Shown here piece by piece: positions 1 to 64,000 of a stretch of DNA of 64,000 nucleotides (position 1 is the stretch's first letter; every line of letters starts with the position of its first letter). Position numbers and translations under genes: made by a program. Below the pieces are notes generated by a model. The model saw only the letters and a program-made list of their open reading frames with translations, ran no database searches and had not been told where the DNA came from. The DNA is from Asticcacaulis aquaticus (GTDB lineage: Bacteria; Pseudomonadota; Alphaproteobacteria; Caulobacterales; Caulobacteraceae), in assembly GCF_028550415.1 (NCBI RefSeq), contig NZ_JAQQKX010000002.1, positions 186,001 through 250,000 of the forward strand, given 5' to 3'.

Positions 1-480
1 CCGCAGAAGGTCGGCGCCATGGGGTTCAGCGCCGGGGGGCATCTGTGCTGTTCGCTGGCCACACGCTATGCCGCCTCCGTCTATACAGCGGTCGATGAAG
101 CCGATGCACTCGACGCCCGCCCTGTCCTGTTTGCGCCTGTCTACCCGGTCGTCTCCATGCGCCCGGGCATCACCCATACGGGATCGCGCGACAACCTGAT
201 CGGGGCGACCGCCGAAGAAGCGAAGCTGGCGCTATATTCAACCGACGAGCAGGTCACGACCCAGACCCCGCCCGCCTTCATCGTCCATGCCGAGGACGAC
301 AAGACGGTGCCGGTGGAAAACAGCCTGCGCCTGCGCGCCGCCCTGCGCAAGGTCGGGGTTACGGTCGAAACCCATCTTTATCCCGAAGGCGGACACGGTT
401 TCGGCCTGCGCAACCCCAAGGCGCAATGGGGTGAATTGTTCCTCAATTTCGCCAGAGGCCGCGGCCTGTTCAACGGATAA
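1..480 (+). CDS. Alpha/beta hydrolase (esterase/lipase-like), 5' truncated by window edge
   Basis: The reading frame is open from base 1 and ends in TAA at 478-480, so the N-terminal half lies outside the window. The visible part carries the nucleophile elbow GFSAGG at codons 8-13, an acidic stretch AEDD near base 290, and a GGHGFG motif near base 390. These fit the Ser, Asp and His of an alpha/beta hydrolase of the BD-FAE/acetyl-esterase type, which usually cleaves acetyl or other short acyl esters, often from sugars. The substrate cannot be told from this fragment. The ATG at 19 is internal to the conserved motif and is not the true start. Confidence 0.85.
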   Translation, partial: PQKVGAMGFSAGGHLCCSLATRYAASVYTAVDEADALDARPVLFAPVYPVVSMRPGITHTGSRDNLIGATAEEAKLALYSTDEQVTTQTPPAFIVHAEDDKTVPVENSLRLRAALRKVGVTVETHLYPEGGHGFGLRNPKAQWGELFLNFARGRGLFNG

Positions 481-649
481 GGCGTTCAGGCGCGTATAAT
501 CTATTCGACAAACACCGAAACTTACGCCGCCCCGTGTATGACTCAAGTGTAACAATGTTAAATACGCTTCATGACAGAGGTTTAATTTGACCCACAGGAC
601 TATGTGCGGGATTTTTTAGCTCACATAATTGGTGGATAATCTGACCGTC

Positions 650-1585
650 ATGCGCGTAACCCTGCTCCTTTTTGCTTTGCTTTCCCTGCCTGGACTGGCC
701 CTGCCCGGACTGGCCCAGGCCGGTGAAGACCGCGTCGAGCTGAAAAACGTCGCGGCGCGCGTGATCGTCATTGCCCAGCCGCGCGCCGATGTCGATGTCC
801 GCGTCAAGGCCGGGACCCGCGCCATGCCTCAGGTGACCGTCGCCCGTCAGAACAATGTCGTTCGTATCAATGGCAATGTCTCCCCCCGCAATCAGTCCTG
901 CGGCGAAACGACCAATATCTTCGCCTTCAATTTCGCCGACAAGAACGTCACCACGGTCAAGGTATCGGGCATGGGACAGGTCAATCTTGGCGACCTGCCC
1001 GTCATCTATATCTATGCGCCGGAAAACCTCGAAATCGTCAGCCACGGGGCCGTCTACGGCTCGCTGAACGAGACGAGTTCGCTGAAACTCAGCGTGCATG
1101 GCTGCGGCGACTGGCGGCTGGGGCCCGTGCGCGGCGATCTTAAGCTCATGTCGACCGGGTCGGGCAATATCCACGGGCCCAATGCCGGACGGACCGAAAT
1201 CGTCAGCGGCGGCTCCGGCGACATCATCATGGGCCCGGTGCGCAGCCTCAAGGTGTCGCAATCCGGCTCCGGCGACATCGTCACCGGTCCGGTCGCCGAG
1301 GGGCTGTCCGCCGCTCAGGCCGGGTCGGGCGATATGGCGATCGCCTCGGTCAACGGTCCGATCGAGGTCAGTCTGGCCGGATCGGGCGACGTCACCATCG
1401 CCCGCGGCCGCGCCCAGACGCTGAAGATCGCCATTGCGGGATCGGGCGACGTGCATTTCGGCGGCGAAGCCCACGCGGTCGAGGCCGCCATCGTCGGCTC
1501 AGGCGACATCTATGTCGCGCGCTCCACGGGTTCGGTGCAAAAGAAGGTGCTGGGCTCGGGCGAGGTCAGCATCGGCGGTCGCTGA
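650..1585 (+). CDS. Secreted GSGD-repeat protein (DUF2807 / GIN-domain type)
   Basis: The 311-residue product begins with a clear Sec signal peptide (MRVTLLLFALLSLPGLALPG, cleavage probably after AQA). From about residue 160 to the end, the motif GSGD or GSG[NE] recurs at least eight times, every 18-22 residues. This is the pattern of the right-handed beta-helix in the DUF2807 (GIN, putative auto-transporter adhesin head) family. Such proteins are periplasmic or surface-exposed and of unknown role. The ATG at 650 is chosen because it starts the signal peptide; the frame also opens with TTG at 629. It stands alone, with the convergent glycosyltransferase gene downstream. Confidence 0.82.
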   Translation: MRVTLLLFALLSLPGLALPGLAQAGEDRVELKNVAARVIVIAQPRADVDVRVKAGTRAMPQVTVARQNNVVRINGNVSPRNQSCGETTNIFAFNFADKNVTTVKVSGMGQVNLGDLPVIYIYAPENLEIVSHGAVYGSLNETSSLKLSVHGCGDWRLGPVRGDLKLMSTGSGNIHGPNAGRTEIVSGGSGDIIMGPVRSLKVSQSGSGDIVTGPVAEGLSAAQAGSGDMAIASVNGPIEVSLAGSGDVTIARGRAQTLKIAIAGSGDVHFGGEAHAVEAAIVGSGDIYVARSTGSVQKKVLGSGEVSIGGR

Positions 1586-1610
1586 CACTTTTTGGCATAT
1601 CGCTCTAAGA

Positions 1611-2609
1611 TTACAGAATATCCGCGTCCTTGTCCTTGAGACGCTTGCGGACGGAGGCCCTAAGCACCGATACGCCGATAGTCAGTGGCGCGAGAGCCCA
1701 TACATAGGCCTTGCGCCACACATTGTCGGCGCGTTTGTTGAAATAGTAGATCAGGCCGATGCCCTTGTTCATTTCCACAAAGATCGGCTCGACCCGCGAG
1801 GTGTGGCCTTCGTGGATGACCTCGGCCTTTGGATGGAATAGCACCGTGCCGCCCTTTTTTCGGATACGCCAGCATAGGTCGATATCTTCGACGTGCAGGA
1901 AGAAGCGCGTGTCGAAACCGCCCATGCCGAGGAAATCGGCCCGCGCCATAGTGAAGCAGGCGCCGGACACCACCGGAACGCTGATCGGTGCCTCGGGCAG
2001 GGGTTGATTCTCCTGATGGATTTCGTATTTCTTAAGGAACGGCAGTAACTTCGACAGTCGCAACAACGAGATAAGCGTCGTCACCGGCGTGACTTCGCCG
2101 CGCCGCGCGCCACGCTGTTCGGTCAGGTCCGAATTGAGCACACGCGCCCCGATCAAACAGGGCCGTGGCTGATGGAGGGCGGCTTCTACCATCGCTTCGA
2201 CCGCGCCAGGGCACAGGTGCGCGTCAGGGTTGAGGAAAACCAGCCACGGCTGCGAGGCCAGTTGCGCCCCCAGATTGGCCGCGCGGGCAAAACCGATATT
2301 GCCATGCCCCTGCACCAGCAGGATGCGTTCATAGGACTGGTCCAGTTCGCGCAGCATTTCGGCGGTGTGCTCCGGCGAACCGTTGTCGATCAGCACCAGC
2401 TGCCGCACGGCCGGCTCGGCCAGAACGCGCTCGATGCTGTCAAACAGGATTTTGCCGGTGTGATAGGCGATCATGATAACGGTCACACCGCGCGTGTCGC
2501 GCGGCGCCACGATCGTTTCCGCCCCCTTGACCAGATCTACAACCTCTTCCGACGCCAGACGCTGCGCTTTAAGCAAATCACGGATCGACGGCGGAAGCGA
2601 ATGCTGCAT
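1611..2609 (-). CDS. Family 2 glycosyltransferase (rhamnosyltransferase-like)
   Basis: This 332-residue protein has the GT-A fold signature of GT2 enzymes. It has an N-terminal strand VTVIMIAYHTG, then LIDNGS, the nucleotide-sugar segment NIGFARAANLGA, a metal-binding motif within FLNPDAHL, and the acceptor-side motif GGFDTRFFLHVEDIDLCWRI. The order matches WbbL-type rhamnosyltransferases acting on lipid-linked or surface polysaccharide precursors, probably on the cytoplasmic face of the inner membrane. It starts 27 bases after the thrS stop on the same strand and may be co-transcribed with it, although the functions are unrelated. Donor and acceptor sugars cannot be inferred. Confidence 0.88.
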   Translation of the reverse strand: MQHSLPPSIRDLLKAQRLASEEVVDLVKGAETIVAPRDTRGVTVIMIAYHTGKILFDSIERVLAEPAVRQLVLIDNGSPEHTAEMLRELDQSYERILLVQGHGNIGFARAANLGAQLASQPWLVFLNPDAHLCPGAVEAMVEAALHQPRPCLIGARVLNSDLTEQRGARRGEVTPVTTLISLLRLSKLLPFLKKYEIHQENQPLPEAPISVPVVSGACFTMARADFLGMGGFDTRFFLHVEDIDLCWRIRKKGGTVLFHPKAEVIHEGHTSRVEPIFVEMNKGIGLIYYFNKRADNVWRKAYVWALAPLTIGVSVLRASVRKRLKDKDADIL

Positions 2610-2636
2610 TGAAAATCGGCTTTTTAAAAATACGCG

Positions 2637-4562
2637 TCAGGTTTTTAAATCGGGCGGCAAGCACTCTTGGGTCAGGCGTGTGACGGCGTCGTCCACCGTC
2701 AGCAGGCTTTGCCCCTCCTGGCCCAGATAACGCAGGGCCACCTCTCCGGTTTCGGCTTCCTTCCGACCAACGACGGCAATGACCGGCACCTTGGCGAGCG
2801 AATGCTCGCGGATCTTGTAGTTGATCTTCTCATTCCTCAGATCGGTGTCAACCCTGATACCGCTTGCACGCAATTTTGCCGCGACCTGTTGCGCATAATC
2901 ATTAGCATCCGAGGTAATCGGCGCAACCACAACCTGTACCGGGGCCAGCCATAAGGGGAACTTACCCCCGTAATTCTCGATCATGATACCGATAAAGCGC
3001 TCGAACGAGCCGAGAATGGCCCGGTGCAGCATTACCGGGCGCTGACGCGATCCGTCCTCGGCGACATATTCGGCATTGAGGCGTTCCGGCAGGACATAGT
3101 CGAGCTGGATCGTGCCGCAGGTCCACTGACGACCGATGGCGTCGCGGACCACAAAGTCGAGCTTCGGCGCATAGAAGGCCCCGTCGCCTTCGGCAATGAC
3201 GGGTTCCACACCTGCAGCACGGGCGGCCTCCAGCATTTGCTGCTCGGCCTTGTCCCAGAATTCGTCGGAGCCCGCGCGCTGTTCAGGACGCGTGGCCAGC
3301 GCCACATATTCGGCCTGCATGTCGAGATCGGCATGGACCTGACGGCAGAGACGAATGAACGCCGCCGTTTCTTCGACGATCTGGTCTTCGCGGCAGAAGA
3401 TGTGGGCGTCATCCTGCGTGAAGCCGCGCACGCGCATCAGACCATGCAAGCTGCCCGACGGCTCATAGCGGTGGCAGGCACCGAATTCGGCCATCCGGAT
3501 CGGCAGTTCCTTGTAGGAGCGCAGGCCGACCTTGAAAATCTGCACGTGACCCGGGCAGTTCATCGGCTTGAGCGACAGGGTTTCGCCCTCGACCGTCTCG
3601 CAGACGAACATGTTCGGGCGGTACTTGTCCCAGTGACCGGACTTTTCCCAGAAGGTGCGATCCAGCACCTGCGGCGTCTTGACCTCGGTATAGCCGGCGG
3701 CATCGAGACGGCGGCGCATATAGGCCTCCAGCGTCCGCCACAGCGTCCAGCCGTGCGGGTGCCAGAAGACCATACCCCGGCCCTCTTCCTGCATGTGGAA
3801 GAGGTTCATCTGACGGCCCAGCTTGCGGTGGTCGCGCTTTTCGGCCTCTTCCAGACGCGTCACATAGGCCTGCAGGTCCTCTTCCGAGGCCCAGGCCGTG
3901 CCGTAGATGCGCTGAAGCTGCGCATTGTTGTGATCGCCGCGCCAGTAGGCCCCGGCCAGCTTGGTCAGCTTGAACGCCTTGCCCACAAAGCGCGAGGACG
4001 GCAGGTGCGGCCCGCGACACAGGTCTTTCCATTTATCGCCGTGACGATAGACGGTGATGGTTTCCGTGCCCGGCAGGTCGCGGATGATCTCGGCCTTGTA
4101 GTGCTCGCCGATTTCCTCGAAGTGTTTGATGGCGTCGGTGCGATCCCAGACCTCGCGCACGATCTTTTCGTCGCGATCGACGATTTCCTTCATCTTCTTT
4201 TCGATCTTCGGCAGATCGTCGAGGCTGAACGGCTCATCGCGGGCGAAGTCGTAATAGAAGCCGTCCTCGATCGCCGGACCGATGGTGACCTGCGTGCCGG
4301 GGAACAGTTCCTGCACGGCTTCGGCCAAAAGGTGCGCGGCGTCGTGACGGATGACCTCAAGCATTTCCGGCGCGTCGCGCGTCAGGATTTCGATGGCAGC
4401 GCTCTGATTGATCGGGCGGTCGTAATCGTAAAGCTCGCCGTCGAGCTTGATCAGCACGGCCTTCTTGGCCAGCGATTTCGACAGACCCTCCGCCACAGCC
4501 CGGCCGGTGGTCCCCGGCTCATAGGATCGAACGGCACCGTCGGGGAACGTAAGGTCTATCAT
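2637..4562 (-). CDS. thrS: Threonine--tRNA ligase
   Basis: The enzyme charges tRNA-Thr with threonine in the cytoplasm. At 641 residues it is full length. It has an N-terminal TGS domain (1-60), an editing domain with [10 protein letters not shown], then the class II core. The core has the zinc-site segment around NCPGHVQIF, motif 2 ([12 protein letters not shown] ... [12 protein letters not shown]) and motif 3 ([12 protein letters not shown]). The C-terminal anticodon-binding domain ends in a typical beta strand pattern ([13 protein letters not shown]). The ATG at 4562 gives the standard N terminus MIDLTFPDG. The gene follows yidD by about 80 bases and precedes the glycosyltransferase. Confidence 0.98.
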
Positions 4563-4644
4563 TGTGTATTCTCTCGGTTCATCCCGCCCCTACAACAGGC
4601 TAGGATATTTATGTGAGCCGCACCCCTACGACAGGCGTCGGCGG

Positions 4645-4881
4645 TTAGGTTTCGCTTTTCGGCGGCACCGGATCATATCCGTGACCGCCGCCGGGACGAC
4701 ACCGGCAAATCCGTTTAACCCCCATCCATGACCCTTTTACCGGGCCGTGAACGATCATGGCCTGCGCCGTATATTCCGAACAGGTCGGTAAAAACCGGCA
4801 GGCCTGTCCGATAAAGGGCGACAGGGTCAGCTTATAGGCCCTGAGCCCTGCCATCACGGCCTTGGCATAGATGCGGCTCAT
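4645..4881 (-). CDS. yidD: Membrane protein insertion efficiency factor YidD
   Basis: This 78-residue protein has all the family marks: an N-terminal amphipathic segment, then RFLPTCSEYTAQAMIVHGPVKG, and the cysteine-rich CRCRPGGGHGYDPVP near the C terminus. YidD sits at the inner face of the cytoplasmic membrane and assists YidC-dependent insertion. In many bacteria it lies in the rpmH-rnpA-yidD-yidC cluster. Here it is next to thrS instead, which is common in alphaproteobacteria. The ATG at 4881 gives the usual N terminus. Confidence 0.93.
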   Translation of the reverse strand: MSRIYAKAVMAGLRAYKLTLSPFIGQACRFLPTCSEYTAQAMIVHGPVKGSWMGVKRICRCRPGGGHGYDPVPPKSET

Positions 4882-4895
4882 TCCGCAATACCTTT

Positions 4896-4964
4896 AAGCG
4901 ATATGCTGAAAAGTGTGCAGCGGTTTTGACTGCGTCGAACTGCGTTTCAGCTACAATATCGCGA
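4896..4964. repeat. Structured intergenic repeat, family B, copy 1
   Basis: The element has nested inverted arms: outer GCGATAT (4898-4904) with ATATCGC (4956-4962), and inner GCTGAAA (4905-4911) with TTTCAGC (4945-4951). The core contains AAAAGTGTGCAGCGGTTTT. A second copy lies at 63280-63327. Both sit between divergent genes. Sequences resembling this core are, as I recall, frequent between genes in other alphaproteobacteria. Confidence 0.7.
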
Positions 4965-5114
4965 CAAAACAAAAAGCTACCGTAAGTCCATAGCGTGTTT
5001 GAGGTATTTGCGCGCGCAAGGCAACCGAAAAAGCCGCCTTAAAAAAGACATCACGTCATTATCACATTCATATCACGGAAACGTGAAACGGAAGCGTAAA
5101 ACGAGGGAAGTGGG

Positions 5115-5837
5115 ATGAAACGTTTAATAATCGTGGCTAGTCTGCTGGCCCTGACGGCTTGTACAAAACCGGCGCAAGAAGCGGCCATGGACAGGTCGAT
5201 CGTCGGACCGGATATGGAAAAAGCCGGACCGTTCGGGAACTTCCGTCGCATCACCTTTGCCGCCGTTAGGGCCGAAGACACCCCCGCCGATTCGCAACTG
5301 ATGCGTATAGAACTGGTCAAAGGCCGCGGTGAAGAGGTCGCGACGCTCTATAATCTCCTCTCGGACAGCAAGCCCTATCTGGCAGGCGTCACCTACCACG
5401 CCTTTGTGCCGGTCATTGCCGAGACCAATGCCGAGCGTCAGGATTACTGGATCGTCGGCATGAACCTGTCGCGTACCCCCGACCGATCCGTCTATTCCGT
5501 CATTCGCTTTACCCATGGCGCAAACTTCACGCCGGGCCAGACGGTGAAGGTCGATTATCTGAGCCTCGACTGTGACGACCTTGAAATCGCCCGACGCCCG
5601 GTCGCCTATTTCGCGCCGGAACCCCCTGAAGGCGCTGACGCCAGCGCGTCGGCGGGCGAGGACGCAGCGCCCGCCGAATTACCCGAATTCAAACCCGAGG
5701 CTGGAGAATGCGAATTCAACAGCCTGACCGAAGCCTATCGCGTAACCGCTGAGGTGCTGCGCCGTTACGATCAGATCAAGCATTTCGAGGACGTCCCGAC
5801 GCCGCGCTGGCTGCCCTTGGTCGCGACGATTGAATAA
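5115..5837 (+). CDS. Putative lipoprotein of unknown function
   Basis: The 240-residue product starts with a lipoprotein signal (MKRLIIVASLLALTAC; lipobox LTAC, modified Cys at position 16), so it should be anchored in the outer or inner membrane facing the periplasm. The mature part has no motif I recognise. Residues around 175-200 form an Ala/Pro/Glu-rich acidic stretch (PPEGADASASAGEDAAPAELPEF) that is probably a flexible linker before a short C-terminal domain. A purine-rich stretch (GAGGGAAGTGGG) precedes the ATG. The gene is alone, convergent with the outer-membrane protein gene downstream. Confidence 0.8.
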   Translation: MKRLIIVASLLALTACTKPAQEAAMDRSIVGPDMEKAGPFGNFRRITFAAVRAEDTPADSQLMRIELVKGRGEEVATLYNLLSDSKPYLAGVTYHAFVPVIAETNAERQDYWIVGMNLSRTPDRSVYSVIRFTHGANFTPGQTVKVDYLSLDCDDLEIARRPVAYFAPEPPEGADASASAGEDAAPAELPEFKPEAGECEFNSLTEAYRVTAEVLRRYDQIKHFEDVPTPRWLPLVATIE

Positions 5838-5866
5838 AAAAAGGGCGCCCCATCGGAGCGCCCCTT
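5835..5866 (-). terminator. Terminator between convergent genes
   Basis: A GC-rich stem (5841-5848 with 5858-5866) is followed, reading the minus strand, by a run of U from the A-tract at 5836-5842. It should end transcription of the outer-membrane protein gene. The plus-strand side has only a weak T tract, so its effect on the lipoprotein gene is less sure. Confidence 0.7.
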
Positions 5867-5888
5867 CTCATTTCAAAGCTGCGTCGGC

Positions 5889-6416
5889 TTAGAAGCGACG
5901 CACATAGGACACCTGAACGGCGTCCATGCTGCCGTCATCCAGTTGATAACGGGTGAAGTCGCCACGAATGCCGTGAACGCCGCCCTTCGGGAAGTAGCGC
6001 AGACCGACACTGTAGGCCGGGCCCGTGTCGCTGTCGTCTGCCGAGACATTGCCGCTGGAAGCTTCGACGGAGACCTGCGAGAAGCCCACGCGTCCAACCA
6101 GATCGAGGTTTTCGCCGATCGGCGCCGAACCGACCAGATAAATGCCCGCCGTGTGCTTGATCTTCGCATCGACGTTCACCGTACCGACGCGATAGGTCTT
6201 TTCCGTGAGGCCGAGGCCGAATTCGGCTTCGACCGCGAAATTGCGGTTGAAGTTATAGCCGCCGGCCGCCTGAATGACGCCGAACTTTTCGCCATCGGCA
6301 TCGACCTGACCGCCGCCGACCTGAAGATAGGTCGAACCGGCGTCCTGCGCCTGAGCCGAAACAGCCATACCCGCCAGAAGCGCGCTCGCCGCCAAAACCG
6401 TAACAATCTTAACCAT
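5889..6416 (-). CDS. Outer-membrane beta-barrel protein (OmpA/OmpW-like porin family)
   Basis: This 175-residue protein has a signal peptide (MVKIVTVLAASALLAGMAVS ... AQA) followed by alternating hydrophobic and polar strands such as STYLQVGGG, FAVEAEFGLGL, DLVGRVGFSQ and YSVGLRYFP. It ends in VQVSYVRRF, and a C-terminal Phe is the usual signal for barrel assembly by the BAM complex. It probably forms a small eight-stranded barrel in the outer membrane. The ATG at 6416 is preceded by GGGGAAAC at good spacing; a second ATG at 6428 is possible. The longer frame upstream to 6704 is antisense to the scaffold gene and is not coding. Confidence 0.85.
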   Translation of the reverse strand: MVKIVTVLAASALLAGMAVSAQAQDAGSTYLQVGGGQVDADGEKFGVIQAAGGYNFNRNFAVEAEFGLGLTEKTYRVGTVNVDAKIKHTAGIYLVGSAPIGENLDLVGRVGFSQVSVEASSGNVSADDSDTGPAYSVGLRYFPKGGVHGIRGDFTRYQLDDGSMDAVQVSYVRRF

Positions 6417-6564
6417 TTGTTTCCCCATATGTTTTTGTGGAATGGCTTGCCTATCCGACGACCAAGCAAGCGTCAATCCTGAAAAAATACACAACCCCGC
6501 ATTGCGGCGCACAACGTGCCATTCCGGCCACAGCCCTGTGGATGAACATTTTATGCGCGAAATT

Positions 6565-6993
6565 TTACGCCCGCACCGCCGCGTCGAGGGCCTGGGCGGT
6601 GGCTTCCAGCGCCAGAAGCGTCGAGGCGTGACGGGCGGGGAAATCCTTGACCGATTTGAGGATGGCGAAGTCGGCAAAGCGCTCCGGATAGGCGTAGTCC
6701 TCACCCTTGAGCATATGTTTCATGGCGTCGCGCGCGGCGATGATTTCGTCACGCGATGCGCCCACCACGGACTGACTGAGGATGGCGGCGGCGGCCTGCC
6801 CCAGGGCGCAGGCTTCGACCTCCTGTGCGAAGCCGGTGACGATGTCGTCGGAGAGCGTCACCTCGACATGGATGGTTGAACCGCACAGCTTCGCGGTCCG
6901 GTCGGCGCTGCCGTCGGGGTTCGCCAGCCGCCCGACGTGCCGAAGCTGCGTCGTCCGGCGTAAAATTTCACGGGAATAGAGTTCGTCGATCAT
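6565..6993 (-). CDS. IscU/NifU-like iron-sulfur cluster assembly scaffold protein
   Basis: The 142-residue product matches the NifU N-terminal/IscU fold: MIDELYSREILRR at the start, the first ligand Cys in AKLCGS, the second in VEACALGQAAAAILS. The third ligand Cys, normally in an R-x-x-C-A motif near the C terminus, is not there: the corresponding segment reads RHASTLLALEA with Ser at that place. Iron-sulfur scaffolds use three Cys plus Asp/His to hold a nascent cluster, so this variant may bind a cluster differently or work only in transfer. It is separated from the SRPBCC gene by an intergenic repeat. Confidence 0.8.
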   Translation of the reverse strand: MIDELYSREILRRTTQLRHVGRLANPDGSADRTAKLCGSTIHVEVTLSDDIVTGFAQEVEACALGQAAAAILSQSVVGASRDEIIAARDAMKHMLKGEDYAYPERFADFAILKSVKDFPARHASTLLALEATAQALDAAVRA

Positions 6994-7003
6994 GGCCCAC
7001 TTT

Positions 7004-7136
7004 CCCTTCGCCCCTCCGGGGAGAAGGTGCCGTCCAATCCGCAGGATTGGCGGCGGATGAGGGGGAGTCGCAGGCACCGTTGCCCCCTCACCCCAGCCCT
7101 CTCCCCCGAGAGTCAAGAATTGGGGGGCGAGGGGGT
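7004..7136. repeat. Composite intergenic repeat, family A (divergent copy)
   Basis: Two GC-rich hairpin units in inverted orientation, with the hallmark GATGAGGGGGA on the left and CCCCCTCACCCCAGCCCTCTCCC on the right. The left hairpin is built on CTTCGCCCCTCCGGGGAGAAGG. Better copies are at 10553, 15521, 22461, 28331 and 50636. Confidence 0.75.
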
Positions 7137-7142
7137 TTACGA

Positions 7143-7580
7143 TTATATCGCCCCTTCCGCCTTCGCCTTCAAGGCCTCGGCGAACTTATCGAAACCCTCG
7201 CGCAGGAACTTGCGATAGCGTTTGCCTTCGCGTTCGGACAAAAAGCCTGAAAACTGCGCCCCGATGGTGAAGTGACAGGCATTGTCCGACAGGATTTCGA
7301 ACTCGTAGAAACGAATCAAAGAGCCTTCGTAGAACTTCTTGGGCACGCGGATATGGATGTGCGACAGCGGCGTCCAGTCCTCGACGAACCCGGCAATCTC
7401 CCACGTCCCCAGACCTTCATAATATTCTTCGAAACGCACCGGTGCCCCGAAACCCAGCCGACCTTCGGCGGACCTATGGATCGGGCTCCACGACGGCCAG
7501 CTATTGATATCGGCCATGATCTCGTAAGGGGTATCCACCGCCGTGGCGATGCCGATGCGTTTCTCGATTTTCAAAACCAT
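7143..7580 (-). CDS. SRPBCC-family protein (START/polyketide-cyclase fold)
   Basis: This 145-residue protein begins IEKRIGIATAVDTPYEIMADINSWPSWSP, the standard opening of SRPBCC proteins, in which a beta strand leads into the helix over the ligand pocket. The C-terminal helix (REGKRYRKFLREGFDKFAEALKAKAE) closes the fold. Such proteins bind hydrophobic ligands or act as cyclases or hydrolase activators; no ligand can be assigned here. It lies only 3 bases downstream of the cysS stop on the same strand, so the two are very likely co-transcribed. Confidence 0.85.
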   Translation of the reverse strand: MVLKIEKRIGIATAVDTPYEIMADINSWPSWSPIHRSAEGRLGFGAPVRFEEYYEGLGTWEIAGFVEDWTPLSHIHIRVPKKFYEGSLIRFYEFEILSDNACHFTIGAQFSGFLSEREGKRYRKFLREGFDKFAEALKAKAEGAI

Positions 7581-7583
7581 GCC

Positions 7584-8981
7584 TTAAGCCCCTGTCTTTA
7601 CCTTCCACGTCGCGCCGGTCGGGCCGTCCATGACCTCGACGTTCAGCGCGTTCAGCTCGTCGCGTATGCGGTCGGCCTCGGCCCAGTTCTTCGCCGCCCG
7701 CGCCTCCTTGCGCGCCACCAGCAGCGCCTCAACCTTGGCCGTCAGATCGTCATCGGCGCCGGCCTTGAACCAGGCATCGGCATCGCCTTGCAGCACCCCG
7801 AGCAAGGCCCCGGCCGCCAGCAGTTGCGCCTTCAGACGCGGCTTATCGGCAGCTTCCGCCGTCTCCAGCGCATTGGCCAGCACCGACAGTTCCGCCAGAG
7901 CCCGCGGCGTCGACAGGTCGTCGCACAGCGCCTCAAGCACCGCATCGGGCACCCCGGCCTCGACCTGTTCGACATCCGCTGCGCGACGCAAGGCCCCATA
8001 CAAACCATCCAGCCGCTTATGCGTCTGGGTCAGCAGGTCCTGCGTCCAGTCGAGCGGCGCGCGGTAATGGGCCGACAGCAGCGCCACGCGCAGCACCTCG
8101 CCGGGGAAGTGCTTGATCAGTTCATGCACCAGTTGCACATTGCCTATCGACTTCGACATCTTCTCGGAATCCATGGTCAGGAAGCCGTTGTGCATCCAGT
8201 AGCGCGCATAGGTCTCCTCATTATGGGAATGACCATGTTGCGCACAAACGCCCTGCGCGATCTCATTCTCATGGTGCGGGAAGACTAGATCATGGCCACC
8301 GCCGTGGATATCGATCGGCAAACCGAGATTGGCTTCGATCATCGCCGAGCATTCGATATGCCAGCCGGGACGCCCCTCGCCCCACGGGCTTGGCCAGCGC
8401 GGCTCGCCGGGTTTCGACGGTTTCCACAGCACAAAGTCCTGCGGGTTTTTCTTATAGGGGGCGACCTCGACCCGCGCCCCAGCGATCATGTCGTCCAGCG
8501 AGCGGTTCGACAACGAGCCATAGGCCTTGTACGACTCGACATCGAACAGGACATGACCTTCCGCCGCATAGGCGTGGCCGTTGCGGACCAGCGCCGCGAT
8601 CTGCGCCACGATGGCGTTCATGTTCTGCGTCACGCGCGGCTGAAGCGTCGGCTCCAGCGCGCCGAGCGCCTTCATGTCGGCATTATATATGTCGGCGAAT
8701 TTCGAGGTGATGATGTCGATATCGACCCCCTCAGCGATGGCCTTCTGATTGATCTTGTCGTCGACGTCGGTGATGTTGCGGGCATAGACGACGTGCTGCT
8801 CGCCGTACAGGGCGCGCAATAGGCGGAACAACACGTCGAACACCACGACGGGTCGCGCATTACCGATATGGGCGTAATTATAGACGGTCGGGCCGCAGAC
8901 ATACATCGTCACGCGTTCGGGGTTTTTCGGAACAAATTCCGTCTTTTCGCGCTTCAGCGTGTCGTTGATCTTCAGTTTCAT
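7584..8981 (-). CDS. cysS: Cysteine--tRNA ligase
   Basis: This class I synthetase charges tRNA-Cys. The 465-residue protein shows CGPTVYNYAHIGNAR (first zinc Cys and HIGH-type motif), zinc ligands in WHIECSAM and FPHHENE, and the KMSKS loop as SEKMSKSIGN. A C-terminal DALR-like helical domain follows. The ATG at 8981 gives the usual start MKLKINDTL; the frame continues upstream to 9056 without family similarity. It is divergent from folE and followed at once by the SRPBCC gene. Confidence 0.97.
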   Translation of the reverse strand: MKLKINDTLKREKTEFVPKNPERVTMYVCGPTVYNYAHIGNARPVVVFDVLFRLLRALYGEQHVVYARNITDVDDKINQKAIAEGVDIDIITSKFADIYNADMKALGALEPTLQPRVTQNMNAIVAQIAALVRNGHAYAAEGHVLFDVESYKAYGSLSNRSLDDMIAGARVEVAPYKKNPQDFVLWKPSKPGEPRWPSPWGEGRPGWHIECSAMIEANLGLPIDIHGGGHDLVFPHHENEIAQGVCAQHGHSHNEETYARYWMHNGFLTMDSEKMSKSIGNVQLVHELIKHFPGEVLRVALLSAHYRAPLDWTQDLLTQTHKRLDGLYGALRRAADVEQVEAGVPDAVLEALCDDLSTPRALAELSVLANALETAEAADKPRLKAQLLAAGALLGVLQGDADAWFKAGADDDLTAKVEALLVARKEARAAKNWAEADRIRDELNALNVEVMDGPTGATWKVKTGA

Positions 8982-9059
8982 GACGATTTCGGTTGAACTC
9001 TTAAGGCTTTGCCCCATATAGACGCTGCGGCGGCTTACCACCAAGCGAATATGCACCGG

Positions 9060-9079
9060 AACACGTCCAAAAACGTGTT
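9060..9079. promoter_or_regulatory. Inverted repeat between cysS and folE
   Basis: AACACGT (9060-9066) and ACGTGTT (9073-9079) form a perfect 7-bp inverted repeat with a 6-base spacer in the divergent region. It could be an operator or a small hairpin. No regulator can be assigned. Confidence 0.35.
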
Positions 9080-9209
9080 ATATTCGTAAGCTGTTTCAGT
9101 TACGGCCCGACCTCGCCCGCGTAGCGAAGAGGTCAAAGAGGGATGCCACGCGTCATTCCGGAGCCTTCGCTTCGGCGCCACTCGGCCCTCCGGAGAAGAG
9201 TAGAGAATT

Positions 9210-9875
9210 ATGGACAGTTTTGAACCCGAACACCGCGAATCCAACGATCCGCTGGTCGCCGCCCTCAATGCCACCCGCGCCAAGGGCTTTTCCGAAACCA
9301 TCAATGTCGAGCGCCCGACCAAGGCGCAGGCCATGGACGCCGTAAAGACTTTGCTGGCCTGGGCCGGTGACGACCCGTCGCGTGAAGGCCTGATCGATAC
9401 GCCCAAGCGCGTCGTCGAAGCCTACGAAGAGTGGTTTCAGGGCTATCAGGCCGATCCGGCCAAGGAACTGTCGCGCACCTTCGAAGACGTGCAGGGCTAT
9501 GACGACATGGTCATGTTGCGTCAGATCGACGTCGAATCGCACTGCGAACACCATATGGCGGCGTTCCTCGGCAAGGCCTATGTCGCCTATATGCCGACCT
9601 CCAAGGTCGTCGGCATTTCGAAAATCGCCCGCGTGGTCGAAATCTTCTCCAAGCGCCTACAGACTCAGGAAACCCTGACCAAGCAGATCGCCGACGCCCT
9701 GGTCGATTCGCTGGCCCCGCTTGGCGTGGCCGTCCTGATCGACGCCGAGCATCAATGCATGTCGACCCGCGGCGTCCATCATAAGAACGTCACCACCGTC
9801 ACCACGCGCTTCACCGGCGTCTTTAAGACCGATCTGGCGTTGCAGGACCGCTTTATGCGCTTCTGCCAATCCTAA
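9210..9875 (+). CDS. folE: GTP cyclohydrolase I
   Basis: The enzyme converts GTP to 7,8-dihydroneopterin triphosphate, the first step of folate (and tetrahydrobiopterin) synthesis. The 221-residue protein has the conserved zinc and active-site segments ESHCEHHMAAF, PTSKVVGISKIARVVE, RLQTQETLTKQIA and EHQCMSTRGVHHKN, in family order. The N-terminal 35 residues are a variable extension. A purine-rich GGAGAAGAG precedes the ATG. It stands alone and divergent from cysS; a second folate gene, folP, is 12 kb away. Confidence 0.97.
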   Translation: MDSFEPEHRESNDPLVAALNATRAKGFSETINVERPTKAQAMDAVKTLLAWAGDDPSREGLIDTPKRVVEAYEEWFQGYQADPAKELSRTFEDVQGYDDMVMLRQIDVESHCEHHMAAFLGKAYVAYMPTSKVVGISKIARVVEIFSKRLQTQETLTKQIADALVDSLAPLGVAVLIDAEHQCMSTRGVHHKNVTTVTTRFTGVFKTDLALQDRFMRFCQS

Positions 9876-10050
9876 ACGCTTGCCGCCCTTGCGTTTCGCA
9901 TTACCCCGGATACGGGAAATGTCGTAAACTCGTCATGAAGAATTTGTAATCTTGTGTGACCGAGGGGTTTACATTTGCGTTTGAGTTAGCCTAAATCGGG
10001 TATCTGAATTTTAGTGCCCGCCTCAGGCGCGGCCTCTAAGGGAGTTAAAC

Positions 10051-10485
10051 ATGGGCGCTAAGCTCGGTGGCGGTGGCGGTTCGCGCTATACCGTTGAACA
10101 GAATTCCGAAATCAACGTCACGCCGTTCGTTGACATCATGCTCGTGCTGCTGATCATCTTCATGGTGTCGGCGCCGATGGCCACCGTGTCGATCAAGCTC
10201 GACCTGCCGCCCGCAATCCCGAACCCCGTTCAAGTCGAACAAAAAGAGCCGGTGTTCATCTCGATTCAGGGCCCGGACGACATCTATATCGGCCCGAACA
10301 AGACCTCGCTGGCGACCCTGCCGGGCGATCTGACCGCGGCTCTGGCCTCGGCCAACCCGACCGAAGAGCGCGTTCTGGTCCGCGGCGACGCCGACATCGA
10401 ATATAACGACTTCATGTCGGTGCTGAACGTCCTGCAGGACAACGGCTTCTTCAAGGTCGGCCTGATCAACGAAGACATCGAGTAG
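10051..10485 (+). CDS. exbD: ExbD/TolR-family biopolymer transport protein
   Basis: This 144-residue inner-membrane protein has a short cytoplasmic N terminus with a Gly run, one transmembrane helix (VDIMLVLLIIFMVSAP) carrying the Asp needed for proton use, and a periplasmic domain ending in QDNGFFKVGLI. ExbD works with ExbB to energise TonB at outer-membrane receptors. No exbB, tonB or tolQ is next to it here, so it must pair with partners encoded elsewhere. AAGGGAG provides the ribosome-binding site. A strong terminator follows. Confidence 0.92.
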   Translation: MGAKLGGGGGSRYTVEQNSEINVTPFVDIMLVLLIIFMVSAPMATVSIKLDLPPAIPNPVQVEQKEPVFISIQGPDDIYIGPNKTSLATLPGDLTAALASANPTEERVLVRGDADIEYNDFMSVLNVLQDNGFFKVGLINEDIE

Positions 10486-10511
10486 TCTTCGGCGATCCGA
10501 CGAAAATCCGA

Positions 10512-10546
10512 ACACGCCGGAAGTCCTGCTTCCGGCGTGTTTTTCG
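10512..10546 (+). terminator. Rho-independent terminator of exbD
   Basis: A perfect 12-bp stem (ACACGCCGGAAG with CTTCCGGCGTGT) with a 5-base loop is followed by TTTT, 27 bases after the exbD stop. Confidence 0.9.
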
Positions 10547-10552
10547 TTATAA

Positions 10553-10680
10553 CCCCCTCTCCCTTGAGGGAGAGGGAAGCGCGTAGCGCAGGGTGAGGGG
10601 GAAATGTCAGCACCATACTCGTATCCGGCAGTTCCCCCTCACCCGGCCTGTCGGCCACCCTCTCCCTCAGGGAGAGGGGA
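10553..10680. repeat. Composite intergenic repeat, family A
   Basis: Two hairpins, CCCTCTCCCTTGAGGGAGAGGG on the left and CCCTCTCCCTCAGGGAGAGGGG on the right, face each other across a spacer, each flanked inward by GGTGAGGGGGAA or its complement. The right end runs directly into the rluD start, supplying GGGAGAGGGGAGAT as ribosome-binding site. Confidence 0.85.
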
Positions 10681-10687
10681 GATATAA

Positions 10688-11686
10688 ATGACCTCATACG
10701 ATGACATAGATGATGACCTGCCATTCACCGATACCGGTGAGGTGCTTGAACTGGTCCTCACGCCCGATCTGTCAGGTGACCGGCTCGACCGTGCCCTGCT
10801 GCCGCTGCTGGGCGAGATGTCGCGCGCGCGCCTGCAGGCCCTGATCGCCGAGGGCCGCCTGAGCCTCGATGGCCAAGCCGTCACCGACGGCAAGCACAAG
10901 GCGAAAGCGGGCACCTATAGCCTCACCATCCCTGCGCCCGTTGCCGCCATCCCCGAACCGCAAGACCTCAGACTTGAGGTACTGTTCGAGGACGCCCACC
11001 TGATCGTCATCAACAAACCCGCCGGCATGGCCGCCCACCCTGCCCCCGGTACGCCTGATGGTACGCTGGTCAATGCCCTGCTCTTTCATTGCGGGGACAC
11101 CCTGTCCGGCATTGGCGGCGTGCTGCGGCCGGGCATCGTCCACCGCCTCGACAAGGACACGTCGGGTGTCATGGTCGCCGCCAAGTCCGACGTCGCCCAT
11201 CGCGGCCTGAGCGAACTCTTTTCCCGCCACGATATCGACCGCGCCTATGAGGCGCTGGTGCGCGGAACACCGAAATCGCCCAAAGGTACCGTCACCACGC
11301 GTATCGGCCGCTCACCGCACGACCGCAAGAAGATGGCCGTGCTGAAAGCCGGAGGCCGCGAAGCCATCACCCACTACCGTGTGCTGGAAAGCTTCGGCAC
11401 CGCGGCCGCGCGCGTCCGCTGCACGCTGGAAACCGGGCGTACCCATCAAATTCGCGTGCACATGGCGCATCTGGGCTGTCCGTGCCTGGGCGATCCGGTC
11501 TATGGTTCGGGAGCCGCCGCCAAACCGGTCGCCGAGGCCCTACGCGAACAGGGTTTCGTCCGTCAGGCGCTGCATGCGGCGCATCTGGGCTTCGTGCACC
11601 CCCTTACCGGGGATAAGCTGAGCTTCGAAGCGCCCCTGCCAGAGGATATGGCGGGCCTCTATTCGGCGCTTGAAGGGCTGAATTAG
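10688..11686 (+). CDS. rluD: RluA-family pseudouridine synthase (RluD-like)
   Basis: The 332-residue enzyme converts specific uridines in 23S rRNA to pseudouridine. An N-terminal S4 RNA-binding domain (DRLDRALLPLLG ... RLQALIAEGRLSLDG) precedes the catalytic domain with the signature RPGIVHRLDKDTSGVMV, where Asp of HRLD is the nucleophile, and GRTHQIRVH further on. Which uridines are modified is inferred from the family only. The start codon lies just 8 bases past the end of a family A repeat, which provides the Shine-Dalgarno sequence. It is upstream of rpoH in the same direction, an arrangement known in other alphaproteobacteria. Confidence 0.93.
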   Translation: MTSYDDIDDDLPFTDTGEVLELVLTPDLSGDRLDRALLPLLGEMSRARLQALIAEGRLSLDGQAVTDGKHKAKAGTYSLTIPAPVAAIPEPQDLRLEVLFEDAHLIVINKPAGMAAHPAPGTPDGTLVNALLFHCGDTLSGIGGVLRPGIVHRLDKDTSGVMVAAKSDVAHRGLSELFSRHDIDRAYEALVRGTPKSPKGTVTTRIGRSPHDRKKMAVLKAGGREAITHYRVLESFGTAAARVRCTLETGRTHQIRVHMAHLGCPCLGDPVYGSGAAAKPVAEALREQGFVRQALHAAHLGFVHPLTGDKLSFEAPLPEDMAGLYSALEGLN

Positions 11687-11753
11687 AATTACCAACCGGT
11701 TCGCATAAAAATTTTTACTGACGGGGTCTTTATTTCCGAAAAGGAGTCCCTAC

Positions 11754-11813
11754 ATGGAAATGGAAGACAAGAGCATATCTTTTATCGCGGCCTCAAGGTT
11801 CGCGATTTTTTAG
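11754..11813 (+). CDS. Possible 19-residue leader peptide upstream of rpoH
   Basis: An ATG at 11754 has an excellent Shine-Dalgarno AAGGAG (11741-11746) at 7-base spacing and encodes MEMEDKSISFIAASRFAIF before TAG. It ends 69 bases before the rpoH start. The strong ribosome site argues that it is translated. A regulatory role on rpoH is inference; it could also be a chance frame. Confidence 0.4.
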   Translation: MEMEDKSISFIAASRFAIF

Positions 11814-11848
11814 GGGGATATGCCGATGCCGAATACATCAGGAGCGCC

Positions 11849-11874
11849 GGGGACTACCCCGACCCTCGAAGGGG
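11849..11874 (+). promoter_or_regulatory. Hairpins covering the rpoH ribosome-binding site
   Basis: GGGG (11849-11852) can pair with CCCC (11857-11860), and CCCT (11863-11866) with AGGG (11870-11873). The second hairpin hides the Shine-Dalgarno GAAGGGGA of rpoH. This could make translation temperature dependent, as is known for rpoH mRNA in enteric bacteria. The stems are short and the idea is untested here. Confidence 0.35.
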
Positions 11875-11882
11875 ACACTCAC

Positions 11883-12770
11883 ATGGCCAGCAACGCCTTA
11901 TCCATTCCCAATCCTTCGGCCCTGTCGCCCGATGGCGGCCTGAACCGTTACCTGTCGGAAATCCGTAAGTTCCCGATGCTGGCCAAGGACGAAGAGTTCA
12001 TGCTGGCCAAACGCTGGTCCGAACACGAAGACCCCAAGGCCGCGCATAAGCTGGTCACTTCGCACCTGCGCCTCGTGGCCAAGATTGCCATGGGTTACCG
12101 CGGCTACGGCCTGCCGATCGGCGAAGTGATTTCCGAGGGCAATGTCGGCCTGATGCAGGCGGTCAAGAAGTTCGACCCCGACAAGGGCTTCCGTCTGGCC
12201 ACCTACGCCATGTGGTGGATCAAGGCTTCGATCCAGGAATATGTTCTGCGCTCGTGGTCGCTGGTCAAGATGGGCACCACCGCCGCGCAGAAGAAGCTGT
12301 TCTTCAACCTGCGCAAGGTGAAGTCCGAAATCTCGGCCCTCGAAGAGGGCGACCTGCGCCACGAACACGTCGAACAGATTGCCACCAAGCTGGGCGTGAC
12401 CGAGGACGAGGTCATCAGCATGAACCGCCGCATGTCGGCGGGCGATTCGTCGCTCAATGCCCCGCTGCGTGCCGCCGAAGGCGATTCGGAATGGCAGGAC
12501 TGGCTGGTCGACGACAATACGCCGTCGCAGGAAAGCGTGCTGGCCGATTCGGAAGAATACAGCCTGCGCATGAGCCTGCTCGAAGAGGCCATGGGTGAAC
12601 TGAACGATCGCGAAAAGGAAATCCTCAAGGCCCGCCGTTTGCAGGAAAATCCGACCACGCTCGAAGAACTGGCCGATCGTTTTGGCGTGTCGCGCGAACG
12701 CGTCCGTCAGATTGAGGTCCGCGCCTTCGAGAAGTTGCAAAAAGCGATGATGGCCTCAGCTCAGGCTTAA
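11883..12770 (+). CDS. rpoH: RNA polymerase heat-shock sigma factor (sigma-32)
   Basis: The 295-residue protein directs RNA polymerase to heat-shock promoters. It has the RpoH N terminus (LNRYLSEIRKFPMLAKDEE), region 2 (LVTSHLRLVAKIAMGYRGYG ... FDPDKGFRLATYAMWWIKASIQEYVLRSWSLVK), the RpoH box region (TTAAQKKLFFNLRK), and region 4 with the helix-turn-helix LEELADRFGVSRERVRQIEVRAFEKLQKAM. The ATG at 11883 matches known RpoH N termini and has GAAGGGGA upstream; the frame is open from 11820. Its leader holds a possible small peptide and hairpins. A strong terminator follows. Confidence 0.96.
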   Translation: MASNALSIPNPSALSPDGGLNRYLSEIRKFPMLAKDEEFMLAKRWSEHEDPKAAHKLVTSHLRLVAKIAMGYRGYGLPIGEVISEGNVGLMQAVKKFDPDKGFRLATYAMWWIKASIQEYVLRSWSLVKMGTTAAQKKLFFNLRKVKSEISALEEGDLRHEHVEQIATKLGVTEDEVISMNRRMSAGDSSLNAPLRAAEGDSEWQDWLVDDNTPSQESVLADSEEYSLRMSLLEEAMGELNDREKEILKARRLQENPTTLEELADRFGVSRERVRQIEVRAFEKLQKAMMASAQA

Positions 12771-12786
12771 AGTTGAGATGAAAATC

Positions 12787-12818
12787 AAAGCCCCCGGAGC
12801 AATCCGGGGGCTTTTTTT
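12787..12818 (+). terminator. Rho-independent terminator of rpoH
   Basis: AAAGCCCCCGGA and TCCGGGGGCTTT form a near-perfect stem with a GCAA loop followed by seven T, 17 bases after the rpoH stop. It overlaps the 3' end of the convergent retropepsin-like gene. Confidence 0.92.
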
Positions 12819-14574
12819 ATTTCTTCGCTGGCAAGCTCTTCTCGGTATAATCGAACAAACCATTGGGTTTGAGCCATACAACCCCTTGCGCATCGAGCAC
12901 CATATCGAAGCGGCGGATGACGCCGATCCCGATCCAGCCGCCGTGGGGGCCCGCGTCCGTATCCGGATTGGCCGCCGGATCGACCATGGTCACCGGTGCC
13001 GGGTCGATGCGAAACGCCCCGATCTCCAGCGGACTGAGGCCGCCGAACCGCGCCTTGGCGACGGCCTCACCATTGCGCACCGACCGCTCTTCGGGCTTCA
13101 CCGCCGCATCCCAGAAAGCGTGGGCCTTGACCGTCTGCGCCGGCAGATAGGCGCCATAGGCCACGCTGGTATCGTAAATGAGGGACATGTCCTTGCCCGC
13201 GACCCGCGACGGCACGGCCAGGCGGCCGGATGCGTCGCGCGTCATTGCCGTTTTCTCATAACCGGTCGTATCGGGCGTCGCCCCCACGAACAGGGTCATG
13301 TATCGGTGCTCGAAATTCAGCGCGCACGGCATAGACGTCAGGAAATCCGCACCGAGCATGATGGCGGCTTTCGGCACCTTCGCCGTCTTGAGCACCAGCC
13401 CCGGCCGCTTCGTACCGGCAAAATCGATGATCGAGCCATCGTAACCGCCCGCGACCTTTTTGAGGCCCAGAGCCGAGGCCGTCTCCTCGCCGACGGTACT
13501 GACGCCCTGCCCGGTTTTCAGGAAGGCCAATACCGGCTTGTCACCGACCTGCCCCCGGAAAATCAGGCGGCGATCCTCACCCAACTGGAAGGGGATGACC
13601 GGCTTTTCCGGCGTCGAGGTTGGCACGGCATCGGACACAACAACTTTTTCGGGCGGGGCCAGAGCCGCCATCTGCCCGCTCGACTTGACCAGCATCGTGC
13701 GCTCCGGCGTCACCGCCAGCACAAAACCGCTCAGGAACGGCGACCCTAGCAAACCCTGATAGGGGGCATCCTTGGCATGACCGGCCCGATCGTTCGGATC
13801 GCCCAGCACGACGGCCATGCGCGGCACCCAGATACCGCCGACCTGAATGTCCTTCACCTCGACCGTGCGCGACTTGAGCGTCTTGCCATTGACGCCGACG
13901 ACGCTGCTCTCATTCAGCACCGGATACTTGTCCCACAGCTTGTTATCGCGGACGTAATCCCCATGAACGAACAGGGGCGAAGCTGCGCCCGTATCGAGCA
14001 GGCACGACAGGGCATGGCCCGCGAAGCCGATATCGACGATCACCGAATCGGAAAAGCCGCGGATATTGGTGCGGAAATAGCTTTTCAGCGGCGCAAACCC
14101 CTCCAGCGGCATGGCGCTGTTCAGGTAATAACGGATTTCCCGCGCCTGATAGTCGAGCTGACACGGCAGACGCAGCAGCAAATCGGCCGCCAGCAAGCCG
14201 TCGAAACCGAATTTCTCGATGCCTTCCGACGCGTAGATTTCCCACTCGCGCATCTTCAGCGCCGAACCGATGATGACTTCGGGAACGACGTAACGCGTCA
14301 CGCGTTCTGATCCCTTGACGCTGCGGGCCATGGCGTCGCCGCCGGGCACCAGGCCAAGCTCCGAACCCAGCGATCGCCGCATGACCGTCATGCTGGCACC
14401 GGTATCGAGCATGAACCGGTACGGCCCCTTGCCGTTCAGCATGACCTGAATGACCGGCTTGTAGTCCTTCGACAGCTCGAACGGCACCCTGAGCACCTTG
14501 CCCTGGGCAAAGGCATTCCCGGCCAGCAGCCCGACGGCGGACGCACCGATACAGATATCGCGACGTGTTATCAT
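12817..14574 (-). CDS. Secreted protein with four retropepsin-like modules
   Basis: The 585-residue product starts with a signal (MITRRDICIGASAVGLLAGN ... AFAQ; the RR pair makes Tat export possible). Aspartic-protease-like modules repeat four times. Active-site positions are DTGA at 57-60, DTGA at 194-197, KTGQ at 353-356, and DTS at 468-470. Each is followed some 70-85 residues later by a hydrophobic segment: DGLLAADLLLRLP, QGLLGSPFLSGF, IMLGADFLTSMP and GWIGIGVIRRFD. The first two modules keep the catalytic D-T-G, the third has lost Asp and the fourth Gly. Retropepsins need two DTG halves, so modules 1 and 2 could form one active bilobed unit and 3 and 4 a degenerate one. Start chosen at ATG 14574, with GGGGGAAATC upstream. 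Substrate unknown. Confidence 0.82.
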   Translation of the reverse strand: MITRRDICIGASAVGLLAGNAFAQGKVLRVPFELSKDYKPVIQVMLNGKGPYRFMLDTGASMTVMRRSLGSELGLVPGGDAMARSVKGSERVTRYVVPEVIIGSALKMREWEIYASEGIEKFGFDGLLAADLLLRLPCQLDYQAREIRYYLNSAMPLEGFAPLKSYFRTNIRGFSDSVIVDIGFAGHALSCLLDTGAASPLFVHGDYVRDNKLWDKYPVLNESSVVGVNGKTLKSRTVEVKDIQVGGIWVPRMAVVLGDPNDRAGHAKDAPYQGLLGSPFLSGFVLAVTPERTMLVKSSGQMAALAPPEKVVVSDAVPTSTPEKPVIPFQLGEDRRLIFRGQVGDKPVLAFLKTGQGVSTVGEETASALGLKKVAGGYDGSIIDFAGTKRPGLVLKTAKVPKAAIMLGADFLTSMPCALNFEHRYMTLFVGATPDTTGYEKTAMTRDASGRLAVPSRVAGKDMSLIYDTSVAYGAYLPAQTVKAHAFWDAAVKPEERSVRNGEAVAKARFGGLSPLEIGAFRIDPAPVTMVDPAANPDTDAGPHGGWIGIGVIRRFDMVLDAQGVVWLKPNGLFDYTEKSLPAKK

Positions 14575-14646
14575 GATTTCCCCCTGTTTATTTGAAGGGT
14601 TATCATGCCGCCGACGCAACTGTCACGCGTATATTTATGAAAACAT

Positions 14647-15447
14647 TCAGGCCGCGCTGGGCGGCTTGCGGTCCTCGATCTTCATGAACTTGACCAGACT
14701 GTAGATCGCCGGCCGGATCGCTTCGAGATTGGGGACGTCCATGCGAAGCTGTGTCAGCACGACCTTCACATCTTCGCGGAACGACTGGCTGGCGATGGTC
14801 TTGCACGCCGGAACCAGCACTTCCAGCTGCGCATACATGGCGCGGCGGGCCTGCGCCGGATCGCTGGCATACTGTTCGTACGACGCCTTGAGGATGCGTA
14901 CACCCTGCTCGATCTGCGCCAGTTTTTCGTCCCCCAGATCGGCAGCGCGCTTGCGCGGGCCGGTATAGTCGCCGGAGTTGAAACGGCGGCGGTCGGGACC
15001 GACATAACCCACGGCCTCGATCCACGGACGCGCTTTCAGCGACACGTGTTCGACGCGCTTTTGCAGGTCGCCCCAGGTGAAGGGCTTGCGCATGAATTCG
15101 TCGGCGCCGCAGTCGCGCACCTCGTTGAGCAGGCTGAGCGTCGCCTCGGTCGCGATGACGATCACCGGCGCCTTGCGGCAGGCGGCGTTCGACCGGCGCA
15201 GCTTCTTTACCAGATTGAGACTTTCGCATTCTTGCGGCTGATGGGCGCAGACGATCAGGCTGAAATTGTCGCCGACGACCTTGTCCTCGGCTTCGCGCGC
15301 ATCCTTATAGAGCGTGATATGCTCGGCACCCAGCATCCGCAGCATGTCGGCCAGCATCCGCGCATAGTTGGGGTTCGTCTCCAGCAGCATAACCTGCTTG
15401 AGCGTCCGTTTCAGCTTTTGCGCTGTGGCTGGGTTTTGCCCGTACAC
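14647..15447 (-). CDS. Response-regulator-like protein with degenerate receiver domain
   Basis: The 266-residue protein has a CheY-like receiver over residues 17-135: start strand QVMLLETNPNYARMLADMLR, Thr-bearing PVIVIATEA, and the conserved Lys in MRKPF (Lys 121). However the acidic pair is E-T (23-24) and the phospho-acceptor strand reads FSLIVCAHQPQ, with Ala 68 where Asp is expected. It is therefore a pseudo-receiver that probably works without phosphorylation. The C-terminal 130 residues contain YVGPDRRRFNSGDYTGPRKR, a motif seen in several alphaproteobacterial signalling proteins, then a helical region. No output DNA-binding domain is seen. Confidence 0.8.
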   Translation of the reverse strand: MYGQNPATAQKLKRTLKQVMLLETNPNYARMLADMLRMLGAEHITLYKDAREAEDKVVGDNFSLIVCAHQPQECESLNLVKKLRRSNAACRKAPVIVIATEATLSLLNEVRDCGADEFMRKPFTWGDLQKRVEHVSLKARPWIEAVGYVGPDRRRFNSGDYTGPRKRAADLGDEKLAQIEQGVRILKASYEQYASDPAQARRAMYAQLEVLVPACKTIASQSFREDVKVVLTQLRMDVPNLEAIRPAIYSLVKFMKIEDRKPPSAA

Positions 15448-15520
15448 ACCTTACCTCGTTGAATTTCGAGGAAACCTTAGCAGACAGGCGTAAACAGGCG
15501 ATTTACAACATATTATTTAT

Positions 15521-15649
15521 CCCCTCTCCCTGAGGGAGAGGGGGGACAAAGACTTTAGTCTTTGGCCGGGTGAGGGGGAAAGGGTTGAACCGCGCGCGCG
15601 GATAGGCAGTTCCCCCTCACCCCGGCCCTCTCCCTCAGGGAGAGGGGGA
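15521..15649. repeat. Composite intergenic repeat, family A
   Basis: Left hairpin CCCCTCTCCCTGAGGGAGAGGG, inner GGGTGAGGGGGAA, spacer with AACCGCGCGCGCGGATAGGCAG, and right hairpin CCCTCTCCCTCAGGGAGAGGGG. It lies between purA and the receiver gene, which run in the same direction. Confidence 0.87.
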
Positions 15650-15656
15650 AGTAAGC

Positions 15657-16946
15657 TTAGTCCTGAAACGGATCGCGCATGAGGATCGTGTCCTCGCGCT
15701 CCGGGCTCGTCGACAACAACGCCACCGGCGCGCCGATCAGTTCCTCGATACGGCGGACGTATTTTACGGCATTGCCCGGCAGGTCTTTCCACGAGCGCGC
15801 GCCCTGGGTCGATTCCGACCAGCCTTCCAGTTCTTCATAAACCGGCTCGATCCCGGCCTGCGCCTTGAACCCGGCGGGCAGGTAATCCAGCACCTTGTCG
15901 CCGACCTTGTAACCGACGCAGATCTTAAGCGTTTCGATACCGTCCAGCACGTCGAGCTTGGTCAGGGCCACGCCGTCGATACCGTTGATAGCGATCGACT
16001 GACGCGCCAGAACCGCATCGAGCCAGCCGCAACGACGGGCACGACCGGTGACCGTGCCGAACTCATGCCCGACACGCGAAATACGCTCGCCGATCTCGTC
16101 GAACAGCTCGGTCGGGAACGGACCCGAACCGACGCGCGTCGTATAGGCCTTCAAAATCCCCAGCACATAGCCCGCCGAGCGAGGCCCCATGCCCGACCCG
16201 GCGGCGGCCTGACCGGCAACCGTGTTGGACGAGGTGACGAACGGATAGGTACCGTGATCGATGTCGAGCAGCGCGCCCTGCGCCCCTTCGAACAGGATGC
16301 GCTTGCCTTCCGACTTGGCCTTGTCGAGCACGTACCAGACGGGCTTGGCAAAGGCGAGCAGACGCGGCGCAATCTCTTTCAACGAAGCCACCAGCGCAGC
16401 GGTATCGACTTCGGCCAGGCCCAGCCCCTTGCGCAGGGCGTTGTGGTGAGCCAGCAAGCGCTCGATCTTGGCATCCAGCGCTTCGAAATCTTCGAGGTCG
16501 GCAACACGGATGGCGCGGCGACCGACCTTGTCTTCGTAGGCCGGACCGATGCCGCGACCGGTGGTGCCGATCTTGCCGGCACCGGCGGCGGCTTCGCGCG
16601 CGGTGTCCAGTTCGCGGTGGATCGGCAGGATCAGGCAGGCATTGTCAGCCAGAACCAACAGGTCGGAGGTGATCTTCAGGCCCAGCGCCTCGACGCGGCC
16701 GATTTCATCGAACAGTGCCCACGGATCGACAACGACGCCGTTACCGATGACCGACAGCTTGCCCTGCACGACGCCCGATGGCAGCAGAGACAACTTATAG
16801 ACCTTGCCGTCGACGACCAGGGTGTGACCGGCATTGTGGCCGCCCTGAAACCGCACCACCACGTCGGCACGATTGGACAGCCAGTCCACCAGCTTACCCT
16901 TACCTTCGTCGCCCCACTGGGCGCCTACAACGGTCACATTGGCCAA
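15657..16946 (-). CDS. purA: Adenylosuccinate synthetase
   Basis: The enzyme makes adenylosuccinate from IMP, aspartate and GTP, the first step from IMP to AMP. The 429-residue protein has the P-loop-like [11 protein letters not shown], the IMP-binding [22 protein letters not shown], and the GTP-specificity region near the C terminus (LSTSPERED). The start appears to be TTG at 16946: it gives the exact family N terminus [12 protein letters not shown] and has GGAGAA at 8-base spacing. No upstream ATG fits. It is transcribed alone or with downstream genes beyond the repeat. Confidence 0.96.
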
Positions 16947-17108
16947 GACTATATTCTCCGCAAGACGAAACGCCTCTCCCGCAAATTGGGAGGGGTTCGG
17001 ACATAAAAAATTCAGGCGGTTGCAGCCTATAGACTTAAAGAACCGCGTTGATAAGCCTTAAAAAGGCGTGACACCCAATTAAATCAGGAGGGCACTTTTT
17101 AGATTGGC

Positions 17109-17148
17109 AAAAAAAATCATACCTCCCCGCGCAAGCGCAGGGAGGTAT
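17109..17148 (-). terminator. Terminator of serC, built on a palindrome
   Basis: Reading the minus strand, TACCTCCCTGCGC and GCGCGGGGAGGTA form a stem just after the serC stop, followed closely by a run of U from the A-tract at 17109-17116. The stem sequence resembles other ACCTCCCC palindromes in the window. Confidence 0.75.
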
Positions 17149-17150
17149 AA

Positions 17151-18323
17151 TCAGGCTATAACACCCTCAACCTTCAACGCCTCGACCGCTGCCGCATAGG
17201 CCCATTCCAGCCACGGCAGCAGCGCCTCGATATCGTCCGCCTCGACCGTGCAGCCGCACCACAGACGCAGGCCCGGCGGCGCAGCGCGATAGCCCGTCAC
17301 GTCAAAGGCCACGCCCTCAAGTTCCAGCAGGCTGCCGACCTTGGCCGCCAGTTTTGCCTGCACATCGGCAGGCTGGGCGCGAATCGCCGGATCGATGAAC
17401 TTCAGACAGACCGAGGTCGTTGAGCGCGTCTCCGGCACTTCGGCGACGAAATCGACCCATTCGGTCTGCTCGATCCAGTCGAACAGCACCTGCGCATTGC
17501 GTTCGCAGCGCCCGATCAGACCGTCGAGCCCGCCTTCGCGCTGCCCCCAGCGCAGGGCGTCGAGATAGTCCTCGATGACCAGAAACGAGAAGGTGTTGAT
17601 GGCGTCGCCACCCATGATCGCCGGATCGGCAGCGTCTTTTTTCTTGAGGCGCAGCACCTTGGGGATCGGACGGCCCGAATCGAACGTATTCAGCCGCTCG
17701 ATGGCCTTGGGCGACAGGACCAAGACGCCGATACCGGCCTCTCCACCCAGCGCCTTCTGGAACGAGAAGGTCGTCACATCGAGTTTGTCCCACGGCAGAT
17801 CCATACAAAATGCCGCCGAGGTCGCATCACAAAGCACAAGCCCCTGATGACCATCTAGGAAATCGGCGTTCGGCACCTTGACACCCGAGGTCGTACCATT
17901 CCACGGAAAGACCAAATCGGCAGTTGGATCAATCTGCGTCAGGTCCGGCAACTGCCCGTAGGGCGCGCTGAGGACTTCGCAGTCGAGCTTGAGGTGTTGG
18001 GTGGCATCATCGGCCCACAACTGGCCGAAATTTTCGAAGGCCAGAAGCTGCACCTTGCGCGGCCCCAGCAGGTTCCACATGGCCGCTTCGAACGCACCGG
18101 TGTCGGAACCCGGCATCATGAACACCTTATAGTCCGCCGGGATGCCCAGAATTTCGCGCGTCATGTCGAGCGCCTGCCGGATACGGCCCACCGTGACCTT
18201 GGAACGGTTCGAACGACCCACCGGCGCGCCGGACAGAGCCTGCGGCGTCCAGCCGGGACGCTTGGCCGTCGGGCCCGAAGAGAACCACGGACGTTCAGGG
18301 GTGGTGGCTGGTTTGGCGCTCAT
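17151..18323 (-). CDS. serC: Phosphoserine aminotransferase
   Basis: The PLP enzyme converts 3-phosphohydroxypyruvate to phosphoserine in serine synthesis and also serves pyridoxal phosphate synthesis. The 390-residue product is the longer alphaproteobacterial form, starting MSAKPATTPERPWFSSGPTAKRPGW. The cofactor Lys lies in TTFSFQKALGGEAG; GSDTGAFEAAMWNLLG and WNGTTSGVKVP are other family motifs. The ATG at 18323 is chosen by this match; the frame runs open to 18563 but without similarity. The usual partner serA is not adjacent on this side. Confidence 0.95.
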   Translation of the reverse strand: MSAKPATTPERPWFSSGPTAKRPGWTPQALSGAPVGRSNRSKVTVGRIRQALDMTREILGIPADYKVFMMPGSDTGAFEAAMWNLLGPRKVQLLAFENFGQLWADDATQHLKLDCEVLSAPYGQLPDLTQIDPTADLVFPWNGTTSGVKVPNADFLDGHQGLVLCDATSAAFCMDLPWDKLDVTTFSFQKALGGEAGIGVLVLSPKAIERLNTFDSGRPIPKVLRLKKKDAADPAIMGGDAINTFSFLVIEDYLDALRWGQREGGLDGLIGRCERNAQVLFDWIEQTEWVDFVAEVPETRSTTSVCLKFIDPAIRAQPADVQAKLAAKVGSLLELEGVAFDVTGYRAAPPGLRLWCGCTVEADDIEALLPWLEWAYAAAVEALKVEGVIA

Positions 18324-18353
18324 CAACAAGCTCGCTTTCTCAGAGTAATGCCT

Positions 18354-18374
18354 CCGGTCAGCCCGGCTGACCGG
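18354..18374 (-). promoter_or_regulatory. Hairpin in the serC leader
   Basis: CCGGTCAGC and GCTGACCGG form a perfect 9-bp stem with a 3-base loop, 30 bases upstream of the serC start. A conserved serC leader RNA is known in alphaproteobacteria; whether this is a member cannot be decided by eye. No U tract follows, so it is not a typical terminator. Confidence 0.35.
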
Positions 18375-18585
18375 CAAGCGCGACTGCGCGCCCGAGCTTA
18401 TGCGAGGAGCCTCGCGGCGCTTGAGCGGAAACTGCGCGCCTTTTGCGACCAAACCTGTCGGAGAGCAAGGAAAAACATGAACTGAGAATGAACCGCACCG
18501 TTCAGGTTCGGTTCGAGTCGGGCGGTTTATAAAGGTCTCAACGCTGATCAACAGCGCTAACACACAGACCTAAAGGAGCCATACC

Positions 18586-18984
18586 ATGCACACCAAGTTC
18601 AAGATGTTCGCCATCGCCGCCATTGCCACCGTTTCGGCTTCGGCCCTCTCCGTCCCCGCCCTGGCCGCCGGTCAGTACGACCGTGGCGACCGCTGGGACC
18701 GCCGCGAAGATGTCCGCGACCGTCGCGACAACCACGTCGACGCCCGTATCGACCGCCTCGAAGATCGTCTGGATCAGGGCCGCCGTTCGGGCCGCCTGAC
18801 CCGCGCCGAGTTCGTCCGCCTCAACAGCGAACTGAACGGCATCGACAACCTGTCGCGTCAGTACGAGCGTTCGGGCCGCGGCATCGACAGCCGTGAAATG
18901 GCCAATCTCGACTACCGCCTCGACCGCTTCGAAACCAAGCTGCGCTGGGAGCGTAACGACCGCGACTACGGCATGCGCCGCTAA
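18586..18984 (+). CDS. Small secreted Arg/Asp-rich protein
   Basis: The 132-residue product has a signal peptide (MHTKFKMFAIAAIATVSASA ... ALA) and a mature part very rich in Arg and Asp (RGDRWDRREDVRDRRDN ...). It looks like a charged helical protein: the spacing RIDRLEDRLDQGRRSGRLTRAEFVRL resembles short helix pairs seen in other small alphaproteobacterial periplasmic proteins. AAAGGAG sits 8 bases before the ATG. No function can be assigned. It is divergent from serC and stands alone. Confidence 0.78.
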   Translation: MHTKFKMFAIAAIATVSASALSVPALAAGQYDRGDRWDRREDVRDRRDNHVDARIDRLEDRLDQGRRSGRLTRAEFVRLNSELNGIDNLSRQYERSGRGIDSREMANLDYRLDRFETKLRWERNDRDYGMRR

Positions 18985-19035
18985 CCCCTTCAGGTTGGGT
19001 GGTCCTGATCAAACGCCCCTCCAGAAGGTCAGAAA

Positions 19036-19079
19036 GGATGCGCTCTCCTACTCTCTCCCATCCCCGGGAGGGCGCATCC
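19036..19079. repeat. Palindrome between small genes
   Basis: GGATGCGC (19036-19043) pairs with GCGCATCC (19072-19079), with further partial pairing of CTCTCC with GGGAGG inside. It lies between convergent genes and could act as a terminator, though no T tract follows. The CTCTCC/GGGAG core recalls repeat family A. Confidence 0.5.
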
Positions 19080-19083
19080 GACC

Positions 19084-19554
19084 TTACGACTTAAAGCTCT
19101 TCGATTTTTCAATTGCAATGATAGGCACGCCACGTTTTTGAAGTAATTTTTTGTAACTATATATCTCAAATCGGTCTATAAAAACACTAAACAATATAAT
19201 TGAAGTAAATAAAATTATTGCCTCATAAACGGATACATTGAAATTAAAATCAAATAAATCAAAAAATATAAATCCAAGTGTGATAAAAATTGCTGCTGCA
19301 AAAATGTTTCTTATTAGAATCGAAAAATAAAACAGTGAAAAGAAATTTGAAAATTTAAAACTTACATCAGGATAATGGTAATTATTTTTAATCAGATTAT
19401 GAATAACGACAATCAGAAGGCCAATGGCTCCCAAAAAACTGGGCAGCTCATAATCAAATCCATCAATTTTACCTTTAAAAACAATAGCAAACAGAATTGC
19501 ACCGCCAACAAGCTTAGCTGCAAACGAAATTAAATTATCGCCCTTTAAATTCAT
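19084..19554 (-). CDS. AT-rich membrane protein of unknown function
   Basis: This 156-residue protein has about four hydrophobic segments (AAKLVGGAILFAIVF, FLGAIGLLIVVIH, FAAAIFITLGFIFF, AIILFTSIILFSVFI) and a basic C terminus. Base composition is strikingly AT-rich and codon use (Ile ATA/ATT, Lys AAA, Phe TTT) is unlike every neighbour, which signals recent horizontal gain. It matches no family I know. The ATG at 19554 directly precedes a hydrophobic helix. It lies in the gap between the small secreted gene and thiD. Confidence 0.72.
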   Translation of the reverse strand: MNLKGDNLISFAAKLVGGAILFAIVFKGKIDGFDYELPSFLGAIGLLIVVIHNLIKNNYHYPDVSFKFSNFFSLFYFSILIRNIFAAAIFITLGFIFFDLFDFNFNVSVYEAIILFTSIILFSVFIDRFEIYSYKKLLQKRGVPIIAIEKSKSFKS

Positions 19555-19598
19555 CGCCCCCCCTTTCCAACTGACACTATGTGCGAGCTTAACCGAGC

Positions 19599-20381
19599 TT
19601 ACAATACCCAGTTATGCCGCAGCGGACCATGCCCGTGCCCCAGATTAGGGGCCATCAAAATCGCCCCCAGAACATAGTCGCGCGCCATACCGACGCTTTC
19701 GCTCAGAGGGCGTTCCGTCGTAATCAGGGTCGCGCAGGCGCTGGCCAGAGTGCACCCCGTCCCGTGCGTATGCCGGGTTTCGACGCGCTTGGCGCTGTAG
19801 CGTTCGCCACCGTCCGGCGTCATCAGCCAGTCGACTACCTCATCGCCATCGATATGCCCGCCCTTCATCAGCACAGCCTTTGCGCCGAGTTCGAGCAAAG
19901 CCTCGCCGGCCTTGCGCTGAGACGCTTCATCGACGACCTCGATCCCGGTCAGCACCGCGGCTTCCGGCGCATTGGGCGTCAAGAGCCCCGCGCGCGGGAT
20001 CAGCACCGACCGGATCGCCGAAATCGCTTCAGACGGCAGCAGCGGGTGCCCGCCCTTGGCCACCATCACCGGATCGACCACCACAAAGGCGTCGGGCGCT
20101 TCGTCGATCAGCGCCGCCACGGTCTCGACCACCTGAATCGTCCCCAGCATCCCCGTCTTGATCGCATCGGCGCCGATATCGCTGAGGCAGGCGCGGCCCT
20201 GCGCCGTGATGATAGCCTCCGGCACCGGCATGACATCGGTGACCCCCAACGTATTCTGAACCGTCAGGGCCGTGATCGCCGTCATGCCGTAACCGCCCAG
20301 GCACGTCACGGCTTTCAGGTCGGCCTGAATCCCCGCCCCGCCCGAAGGGTCCGAACCCGCGATGATCAGCACACGACGCAT
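19599..20381 (-). CDS. thiD: Hydroxymethylpyrimidine/phosphomethylpyrimidine kinase
   Basis: The 260-residue enzyme phosphorylates HMP and HMP-P to the pyrophosphate used in thiamine synthesis. It is a ribokinase-fold protein with the N-terminal IAGSDPSGGAGIQADLKA, VVDPVMVAKGG, LTPNAPEA and the catalytic anion hole HTHGTGCTLASA near residue 210. ATG at 20381 gives the usual start. No other thiamine gene and no TPP riboswitch-like sequence is visible in the short upstream gap. Confidence 0.95.
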   Translation of the reverse strand: MRRVLIIAGSDPSGGAGIQADLKAVTCLGGYGMTAITALTVQNTLGVTDVMPVPEAIITAQGRACLSDIGADAIKTGMLGTIQVVETVAALIDEAPDAFVVVDPVMVAKGGHPLLPSEAISAIRSVLIPRAGLLTPNAPEAAVLTGIEVVDEASQRKAGEALLELGAKAVLMKGGHIDGDEVVDWLMTPDGGERYSAKRVETRHTHGTGCTLASACATLITTERPLSESVGMARDYVLGAILMAPNLGHGHGPLRHNWVL

Positions 20382-20459
20382 AGGTCACTCCTCAAACTGA
20401 ATTGACTTTCATTAGTCACGACGGCTCGCTAAGGAAAGACGCAAATGGAGGCCTTTGCC

Positions 20460-20699
20460 ATGAGCCGTGCGATTTCCGACTACGACAGCGCCTTACCGAC
20501 CGGACTTTATCAGCATTACAAGGGCAAGACCTATGTGGTCTATGGCTCGGTAACCCACTCGGAAACCGAAGAGGTGCTGGTACTATACGCCCCCGTCGAT
20601 CAGCCCTCTGGTGCCCGTTTATGGGTGCGTCCGCTGGCTATGTTCTGCGAATCCGTGGAAACTGAGGACGGACCGGTGCCCCGGTTTTTGAAGATATAA
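20460..20699 (+). CDS. DUF1653 domain protein
   Basis: The 79-residue product shows the DUF1653 pattern LPTGLYQHYKGKTYVVYGSVTHSETEE ... LWVRPLAMF, a small beta-rich domain of unknown function, often stand-alone. The ATG at 20460 has GGAGG at 8-base spacing; an in-frame ATG at 20445 with AAGGAAAG upstream would add five residues. It is divergent from thiD and lies 33 bases or so before another small gene, separated by a partial family A repeat. Confidence 0.85.
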   Translation: MSRAISDYDSALPTGLYQHYKGKTYVVYGSVTHSETEEVLVLYAPVDQPSGARLWVRPLAMFCESVETEDGPVPRFLKI

Positions 20700-20706
20700 A
20701 CTGATA

Positions 20707-20732
20707 TCCCCTCGCCCCTATGGGGAGAGGGA
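20707..20732. repeat. Half unit of intergenic repeat family A
   Basis: CCCCTCGCCCCTATGGGGAGAGGGA is a single hairpin unit without its inverted partner. It ends one base before an ATG at 20733 and supplies GGGGAGAGGG as a possible ribosome-binding site. Confidence 0.65.
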
Positions 20733-21107
20733 ATGATCGACATGCCCCGTAAGAAAACACCGCCCTCCCGCTGGAACGAACTTGAACCCGACGCCTTTGG
20801 CGAGACGGGCGATCCGCTGGTGCGCGTCATGCTGGGCAAGTTGGTCATCATCCGCCTGAACCAGATCGATGCCCGCGACGAACTGATCAGCTCGGAAATC
20901 ATCGCCGGACGCGTCGTCCGCGCCAACCGCGCCGAAGGGTTCGTTTTGTCATTGGTCGGCCAGCGCAAAGGCGAGGAATTTTTCCTGCCGCTGGTCCCGC
21001 AGGCCTTCAAGCTGATCGATCCGGGCGACTACGGCCTAAGCTGCGGCACGCCGATCCGCGACCCGGATTTTCAGGCTGCCTTCGACATCTATGCAAATTC
21101 TAATTAG
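20733..21107 (+). CDS. Hypothetical protein
   Basis: The 124-residue product has no signal peptide or membrane segment and no motif I recognise. It has a basic-proline N terminus (MPRKKTPPSRW) and a compact middle with predicted strands (LVIIRLNQI, GFVLSLVGQ). An internal ATG at 20742 (MPRKKT) sits at better spacing from the GGGGAGAGGG of the adjacent repeat than the ATG at 20733, so the true N terminus may be three residues shorter. It ends 4 bases inside the convergent gene downstream. Confidence 0.7.
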   Translation: MIDMPRKKTPPSRWNELEPDAFGETGDPLVRVMLGKLVIIRLNQIDARDELISSEIIAGRVVRANRAEGFVLSLVGQRKGEEFFLPLVPQAFKLIDPGDYGLSCGTPIRDPDFQAAFDIYANSN

Positions 21108-21472
21108 AAGCGTGACGCCAGGAAGGCGGCATCATAACCACCGGCCTTAGCCAGAGCCGCGACAATCAGCCCCAGCACGGCAAAACCGATGACCGGCAAA
21201 ACAATCGACACAATATGATCGCCGACGGATTTGGCGGGCTTTTTAATCACCGCCGTTGCCGGTTTGACGGCGCTTTCGCTTGTCCACTCATAGGCCGGGA
21301 CATCAAGTTCGACCGGGCCAGCCGTCACGGCGGCTACCGGCGCAGGCTCTGCCCCCAATTCTGGCACAACGGGCGCTTCAACGGCGGTATGCGAGAACTT
21401 CAGATTGCGCTTGGGCCGTTCAGCCAGAACGGTTTTCTCGAACTGAGGTTTTTTCGTCAGCACCCGCTTCAT
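21104..21472 (-). CDS. Hypothetical single-pass membrane protein
   Basis: The product from ATG 21472 is 122 residues: a basic N terminus (MKRVLTKKPQFEK), a Pro/Ala/Glu-rich middle, and one C-terminal transmembrane helix (HIVSIVLPVIGFAVLGLIVAALAKAGG) ending ASRF. A GTG at 21535 in the same frame would add 21 residues, but I see no ribosome-binding site for it. No family match. Its 3' end overlaps the convergent neighbour by 4 bases. Confidence 0.65.
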   Translation of the reverse strand: MKRVLTKKPQFEKTVLAERPKRNLKFSHTAVEAPVVPELGAEPAPVAAVTAGPVELDVPAYEWTSESAVKPATAVIKKPAKSVGDHIVSIVLPVIGFAVLGLIVAALAKAGGYDAAFLASRF

Positions 21473-21634
21473 CAGATAATCCCGTATCCGCCCCACCTGA
21501 GCGCCGTTTCCGCAGCGCACCACAAAGGTTAACACGAGGCGGACGGCGTCTGTAAATAGGCTTAATCGCGGGGTTTCGTTTTTTTAAGACGAAACTATCG
21601 GAGTGTTACATTTCAAAGACATATCACTCGCCTG

Positions 21635-22450
21635 TCAGGTGAGTGCCTGCCACAGACGCAGAGCCTGCTTCATCGCCGCGACATCGTGGACGCGCAGCAT
21701 CCGCGCCCCGTTCTGTGCGGCATAAAGATGCACGGCCATCGTCCCGCCGATCCGCTGAGTGGCATCGGACGCTGTGTCGCCCTCGCGCTCTTCCAGCGCC
21801 GCGATGAAACGCTTGCGCGACGCGGCCATCAGCAGCGGAAAGCCGTGCGACGCCAGACGCTCCGTCGCGCGGATCAGGGCGAGGTTGTGGTTTAGCGTCT
21901 TACCGAAACCGATACCGGGATCGAGCCAGATTTTCTCCCGCGCGATACCTGCCGCCATGGCCGCCTCGGCGCGGTCGAGCAGGTAGGCTTCGACCTCGGC
22001 CACCACGTCGTCGTAGTGCGGCGCGGCCTGCATGGTGCGCGGCTCGCCCTGCATGTGCATCAGGATAACGTCGGCGTTCAGTTCCGCAGCGGTAGTGAGG
22101 CTTTCCGGCGCATGGGTTAGGGCCGTCACATCGTTCCAGATCGTCGCCCCCGCTTTGAACGCCGCGCGCGCGACGTCGGGCTTGAGCGTGTCGATGCTGA
22201 TCGGCCCGGGCCATTCGGCGCGAATGGCCTCGATCAAAGGCACCACCCTAGAAATCTCATCTTCGACCGACACCGGTGCGGCTCCGGGCCGGGTCGATTC
22301 CCCGCCGATATCGAGCACATCAGCCCCTTCGACGATCAACTGGCGCGCATGGCTCAACGGATCATAGGCCCCGCCGTCGGAAAACGAATCCGGCGTGGCG
22401 TTGATGATGCCCATGATGAGGGGGGCAAGGTTAGGGAGAATAGATAACAT
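21635..22450 (-). CDS. folP: Dihydropteroate synthase
   Basis: The enzyme joins p-aminobenzoate to the pterin pyrophosphate in folate synthesis and is the sulfonamide target. The 271-residue TIM barrel has IMGIINATPDSFSDGG, DIGGESTRPGA, IWNDVTAL, WLDPGIGFGKT and MAASRKRFI in order. The ATG at 22450 starts 16 residues before the first motif and follows GGGAAGGGCGGCAAT; the longer frame to 22567 is only repeat sequence. A family A repeat separates it from murB upstream. Confidence 0.95.
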   Translation of the reverse strand: MLSILPNLAPLIMGIINATPDSFSDGGAYDPLSHARQLIVEGADVLDIGGESTRPGAAPVSVEDEISRVVPLIEAIRAEWPGPISIDTLKPDVARAAFKAGATIWNDVTALTHAPESLTTAAELNADVILMHMQGEPRTMQAAPHYDDVVAEVEAYLLDRAEAAMAAGIAREKIWLDPGIGFGKTLNHNLALIRATERLASHGFPLLMAASRKRFIAALEEREGDTASDATQRIGGTMAVHLYAAQNGARMLRVHDVAAMKQALRLWQALT

Positions 22451-22460
22451 ATTGCCGCCC

Positions 22461-22578
22461 TTCCCTTCTCCCTGAGGGAGAAGGTGGCCGATAGGCCGGA
22501 TGAGGGGGAAATGGTAGAAACCGAGCCTTAATAGGCAGCTCCCCCTCACCCCAACCCTCTCCCTCAAGGGAGAGGGGG
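22461..22578. repeat. Composite intergenic repeat, family A
   Basis: Left hairpin CCCTTCTCCCTGAGGGAGAAGG, then GGATGAGGGGGAA, a spacer ending AATAGGCAG, and right hairpin CCCTCTCCCTCAAGGGAGAGGG. It fills the space between murB and folP. Confidence 0.87.
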
Positions 22579-23481
22579 TTATTTTTTACCGATGCGCTTG
22601 ATTTCCCAATGCAGATCGATGCCGAACTTGTCTTTCACCTCGGCGCGAACCGTGTCACCCAGACCTTCGAGGTCGGCCGCCGTCGCATCCTCGGCATTGA
22701 TCATGAAGTTGGAATGCAGGTCCGAGAACTTGGCGCCGCCGAACAACTTGCCGCGCCAGCCCGCCTCGTCGACCAGCTTCCACGCCGAGTGACCTTCGGG
22801 GTTCTTGAACGTCGAGCCGCCGGTCTTTTCGCGGATCGGCTGGGTCGTTTCGCGGCGCGCGGTAATCGCTTCCATACGCTCGGTCACGGCCTCGACGCTG
22901 TCCGCACTCAATTCATAGGCAGCACCCAGTACGATTAGAGGGCTATGTTGCAAAATCGAATGTCTGTAGGCGAACTCAAGCTCAGCATTCGACATAATAA
23001 AGGCTTTTCCGGAGCGGTCCATGACACGTGCAGATAGCAGCACGTCTTTGGTTTCTCCGCCGTAACAGCCCGCATTCATCGTCACCGCCCCGCCAACCGT
23101 TCCGGGGATACCTGCATAGAACTCCAGCCCTGCAAGACCCGCTTTTGCGGCTGCCCTTGCTACCTGAGCATCTAGTGCCGCAGCACCCGCTGTAAGCCCC
23201 CACTCATCCGTTACAATCTGCGCGAAATTACGCCCCAGACGTACGACCACTCCGTCCAGCCCGCCGTCGCGGACCAGCAGGTTCGAGCCCACGCCGATCG
23301 GCGTCACCGGGATGGCCGGGTCGATTGTTTGCAGAAACGCCGCCAGATCGGCCTCGTCTTCGGGCAGGAAAATGACGTCCGCCGGACCGCCGACGCGGAA
23401 CCAGGTGAACGGCGCCAGTTCGGCGTTCTTCACGATCTTGCCGCGCACGGCGGGGAGGCTATCGATCCAGTTTTCAGGCAA
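22579..23481 (-). CDS. murB: UDP-N-acetylenolpyruvoylglucosamine reductase
   Basis: MurB reduces UDP-GlcNAc-enolpyruvate to UDP-MurNAc using FAD and NADPH. The 300-residue protein has the FAD-binding segments [22 protein letters not shown] and [19 protein letters not shown], and the active-site loop GGSTFKNP. The only sensible start is TTG at 23481, two bases after the upstream GFA gene stop, with GGAG about 14 bases before; no ATG occurs before residue 140. It is the last cell-wall gene of this broken cluster; ddl and ftsQ do not follow. Confidence 0.94.
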
Positions 23482-23483
23482 GC

Positions 23484-23927
23484 TCAGGGTAAACGCTCCT
23501 GCAAATTCACAAAACCCTCCGCGCGCTCATCAAGCTGCGTCGGTTCTTCCAGCGCGCCGTCGCACAGCGTGAGCGACGGCCATTTCGATTCGATACCGTG
23601 GTGCTGATCGAATGACACCGCGTTCGGATCATCGAGCGACCCCAGCGTCACATTGCACCACGTGCCCTTATTATAGGCGAAACTCAGCGGCGTCCCGCAG
23701 TCCCGGCAATAGCCCCGCGTCGCGACCGTCGAGGACGCATAAAAAGCGGGCTCGCCCTTCGTCCAGGCAAACTGATCCTTGTGCGCGCCGCTGAACGCCC
23801 CGAAGACGTTGCCGACCGCGCGCTGACACATGCGGCAGTGGCAGAAGCTGGCCGCGCCGGGCGCTACGGTAAAACCGTAACGCACCGCGCCGCACTGGCA
23901 TCCGCCCTCGGCCACATAGCGGCTCAC
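23484..23927 (-). CDS. GFA-family (glutathione-dependent formaldehyde-activating type) zinc protein
   Basis: The 147-residue protein has the cysteine pattern of the Gfa fold: [22 protein letters not shown], and [11 protein letters not shown], which together hold zinc. Members are related to glutathione-dependent formaldehyde-activating enzyme, but most have unknown substrates. It starts with GTG overlapping the murC stop (GTGA) and ends two bases before murB, so it is translationally coupled inside a cell-wall operon, an odd position for this family. Confidence 0.88.
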
Positions 23928-25351
23928 CCCGCAAGGCCTTCAAGCTGCGCCGGCAGGGCATAGGCCCACTGCGTGATGTCGCCCGCGCCGAGCAGGACCA
24001 CGATATCGCCGGATTTCGCTTCCGCCGCGACGATACCGGCCAGCGCCGCCGGGCTTTCCAGCGCTACGGCGTTACGGTGACCAAAGCGGTGCAGGGCCTC
24101 GACCAGATCCTGCTTCGAGACGCCGTCGATCGGCTGTTCGCCCGCCGAATAGACATCGGCGACGATGACCATGTCGGCGTCGTGGAAGCAGGTCGAAAAC
24201 TCGGTCATCAGGTCGCGCAGACGCGTATAACGGTGCGGCTGAACGACGGAGATAACGCGGCCGGAGCTGACCTGACGCGCCGCCTTGAGCACGGCGGCGA
24301 TCTCGACCGGGTGGTGGCCATAGTCGTCGATGACGCGGATGCCGTTGACGACGCCCGTGGTGGTGAAGCGGCGCTTGACACCGCCGAAGCCTTCGAGGCC
24401 CTTGCGCACATCGGCTTCCGACACACCCAGCTCGCGGGCGATGGCGATGGCTGCGGTGGCGTTCGAGACGTTGTGGTTGCCGGTCATCGGCAGCTTCAGA
24501 CCCGCCCAGGTGAAGGGTTCGACACCCGTGGGAGAGAAGACCACGTCGAAGGTCGCGCCTTCCGGGCCGAAGTCGATATTGGTACAGCGGACCTCCGCCT
24601 GCGGCGAGACGCCGTACGGGATCAGGCGGCGGTTTTCGACCTTGGCCGTCAGGGCCAGAACTTCCGGGTGATCGACGCAGACCGCAGCGAAACCGTAGAA
24701 GGGGATGTTCTCGACGAAATCGACAAAGCCCTTTTTGACGGCTTCGAAGTCGCCCCAGTGATCGAGGTGTTCGGCGTCGATATTGGTGACGATGGCCAGA
24801 GTCGATTTCAGGCGCAGGAACGAGCCGTCGGATTCGTCGGCCTCGACCACGATCCAGTCGCCGTCGCCGACCTTGGCATTGGTGCCGTAGGCGTTGATGA
24901 TGCCGCCATTGACCACTGTCGGATCAAGCCCGCCCGCATCGAGCAGGGCCGCGACCATCGAGGTCGTCGTCGTCTTACCGTGCGTGCCGCCAACCGCGAT
25001 GGAAAACTGCAGGCGCATCAGTTCCGCCAGCATCTCGGCGCGGCGCACCAGCGGGATACGGCGCGACCGCGCGGCGACCATTTCCGGATTGTCTTGCTTC
25101 ACCGCCGTCGAATAGACCAGCGCCGACACGTCGTCGGTGACGTGGGCAGCTTCATGGCCGATGAAGATGGTCGCGCCCAGCTTTTGCAGGCGCTCGGTAT
25201 TGCTTGATGCCTTGGCATCGGAGCCCTGGACCTTATAGCCGATCTTGATCATGATTTCGGCGATGCCGCTCATGCCGATGCCGCCGATACCGACGAAATG
25301 CACGGGACCGAGATCGAAGGGCGTCGGGCGAAGCTTGGAAGGCGAAATCAT
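23924..25351 (-). CDS. murC: UDP-N-acetylmuramate--L-alanine ligase
   Basis: MurC adds the first amino acid to UDP-MurNAc in peptidoglycan synthesis. The 475-residue protein has the N-terminal Rossmann motif [12 protein letters not shown], the ATP loop [11 protein letters not shown], and [10 protein letters not shown] in the C-terminal domain. The ATG at 25351 is chosen; a GTG at 25372 would add seven residues without a good ribosome site. Upstream, murG is displaced by about 2 kb of other genes. Downstream it couples to the GFA gene and murB. Confidence 0.95.
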
Positions 25352-25466
25352 GCGGGAATCTTCGTAAATCACAGAGGGATATTTGCTTTAATCCATCCGA
25401 TTCCACCTGTCACGGAGGATTTTGAGCTCGCCGCATAATCGGAATATTTGCGATCAGATCGGATTT

Positions 25467-25498
25467 GATGCTACTATGTGCACATTCACAGGAGCATC
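25467..25498. promoter_or_regulatory. Nested palindrome at the parDE start
   Basis: GATGCT (25467-25472) and AGCATC (25493-25498) enclose the perfect palindrome TGTGCACA (25478-25485). Position just before parD suggests the autoregulatory operator bound by ParD or the ParDE complex. It overlaps the ribosome-binding site AGGAG. Confidence 0.5.
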
Positions 25499-25501
25499 GC
25501 T

Positions 25502-25765
25502 ATGGCCAAGTTTTCCATTTCCATGACCGACCGCATGGCCGCTACCGTTCAGGCCCGCGTCGAGGCTGGTGACTACAACAATGTCAGCGAATATTTCCGC
25601 GACTTGATCCGTCGCGACGCTGAAAAGCGCGAAGCCGAAGACCGGTTACGCGTCATCTTCGACGAAGCCGAAGCCAGTGGCGTGAGCGACAAGAGCTTCG
25701 ACGAAATCTGGGACGAAGCCGAAGCAAACTATCTGAAACAGCAGGACGTCAAGCGCCATGCCTGA
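25502..25765 (+). CDS. parD: Type II antitoxin, ParD family
   Basis: The 87-residue protein has an N-terminal ribbon-helix-helix DNA-binding part (KFSISMTDRMAATVQARVEAGDYNNVSEYFRDLIRRD) and a charged C-terminal tail that should wrap the toxin. ParD represses its own operon and neutralises ParE. ATG at 25502 has AGGAG at 6-base spacing. It overlaps parE by 8 bases (ATGCCTGA). The pair is inserted between murC and the AI-2E gene on the opposite strand. Confidence 0.92.
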   Translation: MAKFSISMTDRMAATVQARVEAGDYNNVSEYFRDLIRRDAEKREAEDRLRVIFDEAEASGVSDKSFDEIWDEAEANYLKQQDVKRHA

Positions 25766-26048
25766 GTTCAGCCTCAGCGCTCAAGCGGGCCGCGATCTGA
25801 TCGACATTTCACGATATACGTTCGAAACCTTCGGCCTGCCGCAGGCACGCATCTATCGACAGGAACTCTATGAGACCTTTGCCTCGATCGCACAGCACCC
25901 ACTGATGGGCGCATCCTGCGACCACATACGTCCCGGCTTTCGCCGTCTGATGCACGGCTCGCATACGATCTATTACAAAGGCTTGCGTGGCGGCATCCGG
26001 ATCATGCGCATCCTGCATCAATCGCAGGACCCGATGAAACACCTCTAA
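25758..26048 (+). CDS. parE: Type II toxin, ParE family
   Basis: The 96-residue RelE/ParE-fold protein shows the family pattern FSLSAQAGRDLIDISRYTFETFG ... GFRRLMHGSHTIYYKGLRGGIRIMRILHQSQDP. ParE toxins usually poison DNA gyrase, but the target of this one is inferred only. Its start lies inside parD and its last 4 bases overlap the 3' end of the convergent AI-2E gene. Confidence 0.92.
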   Translation: MPEFSLSAQAGRDLIDISRYTFETFGLPQARIYRQELYETFASIAQHPLMGASCDHIRPGFRRLMHGSHTIYYKGLRGGIRIMRILHQSQDPMKHL

Positions 26049-27106
26049 CCCTTACCGACCTCGCCTGCGACCTGAGCCTCGGCGCCGTGATCGCCCAGCA
26101 CCTCGCCGATATAGAACTTCATCACCAGCGTGTGCAGCACGACCGTCAGCGGTGTGGCAAACAGCACCCCCAACGGCCCCAGCAACGCGCCGAAGCCCAG
26201 AACCGCAAACAGGGTAATCACCGTCGGGATCGAGGCCACGTGTTTCTGCACCATCGGCGTGATGACGTTCGATTCAAGCTGAGACACACCGATATAGATC
26301 ACCAGAGCGGCGATGAAGGTTGTGGAGCTTTCTGACGCCGCCAGAAGCAGGCCCGGACCGGCCGAGACCACCGGCCCGACGATCGGCACGAACTGCGCCA
26401 GACCGGACATCAGCCCCAAGGCTCCCGCCGAGGGCACCCCGGCCAGAGTCAGTCCCAGCGCCGTCAAAGACCCCACCAGCACCATCGAGAACAATTGCCC
26501 CAGCAGCCACAGACGCAAAGCCTTGCCGCTGAGGTTCAAGCCTTCGCGCACCCGCTCCTTCTGCGATTTGGGGAACAGGCGCACGATCCCGTCACGATAG
26601 CTGAGCGGCTGCATGGCAATGAAGATACCGGCGACGATCACCACCACCAGATTGGCAATCGACGAGGCGATTTCCCCGGCAATCTTGGGCACCAGCGACA
26701 GGACGCCGGACGCCTTCTGGCCCAGTTGATTGACCTGATCGAGGATCATCGCCCCGATGTCCGAGGCGCGAAGCTGCGTCTGAATGCGCTCCCAGGCGAC
26801 CGGCAACTGCTCTGACAGAGTGTTGGTTTGCAGGACGATCTCGCGTCCGAAGAAGAACCCGGCGGCGACAATCAGCAGGATCAGAATGACCAATCCCAGC
26901 AGGACGGCCCAGCTTTCCTTGAATTTCAGATACTTGATGAAGGGCTCCGCCGTCGCGCGCAGCACGGTTGCCACGACGATGGCGCCGAACACCAGCAGCC
27001 ACAGGCTGATCAGCTTGACCGCCAGCAGGCTCAGGGCGATGACCATGAGCAGGAACAGCGTCTTTTGCAGGAATGCGGTGTCGATCTTGTCGCGTTTGAA
27101 GAACAT
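26045..27106 (-). CDS. AI-2E family transporter
   Basis: The 353-residue inner-membrane protein has about eight hydrophobic helices and the family features VLLGLVILILLIVAAGFFFGREI, an amphipathic middle region (QLPVAWERIQTQL ...), and GLMSGLAQFVPIVGPVVSAGPGLLLA. The family includes AI-2 exporters (TqsA) and Na+/H+ antiporters, so the substrate is open. ATG at 27106 is taken; an in-frame TTG lies 18 bases upstream. It stands between murG and murC, where these are normally adjacent. Confidence 0.9.
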   Translation of the reverse strand: MFFKRDKIDTAFLQKTLFLLMVIALSLLAVKLISLWLLVFGAIVVATVLRATAEPFIKYLKFKESWAVLLGLVILILLIVAAGFFFGREIVLQTNTLSEQLPVAWERIQTQLRASDIGAMILDQVNQLGQKASGVLSLVPKIAGEIASSIANLVVVIVAGIFIAMQPLSYRDGIVRLFPKSQKERVREGLNLSGKALRLWLLGQLFSMVLVGSLTALGLTLAGVPSAGALGLMSGLAQFVPIVGPVVSAGPGLLLAASESSTTFIAALVIYIGVSQLESNVITPMVQKHVASIPTVITLFAVLGFGALLGPLGVLFATPLTVVLHTLVMKFYIGEVLGDHGAEAQVAGEVGKG

Positions 27107-27176
27107 GGCGGCCCCCGTAATCAAATCAATCTAATCCGATTTGAGGGCAGCACCATCAGGAATCAATGTTGTAAAG

Positions 27177-28313
27177 TTATTCCTGCGCCTTTTTCTTTAT
27201 CGTGCGCTCGACCAGATCGGCCAGAAGCTCCGCCGCGTCCGGACGCGCGACCGATTTGGCCGCGTCCGAGCGCTTTTTAAGCCCCGCCCCGCCCTCTTCG
27301 ATCAGGCCGCGAATAGCGTCGGACAGGCTTTGTGCCGTTACGTCGTCCTCGCGCAGGACGACCGCGGCACCGGCTTCTTTCAGCACGGCGGCATTGTGGG
27401 TCTGGTGATCGTCGGCAGCGATCTTGAGTGGGATCAGGATCGACGGCTTGCCCGCCACGGCCAGTTCCGAACAGGTCGAAGCACCTGACCGCCCTATAAC
27501 AATATGGGCGCGCCCCAACCGTTCAGCCATATTATCGAAGAACGGCGCGACTTCGGCGTCGATTTCGGCATCGGCATAGGTTTGGGTGGCGAATTCGATC
27601 TGCTCGGCGCGGGTTTGCTGCTCGACCTTGAGCAGGATGCGCAAGCTGACCGGCAATAAAGCCAGCGCCTGAGGCACGGTTTCGGACAGGATTTTCGCCC
27701 CCTGCGAGCCGCCGGTGATCAGCAGGCGAATCTCCCTATCGACCGCCGGGTAAGGCGCGTCGTACAAAGCTCGGATATCGGGGCGTACCGGATTGCCGAC
27801 CACCTGTACCTGACCTTCCAGCGATGACGGGGCCATTTTCAGCACCGGGAACGCACAGGCCACCGCATCGACCTTGGCGCAGACCTGACGGTTCGAGCGC
27901 CCCAGCACCGAATTCTGCTCGTGCAGCAGGGTGACATCCTTGCGCCCCAACGCTGCCATCAGCGCCGGATAGGACGGATAGCCGCCGAAGCCGATCACCG
28001 CCCACGGCTTGAGGCGTTTGAAGGCCTTGGTCGCCTGTCGCGTACCGGCAAAGATTTTCAGCGCCGCCCTGGCCATGCCGACGACATCGCCCTTTTTGAA
28101 GGTCGCGGCCTCCAGCGACAAACGCTCGATGGCCGGGAATTTCTCGGCATAGGCCGCCCCACGCGCGTCCGACGCCAGCACCACCTGCCAGCCGCGTTTG
28201 ATCAGTTCCCGCGCCAGAGCCTCGGCCGGGAACATGTGCCCGCCGGTGCCCCCTGCGGCGACGACGGCCAGCGGCGTTTCCGAGCGAGGTTTGAGTTTTT
28301 TAGTTTTGGCCAT
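27177..28313 (-). CDS. murG: UDP-GlcNAc--undecaprenyl-PP-MurNAc-pentapeptide GlcNAc transferase
   Basis: MurG converts lipid I to lipid II at the inner face of the cytoplasmic membrane. The 378-residue GT-B protein has GGTGGHMFPAEALA at its N terminus, the second glycine loop LLITGGSQGAK, and the donor-binding GRSGASTCSELAVAGKPSILIPL ... DDHQTHNA. ATG at 28313. A family A repeat separates it from ftsW upstream on the same strand. Confidence 0.96.
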   Translation of the reverse strand: MAKTKKLKPRSETPLAVVAAGGTGGHMFPAEALARELIKRGWQVVLASDARGAAYAEKFPAIERLSLEAATFKKGDVVGMARAALKIFAGTRQATKAFKRLKPWAVIGFGGYPSYPALMAALGRKDVTLLHEQNSVLGRSNRQVCAKVDAVACAFPVLKMAPSSLEGQVQVVGNPVRPDIRALYDAPYPAVDREIRLLITGGSQGAKILSETVPQALALLPVSLRILLKVEQQTRAEQIEFATQTYADAEIDAEVAPFFDNMAERLGRAHIVIGRSGASTCSELAVAGKPSILIPLKIAADDHQTHNAAVLKEAGAAVVLREDDVTAQSLSDAIRGLIEEGGAGLKKRSDAAKSVARPDAAELLADLVERTIKKKAQE

Positions 28314-28330
28314 GAAGGTCTCGCATTCTT

Positions 28331-28447
28331 CCCCTCTCCCTGAGGGAGAGGGTGGCCTTTAGGCCGGGTGAGGGGGGAATGGTAAAACCGCGCTCGTAAT
28401 TAGCAGTTCCCCCTCACCCCAGCCCTCTCCCTCAGGGAGAGGGGGAA
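28331..28447. repeat. Composite intergenic repeat, family A
   Basis: Left hairpin CCCCTCTCCCTGAGGGAGAGGG, then GGTGAGGGGGGAA, a spacer with AACCGCGCTCGTAATTAGCAG, and right hairpin CCCTCTCCCTCAGGGAGAGGGG. Located between ftsW and murG. Confidence 0.88.
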
Positions 28448-28455
28448 TTTGATAC

Positions 28456-29610
28456 TTACCACTTCGTATGATCGTCCGGTTCGACTTCCGCCGGGCGTTT
28501 GCGCGTCAGGGCCAGAATCAACCCCATGCATAGCCCCATGGCCAGCAGCGACGACCCGCCGTAGGAGATGAACGGCAGGGTCATGCCCTTGGGCGGAATG
28601 ACCTGCAAATTGACGCTGACATTGATCAGCACCTGCATCCCCAGCATGATGTAGAGACCCGACGTCGCGATCTGACGAAAGGTGTCCGGCATAGCCATGG
28701 CTTTCCACAGGCCGCGAATGACGACGAAGGCGAAGATCGAAATCAGCAGCAGCGACAGCCAAAGGCCGTATTCTTCCGCCGCCACCGAATAGATGAAGTC
28801 GGTGTGCATGTCGGGGATCAGGCGCTTCATAGTACCTTCGCCGACACCGGTTCCGGTCAGGCCGCCATGCGCAATCGCCGCCGCCGCGCGTTCGACCTGA
28901 AAGCGGTCGCCGGCAGGATCGATGAAGTCTTTAATACGATCGCGAAAGTGCGGAAGGATGAAATAGAGGCTGACCAGACCGGCGGCACCGGCTCCTGACA
29001 GCCCGACGATCCACCGTGTCGGCACCCCCGATATATAGAAGCAGGCCCCAAACGCGATGGTGATCAGGATCGACTGCCCCACATCGGGCTGGATCAGCAG
29101 CAGCGCGATACACAGGCCGTAGAGGCAAAAGGCGATCGTCACCCCCGGAACGCCCTTGCCCTTTTGCCCTTCGGCGAACATCCACGAGACCAGAACGATC
29201 AGGGCGGGTTTGATAAATTCCGACGGCTGAAGGCTGAAGAAGCCGAGGTCGAGCCAGCGTCGCCCCCCTTTGGACGTATGGCCGATCAGCGGCAGCAACG
29301 CCATGACGGTGATTGCGCCACCGTAGATGGCGACCGAGGCCCGGCGCACCCCCTTGAGCGAGAACATCGAAATGGCCAGCATCAAGCCGACCGAGGCGGC
29401 GGCAAACAGCAGGTGGCGCTGGGTGAAATAGAACTCGTTGGCAATGCCGATCTTGGGCGCAGCCACCGGCGACGACGAGAAGGAGAAGACCAGCCCCGCC
29501 AGAATGAGCAGCAGCACAAAGGCAAGCGTCAGTTTATCGACCGTCCACCACCACATCGCCAGCGGCGAACGGTCGGTACGCGTGAACGGATGGGCAAAGC
29601 CGGTAGCCAT
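28456..29610 (-). CDS. ftsW: SEDS-family peptidoglycan polymerase FtsW
   Basis: FtsW polymerises lipid II into septal glycan strands with its partner PBP3/FtsI. The 384-residue protein has about ten membrane helices and the SEDS hallmarks: SKGGRRWLDLGFFSLQPSEFIKP, and NVSVNLQVIPPKGMTLPFISYGGSSL near the C terminus. It begins with a cytoplasmic tail then a Trp-rich segment (MWWWTVDKL). ATG at 29610 is preferred to the frame opening at 29649. mraY and murD, usual upstream neighbours, are absent. Confidence 0.94.
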   Translation of the reverse strand: MATGFAHPFTRTDRSPLAMWWWTVDKLTLAFVLLLILAGLVFSFSSSPVAAPKIGIANEFYFTQRHLLFAAASVGLMLAISMFSLKGVRRASVAIYGGAITVMALLPLIGHTSKGGRRWLDLGFFSLQPSEFIKPALIVLVSWMFAEGQKGKGVPGVTIAFCLYGLCIALLLIQPDVGQSILITIAFGACFYISGVPTRWIVGLSGAGAAGLVSLYFILPHFRDRIKDFIDPAGDRFQVERAAAAIAHGGLTGTGVGEGTMKRLIPDMHTDFIYSVAAEEYGLWLSLLLISIFAFVVIRGLWKAMAMPDTFRQIATSGLYIMLGMQVLINVSVNLQVIPPKGMTLPFISYGGSSLLAMGLCMGLILALTRKRPAEVEPDDHTKW

Positions 29611-29798
29611 AAGCAAGCCACTTTCACAAAAACACGGGCACAAAGGCACGGGGCACAGATTTACAGGAGATGCGCCAGTGACGCCAGGCGCGAGAATCGC
29701 CGCAACACGGTTAATATGACGTTAAATCCGAGCGATCCAGACACTCGACACACAGGTTTTCGGCCTTATACTGCACCCCGGTCAAGGGGGGACCGGCC

Positions 29799-30899
29799 AT
29801 GCGCATACTCATACTCTTTATGGCTATCGGCTTGTCGTTAATCGCTCCGGCAGCCGGGCATGCCGATGTGGCCAAATGGGACAGCCGGACCCTGTGCAGC
29901 GCCAGCTACGCCCAATGGGCGTGGAGCAATCCCAATCCGGACGAGGACATCCAACCGTCAACAACTGGCACAAAAGGGGTCTATACGAATATTCTGGCCT
30001 GCACGGTCGGCGACCATCATGTCCGCATCAACTGGCGCACGAAACCCAATCCCCTCTACCGCTGCGGGGCTACCGAAAACGGGATACTGAGCGCCTGGGT
30101 CGATGGCGTAAAGGTGGTGGATAAGGCCGCCTATGGCGATTATCAGGCCTGTCAGGGCGGCGACGCCAGAACGCTGGTCAAGCTCATTATCAACAAACAG
30201 CTTAACCTGACCCTGTGTGTCGGCGATCCGTTCGATAGCGATGTGAAGCCCGACTGCACCCTCACGCCGCTTATTCTGAACAAAAAGCCGCGTGAAGCGG
30301 TGTATGCGGCACCGCTAAAACCGACACCGCCCGCCCTGATCCTGCGCACCCGTCGAAATTCGGTCTGCGATGCGCTGACGACCGATCTGAACCGGCAGAC
30401 GAAAGACCCGATTGCCGCCAGCGCCCTTGCCGGACCGCCCTCCAATTTCGGCAAGGACATCGATCTTTTCGAGCTCGATACGCCGATTGACAGGACGTTT
30501 AGCGCCGATATCGACAATGACGGCACGGCTGATCGCCTGCGGCTGCATTTCGAGCCGACGAAGCGAAATATCCCCGGTGTTTTTTCATGGCAAAGTGCCG
30601 CGCGGGGCCGGGACACCGTTATCGACGGCCGCGCGCTCGGCGACAAAACCCCCGACACCGAACTGATCGACGACCTGCGCTTCGTGAAGCTGAACGGACG
30701 CACCTATCTCTATCGCCTGACGCTCGGCCGGACCAATGGCTTCGTCGGCATAGAGACCGGTGAGGTCGAAGCCTATTTCGCGACCCTGGCCGATCTGGCG
30801 GCGGTCGAAACGCGGCAACTTTACGAACTCAGCCCCGATGGAAAGATCAGGCCGCTCTGCGGCTGGTCGCCGCGTCAACGCCCGGAAGAGTATCTGTAA
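29799..30899 (+). CDS. Secreted protein of unknown function
   Basis: The 366-residue product has a signal peptide (MRILILFMAIGLSLIAPAAG) and at least six Cys in the mature N-terminal half (LCSASYA, ACTVGD, RCGATEN, ACQGGD, LCVGD, DCTLTP), suggesting disulfides in the periplasm. Near residue 240 the segment DIDNDGTADRLRL has the D-x-D-x-D-G spacing of a calcium-binding loop. No enzyme motif is seen. AAGGGGGGACC precedes the ATG. It lies alone between ftsW and rpmI. Confidence 0.78.
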   Translation: MRILILFMAIGLSLIAPAAGHADVAKWDSRTLCSASYAQWAWSNPNPDEDIQPSTTGTKGVYTNILACTVGDHHVRINWRTKPNPLYRCGATENGILSAWVDGVKVVDKAAYGDYQACQGGDARTLVKLIINKQLNLTLCVGDPFDSDVKPDCTLTPLILNKKPREAVYAAPLKPTPPALILRTRRNSVCDALTTDLNRQTKDPIAASALAGPPSNFGKDIDLFELDTPIDRTFSADIDNDGTADRLRLHFEPTKRNIPGVFSWQSAARGRDTVIDGRALGDKTPDTELIDDLRFVKLNGRTYLYRLTLGRTNGFVGIETGEVEAYFATLADLAAVETRQLYELSPDGKIRPLCGWSPRQRPEEYL

Positions 30900-30949
30900 A
30901 ACATATCTGCGAAGACTCCGCTTGCACGGATAAATCTTTTCCTGTATCA

Positions 30950-31043
30950 GCCCCACCTTCCTACGGACTCGCCGGGCCAATGACATGCCTTGGCGGGTTT
31001 TCACCCCTTCCAAGAGGGCGGCCCTAACCCGGCCGTACAGCAA
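30950..31043 (+). promoter_or_regulatory. Structured leader of rpmI-rplT
   Basis: The untranslated region holds possible stems: CTTGG with CCAAG enclosing CGGGTTTTCACCCCTT, and GGCC with GGCC around CTAACCC near the start codon. L20 represses its own operon through such leaders in several bacteria. infC, which usually precedes rpmI, is not here. Pairing was judged by eye. Confidence 0.3.
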
Positions 31044-31241
31044 ATGTCAAAACTGAAGACCAAATCGGGCGCCAAGAAGCGTTTCCGTTTCACGGCCTCG
31101 GGCAAGGTAAAGGCCGGCGTCGCCGGTAAGCGTCACCGCCTGATCTCGCACAACAGCAAGTATATCCGTCAGAACCGCGGTACGTCGGTCATGTCGGCGG
31201 CTGATACCGTGAAGATCAAATCCTACATGCCCTACGCCTAA
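31044..31241 (+). CDS. rpmI: 50S ribosomal protein L35
   Basis: The 65-residue product [20 protein letters not shown] ... [14 protein letters not shown] is typical L35: small, very basic, bound to 23S rRNA in the large subunit. The ATG at 31044 gives the family N terminus. rplT follows 18 bases downstream, the universal order, and both share one terminator. Confidence 0.97.
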
Positions 31242-31259
31242 GACGGAGACATTTGAACA

Positions 31260-31634
31260 ATGGCACGCGTTAAAAGAGGCGTAACTTCCCACGCCAAGCA
31301 CAAAAAAGTTCTGAAGCAGGCAAAAGGCTTTTACGGCCGCCGCAAGAACACCATCCGTACCGCCAAGGCGGCCGTCGATAAAGCCGGCCAATACGCCTAC
31401 CGCGACCGCCGCGTCAACAAGCGCAACTTCCGCGCTCTGTGGATTCAGCGTATCAACGCGGCGGCCCGTCTGGAAGGCTTCACCTACTCGCAGTTCATCC
31501 ACGGTCTGGCTCTGGCCGGCATCGAACTGGACCGCAAGTCGCTCTCGAACATCGCGATGGACGACGCCGTGGCCTTCAAGGCCATTGCCGATCAGGTCCG
31601 CGCCGCGCTCGACGCTGCTCCGGTCGCCGCTTAA
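31260..31634 (+). CDS. rplT: 50S ribosomal protein L20
   Basis: The 124-residue product begins [20 protein letters not shown] and contains [22 protein letters not shown], as in L20, an early assembly protein of the 50S subunit and in other bacteria the translational repressor of this operon. It follows rpmI closely and is succeeded by a strong terminator, so the operon is just these two genes here. Confidence 0.98.
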
Positions 31635-31656
31635 TCTGTTAAGCTGCTGAACGATT

Positions 31657-31690
31657 AAAACCCCGCGCTGGCAACGGCGCGGGGTTTTTC
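31657..31690 (+). terminator. Rho-independent terminator of rpmI-rplT
   Basis: CCCCGCGC and GCGCGGGG form a perfect 8-bp stem with an 8-base loop, flanked by AAAA and TTTTT, 23 bases after rplT. Confidence 0.93.
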
Positions 31691-31790
31691 GTTTATCTCT
31701 CTTCCCTAACGCATAGCGGAGATAGAAAACGCTTCACTCGACGCCGATTGCGCACTAAACAGGCGCGACCAAAGTTTAAAGTGATCCGTG

Positions 31791-32864
31791 ATGAGCAACT
31801 ATTCCGATCTGGCTGCCGAAATCGAAGCCGAAATCCTGACCGCGCAAGACCTGGCGGCGCTCGACGCCGTCCGCGTCAGCGCCCTGGGCAAGACCGGGCG
31901 TATTTCCGGCCTGCTGAAAACGCTGGGCACCCTGCCGCCCGAAGAGCGCAAGGCCACCGGTGCCGCCATCAATGCCGTCCGTGACAGCGTTCAGGCGACG
32001 CTGGACGCCCGCAAGGACGTGCTGGAGGCAGAGCATCTGGCCAAACGCCTGCAATCCGAGCGCATCGACCTGTCGCTGCCGTCGGCCCCGCGCCCCAGGG
32101 GCGGTGTCCACCCGACCATGCAGGTCATGGACGAGATGGTCGCCATCTTCGCCGAGATGGGTTTCGAGGTAGCCGAAGGCCCGGATATCGAGGACGATTT
32201 CCACAACTTCACCGCCCTGAACTTCCCCGAGAAGCATCCGGCGCGCGAAATGCACGACACCTTCTTCTTTAACCCCGACGAACAGGGCGTGAGGAAGCTG
32301 CTGCGCACCCATACCTCGCCGGTGCAGATCCGCACCATGATCTCGGGCAAGCCACCGTTCCGCCTGATCGTGCCGGGCCGCGTCTTCCGCTGCGATAGCG
32401 ATCAGACCCACACGCCGATGTTCCATCAGATCGAAGGCCTCGTCATCGACAAGGGCGCCCATATGGGTCACCTGAAATGGGTGCTGGAAACCTTTATCTC
32501 GCGCTTCTTCGAGACGAACGACGTCACGACGCAGTTCCGCCCGCACCACTTCCCCTTTACCGAGCCGTCCGCCGAACTGGACGTGCGCTGTTCGTGGGAA
32601 AAGGGCGAACTCAAGGTCGGCTCCGGCGACTCGTGGCTCGAAGTGCTGGGTTGCGGCATGGTCCACCCGAACGTGCTGAAATCGTGCGGCCTCGATCCCG
32701 ACGAATATCAGGGCTTTGCCTGGGGCATGGGCGTCGATCGCCTCGCCATGCTGAAATACGGCGTGCCGGACCTCCGCGACATGTTCGCCGCCGATACGCG
32801 CTGGCTGTCGCACTACGGGTTTAGCGGATTCAATGCACCGAACCCGGCAAGCGGATTGAGCTAA
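31791..32864 (+). CDS. pheS: Phenylalanine--tRNA ligase alpha subunit
   Basis: PheS is the catalytic subunit of the heterotetrameric enzyme. The 357-residue protein has the N-terminal coiled-coil arm (about 1-85), then the class II core: [30 protein letters not shown], motif 2 region around [13 protein letters not shown], and motif 3 [20 protein letters not shown] 31791 is taken (GTG at 31788 is the alternative). The stop TAA overlaps the start of the next gene by one base. Confidence 0.97.
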
Positions 32865-33280
32865 TGAACGAGCAGGAGCGATTGGAATATGAAACTACAG
32901 CCGAATGTTTTAGGCATAATCAAGGCCTAATTCATCAAGGCATTTCATCATATATCGCTCTTGCTGCCCCTCTCGCCGCCGTTTCACTAGCAAGTAATCT
33001 TGAACAATCGATCCGCTCTCTTGCCGCCTTTACTGGGTTTTTTACCTCAGTGCTTTGGGTGCTCATTTCCAGCAGGCTAATGATTTACAATCACCATCAT
33101 TTCAAAAGATTGGTGCTTCTGGAGGGCCGAACACCGGGGTTCGCTGCTAAGGACGTCGAATTAAAAGAATTAGTCCCTTGGTTAAAAAAACTCCCCGGAA
33201 CAACATATACCATACTAATCACCTACGCTTTTTGCGGTTCTCTCTTTCTAGGTTTTGCGACCTACATAATCTTCCGATAG
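32864..33280 (+). CDS. Membrane protein inserted between pheS and pheT
   Basis: The 138-residue protein has two pairs of hydrophobic segments ([34 protein letters not shown], and [24 protein letters not shown]), so about three membrane helices, and a charged loop with HNHHF-like residues ([18 protein letters not shown]). It matches no family I can name. Its ATG overlaps the pheS stop (TAATG), and pheT follows 4 bases after, so it is fully embedded in the operon and probably translationally coupled. Base composition is clearly more AT-rich than pheS and pheT, pointing to later insertion. Confidence 0.75.
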
Positions 33281-33284
33281 AAAA

Positions 33285-35705
33285 ATGAAATTCTCCCTGA
33301 GCTGGCTTAAAGATCACCTCGATACCGCCGCCGACATCCATGTAGTGGCCGCTGCCATGACCGCGGCAGGCCTTGAGGTCGAAGACGTCACCGATCCCTC
33401 GGCGAAGCTGAAACCCTTTACCGTCGCCAAGGTCGTCGAAGCCGCGCGCCACCCCAATGCCGACAAGCTTCAGGTGCTTCAGGTCGATACCGTCGACGGG
33501 CGCAAGGAAATCGTCTGCGGCGCGCCCAATGCCCGCGCCGGCCTGACCACCGTCTATGCCCCCATCGGCGCCTATGTGCCGGGCCTCGACGTGACCCTCG
33601 TCGAAAAGCCCGTGCGCGGCGTCGTGTCGAACGGCATGATGTGCTCCGCCGCCGAACTGGAACTCGATAGCGAGTCCGACGGCATCATGGAGCTTTCCGA
33701 CGAACTTGCCGTCGGCACCCCGGTCACCGAGGTCTTCGGTGTGGAACCGGTCATCGACTTCGAAGTCACCCCCAACCGTCCCGACTGGCTGGGCGTCCAC
33801 GGCATCGCCCGTGATCTGGCTGCCACGGGTCTGGGGGCATTCGCGGAAAAGGCCATCGCGCCGGTCGCGGGGGCTTTCCCCTGCCCGATCACCGTCAAGG
33901 TCGACGGCGACGCCTGCCCGCTGTTCTCCGGTCGCGTCATTCGCGGCGTGAAGAACGGTCTGTCGCCGAAGTGGTTGCAGGACAGGCTGACCTCGATCGG
34001 TCTGAAGCCGATTTCGGCGTTGGTCGATATCACCAACTACATGTCGTTCGACCGCGCCCGCCCTCTGCACGTCTATGACGTGGCGAAGCTGTCCGGTACC
34101 GTCATCGAAGCCCGCCTCGGCCACGACAACCCGGTCGCGGAGGGCGAACACGCCCACGCGCACGAGCAACTGATCGCGCTCGACGGCAAGACCTACAGCC
34201 TGACGCCCGACATGTGCGTCATCGCCGATGCCAATGGCGAGCGCCCCATCGGCCTCGGCGGCGTCATGGGCGGCGAATCCACCGGCGTCGATTTCGACAC
34301 CGTGGATGTGTTCCTTGAAAGCGCATGGTTCGACCCGATCCGCACGGCGCAAACGGGCCGCACCACGACCATCACGTCGGACGCGCAGTACCGCTTCGCA
34401 CGCGGCGTCGATCCGGACTTCGTCGTCCCCGGCCTTGAGCTGGCCACCCAACTGATCCTCGACCTGTGCGGCGGTGAAGCGTCCGAGATCGTGGTCGCCG
34501 GTGAGGCGCCGAAGGGCCGTCCGGACGTCAGCTTCGACCCGGCCTATGTGGGGCAACTGACCGGTCTCGTTGTTTCTGACGATGAGGTCGAGCGCATTCT
34601 GATCGCGCTCGGCTTCGGCGTCACGCGCGGTTCGCCGTGGACCGTTTCGGTGCCGTCCTTCCGCCGCGACGTGGACGGCAAGGCCGACCTCGTCGAAGAA
34701 GTCGCCCGCGTCTATGGCTTCAACCATATCCCCGCCACGCCACTGCCGGTGGTCGCCCCGAAAAACGGCGGCGTCCTGACCGCGCCGCAGGCCAAGGCCC
34801 GCGCCGCCCGCCGCGCGCTGGCCGCGTTCGGCTATTCCGAGGCCGTGACGTGGTCGTTCATGCGTCAGGACTGGGCCAAGCTGTTCGGCGGTGGCGATGA
34901 CAAACTGCTGCTGGCCAATCCGATTGCCTCGGAACTGAACTGCATGCGCCCGTCGGCCTTGGCCAACCTGCTCGAAGCCGCCGGTCGTAATGCAGCCAAG
35001 GGCTTTGCCGGGTCGTGCCTGTTCGAAATCGGCCCGGTCTATCAGGGTCTTGAACCCAACGATCAGAAGACGGTTATCACGGCGCTCCGCGCGCCGGATA
35101 AGGCCCGTCACTGGTCCGCGACGGGCGAAGACGCCTTGTTCGGCCTGAAATCTGACCTGCTGCGCCTGCTCGAAGAAATCAATGTGCCTGTCGCCTCGCT
35201 GCAACTGGTGCAGGGCTCGAACGCATCACACTGGCACCCGGGCCGTTCGGCGCGCCTGCAACTGGGGCCGAAGCAGGTTCTGGCCGAGTTCGGCGAACTG
35301 CATCCGTCGGTGCTTAAGGCGATGGACCTTGATGGGGCTTATGTCGCGTTCGAGGTTCGCCTCGACCTGCTGCCGTCGCCCAAGGCGAAATCGGGCAAAT
35401 CGAAGGGCGCACTGTCGCTATCCAACCTGATGCCGCTGACGCGCGACTTCGCTTTCCTCGTGGACGCCAACACCGTGTCGGGCGATCTGGTCAAGGCCGT
35501 CAAGGGCGCGGACAAGGCGCTGATCACCGACGCCAAGGTGTTCGACGTCTATCGCGGTCAGGGCGTGCCGGTAGGCCAGGTCTCGCTGGCAGTCGAGGTG
35601 ACCCTGCAACCGACGGACAAGACCTTGACCGAGCCGGAAATCGATGCCGTCTCGCAGAAGATCGTTGCGGCGGCTCAGAAGGCCGGGGCGACGCTGCGCT
35701 CGTAA
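33285..35705 (+). CDS. pheT: Phenylalanine--tRNA ligase beta subunit
   Basis: The 806-residue beta subunit has the N-terminal [18 protein letters not shown], an OB-fold tRNA-binding domain (about 40-150, [22 protein letters not shown]), B3/4 editing domain, the B5 domain, and the C-terminal ferredoxin-like anticodon domain ([13 protein letters not shown] ... [17 protein letters not shown]). It corrects Tyr mischarging and positions the tRNA. It is separated from pheS by one small membrane gene rather than lying directly behind it. Confidence 0.97.
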
Positions 35706-35742
35706 CCTTTCCTCCCCCAGGCCTGCGGCTTGGGGGAGGAAA
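35706..35742 (+). terminator. Hairpin after pheT
   Basis: CCTTTCCTCCCCCAGGCC and the matching GGCTTGGGGGAGGAAAG form a long stem directly after the pheT stop. No T tract follows, so it may terminate weakly or protect the 3' end; its sequence recalls the CCTCCCC palindromes elsewhere in the window. Confidence 0.55.
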
Positions 35743-35756
35743 GAGGTTAACTTCGC

Positions 35757-35771
35757 TTAACCCTCTCTTTA
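35757..35771 (+). promoter_or_regulatory. Candidate CtrA-type site
   Basis: TTAA, seven bases, TTTAC resembles the CtrA consensus TTAA-N7-TTAAC with one mismatch, and a further TTAA lies at 35747-35750. It is 74 bases upstream of a small flagellar-like gene. Such short sites arise by chance, so support is weak. Confidence 0.3.
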
Positions 35772-35844
35772 CGCACGCTTTTAAGCTTTGGCGCGCATTA
35801 TCCACAGACCGGTCATCACAACCGGCTTTAGTGGAATGCGTACC

Positions 35845-36060
35845 ATGATTGCTTTCAACACCGCCGCAATGGGCGCGATCAACGCCGCCCAGCGCTTCGA
35901 CAAGGCTGCCGTCAAATCCGTGAGCGAGGCCAGCGCCGCCCGCGACGTGGTCAGCGCCTTTGTCGAGCAAAAGGACGCGCGTACCGCCTTCGAGGCCAGC
36001 CTTCAGGTTCTGAAAACCAGCGACGAGATGACCGGCCGCCTGCTGAATATAAAAGTATAA
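35845..36060 (+). CDS. Small protein resembling the C terminus of flagellar rod/hook proteins
   Basis: The 71-residue product is mostly helical (MGAINAAQRFDKAAVKSVSE ...) and ends LQVLKTSDEMTGRLLNIKV. That ending strongly resembles the last helix of FlgE, FlgG and similar axial flagellar proteins (pattern KTxDEMLxxLLNIK). Here the rest of such a protein is missing, and no flagellar gene is near. It could be a dedicated small protein packing against flagellar subunits, or a derived fragment. ATG 35845 is chosen as the start of the conserved part; the frame is open from 35788. Confidence 0.65.
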   Translation: MIAFNTAAMGAINAAQRFDKAAVKSVSEASAARDVVSAFVEQKDARTAFEASLQVLKTSDEMTGRLLNIKV

Positions 36061-36166
36061 AAAAGCGATCCACCGTGCGCAGGGTAAACGATTGCATCCG
36101 CGTACAAATGAGTACCGTTGCCTGATGTGACGGGAACTCACTTTGGAAACACCCACGGAATCCCCC

Positions 36167-36535
36167 ATGAAAACTCTGCTGATCGCTTCCGCGCTGCTGC
36201 TTGCCGTGCCTGTCGCCGCTCTCGCTCAGGACGCCCCCCCGCCCCCGCCGCCCGGGGGCGGCATGGGTCAGGGCGGTCCCGGCGGTCAGGGCCCCCGCAT
36301 GACCCCCGAAGAACGCTTCGCCCAGATGGACGCCAACAAGGACGGCTTTATCGCCAAGGACGAATATAAGGGCCGCCGCCCCGAAATGTTCGACGAAATG
36401 GACGCCAACAAGGACGCTAAACTGACCAAGGACGAAATGGTCGCCTTCGCCAAGGCCCGCATGGGCCAAGGGGGCGGACAACGCGGCCAGGGCGGTCAAC
36501 GGGGTCAGGGCGGCGAACAGCCGAAGACCAACTAA
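36167..36535 (+). CDS. Secreted EF-hand protein, Pro/Gly-rich
   Basis: The 122-residue product has a signal peptide (MKTLLIASALLLAVPVAALA), a Pro/Gly stretch (PPPPPPGGGMGQGG), two EF-hand loops (DANKDGFIAKDE and DANKDAKLTKDE) and a Gly/Gln-rich tail with RGQGGQ repeats. The first loop has all ligands for calcium; the second has Ala and Lys where the Gly and hydrophobic residue stand, so binding is less sure. It is the first of two EF-hand genes before an ECF sigma/anti-sigma pair. Confidence 0.85.
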   Translation: MKTLLIASALLLAVPVAALAQDAPPPPPPGGGMGQGGPGGQGPRMTPEERFAQMDANKDGFIAKDEYKGRRPEMFDEMDANKDAKLTKDEMVAFAKARMGQGGGQRGQGGQRGQGGEQPKTN

Positions 36536-36600
36536 ACACCTCCGGAAGGCGGGCGTTCCCACCCGCCTTCCCCCTGCCCCTTCTCCCCAAGGAATACGTC

Positions 36601-36942
36601 ATGTCCCCTGCTTTTGTCAGGACCACCCTGATCGTCGCGGGCCTGCTGGTCGCGGCCGTCCCTGCCGTGGCGCAGAAACAAAACCCCGACCCGGTACAAA
36701 CGACCGGCTACAAGGCCGATCGCAAGTCCGGCCCGCCCGAGGCCCTGCGCGAGCGCTTCGAACAGCGCTTTTTCGAGAAGCTCGACGCCAATCGCGATGG
36801 CGTGGTATCGCGCGAAGAGTTCCGCCGTCAGGCCGATGAACGCTTCGACCGGCTGGACGCCAACCGCGATGGCAAACTGTCGCGCGAGGAAATCCGCGCC
36901 GAGGTCGAGGGCCGCAAGGGTCCGGGCCCCAGAGCTCAGTAA
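36601..36942 (+). CDS. Secreted EF-hand protein
   Basis: The 113-residue product has a signal peptide (MSPAFVRTTLIVAGLLVAAV ... AVA) and two EF-hand loops, DANRDGVVSREE and DANRDGKLSREE, both with the full set of calcium ligands. It should be periplasmic. It ends 12 bases before the ECF sigma gene, so the two are very probably co-transcribed, which suggests a sensor or effector role around the sigma factor. No other domain is visible. Confidence 0.87.
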   Translation: MSPAFVRTTLIVAGLLVAAVPAVAQKQNPDPVQTTGYKADRKSGPPEALRERFEQRFFEKLDANRDGVVSREEFRRQADERFDRLDANRDGKLSREEIRAEVEGRKGPGPRAQ

Positions 36943-36954
36943 CCCGCCGCCCGG

Positions 36955-37509
36955 ATGCTTGAGCGTACAGCCGACAACGAACTGGTCAGACGCATGGCCG
37001 CGGGAGATACCGCGGCCTTCCGCCACCTCGTTGACCTGCATATGCCCAAGGCGCATGCCGTCGCCTATCGCGTGCTGCTCAATCGCGAAGATGCCGAGGA
37101 CGCGGTGCAGGCGGCCTTCACCAAGGTCTGGACCCATGCCAAACGGTTCGACCCGGCGAAGTCGGCCTTTTCGACCTGGCTCTATACCATCGTCACCCGG
37201 ACCTGCCTCGACCGTCTGCGTCGGGCCAAACCCCTCAGTCAGCCGATCGACGACTGGTCCGAGCGCCTGAGCGACGACGCCCCCGACGCGCAGACAGGCC
37301 TGGAGACCCGGCAGCAGGCGCAAAAGGTGCGCGATGCCGTGGCGACCCTGCCGCCCAATCAGCGGATGGCCGTCGTCCTGTGTTATTTCGAAGGGTTCAG
37401 CAATGCCGAAGCGGCGCAGAGCCTCAAACTGAATGTAAAAGCGCTGGAATCTCTGCTGGTCAGGGCGCGCAAAAGTCTGAAAAACGTGTTAGGCTCCCCT
37501 CATGGATGA
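36955..37509 (+). CDS. ECF-type RNA polymerase sigma factor
   Basis: The 184-residue protein has region 2 (NELVRRMAAGDTAAFRHLVDLHMPKAHAVAYRVLLNREDAEDAVQAAFTKVW ... STWLYTIVTRTCLDRLRR) and region 4 (VATLPPNQRMAVVLCYFEGFSNAEAAQSLKLNVKALESLLVRARKSL), as in extracytoplasmic-function sigma factors. It should redirect transcription in answer to an envelope signal. It overlaps the downstream anti-sigma-like gene by 8 bases. Which genes it controls is unknown; self-control is usual in this class. Confidence 0.94.
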   Translation: MLERTADNELVRRMAAGDTAAFRHLVDLHMPKAHAVAYRVLLNREDAEDAVQAAFTKVWTHAKRFDPAKSAFSTWLYTIVTRTCLDRLRRAKPLSQPIDDWSERLSDDAPDAQTGLETRQQAQKVRDAVATLPPNQRMAVVLCYFEGFSNAEAAQSLKLNVKALESLLVRARKSLKNVLGSPHG

Positions 37510-37795
37510 CTTCTTAAAAACCCTGAAAGTATGGACCGCACCATCACCGTCCGCCGGTCTCAGCGACCGTATCGTGGCGCGCGCCATCGCTAAAACCGCG
37601 ATCCGTCCGTCTATGCTCGCTGTCTGGCGCGAAGAACTGACTCTGTCCCTGACCGACTGGCGCTACGGCATGGCCTACAAGGCCGCGGCGCTGGCGGCCT
37701 GCGCCCTGATCGGCGTAGGCCTGACCCTGAACCTCGGGGAACCGGTGAACGAGGATACCAACCTCGAAGAAATCGCCTTTATCGTTGGGATATAG
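37502..37795 (+). CDS. Probable short anti-sigma factor
   Basis: The 97-residue product has a cytoplasmic part of about 55 residues, one membrane helix (YKAAALAACALIGVGLTLNL), and an acidic periplasmic tail (NEDTNLEEIAFIVGI). It lacks a zinc motif (H-x3-C-x2-C). Overlap with the sigma gene and the topology make it the likely anti-sigma factor. The short acidic tail, next to two periplasmic EF-hand genes, invites the idea that calcium or an EF-hand partner sets its state; this is inference. Confidence 0.72.
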   Translation: MDDFLKTLKVWTAPSPSAGLSDRIVARAIAKTAIRPSMLAVWREELTLSLTDWRYGMAYKAAALAACALIGVGLTLNLGEPVNEDTNLEEIAFIVGI

Positions 37796-37801
37796 GCCGT
37801 C

Positions 37802-38266
37802 TCAGCCCATCTTCACGGTGCGGATCGAAAACTGCGACACCAGTTTCGACACGCCCGGCATGGACGACAGGACGTCGCGGTGGACGTCCTCATAGGACAG
37901 GCTTTCGCGCAGGACGATCTTGAGCAGATAATCCGCCTCGCCCGACATCAGATGGCATTCCTCGATGGCGGCGATCTGCACCACCGCCTTCTCGAACTTC
38001 TCGAAGGTCTCGCGCCGCTGATCCTGAAGCGTGACGTGGACGAAGACCATGCCCTGCTTGCCCTGCACGCTTTCGGCGATGACCGCGCGATAGCCGGCGA
38101 TGACCCCGCGCTGCTCAAGCAGCTTCACGCGACGGTGCGCCGCCGACGGGCTCAGGCCGACCTTCTCCCCCAGTTCCGCCGCCGTGGCACGGGCGTCGTT
38201 GCGCAAAACCTTGATCAGTTCGCGGTCGAAGGAATCGAGATCGGAAAATTTATCGGAATTGACCAT
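37802..38266 (-). CDS. Lrp/AsnC-family transcriptional regulator
   Basis: The 154-residue protein has the N-terminal winged helix-turn-helix (DSFDRELIKVLRNDARATAAELGEKVGLSPSAAHRRVKLLEQRGVIAGY) and the C-terminal RAM/AsnC ligand domain (GMVFVHVTLQDQRRETFEKFEKAVVQIAAIEECHLMSGEADYLLKIVL). It probably binds an amino acid and works as an octamer. ATG 38266 is chosen. A perfect AT-rich palindrome lies about 65 bases upstream and may be its operator. Confidence 0.92.
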   Translation of the reverse strand: MVNSDKFSDLDSFDRELIKVLRNDARATAAELGEKVGLSPSAAHRRVKLLEQRGVIAGYRAVIAESVQGKQGMVFVHVTLQDQRRETFEKFEKAVVQIAAIEECHLMSGEADYLLKIVLRESLSYEDVHRDVLSSMPGVSKLVSQFSIRTVKMG

Positions 38267-38330
38267 GGAATTGAGAATATATCCTGCAAACCACCGAGAC
38301 AAGCCGCATAATTGCGAAAAAATCTTGTTT

Positions 38331-38345
38331 TAATTGATACAATTA
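38331..38345. promoter_or_regulatory. AT-rich palindrome, candidate Lrp-type operator
   Basis: TAATTG-ATA-CAATTA is a perfect 15-bp inverted repeat, the length and symmetry typical of Lrp/AsnC sites. It lies between the divergent Lrp-like and Sel1 genes. Confidence 0.5.
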
Positions 38346-38462
38346 CCCTCCTTCCCTTCCGGGCAGGCCACCATTCACCGCGTGGGCTTCTCAGCTTGAC
38401 TCGCTTTGAGTGCCGCGCTTAGCTGTCCCCAGCGGCAGGCGGGGCCGTACAGGGGGCGGATC

Positions 38463-39740
38463 ATGCGGCATATCTGGGTAGCTTTAGGCGGATTGGCGCT
38501 GTTTTTGTGCGGGCCCGTCGGTGTGAGCCACGCGGCAGAGGTCAAACCCGCGACCAGGCCCGCCGCCATCGACTGGTCGAAAAAGTCATTCGACGAGATT
38601 CAGCAGGGCGCCTTTAACGGCGATGCCGAGGCCCAGTATCAGCTCGGCCTCCGTTATATGTATCAGGCCGAAATTCAGGACTATTTCACCGCCCTGCGCT
38701 GGTTCCAGAGCGCCGCCGATCAGGGCCACGGTCTGGCCACCTATTCCGCCGCCATCATGTACGCCCTGGGTCAGGGCACGCCGGTCGATTTCGCCCGCGC
38801 CATGGCCTTGTACAAGCTGGCCGCGGAACGCGGCATCGTGCGCGCCTATTCCGACATCGGCATTGCCTACCGCGAAGGCGAGGCGGTGGCAAAAGACCCG
38901 GCCGAAGCCGTCAAATGGTTCCGCAAGGGTGCCGAAGCCCGCGACCCGCAATCGGTCATGCTGCTGGGGCGTAGCTATATCGACGGGATGGGCGTTGAAA
39001 AGGACGTGGCCAGGGGCCTTGCCCTGATGGAAGAGGCAGCCGCGCTGGGGGATGTCCGCGCGCAACAATCGCTGGCCGCCTACTACTATCTGGGCACCCT
39101 CGTCACGACCGACTATGCAAAGGCTTTCCGATGGGCCGAAGCCGCTGCCAATGGCGGCAGCCTCTGGGGCCACTATTACGCCGGGATGATGCACGAACTG
39201 GGACGCGGCACGACCGTGGATTACATCGCGGCGCTTCAGCATTATTCCATTGCCGTCAAGCAAAAGCACGCCCAATCGCTGGTGCGCATGGCGGGGATGG
39301 CCTGCCGCGGTCAGGGCCTGAAACCGGACGTCCCCGGCTGCACGAAGATACTGTCAGGTCTGGCCGGTCAGGGGATGCCCGACGCCTTTTTCATGATGGG
39401 CGAACTGTACGAGACGGGCGGCGGTGTGGCAAAGGATCTGCCGCGTGCCTATGTGTGGAAACATTTCGGCATCATCCTGCGCGACGGCACGTCGAGCGAA
39501 TGGCCGGACGAACTTAAATATCTTAGTGACGGCTTCACGCCAGAAGCGCGTGCGCGCCTACCCGGCCTGCGCATCGAGGTCGCCAAGGCCGTCGGTATTC
39601 GCATCGAAGGTGCCACAACCGGCAAGATATCGTGGAATGACCTGCGGCACCCTGCCGCACCCTCGGGCGCCTCTTTTTCCGTCGGCACGGACTGGAAATC
39701 TGAAAACGCGCCCCTACATACAGCTTACCAGCCGGGCTGA
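38463..39740 (+). CDS. Secreted Sel1-repeat protein
   Basis: The 425-residue product has a signal peptide (MRHIWVALGGLALFLCGPVG ...) and about eight Sel1-like repeats of 36 residues, for example AEAQYQLGLRYMYQ, ALGQGTPVDFARAMALYKLAAERG and YIDGMGVEKDVARGLALMEEAAALGD. They form an alpha/alpha solenoid for protein contacts, usually in the periplasm. The last 80 residues are outside the repeats. The start is ATG 38463, with AGGGGGCGG upstream. It ends in a strong terminator. Partner unknown. Confidence 0.87.
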   Translation: MRHIWVALGGLALFLCGPVGVSHAAEVKPATRPAAIDWSKKSFDEIQQGAFNGDAEAQYQLGLRYMYQAEIQDYFTALRWFQSAADQGHGLATYSAAIMYALGQGTPVDFARAMALYKLAAERGIVRAYSDIGIAYREGEAVAKDPAEAVKWFRKGAEARDPQSVMLLGRSYIDGMGVEKDVARGLALMEEAAALGDVRAQQSLAAYYYLGTLVTTDYAKAFRWAEAAANGGSLWGHYYAGMMHELGRGTTVDYIAALQHYSIAVKQKHAQSLVRMAGMACRGQGLKPDVPGCTKILSGLAGQGMPDAFFMMGELYETGGGVAKDLPRAYVWKHFGIILRDGTSSEWPDELKYLSDGFTPEARARLPGLRIEVAKAVGIRIEGATTGKISWNDLRHPAAPSGASFSVGTDWKSENAPLHTAYQPG

Positions 39741-39772
39741 CGTCCCCCCCCTGAACGGTCCGGCTGAAGACC

Positions 39773-39815
39773 AGACGCTTAAGGCCCTCCCCCTGGCCTT
39801 AGGCGTCTTTTTTTT
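39773..39815 (+). terminator. Rho-independent terminator of the Sel1 gene
   Basis: AGACGCTTAAGGCC and GGCCTTAGGCGTCT form a 14-bp stem with one wobble pair and an 8-base loop, followed by a run of T. It ends 15 bases before the next ATG. Confidence 0.9.
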
Positions 39816-39829
39816 GCTATGAGATCGGT

Positions 39830-40333
39830 ATGACCTTCACCATTACCCGCATCGACACCGCCGAACGGCACCGGGTGACCGCCTTGGCCGAACGCATCTG
39901 GCCGGAGTGCTTTGCCGGGATCATTGACGCCGAGCGCATCCCGCATATGGTGGCCGAAATCTATGCGCCGGATACCCTGCGCGCCGATATCGAACAGCGT
40001 GGCCACGTCTACTGGCTGGCGCAGGTCGATGGCGAAGATGCCGGTTACGTGTCCGGCTTCATTGAGGGCGACCGCCTGTGGCTCAAGAAGCTCTATACGC
40101 TCGACAGCGTGCGCGGACGCGGTCTCGGCAAGGCCCTGATGCAAACCGTGCGCGACCATTTCAGCGGCGCGAAGACCCTGTCGCTCTATGTCTATTCGCT
40201 TAATGCCCCGGCCATCGCGTTTTACCAATCGCGCGGTTTCACCATCGAAGCCAAGGTTCCGGTACAGATGGGGCCTTACCGTTTCGAGGACTACATCATG
40301 AATCTGGACCTCACGAAAAGTGACAGGGCCTGA
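39830..40333 (+). CDS. GNAT-family N-acetyltransferase
   Basis: The 167-residue protein has GNAT motif A in YTLDSVRGRGLGKALMQTVRDHF (the R-x-x-G-x-G/A acetyl-CoA loop as RGRGLGKA) and motif B in SLNAPAIAFYQSRGFTIEAKV. The substrate may be a small amine or a protein N terminus. It has a paralogue 140 bases downstream: both share DTLxxDxExRGHVYW. The reading frame starts right after the terminator of the Sel1 gene. Confidence 0.9.
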   Translation: MTFTITRIDTAERHRVTALAERIWPECFAGIIDAERIPHMVAEIYAPDTLRADIEQRGHVYWLAQVDGEDAGYVSGFIEGDRLWLKKLYTLDSVRGRGLGKALMQTVRDHFSGAKTLSLYVYSLNAPAIAFYQSRGFTIEAKVPVQMGPYRFEDYIMNLDLTKSDRA

Positions 40334-40475
40334 AATAAAAGATCGACTTTCGTGATTTCTGTGGCAAGTTATTAACAGGCCATGACCCGATGGCCCCTGA
40401 GGAAATGCCCCGGAAGACGCCAAAACGACGCTCCGGACCGACCATGCCGCCCCTTGCCCCACCCGGAGGTCCGCC

Positions 40476-40982
40476 ATGTCCCATACCGCGAAAATCCGCC
40501 GCATCCGCGTCGACGAACTGCCGATCGTGCGTGAACTGGCCATGATCATCTGGCCGCGCCTGTACCGCAGCGTCGTATCGCCTGTACAGATGGACGCTAT
40601 CCTCAGCGACCTCTTCGACCTCGATACGCTCGAAGAGGACATGGAAACGCGCGGCCACGTCTACTGGATCGCCGAAGTCCACGGCAAGCCGGTGGGATTC
40701 CTGTCGGCCAGCGCCGAAAGCCGTCACGTCAGCATCTACAAGGTCTATGTACTGGCCGACTATCGCGGCGCGGGGATCGGCAAGGCGATGATGCAGGCCG
40801 CGCTCGATCATTTCGACGACGCCCGCACCCTGTCGCTGATCGTCCCCAAGGACCACGACCACGGCATGGGCTTCTCGCTGAAATCAGGCTTCAGCTTCGA
40901 CAAGGAGGTCCCCACCCGCGTCGGCGGTTATGACCTGACCAACTATGTGATGCAGAAGTCGCTGGTCGAGACAGTGGCCTAA
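40476..40982 (+). CDS. GNAT-family N-acetyltransferase (paralogue)
   Basis: The 168-residue protein is clearly related to the upstream GNAT: both contain RGHVYWxAxVxG, and its motif A is VYVLADYRGAGIGKAMMQAALDHF. Its motif B region is shorter (MGFSLKSGFSFDKEVPTRVGG). A Shine-Dalgarno GGAGG precedes the ATG. Tandem duplication followed by divergence is likely. It ends 4 bases inside the convergent CPBP gene. Confidence 0.9.
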   Translation: MSHTAKIRRIRVDELPIVRELAMIIWPRLYRSVVSPVQMDAILSDLFDLDTLEEDMETRGHVYWIAEVHGKPVGFLSASAESRHVSIYKVYVLADYRGAGIGKAMMQAALDHFDDARTLSLIVPKDHDHGMGFSLKSGFSFDKEVPTRVGGYDLTNYVMQKSLVETVA

Positions 40983-41509
40983 CCCATCAGTTCCGCCAGA
41001 GACGGCCCGCCGAGATACGCTTTCCATGCCCAGACCAGAACGGCATGGAACAGGACAGCGGGCCATAGCGATCCGGTGAGATATCGCATCAGCGCGCACC
41101 CCAGCCCGATCAGACCCGCACACAACAGAAAGGCGGGCTCAAGGAACAGGGTCGCGCCGGGCAGAAAGAGTTTCGCTTCGACCACGTGCCACAGGACGAA
41201 CACCGCCAGACCGACGGCGATGATCAGGACCGGGCGTTGCGTCTCGCCGCGTTCCGGCACCAGCAGGCCGCGAAAGAACAGCTCTTCCGTAAAAGCCGGA
41301 ACCACCAACACGCTCAGAAACAAAAGAGGCAGGTTACCACTTGCCGGTTCCCATTTCAGAATGCCTGACGCAAAACCGACACCGGCGACCGTCGTCGCTA
41401 CGAGGCCGCCGATCAGGAGGCAAAAGCCCCACCCCCGAAGTCCGGGCCAGCGAAGCAAACACCGCCCCAGACTTCGAAATCGTTTGCGTGTCTCAGTAGC
41501 GACATTCAT
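40979..41509 (-). CDS. CPBP-family intramembrane glutamic endopeptidase
   Basis: The 176-residue protein has about four to five membrane helices and the family motif EELFFRG (here VVPAFTEELFFRGLLVPE), with the second motif FVLWHVVEAKLF and a late His in AVLFHAVLVW. CPBP proteins are Rce1-like intramembrane proteases or inactive relatives; the catalytic Glu pair and both His are present. ATG 41509 is chosen; the frame continues open to 41632. Substrate not known. Confidence 0.88.
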   Translation of the reverse strand: MNVATETRKRFRSLGRCLLRWPGLRGWGFCLLIGGLVATTVAGVGFASGILKWEPASGNLPLLFLSVLVVPAFTEELFFRGLLVPERGETQRPVLIIAVGLAVFVLWHVVEAKLFLPGATLFLEPAFLLCAGLIGLGCALMRYLTGSLWPAVLFHAVLVWAWKAYLGGPSLAELMG

Positions 41510-41655
41510 CCGGTACAATTCCCATTCTGTCGAATAAGTAATCCTCGCGACCTCTTTTGCACAGGCGGATTTTATCCTATGTATAGGGCCTGTGTGCGAC
41601 CCTGAAGCGCCTGATGGCAGGCGACGGCGCACCCATTCGAGGGAGCTTCATTGCG

Positions 41656-42288
41656 ATGAACCTTAAGCGTATTACCGGTCTGCTGGCCGTTGCCGGCGTG
41701 GCCCTGTCTCTGGTCGCCTGCGACGTCAACCGCATCCCGACCCAGGAAGAAGCCGCCAAGGCCTCGTGGTCCGAGGTCCAGAACCAGTATCAGCGCCGCA
41801 GCGATCTGGTCGGCAATCTGGTCGCCACGGTTCAGGGCGCCGCCATCGCCGAACGCGGCACGCTCACCGAAGTGGTCGAGGCCCGCGCCAAGGCGACCAG
41901 CGTCAATGTCGATGCCTCGACGATCAGCGATCCGGCCAAGTTCCAGCAGTTCCAGCAGGCGCAGGACGGCATGTCCTCGGCGCTGGGCCGCCTGATGGTC
42001 GTGGTCGAAAAGTACCCGGAACTGAAAAGCCAGCAGGGCTTCATCACCCTGCAATCACAGCTGGAAGGTACGGAAAACCGCATCGCCATCGCCCGCAAGG
42101 ACTATAATGCCTCGGCGCAGACCTATAACACCACTCTGCGCTCGTTCCCGCAGAACATCCTGGCCGGCACGATCCATTCGGGTTCCAAGCCGATGGAGTA
42201 TTTCAAGGCCGCACCGGGCTCGGATCAGGCGCCCAAGGTCGACTTTTCGGGCGTCGCACCCCAGAGCGACACCGCCGCGTCTCAATAA
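41656..42288 (+). CDS. LemA-family lipoprotein
   Basis: The 210-residue protein has a lipoprotein signal (MNLKRITGLLAVAGVALSLVAC, lipobox LVAC) and the LemA core NQYQRRSDLVGNLVATVQGAAIAERGTLTEVVEARAKATSV ... YPELKSQQGFITLQSQLEGTENRIAIARKDYN. LemA proteins are envelope-associated helical proteins of unknown role, commonly encoded beside TPM-domain proteins, as here. It is the first gene of a three-gene operon. Confidence 0.93.
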   Translation: MNLKRITGLLAVAGVALSLVACDVNRIPTQEEAAKASWSEVQNQYQRRSDLVGNLVATVQGAAIAERGTLTEVVEARAKATSVNVDASTISDPAKFQQFQQAQDGMSSALGRLMVVVEKYPELKSQQGFITLQSQLEGTENRIAIARKDYNASAQTYNTTLRSFPQNILAGTIHSGSKPMEYFKAAPGSDQAPKVDFSGVAPQSDTAASQ

Positions 42289-42309
42289 CATCAACTGAAA
42301 AGACCGCCC

Positions 42310-43128
42310 ATGTCCCTGCCTCTTCCCATCCTGAAGATCAGGTCCTTATGGGCGGTCTTTATCTTTGCGACGCTGTGTCTGTTCGCCTCGGCGGTTCAGG
42401 CCGCACCACAGTTTCCGGCTCTGACCGGGCGCGTCGTCGATCAGGCCAACCTGCTGACGCCCGAGGTCGAGGCCGACCTGACGGCCAAGCTCAAAGGGCT
42501 TGAGGACGCCACCACCGATCAGGTCGTCGTCGTGACGCTCAACAGCCTCGACGGTTACGAGATCGCCGACTACGGCTATCAGTTGCTCCGCCACTGGGGC
42601 ATTGGTCAAAAAAGTGCGCAGGCTTCTGCTACGGCAGGGTCCGAAGCCCTAGGGCAGTTCAAGAACAATGGCGTCATCCTCATCGTCGCCCCGAACGAGC
42701 GCAAGGTGCGTATCGAGGTCGGCTACGGTCTGGAACCGGTCATAACCGACGCCTACAGTTCACTGATTATCAATAATGGTATCATCCCGTCGTTTCGGAC
42801 CGGTGACTATCAGACCGGTATCGTCAACGGTACGGACCTGATCATCGCGCAACTGGCCCAGGATCGCGGCGTCGCCATACAAAAGGCTCAGGCGGCCGCC
42901 GAGCCCGTTCAACACGGCAGGCAGCAACGCATCCCGCTGTGGATCATCGTGGTCGTCGTGCTGTTCCTGCTGATTTTCGGACGCGGCTGGCTGCCGTTCT
43001 TCATCCTCGACGCCCTACTGCGAGGCGGCGGGGGTTGGAGTGGTGGCGGCGGTGGCGGCTTCGGCGGGGGTGGTTTCAGCGGCGGCGGGGGTTCCGGCGG
43101 CGGCGGCGGCGCATCGGGGAGTTGGTAA
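42310..43128 (+). CDS. TPM-domain membrane protein (YgcG-like)
   Basis: The 272-residue product has a signal/anchor, the TPM domain (FPALTGRVVDQANLLTPEVEADLTAKLKGLEDATTDQVVVVTLNSLDG ... VILIVAPNERKVRIEVGYGLE), one membrane helix (IPLWIIVVVVLFLLIFGRGW), and a Gly/Ser-rich cytoplasmic tail (GGGGWSGGGGGGFGGGG ...). TPM proteins occur in photosystem repair in plants and as LemA partners in bacteria. It lies 21 bases after lemA and 4 bases before the next TPM gene. Confidence 0.92.
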   Translation: MSLPLPILKIRSLWAVFIFATLCLFASAVQAAPQFPALTGRVVDQANLLTPEVEADLTAKLKGLEDATTDQVVVVTLNSLDGYEIADYGYQLLRHWGIGQKSAQASATAGSEALGQFKNNGVILIVAPNERKVRIEVGYGLEPVITDAYSSLIINNGIIPSFRTGDYQTGIVNGTDLIIAQLAQDRGVAIQKAQAAAEPVQHGRQQRIPLWIIVVVVLFLLIFGRGWLPFFILDALLRGGGGWSGGGGGGFGGGGFSGGGGSGGGGGASGSW

Positions 43129-43132
43129 GCAC

Positions 43133-43825
43133 ATGGCCTTGAACATCGACCACGCGCGCATCAATGCCGCCATTGCCCGCGCCGAGACACATACCTCCGG
43201 CGAGATCACCTGCGTCATCAAGAAACGCGCTCTCGACTATCCCGAAACCCCGCTGATGTGGGCGGCGGCGGTCGCCTTTATCCTGCCGCTGGTCCTGCTG
43301 GGTCTGGGGGTGTGGCCGCACGACTGGCTGGGGCCGGCCTTAAGCGCCGTCGCCGGCTGGAACGCACCGAATGTCACCGGCGAATTGATGGCCGCCGAAG
43401 CCATCATCTTCTACGCCCTGATGCAACTTATTCTGTTCGCGGCGGTCTATCTGCTGGTGTCGCTGCCCAAGGTCAAACTGTGGCTGACGCCGCGGTTCAT
43501 CACCCGTCGCCGCGCTCACAAAAAGGCGATGGAGCAGTTTCTGGCGCGCGGTCTGCACCTGACTGCCGGGCGCACCGGCGTCATGATCTTCTGCGCGCTG
43601 GAAGAACACTTCGTCGATGTCATCGCCGATGAAGGCATCTATTCGCGCGTCGACAAGAGCGTGTGGAACGAGACGGTCACCACCCTGATTGCGCATATCA
43701 AAAAGGACGATCTGACGACCGGTTTCGAAGAGGCTGTGGCCAAATGCGGCGCAGCCTTAAGCGCGCACTTTCCGCCGGATGCGATCAATCTCAACGAACT
43801 GCCCGATGTGCTGATCGAGATTTAA
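43133..43825 (+). CDS. Second TPM-domain protein
   Basis: The 230-residue product has the TPM elements split around two membrane helices: ARINAAIARAETHTSGEITCVIKK at the start, membrane segments WAAAVAFILPLVLLGLGVW and AIIFYALMQLILFAAVYLLV, and then the rest of the domain (RTGVMIFCALEEHFVDVIADEGIYSRVDKSVWNETV). ATG 43133 is chosen; the frame is open upstream inside the Gly-rich tail of the previous gene. It completes the lemA-TPM-TPM operon. Confidence 0.9.
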   Translation: MALNIDHARINAAIARAETHTSGEITCVIKKRALDYPETPLMWAAAVAFILPLVLLGLGVWPHDWLGPALSAVAGWNAPNVTGELMAAEAIIFYALMQLILFAAVYLLVSLPKVKLWLTPRFITRRRAHKKAMEQFLARGLHLTAGRTGVMIFCALEEHFVDVIADEGIYSRVDKSVWNETVTTLIAHIKKDDLTTGFEEAVAKCGAALSAHFPPDAINLNELPDVLIEI

Positions 43826-43857
43826 CTCTCCTCCCTAGGAAGTGAGGAGGAGGGCGT

Positions 43858-44133
43858 CTAACGCCAGCGCGTCTTAAGCAATGACAAGGCAATCAGTAAA
43901 AAAAACATTCCGATGATACCGCCCCTGAGATATCCGTCCCACGGGGCCAGCAGGTGTTTGAACAGGTTGTTTTGATTCAACAGAATGAAAATACCAATCT
44001 GAACCAGAAGGACGAGATAACCCTGCCATTTCACAGGCACCCAATACCCCAGCGGCCCAAATTTAAAGACAAACCACGGATCGCCGAATACCGACGCCTC
44101 GCGCGCTTGCCATAGGGGTGTGCGTCCGTTCAT
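43858..44133 (-). CDS. Small membrane protein (paralogue pair, member 1)
   Basis: The 91-residue product has an N-terminal aromatic part (DPWFVFKFGPLGYWVPVKWQG) and two membrane helices (YLVLLVQIGIFILLNQN and GGIIGMFFLLIALSLL) and ends KTRWR. It shares the pattern W[FL][VI][FI]KF[GA]PLxY...PVxWQG and the ending LxKTR with the gene at 45548-45835, on the other side of the Hsp70-like gene. Family unknown. GGAGGGCGGG precedes ATG 44133. Confidence 0.78.
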   Translation of the reverse strand: MNGRTPLWQAREASVFGDPWFVFKFGPLGYWVPVKWQGYLVLLVQIGIFILLNQNNLFKHLLAPWDGYLRGGIIGMFFLLIALSLLKTRWR

Positions 44134-44201
44134 CCCGCCCTCCGCTGATGTTCGCAACGTCTAAGAGTATGAGCCTCTGTCCTACGCGACACAAGCCCCT
44201 C

Positions 44202-44233
44202 TTCTACCTCCCCGGTGTGCCGGGGAGGTAGAA
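44202..44233. repeat. Perfect palindrome (CCTCCCC/GGGGAGG type)
   Basis: TTCTACCTCCCC and GGGGAGGTAGAA form a 12-bp perfect stem (extending through CGG/CCG) with a short loop. It lies between divergent genes, with no T tract. The same core appears near serC, pheT and hisF. Confidence 0.7.
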
Positions 44234-44305
44234 GAAATCCATAGCCATCTCCGTCATTCCCGTGTAAACGCGCCGATCCTTTTTTGTGTGCAACGCGGTA
44301 AAGTC

Positions 44306-45544
44306 ATGTCTCCCCGTCCCTATTGCGGTATCGATTTCGGCACCTCCAACTCCGCCGTCTGCGTCGGGCGCGGCGACGACCTGCATCTGGTGCCGATCGA
44401 AGGCGCCTCTGTGACCCTGCCGTCGGCGTTGTTCTTCAATACCGAGACCGAGCGCCTGACCTTTGGCCGTGAAGCCATCGCCGAATATCTCGACGGCTAC
44501 GAAGGCCGCCTGATGCGGGCGTTGAAGTCAGTGCTGGGCAGCCGCCTGATCGGCGAAACCACGCAGATCGGCTCGAAACGCAAAGACTTCCGCGAGATCA
44601 TCGGCAACTATATCGCCCACCTCAAACGCGCCGCCGAAGCCCATATCGGCGAGTCGCTCGAAGACGTGGTGCTGGGCCGCCCGGTCCACTTTGTCGACGA
44701 CGATATCGAGGCTGACAACCGCGCCGAGGCCGAACTGCGCGGCATCGCCGAAGCGCAGGGCTTCAAAAACATCAGCTTCGAATACGAGCCTCTGGCCGCC
44801 GCCCGCGATTACGCCAGCACGCTCACCAGCGAAGAAACCGTGCTGGTCGTCGATATCGGCGGCGGTACGTCGGACTTCTCCGTCCTGCGCCTGAGCCCCA
44901 CCACATCCGAAATTCTGGCCAATGCCGGGGTCCATATCGGCGGCACCGACTTCGACCGTAGCTTAAGCCTCAATACGGCGATGGTCGATATGGGCTATCA
45001 GTCGAAGCTGAAAAGCGGGCTCGACATGCCGCTGCTCAACTACCATCAGCTTTCGACCTGGCACCTGATCAACTTCCTCTATACGCAGAAGGCGATGCTG
45101 GGCATCCGCGAACTGCACTATCTGGCCGAGCGCCGCGACCTGACCCAGCGCCTGATCACGGTGGTCGAGGAACGCAAGGGCCACAGCGTCGCCAACCGCA
45201 TCGAAGCCGCCAAGATCGCCCTGTCCGAACACGACCTGACCTCGGTCGACTATACCGACATCGAAAAGGGCTGGGTGTCGGAAATCCACCGCGACACCCT
45301 GATGCGCTCAACCGGCAACGACGTGGAGAAGATCGTCACCACGGCAGGCGAAACCGTGGCGCAGGCGGGACTTAAGGGCGCCGACATCCATACCCTGTTC
45401 ATGACCGGCGGCTCGACGGCCATGCCGGGGTTCGAAGCCGCCATGCGCGCGGCCTTCCCAGAAGCGCAGGTCAATTACGGCGACCGTTTCTCGTCAGTGG
45501 CCTCGGGTCTGGGGCTGGCGGCGAAGGCGCGGTTTGCGGCTTGA
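44306..45544 (+). CDS. Hsp70-family protein (YegD-like)
   Basis: The 412-residue protein has the actin-like ATPase motifs of Hsp70: GIDFGTSNSAVCVG (phosphate 1), LVVDIGGGTSDFSVL (phosphate 2) and FMTGGSTAMPGF (adenosine). It lacks the normal C-terminal substrate-binding domain of DnaK, as in E. coli YegD, so it is a nucleotide-binding domain with insertions rather than a full chaperone. Its role is unknown. ATG 44306 is taken; GTG at 44288 is possible. It is flanked by two related small membrane genes. Confidence 0.92.
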   Translation: MSPRPYCGIDFGTSNSAVCVGRGDDLHLVPIEGASVTLPSALFFNTETERLTFGREAIAEYLDGYEGRLMRALKSVLGSRLIGETTQIGSKRKDFREIIGNYIAHLKRAAEAHIGESLEDVVLGRPVHFVDDDIEADNRAEAELRGIAEAQGFKNISFEYEPLAAARDYASTLTSEETVLVVDIGGGTSDFSVLRLSPTTSEILANAGVHIGGTDFDRSLSLNTAMVDMGYQSKLKSGLDMPLLNYHQLSTWHLINFLYTQKAMLGIRELHYLAERRDLTQRLITVVEERKGHSVANRIEAAKIALSEHDLTSVDYTDIEKGWVSEIHRDTLMRSTGNDVEKIVTTAGETVAQAGLKGADIHTLFMTGGSTAMPGFEAAMRAAFPEAQVNYGDRFSSVASGLGLAAKARFAA

Positions 45545-45547
45545 GGA

Positions 45548-45835
45548 TTAGTCCCGGCGTGTCTTAAACAGGCCTATAATAAACAGCACGGCAAACACGG
45601 CAACACTACCCATGCGCACATATGGCCCGAGTGGATCGCCGCGTTCAGAAAGTATCTCGCCATATTCCAGCCCGCCAACAAGGCAAATGAGCTCCGCCAT
45701 CAGCAAAATCAGGCCCTGCCAACGCACCGGATAGATATAGGGCAACGGGGCGAATTTGATCAGAAACCACGCGCCGGGTATTTTCGGGATCCGGCGTTTT
45801 TGATCCCATATGGGCTTGGGGGCGATCTCAGTCAT
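45548..45835 (-). CDS. Small membrane protein (paralogue pair, member 2)
   Basis: The 95-residue product has an aromatic N-terminal part (GAWFLIKFAPLPYIYPVRWQG), a helix (LILLMAELICLVGGLEY) and a second helix (GSVAVFAVLFIIGLFKTRRD). It is a clear relative of the gene at 43858-44133. Both face the Hsp70-like gene from opposite sides on the minus strand. Its stop lies 3 bases from the Hsp70 stop. No function known. Confidence 0.78.
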   Translation of the reverse strand: MTEIAPKPIWDQKRRIPKIPGAWFLIKFAPLPYIYPVRWQGLILLMAELICLVGGLEYGEILSERGDPLGPYVRMGSVAVFAVLFIIGLFKTRRD

Positions 45836-45950
45836 AACGCAACCATCCGTTCAGGTTGCAACCCTGTCAAGCTGAACGCTTTACAGGACAGGCGGGTTGC
45901 GGCATGTGGATCACAAACCAAATAAAGCCTTGCCTTCCCTCCCGCGTCGC

Positions 45951-45970
45951 TGTATTAGCGCGCTAACACA
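45951..45970. promoter_or_regulatory. Palindromic operator candidate of the histidine operon
   Basis: TGTATTAGCGCGCTAACACA has a perfect 12-bp core, TTAGCGCGCTAA, and symmetry over about 18 bases with one mismatched pair. It lies 15 bases upstream of the start codon of a TrpR-family gene that opens the his operon, the position expected for autorepression. Confidence 0.65.
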
Positions 45971-45985
45971 TTAAAACAGACCCCC

Positions 45986-46291
45986 ATGACCGACACATCG
46001 CCCGAGAGATACGCCGCCGACGAGGCCGAACTGGTGAAAGCCCTGCTGACGCTGGAAACGGCCGAAGAGATGCGCGCCTTTCTCGACGACCTGTGCACCC
46101 CGTCGGAACTGAGGGCCTTTGCCGAACGGTTCAAGGTGGCGCGGCTGCTGGACGAAAACCAGTTGTCCTACCGTGACATCTCCGAAAAGACCGGGGCCTC
46201 GACCACCACGGTGACCCGCGTGGCGCGTTTCCTGCGCGACATGCCGCATAAGGGTTACCGACTGGTGATCGACCGCCTCAAAAGCCAATAA
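45986..46291 (+). CDS. TrpR-related YerC/YecD-family regulator, probable his operon repressor
   Basis: The 101-residue protein has the TrpR-like helical core AELVKALLTLETAEEMRAFLDDLCTPSELRAFAERFKVARLLDENQLSYRDISEKTGASTTTVTRVARFLRD, with a helix-turn-helix (YRDISEKTGASTTTVTRVARF). Members of this family have been proposed as histidine repressors (HisR) in Gram-positive bacteria. Here the gene is first in the his operon, 12 bases before hisG, with a palindrome just upstream, so regulation of histidine synthesis with histidine as co-repressor is a fair inference. Confidence 0.85.
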   Translation: MTDTSPERYAADEAELVKALLTLETAEEMRAFLDDLCTPSELRAFAERFKVARLLDENQLSYRDISEKTGASTTTVTRVARFLRDMPHKGYRLVIDRLKSQ

Positions 46292-46303
46292 GAAAGTAAG
46301 ACC

Positions 46304-47182
46304 ATGACTTCCCGTCTCCGCATTGCCGTTCAGAAATCGGGCCGACTGGCCGACCGCTCGCTGGAACTGATCTCCGGCGCGGGCCTGCGCGTCATGAAGG
46401 GCGCCAACGAACTGCTCTATCGCATCGAGAACCAGCCGATCGACCTGCTGCGCGTGCGCGACGACGACATCCCGACCTTCGTCGCCGATGGCGTGGCCGA
46501 ACTGGGCATCGTCGGTTACAACGTGCTGGCCGAACACTTCCCTGAAGACGACCTCGAAGAGCGCATCGTCATGCGCCTCGGTTTCGGCAAGTGCACGCTG
46601 AAAATCGCCGTGCCGGACACCGCCACTTATGAAGGCCCGCAAAGCCTCGAAGGCAAGCGCATCGCCACGTCTTATCCGAACATCCTCGGCAAGTGGCTGA
46701 AAGACAAGGGCGTCACCGCGACCATCGTCGAGATGCGTGGTGCGGTCGAGGTCGCGCCCCGCATGAAGATTGCCCACGCCATCTGCGATCTGGTCTCGAC
46801 GGGTGCGACGCTGGAAGCCAATGGCATGAAGGCCGTCGATCTGGTGCTGGCCTCCGAAGCCGTGCTAATCAAGGCGCCGCATGCGCCGCCCGCCGATCTG
46901 GAACACGTCTATGACATGCTGCTGCGCCGTTTCGACGGGGTGACGGCCTCGACGGGGGCCAAGTACGTCATGCTCAACGCCCCGCGCGAGCATCTGGACG
47001 AGATCATCGAGCTGATCCCCGGCGCCGATTCCCCGACCATCATGCCGCTGGCACACCGCGAAGACACGGTCGCCGTCCATGCGGTGTGTCAGGAAAACGT
47101 GTTCTGGGACACGCTGGACAAGCTCAAGGCGGCAGGCGCTTCGGCGATCCTGGTCCTGCCGATCGAAAAGATGATGAAGTAG
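46304..47182 (+). CDS. hisG: ATP phosphoribosyltransferase (long form)
   Basis: HisG joins ATP and PRPP, the first committed step of histidine synthesis, and is feedback-inhibited by histidine. The 292-residue protein is the long, hexameric form: catalytic part with LRIAVQKSGRLADRSLELISGAG, DDIPTFVADGVAELGIVGYNVLAE and the PRPP loop ICDLVSTGATLEANGMK, then a C-terminal regulatory ACT-like domain (SPTIMPLAHREDTVAVHAVCQ). It needs no HisZ. It follows the regulator by 12 bases. Confidence 0.96.
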   Translation: MTSRLRIAVQKSGRLADRSLELISGAGLRVMKGANELLYRIENQPIDLLRVRDDDIPTFVADGVAELGIVGYNVLAEHFPEDDLEERIVMRLGFGKCTLKIAVPDTATYEGPQSLEGKRIATSYPNILGKWLKDKGVTATIVEMRGAVEVAPRMKIAHAICDLVSTGATLEANGMKAVDLVLASEAVLIKAPHAPPADLEHVYDMLLRRFDGVTASTGAKYVMLNAPREHLDEIIELIPGADSPTIMPLAHREDTVAVHAVCQENVFWDTLDKLKAAGASAILVLPIEKMMK

Positions 47183-47235
47183 GTGTCGCGGACACCCTTG
47201 AAATTGGTCCGCGCGGCTGCGGACAGGTGCGTATC

Positions 47236-48534
47236 ATGAAGACCTTTATCTGGAACGATCTCAGCGCGGCGGAACGCAAGACCGCGCTCGCGCGCCCCGA
47301 AAACCGGCGCGACGAGAGCGTGCTCGACACTGTGCGCACGATCTTCGACGACGTGGAATCGCGCGGCTTCACCGCCGTCAGCGACTGGGCCGTGCGTCTG
47401 GACGGTCACGCCCCGGTGCGCGTCGAGTTGAACCCGTCGCTGGTCGATGAGGCCCGTGCGCTCCTCACCGCCGACGATCTCGAAGCCATGGAACTGGCCG
47501 TCGAACACGTCCGCGCCTTCCACGCCGCCGAACTGCCCACCACAGGCCCCGTCATCGCGCCCGCCGAAGGCCTGAGCCTGCAACGCGTTTTCCGCCCGAT
47601 CTCGACCGCCGGTCTCTACGTCCCCGGCGGCACTGCGCCGCTGTTTTCGACCCTGATCATGACCGCCGTTCCGGCCCTCGTCGCCGGTGTGCCTAACCGA
47701 GTCTGCGTCACCCCGCCTGCCAAGGACGGCTCGCTGCACCCGATGATGATTGCCGCCGGGGCCGCGGCCGGGCTCGACGCTATCTGGCGCGTCGGTGGGG
47801 CGCATGCCATTGCGGCCATGGCCTTGGGCGCCCTACCCGACGTTCCGGCGGCCGACAAGCTGTTCGGGCCGGGTAACAAGTACGTCGCCGAAGCCAAGCG
47901 CTACGCCACCGAGCGCCTGTCGGGCATTGCCATCGACATGCCCGCCGGGCCGTCCGAACTGATGGTCATCGCCGATGCGACCGCCAATGCGAAACTGATC
48001 GCCGCCGACCTGCTCAGTCAGGCCGAACACGACGCCGACGCGCAGGTCGTGCTGGTGACGCTCGACCGCGACCTGATCGAGGCCGTGGGCGCCGAACTGG
48101 AGGCGCAACTGTCGACCCTGCCGCGCGCGGCGATCGCCCGTGCCTCGCTGGAACAGGCGCGTTTGTTCGTTGTCGACAGCCTTGAGGCTGCCGCCGAAGT
48201 CGCCAATCTCTACGGTCCGGAGCACCTCGCCTTGCAGGTCGAAGACCTCGACGCCCTGATCCCGCAACTGACCGCCGCCGGCACCGTGTTTGCGGGCACC
48301 TATGCGGCGGAAACCTTCGGCGATTACGCCGCCGGCCCCAGCCACGTCCTGCCGACCGACGGCGCAGCGCGGGCCTGGGACGGCATCACTGTGCGGTCGT
48401 ACCTGACCAGCTTCGTCGTTCAGCGCGCCACCCGTCAGGGCGCGGCCACCATTGCGCCCGCCGCCGCCCGTCTGGCTCGCCTCGAAGGTCTCGAAGCGCA
48501 TGCGCTGGCGGCAGACTTCCGTTTAGAGGTGTAA
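47236..48534 (+). CDS. hisD: Histidinol dehydrogenase
   Basis: HisD oxidises histidinol to histidine in two NAD+-dependent steps, the last reactions of the pathway. The 432-residue protein has RVFRPISTAGLYVPGGTAPLFSTLIMTAVPA, IWRVGGAHAIAAMALG, FGPGNKYVAEAKR, the zinc ligand region LLSQAEHDADAQVVLVT, and GPSHVLPTDGAAR. ATG 47236 begins at the typical N terminus; the frame runs open upstream in the hisG end. It is followed 2 bases later by the hisC-like/hisB fusion. Confidence 0.97.
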   Translation: MKTFIWNDLSAAERKTALARPENRRDESVLDTVRTIFDDVESRGFTAVSDWAVRLDGHAPVRVELNPSLVDEARALLTADDLEAMELAVEHVRAFHAAELPTTGPVIAPAEGLSLQRVFRPISTAGLYVPGGTAPLFSTLIMTAVPALVAGVPNRVCVTPPAKDGSLHPMMIAAGAAAGLDAIWRVGGAHAIAAMALGALPDVPAADKLFGPGNKYVAEAKRYATERLSGIAIDMPAGPSELMVIADATANAKLIAADLLSQAEHDADAQVVLVTLDRDLIEAVGAELEAQLSTLPRAAIARASLEQARLFVVDSLEAAAEVANLYGPEHLALQVEDLDALIPQLTAAGTVFAGTYAAETFGDYAAGPSHVLPTDGAARAWDGITVRSYLTSFVVQRATRQGAATIAPAAARLARLEGLEAHALAADFRLEV

Positions 48535-48536
48535 CC

Positions 48537-50039
48537 ATGTTCGCGTCCCCTTTCACCGCCCTGAACGCTCAGGGCTCCGGCCTCGAAGCTTCGCCGCCGT
48601 CGTTAGAGCCGTTGCGCGAGCGCATGGCCGAGATCTATGGCGTCGAGCCCTATCAGCTGATGGTCACGCGCGGCGCTTCGCACGGGACCGAGATCCTGAT
48701 GCGCCGCCTCAAGGTCAATGGCTATGAGAACGTCTTCACCAATCCCTGCTATTCCGAGCGGCAATATCACCTGCAAAGCCTCGCCGACGCCTACGGCCTG
48801 ACGCTGAAACAGGCGACCAAGCCGCTGATGACGCTCAAAGGCGCGGGCATGTACCTGATCGATAACCCCAACATGCCCGACGGCAAGGTGTGGGATTTGA
48901 TCGCCGCGCGGACTCTGGCCGTCGAAATCTTCCCGGCCCTGCTGGTCATCGATGAGAGCTATTTCGACGCCTGTGACGGGACAAGCCTCGTAGAACTCAC
49001 CAAATCCGAGTCGAACGTCGTGGTCCTCAAAAGCCTGTCGTTCCTCTACGGCCTGTCGGGGGCGCGCGTCGGCGCGCTGATCTCGTCGCCCAAAACGCTC
49101 AACGGTCTCAGCCGCTTCTGCGAGCCCACCCCCTTGCCGACGCCCTCGATCAAGGCCGCCGAAGCCGCCCTGGCCCCGTCGCGCGCCCTGAACGTGCAGT
49201 CGCGCATCGACCTGATCCGTGGAGAGCAGGCCCGGGTGCGCGAGGCCCTGACCGACGCGCCGTCGACCCTGCAATTTCACCTCGCGGACGGGCCGTTCCT
49301 GTTCATCAAGCCGAAGGACCTGATCCGCACCCAGACCGCGCTCAAGCGTTTCGGCGTGGTGGCCAAGAACGCCTATGAAGGCCTGATCATGGCCATCGGC
49401 GACAAACCGTATAACGACCGCCTGCTCAACGCTCTGGGCGTCGCGACCGATGCCGGTCGCCCGGCGCGCCGCGGCGAAACCCTGCGCGACACCAAGGAAA
49501 CCAAGATTTCGGCCATCGTCGATCTCGATAATCCGAAGCCTGTGAAAATCCACACCGGGGTCGGCTTCTTCGATCACATGCTCGATCAGGTCGCCACCCA
49601 CGGCGGTTTCTCGCTGCAATTGTCGTGCGAAGGCGATCTGGAAATCGACGCCCACCACACGATCGAGGACTGCATGCTGGCCTTCGGTGCGGCGTTGAAA
49701 AGCGCTTTGGGCGACCGTATCGGTATGGCGCGCTTCGGCTTCGTCCTGCCGATGGATGAAACCGAAGCGAAGGTCAGCGTCGATATTTCCGGCCGCGCCT
49801 ACTGCGTGTTCAAGGGCGAGTTCGATGCCTCGCACATCGGCGACTACCCGACCGAAATGACCGGTCACGCTTTCCGCTCGCTGTCCGAAGCCCTGGGGGC
49901 CTCGATCCATATCGAGGTCACCGGCGAAAACGACCACCACAAGGTCGAGGCCTGTTTCAAGGCTTTGGGCCGCGCGCTGCGCATAGCCACGCGCATCGAA
50001 GGCGACGCTTTGCCCTCGACCAAGGGGATGTTAGCGTGA
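48537..50039 (+). CDS. hisB: HisC-like domain fused to imidazoleglycerol-phosphate dehydratase (HisB)
   Basis: The 500-residue product has two parts. Residues 1-305 resemble a HisC-type PLP aminotransferase: RGASHGTEILMRR (45-57), IDNPNMPDG (108-116), VIDESYFDA (137-145), and LKSLSFLYGLSGARVG (164-179). At residue 169, where aminotransferases have the Lys that binds PLP (TLSKxxGLAGxRxG), this protein has Phe, so the domain is probably not a working transaminase. Residues 310-500 are a complete HisB dehydratase (GFFDHMLDQ, DAHHTIED, ENDHHKVEA), step 7 of histidine synthesis. The phosphatase domain fused to HisB in E. coli is absent. It overlaps hisH by 4 bases. Confidence 0.88.
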   Translation: MFASPFTALNAQGSGLEASPPSLEPLRERMAEIYGVEPYQLMVTRGASHGTEILMRRLKVNGYENVFTNPCYSERQYHLQSLADAYGLTLKQATKPLMTLKGAGMYLIDNPNMPDGKVWDLIAARTLAVEIFPALLVIDESYFDACDGTSLVELTKSESNVVVLKSLSFLYGLSGARVGALISSPKTLNGLSRFCEPTPLPTPSIKAAEAALAPSRALNVQSRIDLIRGEQARVREALTDAPSTLQFHLADGPFLFIKPKDLIRTQTALKRFGVVAKNAYEGLIMAIGDKPYNDRLLNALGVATDAGRPARRGETLRDTKETKISAIVDLDNPKPVKIHTGVGFFDHMLDQVATHGGFSLQLSCEGDLEIDAHHTIEDCMLAFGAALKSALGDRIGMARFGFVLPMDETEAKVSVDISGRAYCVFKGEFDASHIGDYPTEMTGHAFRSLSEALGASIHIEVTGENDHHKVEACFKALGRALRIATRIEGDALPSTKGMLA

Positions 50040-50629
50040 GTAAAGTCGCCGTTATCGAAATCGGTTGCGCCAATACGGCATCGGTTCTGTTCGCGCTGGA
50101 ACGTCTGGGCGCGGAAGCCGTGCTGTCGTCCGACGCCAATGAAATCGCCGCCGCCGAGCGCGTGGTGTTACCGGGCGTCGGCGCGGCGGGCTTCGCCATG
50201 AGCCGCATCCGTGAGCTTGGCCTCTACGATACGATCCGTGCGTTGACACAGCCGCTGCTTGGCGTCTGTCTGGGCCAGCAACTGCTGTTCGACTCGTCCG
50301 AAGAGGGCGATGTCGATTGCCTCGGCCTGATCCCCGGCAAAGTCGTGAAGATGGACGCGCCCAAGCCTCTGGTCGTGCCGCATATGGGCTGGAACCAGCT
50401 GGAGGCCGTCGCCGACGACCCGCTGACGGCAGGGCTGAACGCGGGTGACTACGCCTATTTCGTGCACAGCTTCGTCTGTCCGGTGACCGAACACACATTG
50501 GTGCAATCGACCTATGGTCACCCGTTCGCGGCCATGGTGCGCAAGGACAATGTCTGGGGGTGTCAGTTCCACCCGGAGCGCTCGTCCGCCGCCGGTGCGA
50601 AAATACTGGAGAATTTTCTCCGCATATAA
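50036..50629 (+). CDS. hisH: Imidazole glycerol phosphate synthase, glutaminase subunit
   Basis: HisH releases ammonia from glutamine for HisF. The 197-residue class I amidotransferase has the nucleophile Cys in LLGVCLGQQLLFDSS, and His and Glu in WGCQFHPERSS. The oxyanion strand is LPGVGAAGFAM. It starts with GTG inside the hisB stop (GTGA overlap), so it is coupled to it. A family A repeat follows before hisA. Confidence 0.96.
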   Translation: MSKVAVIEIGCANTASVLFALERLGAEAVLSSDANEIAAAERVVLPGVGAAGFAMSRIRELGLYDTIRALTQPLLGVCLGQQLLFDSSEEGDVDCLGLIPGKVVKMDAPKPLVVPHMGWNQLEAVADDPLTAGLNAGDYAYFVHSFVCPVTEHTLVQSTYGHPFAAMVRKDNVWGCQFHPERSSAAGAKILENFLRI

Positions 50630-50635
50630 TTAAAT

Positions 50636-50750
50636 CCCCTCGCCCCTTTGGGGAGAGGGTTAGGGTGAGGGGGAAAGCCCCGCGCTCTTCCGTTGACACC
50701 CCCTCACCCGGCCCTACGGGCCACCCTCTCCCCTCAGGGAGAGGGGGAGA
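50636..50750. repeat. Composite intergenic repeat, family A, inside the his operon
   Basis: Left hairpin CCCCTCGCCCCTTTGGGGAGAGGG, then GGTGAGGGGGAA, spacer, CCCCCTCACCCGGCCCTACGGG, and right hairpin CCACCCTCTCCCCTCAGGGAGAGGGGGA. It ends 10 bases before the hisA ATG and supplies its ribosome-binding site. Confidence 0.85.
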
Positions 50751-50759
50751 TTACCGACC

Positions 50760-51491
50760 ATGATCCTCTACCCCGCCATCGACCTGATCAACGGAGAATG
50801 CGTCCGCCTCGCGCAGGGCCGTTTCGACGCCGTGACGAAATACGACTCCGATCCGTTCAAGCGCCTCAGCCTGTTCAATGACGAATTTGCCCAGTGGGTG
50901 CATATCGTCGATCTCGACGGGGCCAAGGCCGGTTCACCACAGCAGCACGAACTGATCGGCCGTCTGGCGCAGGCCTCGCGCGCCAAGATCCAGACCGGCG
51001 GCGGCGTGCGTACCCGCGAGCACGTACAAACCCTGCTCGCTCAGGGCGTCTCGGCCGTCGTGGTCGGCTCCGCTGCCGTCAAGAACCCCGAAGAGGTGCG
51101 CGGCTGGCTGCGCGACTTCGGCAAGGACAAGATCACGCTGGCGCTGGACGTCCTGCCGACCAAAGACGGCGATTTCGACGCCGCCCTGCACGGCTGGGTC
51201 GAAGGCTCCGGGATTTCGTTGTGGGACGTGCTTGACTACTATCCGGTCGGCGTGGCGCAGCGTATCCTCGTCACGGACGTGTCGCGCGACGGCATGCTGA
51301 TGGGGCCGAACATGGACCTGATGCGCGCCCTGCGCCAGAAGCGTCCGGACCTTGAAATTCAGGCCTCGGGCGGTGTGAAGTCGATCGAAGACCTGTACGA
51401 TCTGAAGGCGCTCGGCGTCCACGGCGCCATCGTCGGCAAGGCGATCTACGAAGGCCTGATCGACCTCAAAGCCGCTTTGAACGTAGGATAG
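50760..51491 (+). CDS. hisA: ProFAR isomerase
   Basis: HisA isomerises the aminoaldose ProFAR to the ketose PRFAR. The 243-residue TIM barrel has YPAIDLINGECVRLAQG, VHIVDLDGAKAG, IQTGGGVRT, VVVGSAAVKNPEEV and ASGGVKSIEDLYDLK, with the catalytic Asp of strand 1 and of ILVTDVSRDG. It starts 10 bases after a family A repeat and runs 3 bases short of hisF. Confidence 0.97.
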   Translation: MILYPAIDLINGECVRLAQGRFDAVTKYDSDPFKRLSLFNDEFAQWVHIVDLDGAKAGSPQQHELIGRLAQASRAKIQTGGGVRTREHVQTLLAQGVSAVVVGSAAVKNPEEVRGWLRDFGKDKITLALDVLPTKDGDFDAALHGWVEGSGISLWDVLDYYPVGVAQRILVTDVSRDGMLMGPNMDLMRALRQKRPDLEIQASGGVKSIEDLYDLKALGVHGAIVGKAIYEGLIDLKAALNVG

Positions 51492-51494
51492 ACC

Positions 51495-52262
51495 ATGCTC
51501 GCCAGACGCATCATTCCCTGTCTCGACGTCAAGGACGGCAAGGTCGTCAAGGGCGTGCAGTTCGTCGGTCACGAAGTGCTGGGCGACGCCGTCGACATGG
51601 CGCTCCGCTACCGTGACGAAGGTGCCGACGAGCTGGTCCTGTACGACATCACCGCCTCAGCGGAAGGCCGCACGGTCGATTACAACTGGGTGCGCGACAT
51701 CGCCCGCGCCCTCGATATTCCGTTCTGCGTGGCCGGCGGCATCCGTTCCGGCGAACAGGCGGTCAAATGCCTCAATTCGGGCGCTGACAAGGTGTCGATC
51801 AACTCGCCGGCGCTGGAACGTCCCGACCTGATCAACGAACTGGCCGAAATGGCCGGATCGCAGTGCGTGGTCGTCGGGGTCGATTCGCGCGAACTGGACG
51901 GGGACTATTATGTTCATCAGTACAGTGGCGATCCGGACAAGATCCGCGCCGCCGGTCGCCGGACGCTCGACTGGGTGGTCGAAGCCCGCGACCGCGGGGC
52001 GGGTGAAATCGTGCTCAACTGCATGAATCAGGACGGCGTGCGCAAGGGCTACGATATCCGGCAACTGAAGCTGGTGCGCGACCTGATCGACATTCCGCTG
52101 GTCGCCTCAGGCGGCGCAGGCGCGGTCGAGCATTTCACCGAGGTCTTCGAGCAGGCCGACGTATCGGGGGCTCTGGCCGCCAGCGTCTTCCACAAGAAGA
52201 TCATCCATATCCCCGACCTGAAACGCGACCTGCAAACGGCGGGAATCGCGGTTAGACTGTAA
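51495..52262 (+). CDS. hisF: Imidazole glycerol phosphate synthase, cyclase subunit
   Basis: HisF closes the imidazole ring with ammonia from HisH, giving imidazole glycerol phosphate and AICAR. The 255-residue TIM barrel has [63 protein letters not shown] and [13 protein letters not shown]. The catalytic Asp residues lie in CLDVKDG and in the NCMNQDG strand end. It is followed by a large inverted repeat before the small membrane gene and hisIE. Confidence 0.97.
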
Positions 52263-52271
52263 AGCAAGACA

Positions 52272-52416
52272 CCCCACCACCATTCGCTCCGCGAACGGTC
52301 CCCCTCCCCGCCAAAGGCAGGGAGGTATAGGATAGAGCAATACCTTCATACCTCCCCAGTTTACTGGGGAGGGGGACCGCACGAGATCGCGAAGCGAGCG
52401 AGATGTGGTGGTGGGG
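52272..52416. repeat. 145-bp imperfect inverted repeat (MITE-like)
   Basis: Outer arms CCCCACCACCA (52272-52282) and TGGTGGTGGGG (52406-52416), next CGGTCCCCCTCCCC (52306-52319) and GGGGAGGGGGACCG (52366-52379), then TCGCTCCGCGA-like arms. It has two inner palindromic cores with ACCTCCCC/GGGGAGG. There is no coding sequence inside. It splits the his operon between hisF and the small membrane gene. Confidence 0.8.
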
Positions 52417-52442
52417 GTTCTTACTTGCGCAGGAACGTAGAC

Positions 52443-52673
52443 ATGTGGCGAAAGCTGATATTCTGGCTGATCGGTCTGGCAGGTTTTCTGCTGTTTGCCG
52501 TAAGCGGATTAGTGCTTTATTCCGTTGTCCTCGACCGGTTAGCCGTCGGTGATCCCGAAGGCACCAACCGGCTGACCTTCCTGTCTCTTCTGGCCACCAT
52601 GTGTCTTGGTGCGTTTATTGCCCGTCCCGCCTTCCTGAAACTGATCGCTCTCATAAAGTCACAGACCCGATAA
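52443..52673 (+). CDS. Small membrane protein inside the his operon
   Basis: The 76-residue product has two membrane helices (LIFWLIGLAGFLLFAVSGLVLYSVV and LTFLSLLATMCLGAFIA) and a short loop. It matches no family I know. Its stop overlaps the hisIE start (TAATG), so it is translated in the same unit. Since histidine enzymes are soluble, this looks like an inserted or recruited gene. Confidence 0.72.
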   Translation: MWRKLIFWLIGLAGFLLFAVSGLVLYSVVLDRLAVGDPEGTNRLTFLSLLATMCLGAFIARPAFLKLIALIKSQTR

Positions 52674-53320
52674 TGGCCCAATCTCATAAACTGCCCAACC
52701 CCCTCACCCTCGCCGACATCGACGCGCTCGATTTCACCAAGGGCGACGGCCTGATCCCCGCCATCGTGCAGGACGCCGATACGCTTCAGGTCCTGATGCT
52801 GGGTTATATGGACAAGGCCGCCCTGACCGAGACCCTGACCGCGCGTCAGGTGACCTTCTTCTCGCGCTCGAAGGGCGGGCGCTGGCGCAAGGGCGAGACC
52901 TCGGGCGACTTCCTCAATCTCGACCACATCCTGACCGATTGCGACGAAGACGCCCTGCTGGTCATGGCGCGTCCGGTCGGCCCGACCTGCCACACCAAGA
53001 CCACCTCGTGCTTCGGGCATGAAACCGCGCCGGGGATCGGCTTTATGGGCCATCTGGCGCAGGTCGTGAGGGAGCGCGCCAAGGCCCCGCCCGCCGACAG
53101 CTATACCGCGCGCCTGATGCAGAAGGGCGTCGCCAAGATCGCCCAGAAGGTCGGTGAGGAAGGCCTGGAGACCGCGCTGGCCGGTCGCGCGGGCGACCTC
53201 GACGAACTGCATGCCGAAGCGGGCGACCTGCTCTATCACCTGTCGGTGCTGCTGATGGCGCGCGAAACCACGCTGGAAGCCGTACTGGAGGTTTTGCGCG
53301 CGCGTCACGCCGGGCGCTGA
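52673..53320 (+). CDS. hisIE: Bifunctional PR-AMP cyclohydrolase / PR-ATP pyrophosphatase
   Basis: The 215-residue protein does steps 2 and 3 of the pathway. The N-terminal HisI half has LIPAIVQDADTLQVLMLGYMDKAAL, the zinc site in HILTDCDEDALLVMA and GPTCHTKTTSCF; the C-terminal HisE half has SYTARLMQKGVAKIAQKVGEEGLETALA. Fusion order I then E is the usual one. The start ATG 52673 overlaps the upstream small membrane gene by one base. It closes the his operon; no terminator is obvious. Confidence 0.96.
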   Translation: MAQSHKLPNPLTLADIDALDFTKGDGLIPAIVQDADTLQVLMLGYMDKAALTETLTARQVTFFSRSKGGRWRKGETSGDFLNLDHILTDCDEDALLVMARPVGPTCHTKTTSCFGHETAPGIGFMGHLAQVVRERAKAPPADSYTARLMQKGVAKIAQKVGEEGLETALAGRAGDLDELHAEAGDLLYHLSVLLMARETTLEAVLEVLRARHAGR

Positions 53321-53391
53321 ATCGCGTTTACATTGCTGCGCGCCTGTGCTCTGCTACCGGGACGATAATCGCCATTCCGGGGGGAAAAGCC

Positions 53392-53916
53392 GTGGCGGCA
53401 AAATCATACAGATGGCTGGGGGTACGCGAGTTCCTGTCGCCGAAGGGGCGGTTGAACCGCCTGACCTATTTCGCCAACAGCGCCGGTATCAACATCGCCG
53501 CCTTTGCGCTGCTCATGATCGTCGGCGCCTTTGCCGACAGCCTGTTCAACGACCTCACCGCGCCCGCGGGCATCGCCCTGACGATCGGCGTCATCCTGAT
53601 CTACAGCCTGCTGAACTATCTGTGGTTCTGTCTGGTCGCCAAGCGGCTGCACGACCTCGGCCTGAGCGCCTGGCTGGGGCTGGTTCTGTTCATCGACTAT
53701 GGGCCGTGGCTGCTGAGCATGACCATCGGCCTGTTCGACCTGCTGCCGCTCGCTTTCTATGAGTTTTACGAGAGCTTAAGTCAGGTCACGACCTGGTTCA
53801 ATCTGGCGGCTGGCCTGTGCCTGCTGCTCATCCCCGGCAAGAAAGGCGATAATCGCTACGGCCCGGACCCGCTGGCCTATCTGCGCCCCTCAAAGCCCCA
53901 TGTGCTGGAGGGATAG
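53392..53916 (+). CDS. DUF805 membrane protein 1
   Basis: The 174-residue product has the DUF805 pattern: REFLSPKGRLNRLTYF at the N terminus, several hydrophobic helices, the cytoplasmic motif VAKRLHDLGLSAWLGL, and the ending GKKGDNRYGPDPLA. It starts with GTG behind GGGGGGAAAAGCC. DUF805 proteins are small inner-membrane proteins of unknown role. It is the first of three related genes in a row. Confidence 0.9.
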   Translation: MAAKSYRWLGVREFLSPKGRLNRLTYFANSAGINIAAFALLMIVGAFADSLFNDLTAPAGIALTIGVILIYSLLNYLWFCLVAKRLHDLGLSAWLGLVLFIDYGPWLLSMTIGLFDLLPLAFYEFYESLSQVTTWFNLAAGLCLLLIPGKKGDNRYGPDPLAYLRPSKPHVLEG

Positions 53917-53920
53917 GCGC

Positions 53921-54364
53921 GTGATAACCGCACGGATTCATGAGCCTGATTTAGCGGACATCCTGTCACCACGCGGCCGCATCAATCGCGCCACCTACCT
54001 CCTCTATTCTCTGACGTTTTTACCACTGGAGCGTCTTTTTCAAGGCATTGCCAGCAGTGATACCTCGTGGCTTGAACTCTTGGGCATAGCCGTCGCGCTG
54101 CCCTTGATCTGGCTATGGGCCTGCCTGACGATCAAGCGCCTGCATGACCTGAACCTGAGCGGTTGGTGGTGTCTGGCGCTGCTTCTGTTTCCTGTCACGT
54201 CGGCAGGTGCAATGGTTCTGATTTATTTTCTTGAAGCCGGAAGCGTTATACCTGTCCTTCTGGCCGTCATTGCCGGGATTCCCGTTCTGCTGGCCTATAT
54301 ACTCCTGACCTTTGTTAAAGGCACCGTGGGCGATAACCGGTTCGGTCCCGATCCCCTAGCATAA
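53921..54364 (+). CDS. DUF805 membrane protein 2
   Basis: The 147-residue product resembles its neighbour: ILSPRGRINRATYLLY, IKRLHDLNLSGWWCLALLLF, and VGDNRFGPDPLA at the C terminus. A GTG at 53921 with GGAGG at 9 bases is the most likely start, giving VITARIHEPD; an ATG at 53900 in the same frame has no ribosome site. It follows the first DUF805 gene by 4 bases, so they share a transcript. Confidence 0.88.
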   Translation: MITARIHEPDLADILSPRGRINRATYLLYSLTFLPLERLFQGIASSDTSWLELLGIAVALPLIWLWACLTIKRLHDLNLSGWWCLALLLFPVTSAGAMVLIYFLEAGSVIPVLLAVIAGIPVLLAYILLTFVKGTVGDNRFGPDPLA

Positions 54365-54459
54365 AAGCCAAGATCGGCATTATTTGTCCGATTTACGGTT
54401 CGCCAAAGGCCAAAGCGGTGTTAACCTTTACGGACCTGCCCCGAAATAGAGCCTTTCCG

Positions 54460-55002
54460 ATGACGACCGCCGACTCCCCGCTGCATACCGGACGCCTGAC
54501 GCGGCGCGGTTTCATCCTCTGCGTCGTCGTTCTGCTGGTCCTGTCCTATGCGCCGGATGCGATTGCGCTGATGGTCGAGACGCCGCAGTGGCTGATCGAA
54601 CTGCCGGTCTTCGCCGTTCTGGCCATCGTCCTTTTACTGTTCGCGTCGCGACGGCTGCGCGACAGCGGGAAATCGACCGGCCTTCTGTGGCTGGCCCTGA
54701 TGGTGATTACGCCGGTTTATCTGTTGTTCGCCTCACCGCTGGCCGGATTTCTGCCGGTGCCGAGCCAGCTATCGACGCTGGCCCTGATCGGGGCCAACGG
54801 CATCGTCTTCGGCGGGCTGATCTATCTCGCCCTGCAACCGTCCTATGCCCCGCCCGCGCCAAAGGTTCTGGCGCCGGAACCCGATACCGGCCCGTCGGTT
54901 CCCGTCCTCACCGATCCGGAGGTCGGCCTCACGCCTGACGCCCCTGACGTATCGGCATCTGACGCGTCAGCGTCCGACTCTTCGTCATCGTCTTCGGATT
55001 AA
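54460..55002 (+). CDS. DUF805-like membrane protein 3 with acidic tail
   Basis: The 180-residue product has four membrane helices, and the conserved motif appears as SRRLRDSGKSTGLLWLAL, close to the DUF805 KRLHDLG motif. It is a more divergent member. Its last 45 residues are an Ala/Pro/Asp/Ser-rich acidic tail ending SSSSSD, absent from the other two. ATG 54460 is chosen. The 3' end overlaps the convergent secreted-protein gene by 4 bases. Confidence 0.75.
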   Translation: MTTADSPLHTGRLTRRGFILCVVVLLVLSYAPDAIALMVETPQWLIELPVFAVLAIVLLLFASRRLRDSGKSTGLLWLALMVITPVYLLFASPLAGFLPVPSQLSTLALIGANGIVFGGLIYLALQPSYAPPAPKVLAPEPDTGPSVPVLTDPEVGLTPDAPDVSASDASASDSSSSSSD

Positions 55003-56405
55003 TAGATCGGACAGGCCTTCCACTCATAGGCCACCGCCATCAAGGCCCGACCGCGCCATTCGATCAGGTAGCCGCGGCCTTCCGCCGGACGGTTGGGCAT
55101 ATCGTTGCAGCGATTGAGCCAGATCGAACCGAAGACCTGCTGCCCCTTGCGCTCGGCGACGTATTTGCCGTTCTCAAAACGCACCTTGGCGGTCTCGTAA
55201 TTCTGCCACACCGTCTCGCCGTCGCGCACCGGGCGCGTCAGCACCACCACGTCCAGCGCATTGTGGTTGAAGGCCTTCATATAGGCGACGACATCGGCAA
55301 AGCACGCCCCCGCCGTCAGCAGCAGGTCGGGCGGGCAGTCGCGGCGCACCGTCGCCACGGGCCGCGCCTCGCCATAGGCCTCATAGATATCGGTCGGCAC
55401 GGGCGCCAAAGGCGCACCGCAGGTGGCCAGCACCTCTTCGGTGATCAGCAGGTCACGGTTCTGTTCGTGGACGCGGAATCCGACCGCGCCCGCCGCCCCG
55501 CATCCCGCCGGCAGGGTCAGCATCGACTTTTCGAACCAGCGTTTGTCGGCCTTGTAGCCCTTGGATTGCCGCTTGAGGACCAGTTGCTCGATATCGTCGT
55601 CGTGCAACAGATCGCCGTCCTGCGCCGGACGCTTGGCGGCGATCATGTCGACCTCCTTCTTGTCCGGCGCGCCGTCAAGATAGGCGATACCCGAACGCGC
55701 GCAATAAAGCTTGCGCACCAGATGGGTGTCCGGACAGCCCGGCTCCGGCACGGCCAGATAACGCCACGCCCCTTCGGCGCGAATCGTCCCCGTCCGCGCC
55801 CAGACCTCGCCGCCGATATTGACCGCCGCGCCGACCGAGGGCGGATCGAGCGGGATCGAAGCGCCCTCCGGCTGATAAGGTCCCTCCGGACGGGCGGGAC
55901 CGCCACCGCAGACCACCGTCTGACGCTCCTGCGCCACGTCCTGATCGCCGCGACGCTCGACCGTGTAGAACACGCCCTCGCCTTTCAGGGCGTAGCAATC
56001 GCGCGGCACGGTCACGTCGGAGATCGGTAGTTCGACGGCGTCCCAGCGCACGTCCTTGCCACTCAGTTCGACGTCGTAAAGCCGCGCCTGTTGGCCGTAG
56101 GGCCCGCGAATCGCTTCGCCCGCCGCCGCCGGATGCCGAACCCCCAGCACCCGGGCGCGGGTCTGGCCCGCCGCCTTCAGCCGTGCCACCACACCGTCGA
56201 GGCAGGGACCGCCATCACCGGTCGCAAAGGCTTGAGGGCATTGGCTTTTCGGTTGCGCCAGATAGCGCGCCGCTCCCAGCACCTCGCGCACCGTGCCGAT
56301 GCGGGCCTGTTCGATCAGACGCGGACTGCGGGTCTGGGCCTGAGCGGCCTCAGGACCCGCGAGCATGGCAAATATTACCGCAACCGTGGAAAGTGTCCGC
56401 TGCAT
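54999..56405 (-). CDS. Secreted protein with three four-cysteine repeats
   Basis: The 468-residue product has a signal peptide (MQRTLSTVAVIFAMLAGPEA ...). Three modules of about 135-165 residues repeat, each with four Cys in constant spacing: Cys 56, 68, 137, 166; Cys 224, 235, 302, 329; Cys 357, 368, 433, 465. Each has CP about 11-12 residues before the second Cys, and a downstream [RH]P-x-x-[DA]-G-[DE] motif (HPAAAGE, RPAQDGD, RPVRDGE). The Cys should form two disulfides per module in the periplasm. No known family is recognised. ATG 56405. Function unknown. Confidence 0.8.
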   Translation of the reverse strand: MQRTLSTVAVIFAMLAGPEAAQAQTRSPRLIEQARIGTVREVLGAARYLAQPKSQCPQAFATGDGGPCLDGVVARLKAAGQTRARVLGVRHPAAAGEAIRGPYGQQARLYDVELSGKDVRWDAVELPISDVTVPRDCYALKGEGVFYTVERRGDQDVAQERQTVVCGGGPARPEGPYQPEGASIPLDPPSVGAAVNIGGEVWARTGTIRAEGAWRYLAVPEPGCPDTHLVRKLYCARSGIAYLDGAPDKKEVDMIAAKRPAQDGDLLHDDDIEQLVLKRQSKGYKADKRWFEKSMLTLPAGCGAAGAVGFRVHEQNRDLLITEEVLATCGAPLAPVPTDIYEAYGEARPVATVRRDCPPDLLLTAGACFADVVAYMKAFNHNALDVVVLTRPVRDGETVWQNYETAKVRFENGKYVAERKGQQVFGSIWLNRCNDMPNRPAEGRGYLIEWRGRALMAVAYEWKACPIY

Positions 56406-56713
56406 GAAGGCCCCCTGTTTTACACATCTTGAGCCTATGTAACGCGCCGCGCCGCCGATAGGCAAGCCACACCTTGGCCGCAATTCGCATAACGGCTGCG
56501 TGGCCGTTTTATCGCAGTGGGACGTCCATCGTCGTGCACCACGACGGATTTGCGGTTTTGGTTGCACAGGTGACCGTTTTAAGGCATGATGGCTGCATAT
56601 TTGTGACCGTGCGTCAGAAGGTATATGACCAATCTGACTCAGGTGAGCGCGTAAAGGCTCAGGGACGTTTGGGACGCCGCTCGACCGGCTGGGGAATTTG
56701 GACGCGCACACCT
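56406..56713. other. Intergenic region between divergent genes
   Basis: About 308 bases without a supported gene if the short start downstream is right. It contains the palindrome CGTCGTGCACCACGACG near 56530-56546 and a stretch of lower GC between 56575 and 56640 that may hold the promoter. The downstream frame is open from 56474 but lacks protein-like character before 56714. Confidence 0.4.
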
Positions 56714-57409
56714 ATGTCATCGCTGTTTGACATTATTATCGGCTTTATCGCGGCGCTGGTGTCCGCCGCCTTCCTGCATTTCGGTGCCGGCGGCAGCGCC
56801 CCCGTCCGCAAGGCCCCCGCCCCTGTGCCCGCGCCCGAACCCCGCACCGAGGTTCAGGTCCCTGCTGAGACTCATGACATCGCCGAAGCCGATGCGCCGG
56901 ACGCCGAAGACGCTGTGGCGGCACAGGATGTCCGTGCCGAGGTCGAGCCTGTCGCCAAGATAGCACCGGTAAAGGTCGTGGCCGACGAAGCCCGTGACGT
57001 CGCCGTCGCTTCGCCGTCGCCGCGTCCTCGCCCCATGCCCCGGCCTCACCTGATCGCGCCTCCGGCGCCGCCCGCCGCACCGGCACCGCCGGTCATGCGC
57101 TTTTCGCTGATCGTCGATCAGGATACCCGGCTGGAGATGGAACGGCGCCTCGAAGCCGACCTTGAACGGGAAATGGCCGTGCACGCACAACGCATCGAGC
57201 ACGACGCCGAACAGGCGGCTCAGGTCGAGGCGGCTCAGGCCGAGGCTCACAAGGTACGCGCCATCGAAGCCGCCGCAAAGATCGCGCGCAAGATCGTCGT
57301 CAAGGCGCAGGTGGCCGCCACGGCGGAGCCGGTGTCCGGTCCCGACTGCCCTCAGCAGGACGAAGGCCGCGACCGTCCGGAAAATATCCGGACCTTTACC
57401 GCGCACTAA
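56714..57409 (+). CDS. Membrane-anchored Pro/Ala-rich coiled-coil protein
   Basis: The 231-residue product starts with one membrane helix (SSLFDIIIGFIAALVSAAFL), then a Pro/Ala/Glu-rich linker (PVRKAPAPVPAPEPRTE ... ; PRPRPMPRPHLIAPPAPP), then a charged heptad-type helix (RLEMERRLEADLEREMAVHAQRIEHDAEQAAQVEAAQ). It looks like an envelope structural or scaffolding protein. No family match. It lies upstream of the TipN-like gene in the same direction, 224 bases away, and could be part of the same functional group. Confidence 0.68.
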   Translation: MSSLFDIIIGFIAALVSAAFLHFGAGGSAPVRKAPAPVPAPEPRTEVQVPAETHDIAEADAPDAEDAVAAQDVRAEVEPVAKIAPVKVVADEARDVAVASPSPRPRPMPRPHLIAPPAPPAAPAPPVMRFSLIVDQDTRLEMERRLEADLEREMAVHAQRIEHDAEQAAQVEAAQAEAHKVRAIEAAAKIARKIVVKAQVAATAEPVSGPDCPQQDEGRDRPENIRTFTAH

Positions 57410-57437
57410 GGCTTTTTGCCTTAAGGCTCGCCTCAGC

Positions 57438-57525
57438 GGAAATCCCCAAGGAAAATCCCCAAGGAAAGTCCTCTGGGAGAATCCTCTGGGAACACCGCAA
57501 ATCTAAATTCAGAATCTAAATTCCC
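57438..57525 (+). repeat. Short tandem repeats
   Basis: GGAAATCCCCAA occurs twice in tandem (57438 and 57450), then TCCTCTGGGA-type units twice (57463-57490), and ATCTAAATTC twice (57500 and 57514). They lie in the space before the TipN-like gene and look like recent local slippage or duplication. Confidence 0.6.
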
Positions 57526-57633
57526 GGCGCAACAAATATTTGCGTTAAGGACGATCTGCGGCTAGCGTTTCGCCTAATGGGAGAACCCCTGCCCTTCGCG
57601 TCGCGAAGGGTGACGGCGCAGGACACAGTATCG

Positions 57634-60444
57634 ATGAAATCACGCATTCGCCCCCCTCTGAATCTGACGTCTTCGGAGATTCGCGGCCGCGTCCGTTCCC
57701 GCCGACCGCAGGACCTCGAAGCGCCGGAAGCGGAGCTGTCGGACACCGAGGGTGAAGACGACCTCGACATCCCGGAGTCGCGCCTCGGTGACGAAGACAT
57801 CGTGGGTACAGCCACCACGGCGTCCGAAACCGCTGATACGCCCCCCGAAGCGACCCTGCCCGAAGCGACCCTGATCGCCGAGCCGGACTATGCACCGGAC
57901 GCCGCTCCCGCAGCGGAAGCCGATGCGCCCACGGCCTATGACCCTCTGCCGGAACCCGAATATGGCCCCGAGCCGGTGGCGGTCGAATCCGCGATGGCCC
58001 CTGAACCGGAGTTCATGACGCTTACCCCGCCGCCGGAACCGTCCGCGCCGGTAGCACAAAAGCCCGGTGCCTATCGTCCGCAGGTCAAGACCGAGACGCC
58101 GACCGACGTCGCCGCCATCAAGGTCAAGCCGGAAGGCGTGATGAAGGTCTCGGGCGGCTCCGGCGGCCTGTTCTGGGGCGGTGTCACGGTCATCAGTCTG
58201 GGTTGGGCGCTATGCCTGACGGCCTTCGTTCTGGGGGCCGAAAGCAACCTCGCCGCCTTTACGACGCAGCCCTTCCGTCTGGTGATCCTCGGCGCGCTGG
58301 CTCTGTTCCCCATCGGCCTGATCGTCGCCACCGCTTTTGCCCTGCGCCACGCGGCTGCCCTGTCGCGCGAAGCCCGCCGCACGGCGGCTCTGGCCGACGC
58401 CATGGTCGCCCCGGCCTCTATAGCCGCGTCCCAAACCACGGCATTGGTCGATTCGCTACGCCAACAGGTCGAGCAGGCCGTGCGCGCCGTGCGTCTGGCG
58501 CATGGCGACCTCGATGACCTCAGTCAGCGCCTGAAGACCGAGACCGAGGCGCTGCTGGCCGCTGCCGAACACGCGCGCGGGTCGACCCAGCATATCACCG
58601 GCACGCTGGCCAGTGAGCGTCAGGCCGTCATCGCCATGGGTCAGCAGCTCGACGTGCAGGCGCAGGGCGTTATCGAGGCCGTCGACCGTCAGGCGCGCAT
58701 GGTCGCCGATGCGTCGGACCTCGCGCAAACCCAGCTTCGCGAAGCCGAAGCGGCGCTGGCCGCCCGCGCTGCCGATCTGGCCACCGCCGCCTCGGACGCC
58801 CACAATACCGCCCGCGTCATTACCGAAGACCTCGACCGTCAGACCCTGCGCCTGGAAACCGCCGGGGCTGGCGTCGCCGATCAGATCCGCAGCGTCGAGG
58901 AAGGCCTGTCGCAGCAACGCGCCGGACTGGTCTCCGCCGCCCTCAGCCTGCGCGCCGATCAGGAGGATTTCGCCGTCCATCTGGAAAACCAGCGCGCCCA
59001 ACTGAGCGAAGCCCTGACCGTCACCCGCACCGCCACCGTCGAGCTGGGCGAAACCTCGTCGCGCGGCGTCGACGTCCTGCGTGACCTCGTCCTCCACGCG
59101 CAGGAGCAGTTCCGTCAGGTGCTCAACGGCGCCGAAAACGAGCGCACGGCGTTCGAAACGCGCATCCATTCGACCCTGTCGAACATCTCGGTCATGGCCG
59201 CCGATGCGCGCGACGAGATGATCAACGAAACGCGCCACGCGCTGGAGCAACTCAACCTCGCCGCCGAAGACGCCCGCCGCGCCGCCGATGCCGCCGCCAT
59301 CACCGCGCAGGGCCGCGTCGATCGCCTCAACGAATCGCTGTTCGAAGCGGGCAAGAAGGCCGATGAGGCGTTCGATTCGCGCTTCGTCGCCGCGCGACGC
59401 CTGATCGAGGATTCGGCCAATCTGATCGACGACGCCGGAACCGTGGCCGCGGACCGGCTGGATCGGTCGTTTGCCCACGCGCGCGAAGGCATCAAGCAGG
59501 TCGATGCCGCGCTCAACGAACTCAATGCCCGCGCCGACGAGCTACCGATACAGGCCAAGTCGCGGCTGGAGGAAATCCGCCGCGCGGTCGAAGACGGCCT
59601 GATTGCCATGACCGAAGCCGCCAAAAAGGCCGCTCAGGAAACCGAAAGCGTCGATCAGGCGTTCCAGGATCGCGTCAAGCGTAACTACGAAATGTTGACC
59701 GAGGCCGTGCGCCTGATGGGCGTTCTGGGCTCGCAACCGTTGCCGACCGCCCCCACCGCGCCGAACCCTTACGTCGAGCGCTTCGACAAACCGAAGGACA
59801 TGCCGCGTCAGGAACGCCGCAATCTGGGCACCGAACGGCCTATCGAGCGCTCGCGCCCGCGCGTCGGCCTCGATCCACTCGAAGCGCCGCTAACGCCCAA
59901 CCCGACGCCGCCCTCATCGCGGCCTTCGGTCGCCCGTCCGGCCAGCGTGCAGGAAGGCTGGTCGTGGCGCGACCTGCTCAACGGCATGGAAGGCCGCGAA
60001 GGTCAACCGACACCGCAACCGGCTCCTGTTTCGCGCCGCGCGCCGCCGATCCCCGATCCCGAGCCGGTGGAACCCGAAGGCGATTACGACAATCTCGACG
60101 ACCTGATGATCGGCGAAGTCGCGGCCATGGGCGTCGATACCAATGCCCTGCTCAACCGCGCCCGCGTCGATGAAATCATCGCCGCCATCGTCGCCGACGA
60201 CAATGAAGGGGCGCGTCTGGTCATCCGACGCATCGCGCCGGCCGCCATCCGCCGCCTGAGCCGTCGCCTGACCACCGACATGCCCCTGCGCGAACAGGCG
60301 CAGGAGTTCGTCACCTTCTACGACCGTCAGATCAATATCGCCCTCCTGACCCGCGATCCGCGCACGGCTCTGGGCGAGGTGCTGGCTACCGATGTCGGCC
60401 GCACCTATCTGCTGTTCGATGCGGCCATCAGCGACCTGATCTGA
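57634..60444 (+). CDS. Large coiled-coil membrane protein, TipN-like polarity factor candidate
   Basis: The 936-residue protein has an acidic, Pro-rich N-terminal region (1-175), two membrane helices (about 178-201 and 214-238), a long region of heptad-like helix to about residue 700, a Pro-rich linker, and a C-terminal helical domain (about 805-936) with RVDEIIAAIVADDNEGARLVIRRIAP and VLATDVGRTYLLFDAAISDL. Caulobacter TipN, the new-pole marker, has the same layout of two N-terminal membrane helices and a long coiled coil at similar size. The identity is inferred from architecture only. ATG 57634 is preferred to 57577. The stop overlaps the next start (TGATG). Confidence 0.75.
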   Translation: MKSRIRPPLNLTSSEIRGRVRSRRPQDLEAPEAELSDTEGEDDLDIPESRLGDEDIVGTATTASETADTPPEATLPEATLIAEPDYAPDAAPAAEADAPTAYDPLPEPEYGPEPVAVESAMAPEPEFMTLTPPPEPSAPVAQKPGAYRPQVKTETPTDVAAIKVKPEGVMKVSGGSGGLFWGGVTVISLGWALCLTAFVLGAESNLAAFTTQPFRLVILGALALFPIGLIVATAFALRHAAALSREARRTAALADAMVAPASIAASQTTALVDSLRQQVEQAVRAVRLAHGDLDDLSQRLKTETEALLAAAEHARGSTQHITGTLASERQAVIAMGQQLDVQAQGVIEAVDRQARMVADASDLAQTQLREAEAALAARAADLATAASDAHNTARVITEDLDRQTLRLETAGAGVADQIRSVEEGLSQQRAGLVSAALSLRADQEDFAVHLENQRAQLSEALTVTRTATVELGETSSRGVDVLRDLVLHAQEQFRQVLNGAENERTAFETRIHSTLSNISVMAADARDEMINETRHALEQLNLAAEDARRAADAAAITAQGRVDRLNESLFEAGKKADEAFDSRFVAARRLIEDSANLIDDAGTVAADRLDRSFAHAREGIKQVDAALNELNARADELPIQAKSRLEEIRRAVEDGLIAMTEAAKKAAQETESVDQAFQDRVKRNYEMLTEAVRLMGVLGSQPLPTAPTAPNPYVERFDKPKDMPRQERRNLGTERPIERSRPRVGLDPLEAPLTPNPTPPSSRPSVARPASVQEGWSWRDLLNGMEGREGQPTPQPAPVSRRAPPIPDPEPVEPEGDYDNLDDLMIGEVAAMGVDTNALLNRARVDEIIAAIVADDNEGARLVIRRIAPAAIRRLSRRLTTDMPLREQAQEFVTFYDRQINIALLTRDPRTALGEVLATDVGRTYLLFDAAISDLI

Positions 60445-61406
60445 TGAAACTGAACATCACGACCGAAGCCTGGCCCATCGCCGGGAAATTCAGCATTGCC
60501 CGCGGTTCAAAGACTGAGGCGCACGTGCTCTATGTCGAAGTCTCCGATGGCACCCACACCGGTCGCGGCGAGGCCGTGCCCTATGCCCGGTATGGCGAGA
60601 CGCTCGACAGCGCGGTGGCTGAACTGGAAGCCGTCCGGGCGCAGGTCGAGGCCGGGATCGAGCCGGTCATGCGCCCAGGGGCCGCGGGCAATGCGCTCGA
60701 CTGTGCCCTGTGGGATCTGCGCGCCAAGCAGTCGGGCATCGCAGCCTACAAGGCCGCCGGTTTGAAGAGCTTGTCGCCGCTGAAAACCGCCTTTACCCTG
60801 AGCCTCGACACCCCCGAAGCCATGGGCGCGCAGGCCTATGCCAATGCGCGCCGCCCCTTGTTGAAGCTGAAAATCGGCGGACCTGACGACTTGGCCCGCG
60901 TCGAGGCCGTGCGTACCAATGCCCCGAATACGCGCCTGATCGTCGACGCCAATGAAGGCCTGACGCTGGCCGACCTGAAAGCCATCGCGCCGGAGCTGAA
61001 ACGCCTCGGCGTCGTCCTGATCGAACAGCCGCTCAAGGCCGGTGAGGACGAGGCACTCTACGGTTACGACTGCCCGGTGCCGCTGTGCGCCGATGAAAGC
61101 CTGCATACCCGCGCCGAGCTCGACCACTGCGCCGGGTTATATAGTTGCGTCAATATCAAGCTCGACAAGACCGGCGGCCTGACCGAGGCGCTGGCCCTGA
61201 AACAGGCCGCAAAAGACAAGGGCCTGATGGTCATGGTCGGCTGCATGGTGGCGACGTCACTCAGCATGGCCCCGGCAATGATCGTGGCCCAGGGCGCGGA
61301 TTTCGTCGATCTCGACGGCCCTCTGCTCCTGGCGCGCGACCGCGACCACGGGCTGAAGGTCACCGGCTCGATCCTGTCACCGCCGGAACCGGCGTTGTGG
61401 GGTTAG
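60444..61406 (+). CDS. Dipeptide (L-Ala-D/L-Glu) epimerase, enolase superfamily
   Basis: The 320-residue protein belongs to the muconate lactonising subgroup of the enolase superfamily. It has the catalytic Lys in LLKLKIGG, the metal ligands in LIVDANEGL, LIEQPLKAGED and CADESLH, and the second Lys in CVNIKLDKTGG. The loop GCMVATSLSMAPA is typical of Ala-Glu epimerases, which recycle muropeptides in the cytoplasm. Its start overlaps the stop of the TipN-like gene by one base, so the two are translated together. Confidence 0.88.
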   Translation: MKLNITTEAWPIAGKFSIARGSKTEAHVLYVEVSDGTHTGRGEAVPYARYGETLDSAVAELEAVRAQVEAGIEPVMRPGAAGNALDCALWDLRAKQSGIAAYKAAGLKSLSPLKTAFTLSLDTPEAMGAQAYANARRPLLKLKIGGPDDLARVEAVRTNAPNTRLIVDANEGLTLADLKAIAPELKRLGVVLIEQPLKAGEDEALYGYDCPVPLCADESLHTRAELDHCAGLYSCVNIKLDKTGGLTEALALKQAAKDKGLMVMVGCMVATSLSMAPAMIVAQGADFVDLDGPLLLARDRDHGLKVTGSILSPPEPALWG

Positions 61407-61747
61407 GGTTGTCGCAAAGCATCCAGTTCCGCCTTGCTGCGCCGTTTTATATCTTCCAAATGTGCAGGGACATCCATTCGCTCATGCAGTAAGGCGAGAA
61501 TTGCTACCCGATCCTCATCAAGAACCTGATAGACGGCATAGTGGTGACGAATGCGAAATATATCCAGACCGCTGAGATCATCTCGACGTGAACGAACGCG
61601 TCCCGTTGACGCGCCGAGGGTTTTGAAGCCTGCTTCAAGGCTCTCAATGTAGCTGTAGGCTTGCGCCTTGCCCCATTGCCGCTCGGTCCATGACGCAATC
61701 GTCCGAACTTCACGAGCAGCGTTGCGCGTCAGAATGTATTGCCCCAC
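61403..61747 (-). CDS. RelE/ParE-family toxin
   Basis: The 114-residue protein shows the ParE pattern YILTRNAAREVRTIASWTERQWG ... RRDDLSGLDIFRIRHHYAVYQVLDEDRVAILALLHERMD. Toxins of this fold inhibit gyrase or translation. It lies 3 bases after the antitoxin stop on the same strand. Its 3' end overlaps the epimerase gene by 4 bases, so the pair was inserted tight against it. Confidence 0.88.
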   Translation of the reverse strand: MGQYILTRNAAREVRTIASWTERQWGKAQAYSYIESLEAGFKTLGASTGRVRSRRDDLSGLDIFRIRHHYAVYQVLDEDRVAILALLHERMDVPAHLEDIKRRSKAELDALRQP

Positions 61748-61750
61748 AGC

Positions 61751-61972
61751 CTATTTATACTCGGCCTTGAGTTTTTCCAAAAAGTCTTCGGGTGCGAAGT
61801 CCCCCCGCTCGGCCTCGTCCACGCCGCGCAGTATCGACTGATAGACTTCGACGCGTTCCATATCCTTGCGGATCAGGTCGCGGATGTATTCGCTCGGTGT
61901 CGCAAAGGACGCGCGTTTATCAACGAACGCGCGCATAGTTTCCGGAAGGCTGACGTGCAGGCTGGCGGCCAT
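61751..61972 (-). CDS. ParD-like ribbon-helix-helix antitoxin
   Basis: The 73-residue protein has the short RHH part SLHVSLPETMRAFVDKRASFATPSEYIRDLIRKDMER and an acidic tail (VDEAERGDFAPEDFLEKLKAEYK) that should mask the toxin. AGGAG precedes ATG 61972. With the downstream toxin it forms the second ParDE-like module of the window; the first is at 25.5 kb and is only distantly similar. Confidence 0.88.
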   Translation of the reverse strand: MAASLHVSLPETMRAFVDKRASFATPSEYIRDLIRKDMERVEVYQSILRGVDEAERGDFAPEDFLEKLKAEYK

Positions 61973-62031
61973 GGGAATGCTCCTGTCTAAGCTCCGATTT
62001 TCCACTCAAACGCCTCTTATGTCAATAAATG

Positions 62032-63249
62032 TCACGCCGTCATAACCTGCTTGCGGTAAAGCCAGATGGCGATCGCGAACCCGCACGCCGCCAACCCGCC
62101 CATGACGAAATAGCCCCCGCCGCCCAGCACGTCGTAGATCGGCCCGGAACTCAGCGTCGACAGCCCCATCATCACGCCGGTCACATAGGCGGCGTTGAGG
62201 GTTTGCGCGAGGCTTTCCGAACCCTTAGGGGCCATGCGGTTGACGAGGTCGAGTCCGGCCAGATAGCAGGCCGCAAACGACGCCGCGTGCAGGGTCTGCA
62301 ATGGCCACAGCACCCATAAGGGCGGCGCAAAGCCCATCACCACCCAGCGCAGGGTGCTTAACGCCCCCGCTGCGACCAGCAGGGCCCATGAGCCGAAGCG
62401 ATTGCGGATACGAAACCCCAGCGCCAGAAAGACGACCTCTGCTGCGACGCCCGTCGCCCACAGATAGCCACAGGTGGCGCCGTCCAGTCCCTGCCCTTTC
62501 CAGATGATCGTCGAAAAACCATAATAAAATCCGTGCGCTGCCTGAATGCAGCCCATAGCAATCAACAACAAAACAAACACAGGATTGCCGATCAGCGCCC
62601 TGATCTTGGTCCAGCCCGAACCCGCCGGCACCGCTGCGGCCTCGGTTACGGGCCCATCGACATGGCGCACGGCCTTCGGCAGGACATAGGCCGCCGCTAG
62701 CATGGCCGCGAAGCACAGGCAGACGACCCAGACCTGTATCAGATCGACCCCCAGCCAGTTCAGGCCGTAACCCACGGCGATATTGGCGGCGATGAACGAG
62801 GCCGAACCGATGGCGCGCGGCCAGGTATAGTTGAACCCCTCACGCTTCGACATCTGGATCGTCATGACGTCGAGCAGCGGGCTGATCGAGGTGATGCAAC
62901 TATAGCCGAGGCACCAGACCAGCGCGAAGACGACAAACCGCCCGTCCTGAAACAGCGGCCACGCCCCCAGAAGCCCGTAGAAAATCCCGCCCAGCGCCGC
63001 CAGATAGATCACGGGGGTGCGAAACAGCGGGAACTTTTCCGCCCATACTCCCATGATCGGCCCGGTCACCGCGCGCAGCAGCAGCGGCAGGGCGAGGATA
63101 AAGCCGATCTGCGCCCCGGTCATGCCCTTGTCGGCGAACCACAGCGGCATATAGGGCAGACTGGCGCCCGAACCGATAAAAATGAGGGCGTAAAAAATTC
63201 CCTGCCGTTGCAGGGTGGTCAGGGGAAAAAGGGTTGAATCCTTGCGCAT
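62032..63249 (-). CDS. MFS transporter (nucleoside:H+ symporter / HcaT-like group)
   Basis: The 405-residue inner-membrane protein has about twelve helices and features of the MFS_1-like group that includes the 3-phenylpropionate permease HcaT: FYALIFIGSGASLPYMPLWFADKGMTGAQIGF, GPIMGVWAEKFPLFRTPVIYLAALGGIFYGLLG, YTWPRAIGSASFIAANIAVGYGLNW. Substrate is not known. ATG 63249 is chosen; the upstream frame to 63765 is antisense to the peptidase gene. It is divergent from that gene, with a family B repeat between. Confidence 0.9.
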   Translation of the reverse strand: MRKDSTLFPLTTLQRQGIFYALIFIGSGASLPYMPLWFADKGMTGAQIGFILALPLLLRAVTGPIMGVWAEKFPLFRTPVIYLAALGGIFYGLLGAWPLFQDGRFVVFALVWCLGYSCITSISPLLDVMTIQMSKREGFNYTWPRAIGSASFIAANIAVGYGLNWLGVDLIQVWVVCLCFAAMLAAAYVLPKAVRHVDGPVTEAAAVPAGSGWTKIRALIGNPVFVLLLIAMGCIQAAHGFYYGFSTIIWKGQGLDGATCGYLWATGVAAEVVFLALGFRIRNRFGSWALLVAAGALSTLRWVVMGFAPPLWVLWPLQTLHAASFAACYLAGLDLVNRMAPKGSESLAQTLNAAYVTGVMMGLSTLSSGPIYDVLGGGGYFVMGGLAACGFAIAIWLYRKQVMTA

Positions 63250-63279
63250 AATAAGTCTTTGATCGCCCGATACTTCCCA

Positions 63280-63327
63280 AGCGATATGTCGAAAAGTGGG
63301 AACCGGTTTTCGACTACAAATATCGCG
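63280..63327. repeat. Structured intergenic repeat, family B, copy 2
   Basis: Outer arms GCGATAT (63281-63287) and ATATCGC (63320-63326), inner arms GTCGAAAA (63288-63295) and TTTTCGAC (63307-63314), core GTGGGAACCGG. Compared with copy 1 (4896-4964) the inner arm bases changed in pairs, keeping the stem. Confidence 0.75.
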
Positions 63328-63357
63328 ATCACTAAAATCTTGTCCAAAGCGAACCCG

Positions 63358-64000
63358 ATGACCGATCAAGCCCTCGCCGCCCAGACCAAAGGCCTCTATC
63401 CCGAGATAGAGCCCTATGATTACGGCTATATGCCCGCGGGGGGCAAACATCAAATCTATTATGAGCAAAGCGGTAATCCGCAAGGGATTCCGGTCGTCGT
63501 CGTCCACGGCGGTCCCGGCGGCGGAACCAGCCCGAACCTGCGCTGCTACTTCAACCCCGACGCCTATCGCATCATCCTGTTCGATCAGCGCGGCTGCGGC
63601 AAATCGCGCCCGCATGCGTCTCAGGACATGTCGCTGGAGGACAATACCACCTGGCATCTGGTCGCCGATATGGAGGCCTTGCGTGAAAAGCTGGGGATCG
63701 ATACGTGGGTCGTCTTCGGCGGTTCGTGGGGTTCGACCCTGTCGCTGGCCTATGCGATCCGCCATACGGATCGCGTCAGGGCCCTGATCCTGCGCGGGAT
63801 TTTCCTTGTCCGTAAGGCCGAACTCGACTGGTTCTATCAGGGCGGCGCGGGCCAGATATTTCCTGACGTATGGGAACGCTTTGTCGCGCCAATCCCCGAA
63901 GCCGAGCGCAACGACATGATGGCCGCCTATATCAAGCGCCTCAACGGCGACGACCGCAACGAGCAGATGCGCTGCGCGCTGGCCTGGGCCGGCTGGGAAG
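63358..64000 (+). CDS. pip: Prolyl aminopeptidase, 3' truncated by window edge
   Basis: From ATG 63358 the frame stays open to the window end (214 full codons). The product is a family S33 alpha/beta hydrolase: VVVVHGGPGGGTSPNLRCYF (oxyanion loop), IILFDQRGCGKSRPHA, NTTWHLVADMEALREKLGID and the nucleophile elbow GGSWGSTLSLAYA. This order is diagnostic of proline iminopeptidase, which removes N-terminal proline from peptides. The Asp and His of the triad lie beyond the window. It is divergent from the MFS gene across a family B repeat. Confidence 0.93.
   Translation, partial: MTDQALAAQTKGLYPEIEPYDYGYMPAGGKHQIYYEQSGNPQGIPVVVVHGGPGGGTSPNLRCYFNPDAYRIILFDQRGCGKSRPHASQDMSLEDNTTWHLVADMEALREKLGIDTWVVFGGSWGSTLSLAYAIRHTDRVRALILRGIFLVRKAELDWFYQGGAGQIFPDVWERFVAPIPEAERNDMMAAYIKRLNGDDRNEQMRCALAWAGWE

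Follow-up and report, generated by a model that had tools for sequence, protein, structure and literature searches.

A HisC-like domain lacking the catalytic lysine at the head of HisB in Asticcacaulis aquaticus, and the states of fused HisC across its order

The fusion gene and its histidine operon

The window is the whole stretch of DNA analysed, 64,000 nucleotides of Asticcacaulis aquaticus (positions 186,001 to 250,000 of contig NZ_JAQQKX010000002.1), and all features described in it are on the forward strand. A single open reading frame at 48537..50039, encoding 500 amino acids plus the stop, joins a HisC-like domain to HisB, the imidazoleglycerol-phosphate dehydratase; the ORF list and the translation agree with the coordinates and the fusion proposed in the initial annotation. 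Residues 1-305 (48537..49451) are HisC-like, with 58.4 bits to PF00155, 101.3 bits to TIGR01141 and E. coli HisC (1fg3) as the top PDB match. Residues 306-500 (49452..50039) match HisB with 192 bits to PF00475 and carry no phosphatase domain. On the protein, Pfam places Aminotran_1_2 at residues 28-256 and IGPD at residues 340-481.

The neighboring genes were named by eye, hisG from its sequence with no search. The long form of hisG (46304..47182) is followed by hisD (47236..48534, 432 aa with the start taken at MKTFIW), whose stop lies 2 bases from the fusion ATG. On the 3' side, hisH (50036..50629) overlaps the fusion stop, and hisA (50760-51491), hisF (51495-52262) and hisIE (ending at 53320) come after it. 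The order hisG-hisD-[hisC-hisB]-hisH-hisA-hisF-hisIE matches that of E. coli, with hisC and hisB joined in a single frame. Just 5' of hisG is a small ORF (45986-46291) that looks like a TrpR-type (YerC/YecD) protein by eye and is possibly the operon regulator.

We take Lys214 of E. coli HisC to be the PLP lysine, Asn157 the PLP asparagine, and Tyr55, Arg322 and Arg335 the residues holding the substrate. The phmmer alignment with 1fg3 sets 'lkslsflyglsgar' on 'lrtlskafalaglr' without a gap, so that Phe169 (TTC, 49041..49043) falls on Lys214, and MAFFT alignment with E. coli HisC gives the same pairing. The replacement of the PLP lysine by Phe169, which the initial annotation had proposed with the correct codon, is borne out by both alignments. 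That annotation had also named Lys165 as a residue that might turn out to occupy the cofactor site; in the gap-free phmmer alignment Lys165 lies on an arginine of E. coli HisC, off the cofactor site, and no lysine is there. The motifs NPN (110-112), DESY (139-142) and GLSGARVG (172-179), as well as K165 and F169, are at the positions originally listed, but NPN is not the intact landmark it was taken for: the asparagine just before the proline of NPTG (E. coli Asn157) is Met113 (48873..48875).

Further changes from E. coli HisC in the MAFFT alignment are Tyr55 to Ser19, Asp85 to Ser48, Arg322 to Lys277 and Arg335 to Ile284 (49386..49388), and the N-terminal arm of HisC is missing, whereas the equivalents of Asp184, Tyr187, Ser213 and Arg222 are retained. 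The fused domain scores 101.3-102 bits against the HisC model TIGR01141 (cut-off 276.55) and similarly, 103.1 bits, against the CobD model TIGR01140 (cut-off 290.55). An alignment of 21 live fused HisC sequences has 78 columns with conservation of 90% or more, and the window copy matches 40 of them. From these residue losses the aminotransferase half is very probably without transaminase activity, as was originally supposed. The domain would still fold as a HisC-like unit, with an aromatic Phe or Tyr in the old cofactor pocket.

The HisB half looks intact, in keeping with its initial description as complete. It exceeds the cut-offs of NF002111 (236.8 bits, cut-off 231) and PF00475 (cut-off 27); it scores under the cut-offs of the remaining NCBIfam HisB models, and the HisNB model gives 275 bits against a cut-off of 443, matched only over profile positions 161-355. 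The motifs FDHML, HHTIED, MTGHAF and NDHHKVE and the arginine-bearing motifs supply the eight Mn ligands (H347, H373, H374, E377, H444, H467, H468 and E471) and the two phosphate arginines, all placed by motif against a residue list in a passage of PMC10978614 and not by structure alignment. It is predicted to keep dehydratase activity.

HisC acts on the intermediate that follows the HisB step of histidine synthesis. A working HisC was expected elsewhere in the genome, and a separate gene indeed encodes a predicted active HisC of 372 aa with 299.9 bits to TIGR01141 (over the cut-off) and the motifs TFSK, NEN and DEAY; HisN is also over its cut-off. The separate hisC is preceded by a chorismate-mutase-like ORF (L112, 519-1379, + strand, by eye), and this neighbor suggests an aromatic as well as a histidine role for the separate aminotransferase.

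States of the fused domain across the order

Within the genus, a full-length fusion is present in 24 of 25 genomes at 68-100% identity, the sole exception being one genome of 87% completeness (G004) in which no copy was found. The fusion is thus no orphan of one genome, which the initial annotation had asked to be checked. Likewise, a sequencing or assembly error can be dismissed, since 24 independent genomes concur. The lysine column holds Phe in 13 copies and Tyr in 11 and nothing else, so the conservation of Phe, which the initial annotation had proposed to check, holds for an aromatic residue in 24 of 24 copies but for Phe itself in only 13. In most rows the domain is 296-305 aa long from the ATG start, and 97 of its 305 positions are invariant. 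Four genomes of the genus (G002, G009, G013 and G014) carry a second HisC-like gene at 227-232 bits, under the cut-off; it matches residues 101-213 of the dead domain at 37-39% identity, better than the main HisC does.

The survey of the order covered 398 genomes, of which 370 match at E<=1e-20. From a chosen subset of the 370, taken from the higher-scoring matches among those listed, 92 stretches and a filler were fetched. They form a graded series: a live fusion alone, a live fusion with a separate HisC, a dead domain, a remnant of about 200 aa, and HisD-HisB. Live HisC-HisB, with LSK present, occurs in 20 genomes, one copy (G404) being cut by a contig end. The live loci (L026-L029, L130, L160, L163-L165, L167-L177; L032-L034, L037; L257-L264) have no phosphatase domain. 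One of them, L037, is a MAG labelled Bacteroidales with live HisC-HisB on an 11.8-kb contig, which may be misbinned or transferred. In a class-wide sample of 385 genomes searched with a live fused query, there were 11 matches, and all 8 of those outside the order have the lysine.

The dead domain is found in the genus of the window (group g1), in 19 of the 20 fetched members of group g11 (lysine column 18 Leu and 1 Met; G135 is live) and in 10 of g19, 2 of g28 and 3 of g26, where the column holds varied residues or a gap; in g19 the residues are A, L, Y, Q, M and I. In G123 (locus L161) the lysine of the fused HisC is replaced by Ser. The domain is otherwise HisC-like at 178.9 bits, and its contig also encodes a separate HisC; it possibly represents a recent stage of loss.

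Shorter N-terminal parts of about 180-210 aa precede HisB in 13 genomes (L035, which is Woodsholea maritima, L030, L186, L187 and L189-L197). Their last ~100 residues can be aligned, with no more than moderate support, to the C-terminal region of HisC: hhalign gives probabilities of 53% against the end of live HisC, 68% against dead g19, 32% against dead g11 and 6% against dead g1. A phosphatase was considered as the N-terminal part of these relatives of 400-420 aa and was set aside, because the last ~100 residues align best, if moderately, to the HisC end. In other genomes HisC is gone and HisD and HisB form one ORF, at nine g19 loci (L148, L149 and L151-L157), eight g24 loci (L178-L185) and six further loci (L270-L275), with a linker of ~10-30 residues and no HisC between; L150 and L268 resemble them, although an N-run or a contig end interrupts each. 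Among the loci for which upstream sequence was available, none had an untethered HisB of the fused kind. The order also contains a distinct type of HisB in frames of ~200-260 aa.

HisC genes in these genomes were counted with TIGR01141 (E<=1e-45). Among the 19 live-fusion genomes of the order considered (G404 left out), the fused HisC is the sole match in 14, and the other five (G027, G035, G059, G247 and G135) have a separate HisC as well. The fused HisC alone is over the cut-off in all four named genomes examined, a Sphingomonas MAG, Sphingomicrobium nitratireducens and two MAGs. Of 89 genomes in which the fused HisC has died, shrunk or disappeared, 87 have a separate HisC that exceeds the cut-off (24 of g1, 19 of g11, 13 of the 15 of g19, g28 and g26, 18 with HisD-HisB and 13 with the remnant). 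The two exceptions are G118, whose 275.6 bits fall 1 bit short of the cut-off, and G314, a genome of 65% completeness with none.

Two trees were used for the descent of the domain. Eight near-identical same-genus rows, L150 and L188 (the same place as L035) were dropped before the HisB tree. HisD was usable in 100 of 109 rows, and removal of 16 near-copies left 84 rows for HisD+HisB. On that tree the distinction of live from non-live forms takes three changes and HisD-HisB two, giving the HisD-HisB fusion two separate origins. A common lysine loss for all non-live forms, with 61 of the 84 rows as a single clade, is rejected (p-AU 2.8e-6). A single loss for all dead rows of classes f1, f3 and f5, G123 included, is not rejected (p-AU 0.129), and these rows may be one clade.

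In the HisC tree (65 rows) all dead HisC rows form one clade (support 97) with G123 at its base. This clade neighbors live fused HisC, and the separate HisC rows lie elsewhere in a clade of their own (100). The long branches, including a stem of 1.32 for the dead domain of the genus, call for caution. The trees differ in that HisD+HisB joins g1 with g11 (support 85) and the HisC tree joins g11 with g19 (95). By its place in the trees, the dead domain descends from the live HisC-HisB fusion that is still found in relatives.

Selection on the dead domain

We estimated omega with the MGK+F3X4 model in 19 of the 24 genus copies, those whose separate HisC locus was fetched. The dead domain gives 0.086 (0.066-0.100 over 12 codon bootstraps), and the controls from the same 19 genomes give 0.111 for the separate HisC, 0.071 for HisD and 0.061 for HisB. 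Live fused HisC has 0.101, dead g11 0.154 and the dead domains of g19, g28 and g26 0.261. In the 28 of 171 pairs with dS of 0.1-0.8 in all four genes, the median omega is 0.042 for the dead domain, 0.048 for HisB, 0.058 for HisD and 0.062 for the separate HisC; these pairs come from few subclades and are not independent, and dS saturates beyond them. The dead domain of the genus is now under purifying selection like that on working enzymes, as judged from these codon comparisons, although part of the low omega could come only from the need not to misfold. Because the dead part is about as strictly preserved as the working enzymes, it is probably kept for another job.

The rate of change was not uniform. 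Relative to HisB, dN within subclades is 1.88 for the dead domain, 1.97 for the separate HisC and 2.02 for live fused HisC, whereas between subclades it is 2.80 for the dead domain against 1.60 for the separate HisC. The median identity of the dead domain is 61.9% against 83.6% for HisB. This faster change over long distances, together with the long stem, indicates that the constraint was weaker earlier, and we read the pattern as a probable early burst of change followed by constraint. The domain fits the description of a pseudoenzyme, with catalytic residues lost and sequence conserved, with the qualification that its change was faster earlier.

Possible roles of the domain and comparison with known systems

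Our preferred reading, to which we give a probability of roughly 0.6, is that HisC was fused to HisB while active, was later inactivated and was then retained as a non-catalytic module of HisB. The genes would have fused when HisC was still a working enzyme, the fused copy would have lost catalysis after a separate HisC assumed transamination, and HisB would continue its ordinary dehydratase reaction. In the 24-mer that IGPD forms, the N-terminal sheet points to the exterior, as described in a passage of PMC10978614, and an N-terminally fused domain would therefore lie outside the particle. The dead domain would then sit at the N-terminal side of HisB on the exterior of the oligomer, aiding folding, pairing or solubility, and a structural, assembly or stability role at this position is the most likely one. 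In sister lineages without the domain, HisB is still attached to a remnant or to HisD. This attachment is easier to reconcile with a role in tethering or assembly than with catalysis or a ligand-specific function. The same lineages manage without most or all of the domain, so HisB needs none in principle.

A more elaborate version, which we hold only tentatively, is a long-lived pseudoenzyme in which the dead HisC, as the outer module of the HisB oligomer, organizes the end of the histidine pathway. It might pair with itself and in this way link HisB particles, hold the separate HisC or HisD, or sense the intermediate that passes from HisB to HisC, and the relatives would show each step from the live fusion to replacement by HisD. 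The initial annotation had offered a scaffold and a substrate-binding regulatory domain as options, and sequence cannot separate the two.

The third option offered there, a decaying HisC, finds its support in the sister lineages and its difficulty in the genus. As HisC lies upstream of the essential HisB in one frame, a redundant HisC would not be removable by a stop or frameshift. The domain could then only drift, through amino-acid replacements and deletions that keep the frame, without a function of its own beyond not misfolding. The series from live to dead to the ~200-aa remnant to HisD-HisB, the relaxed omega of g11 and of g19, g28 and g26, the mixed lysine-column residues of g19 and the quicker change between subclades of the genus are all in favor. 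In the genus, however, omega at the level of working enzymes disfavors simple continuing decay, and all 24 copies are full length with only Phe or Tyr at the lysine column. We dropped mere drift for the genus on the omega results and kept it for the sister lineages; as an account of the domain as a whole, it is clearly less probable than retention as a module of HisB.

Ligand sensing, by which the old active site would bind imidazole-acetol phosphate (the HisB product) or histidinol phosphate and tune HisB, is doubtful. The ancestor of the domain worked on the next intermediate of the pathway, the window copy keeps the equivalents of Asp184, Tyr187, Ser213 and Arg222, and D139, E140 and S168 are invariant in the 24 genus copies; yet the domain has lost the presumed substrate residues (the equivalents of Tyr55, Arg322 and Arg335) along with the N-terminal arm, an aromatic residue fills the lysine position, and in one copy (L018) the equivalents of Arg222 and Tyr187 are missing as well. 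A transaminase working through another lysine such as K165 is very improbable. K165 and S166 are invariant in the 24 copies, but besides the position of K165 on an E. coli arginine, the live fused HisC of L032 has both that lysine and the catalytic one ('LKTLSK'), the PLP asparagine, the arm and the substrate arginine are gone, and a full HisC is encoded elsewhere.

A single order seems to preserve the full course of a fused domain: live and sole, live and redundant, dead and constrained, reduced, and replaced. This makes it testable whether a jobless catalytic domain in a fusion rots or whether its partner comes to depend on it. The genus suggests dependence of the partner on the dead domain, and the sister lineages suggest rot. 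Histidine synthesis is a textbook case of metabolic gene fusion. In the open-licence literature searched, we found no description of a HisC-HisB or HisD-HisB fusion; 'hisC' does not occur as the start of any word in PMC1963479, a paper on his gene fusions, and the passages covered of PMC8305728 mention no such fusion.

Among the closest known systems is HisC itself, with the same fold family, motif order and descent; the fused domain differs in having no PLP lysine, PLP asparagine or N-terminal arm and in scoring far under the HisC cut-off. HisZ, a histidyl-tRNA synthetase relative kept as a non-catalytic regulatory subunit of ATP phosphoribosyltransferase, is likewise a former enzyme retained non-catalytically in histidine synthesis, but it is a separate subunit of another fold at another step of the pathway. 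In HisNB of E. coli and other gamma-proteobacteria, whose fusion and transfer to other groups are treated in part of PMC1963479, HisB likewise carries a second histidine-pathway domain on its N-terminal side, and the gene belongs to a compact his operon with the same gene order; the domain added there is a phosphatase, whereas the one described here is HisC-like and inactive. LCB1/SPTLC1 of serine palmitoyltransferase, according to a passage of PMC3794620, is related to PLP enzymes, has no PLP lysine and persists as a partner without catalysis, as the dead HisC would. LCB1 pairs with a live paralogue, whereas the dead HisC is joined to an enzyme that is unrelated to it and acts one step upstream in the pathway.
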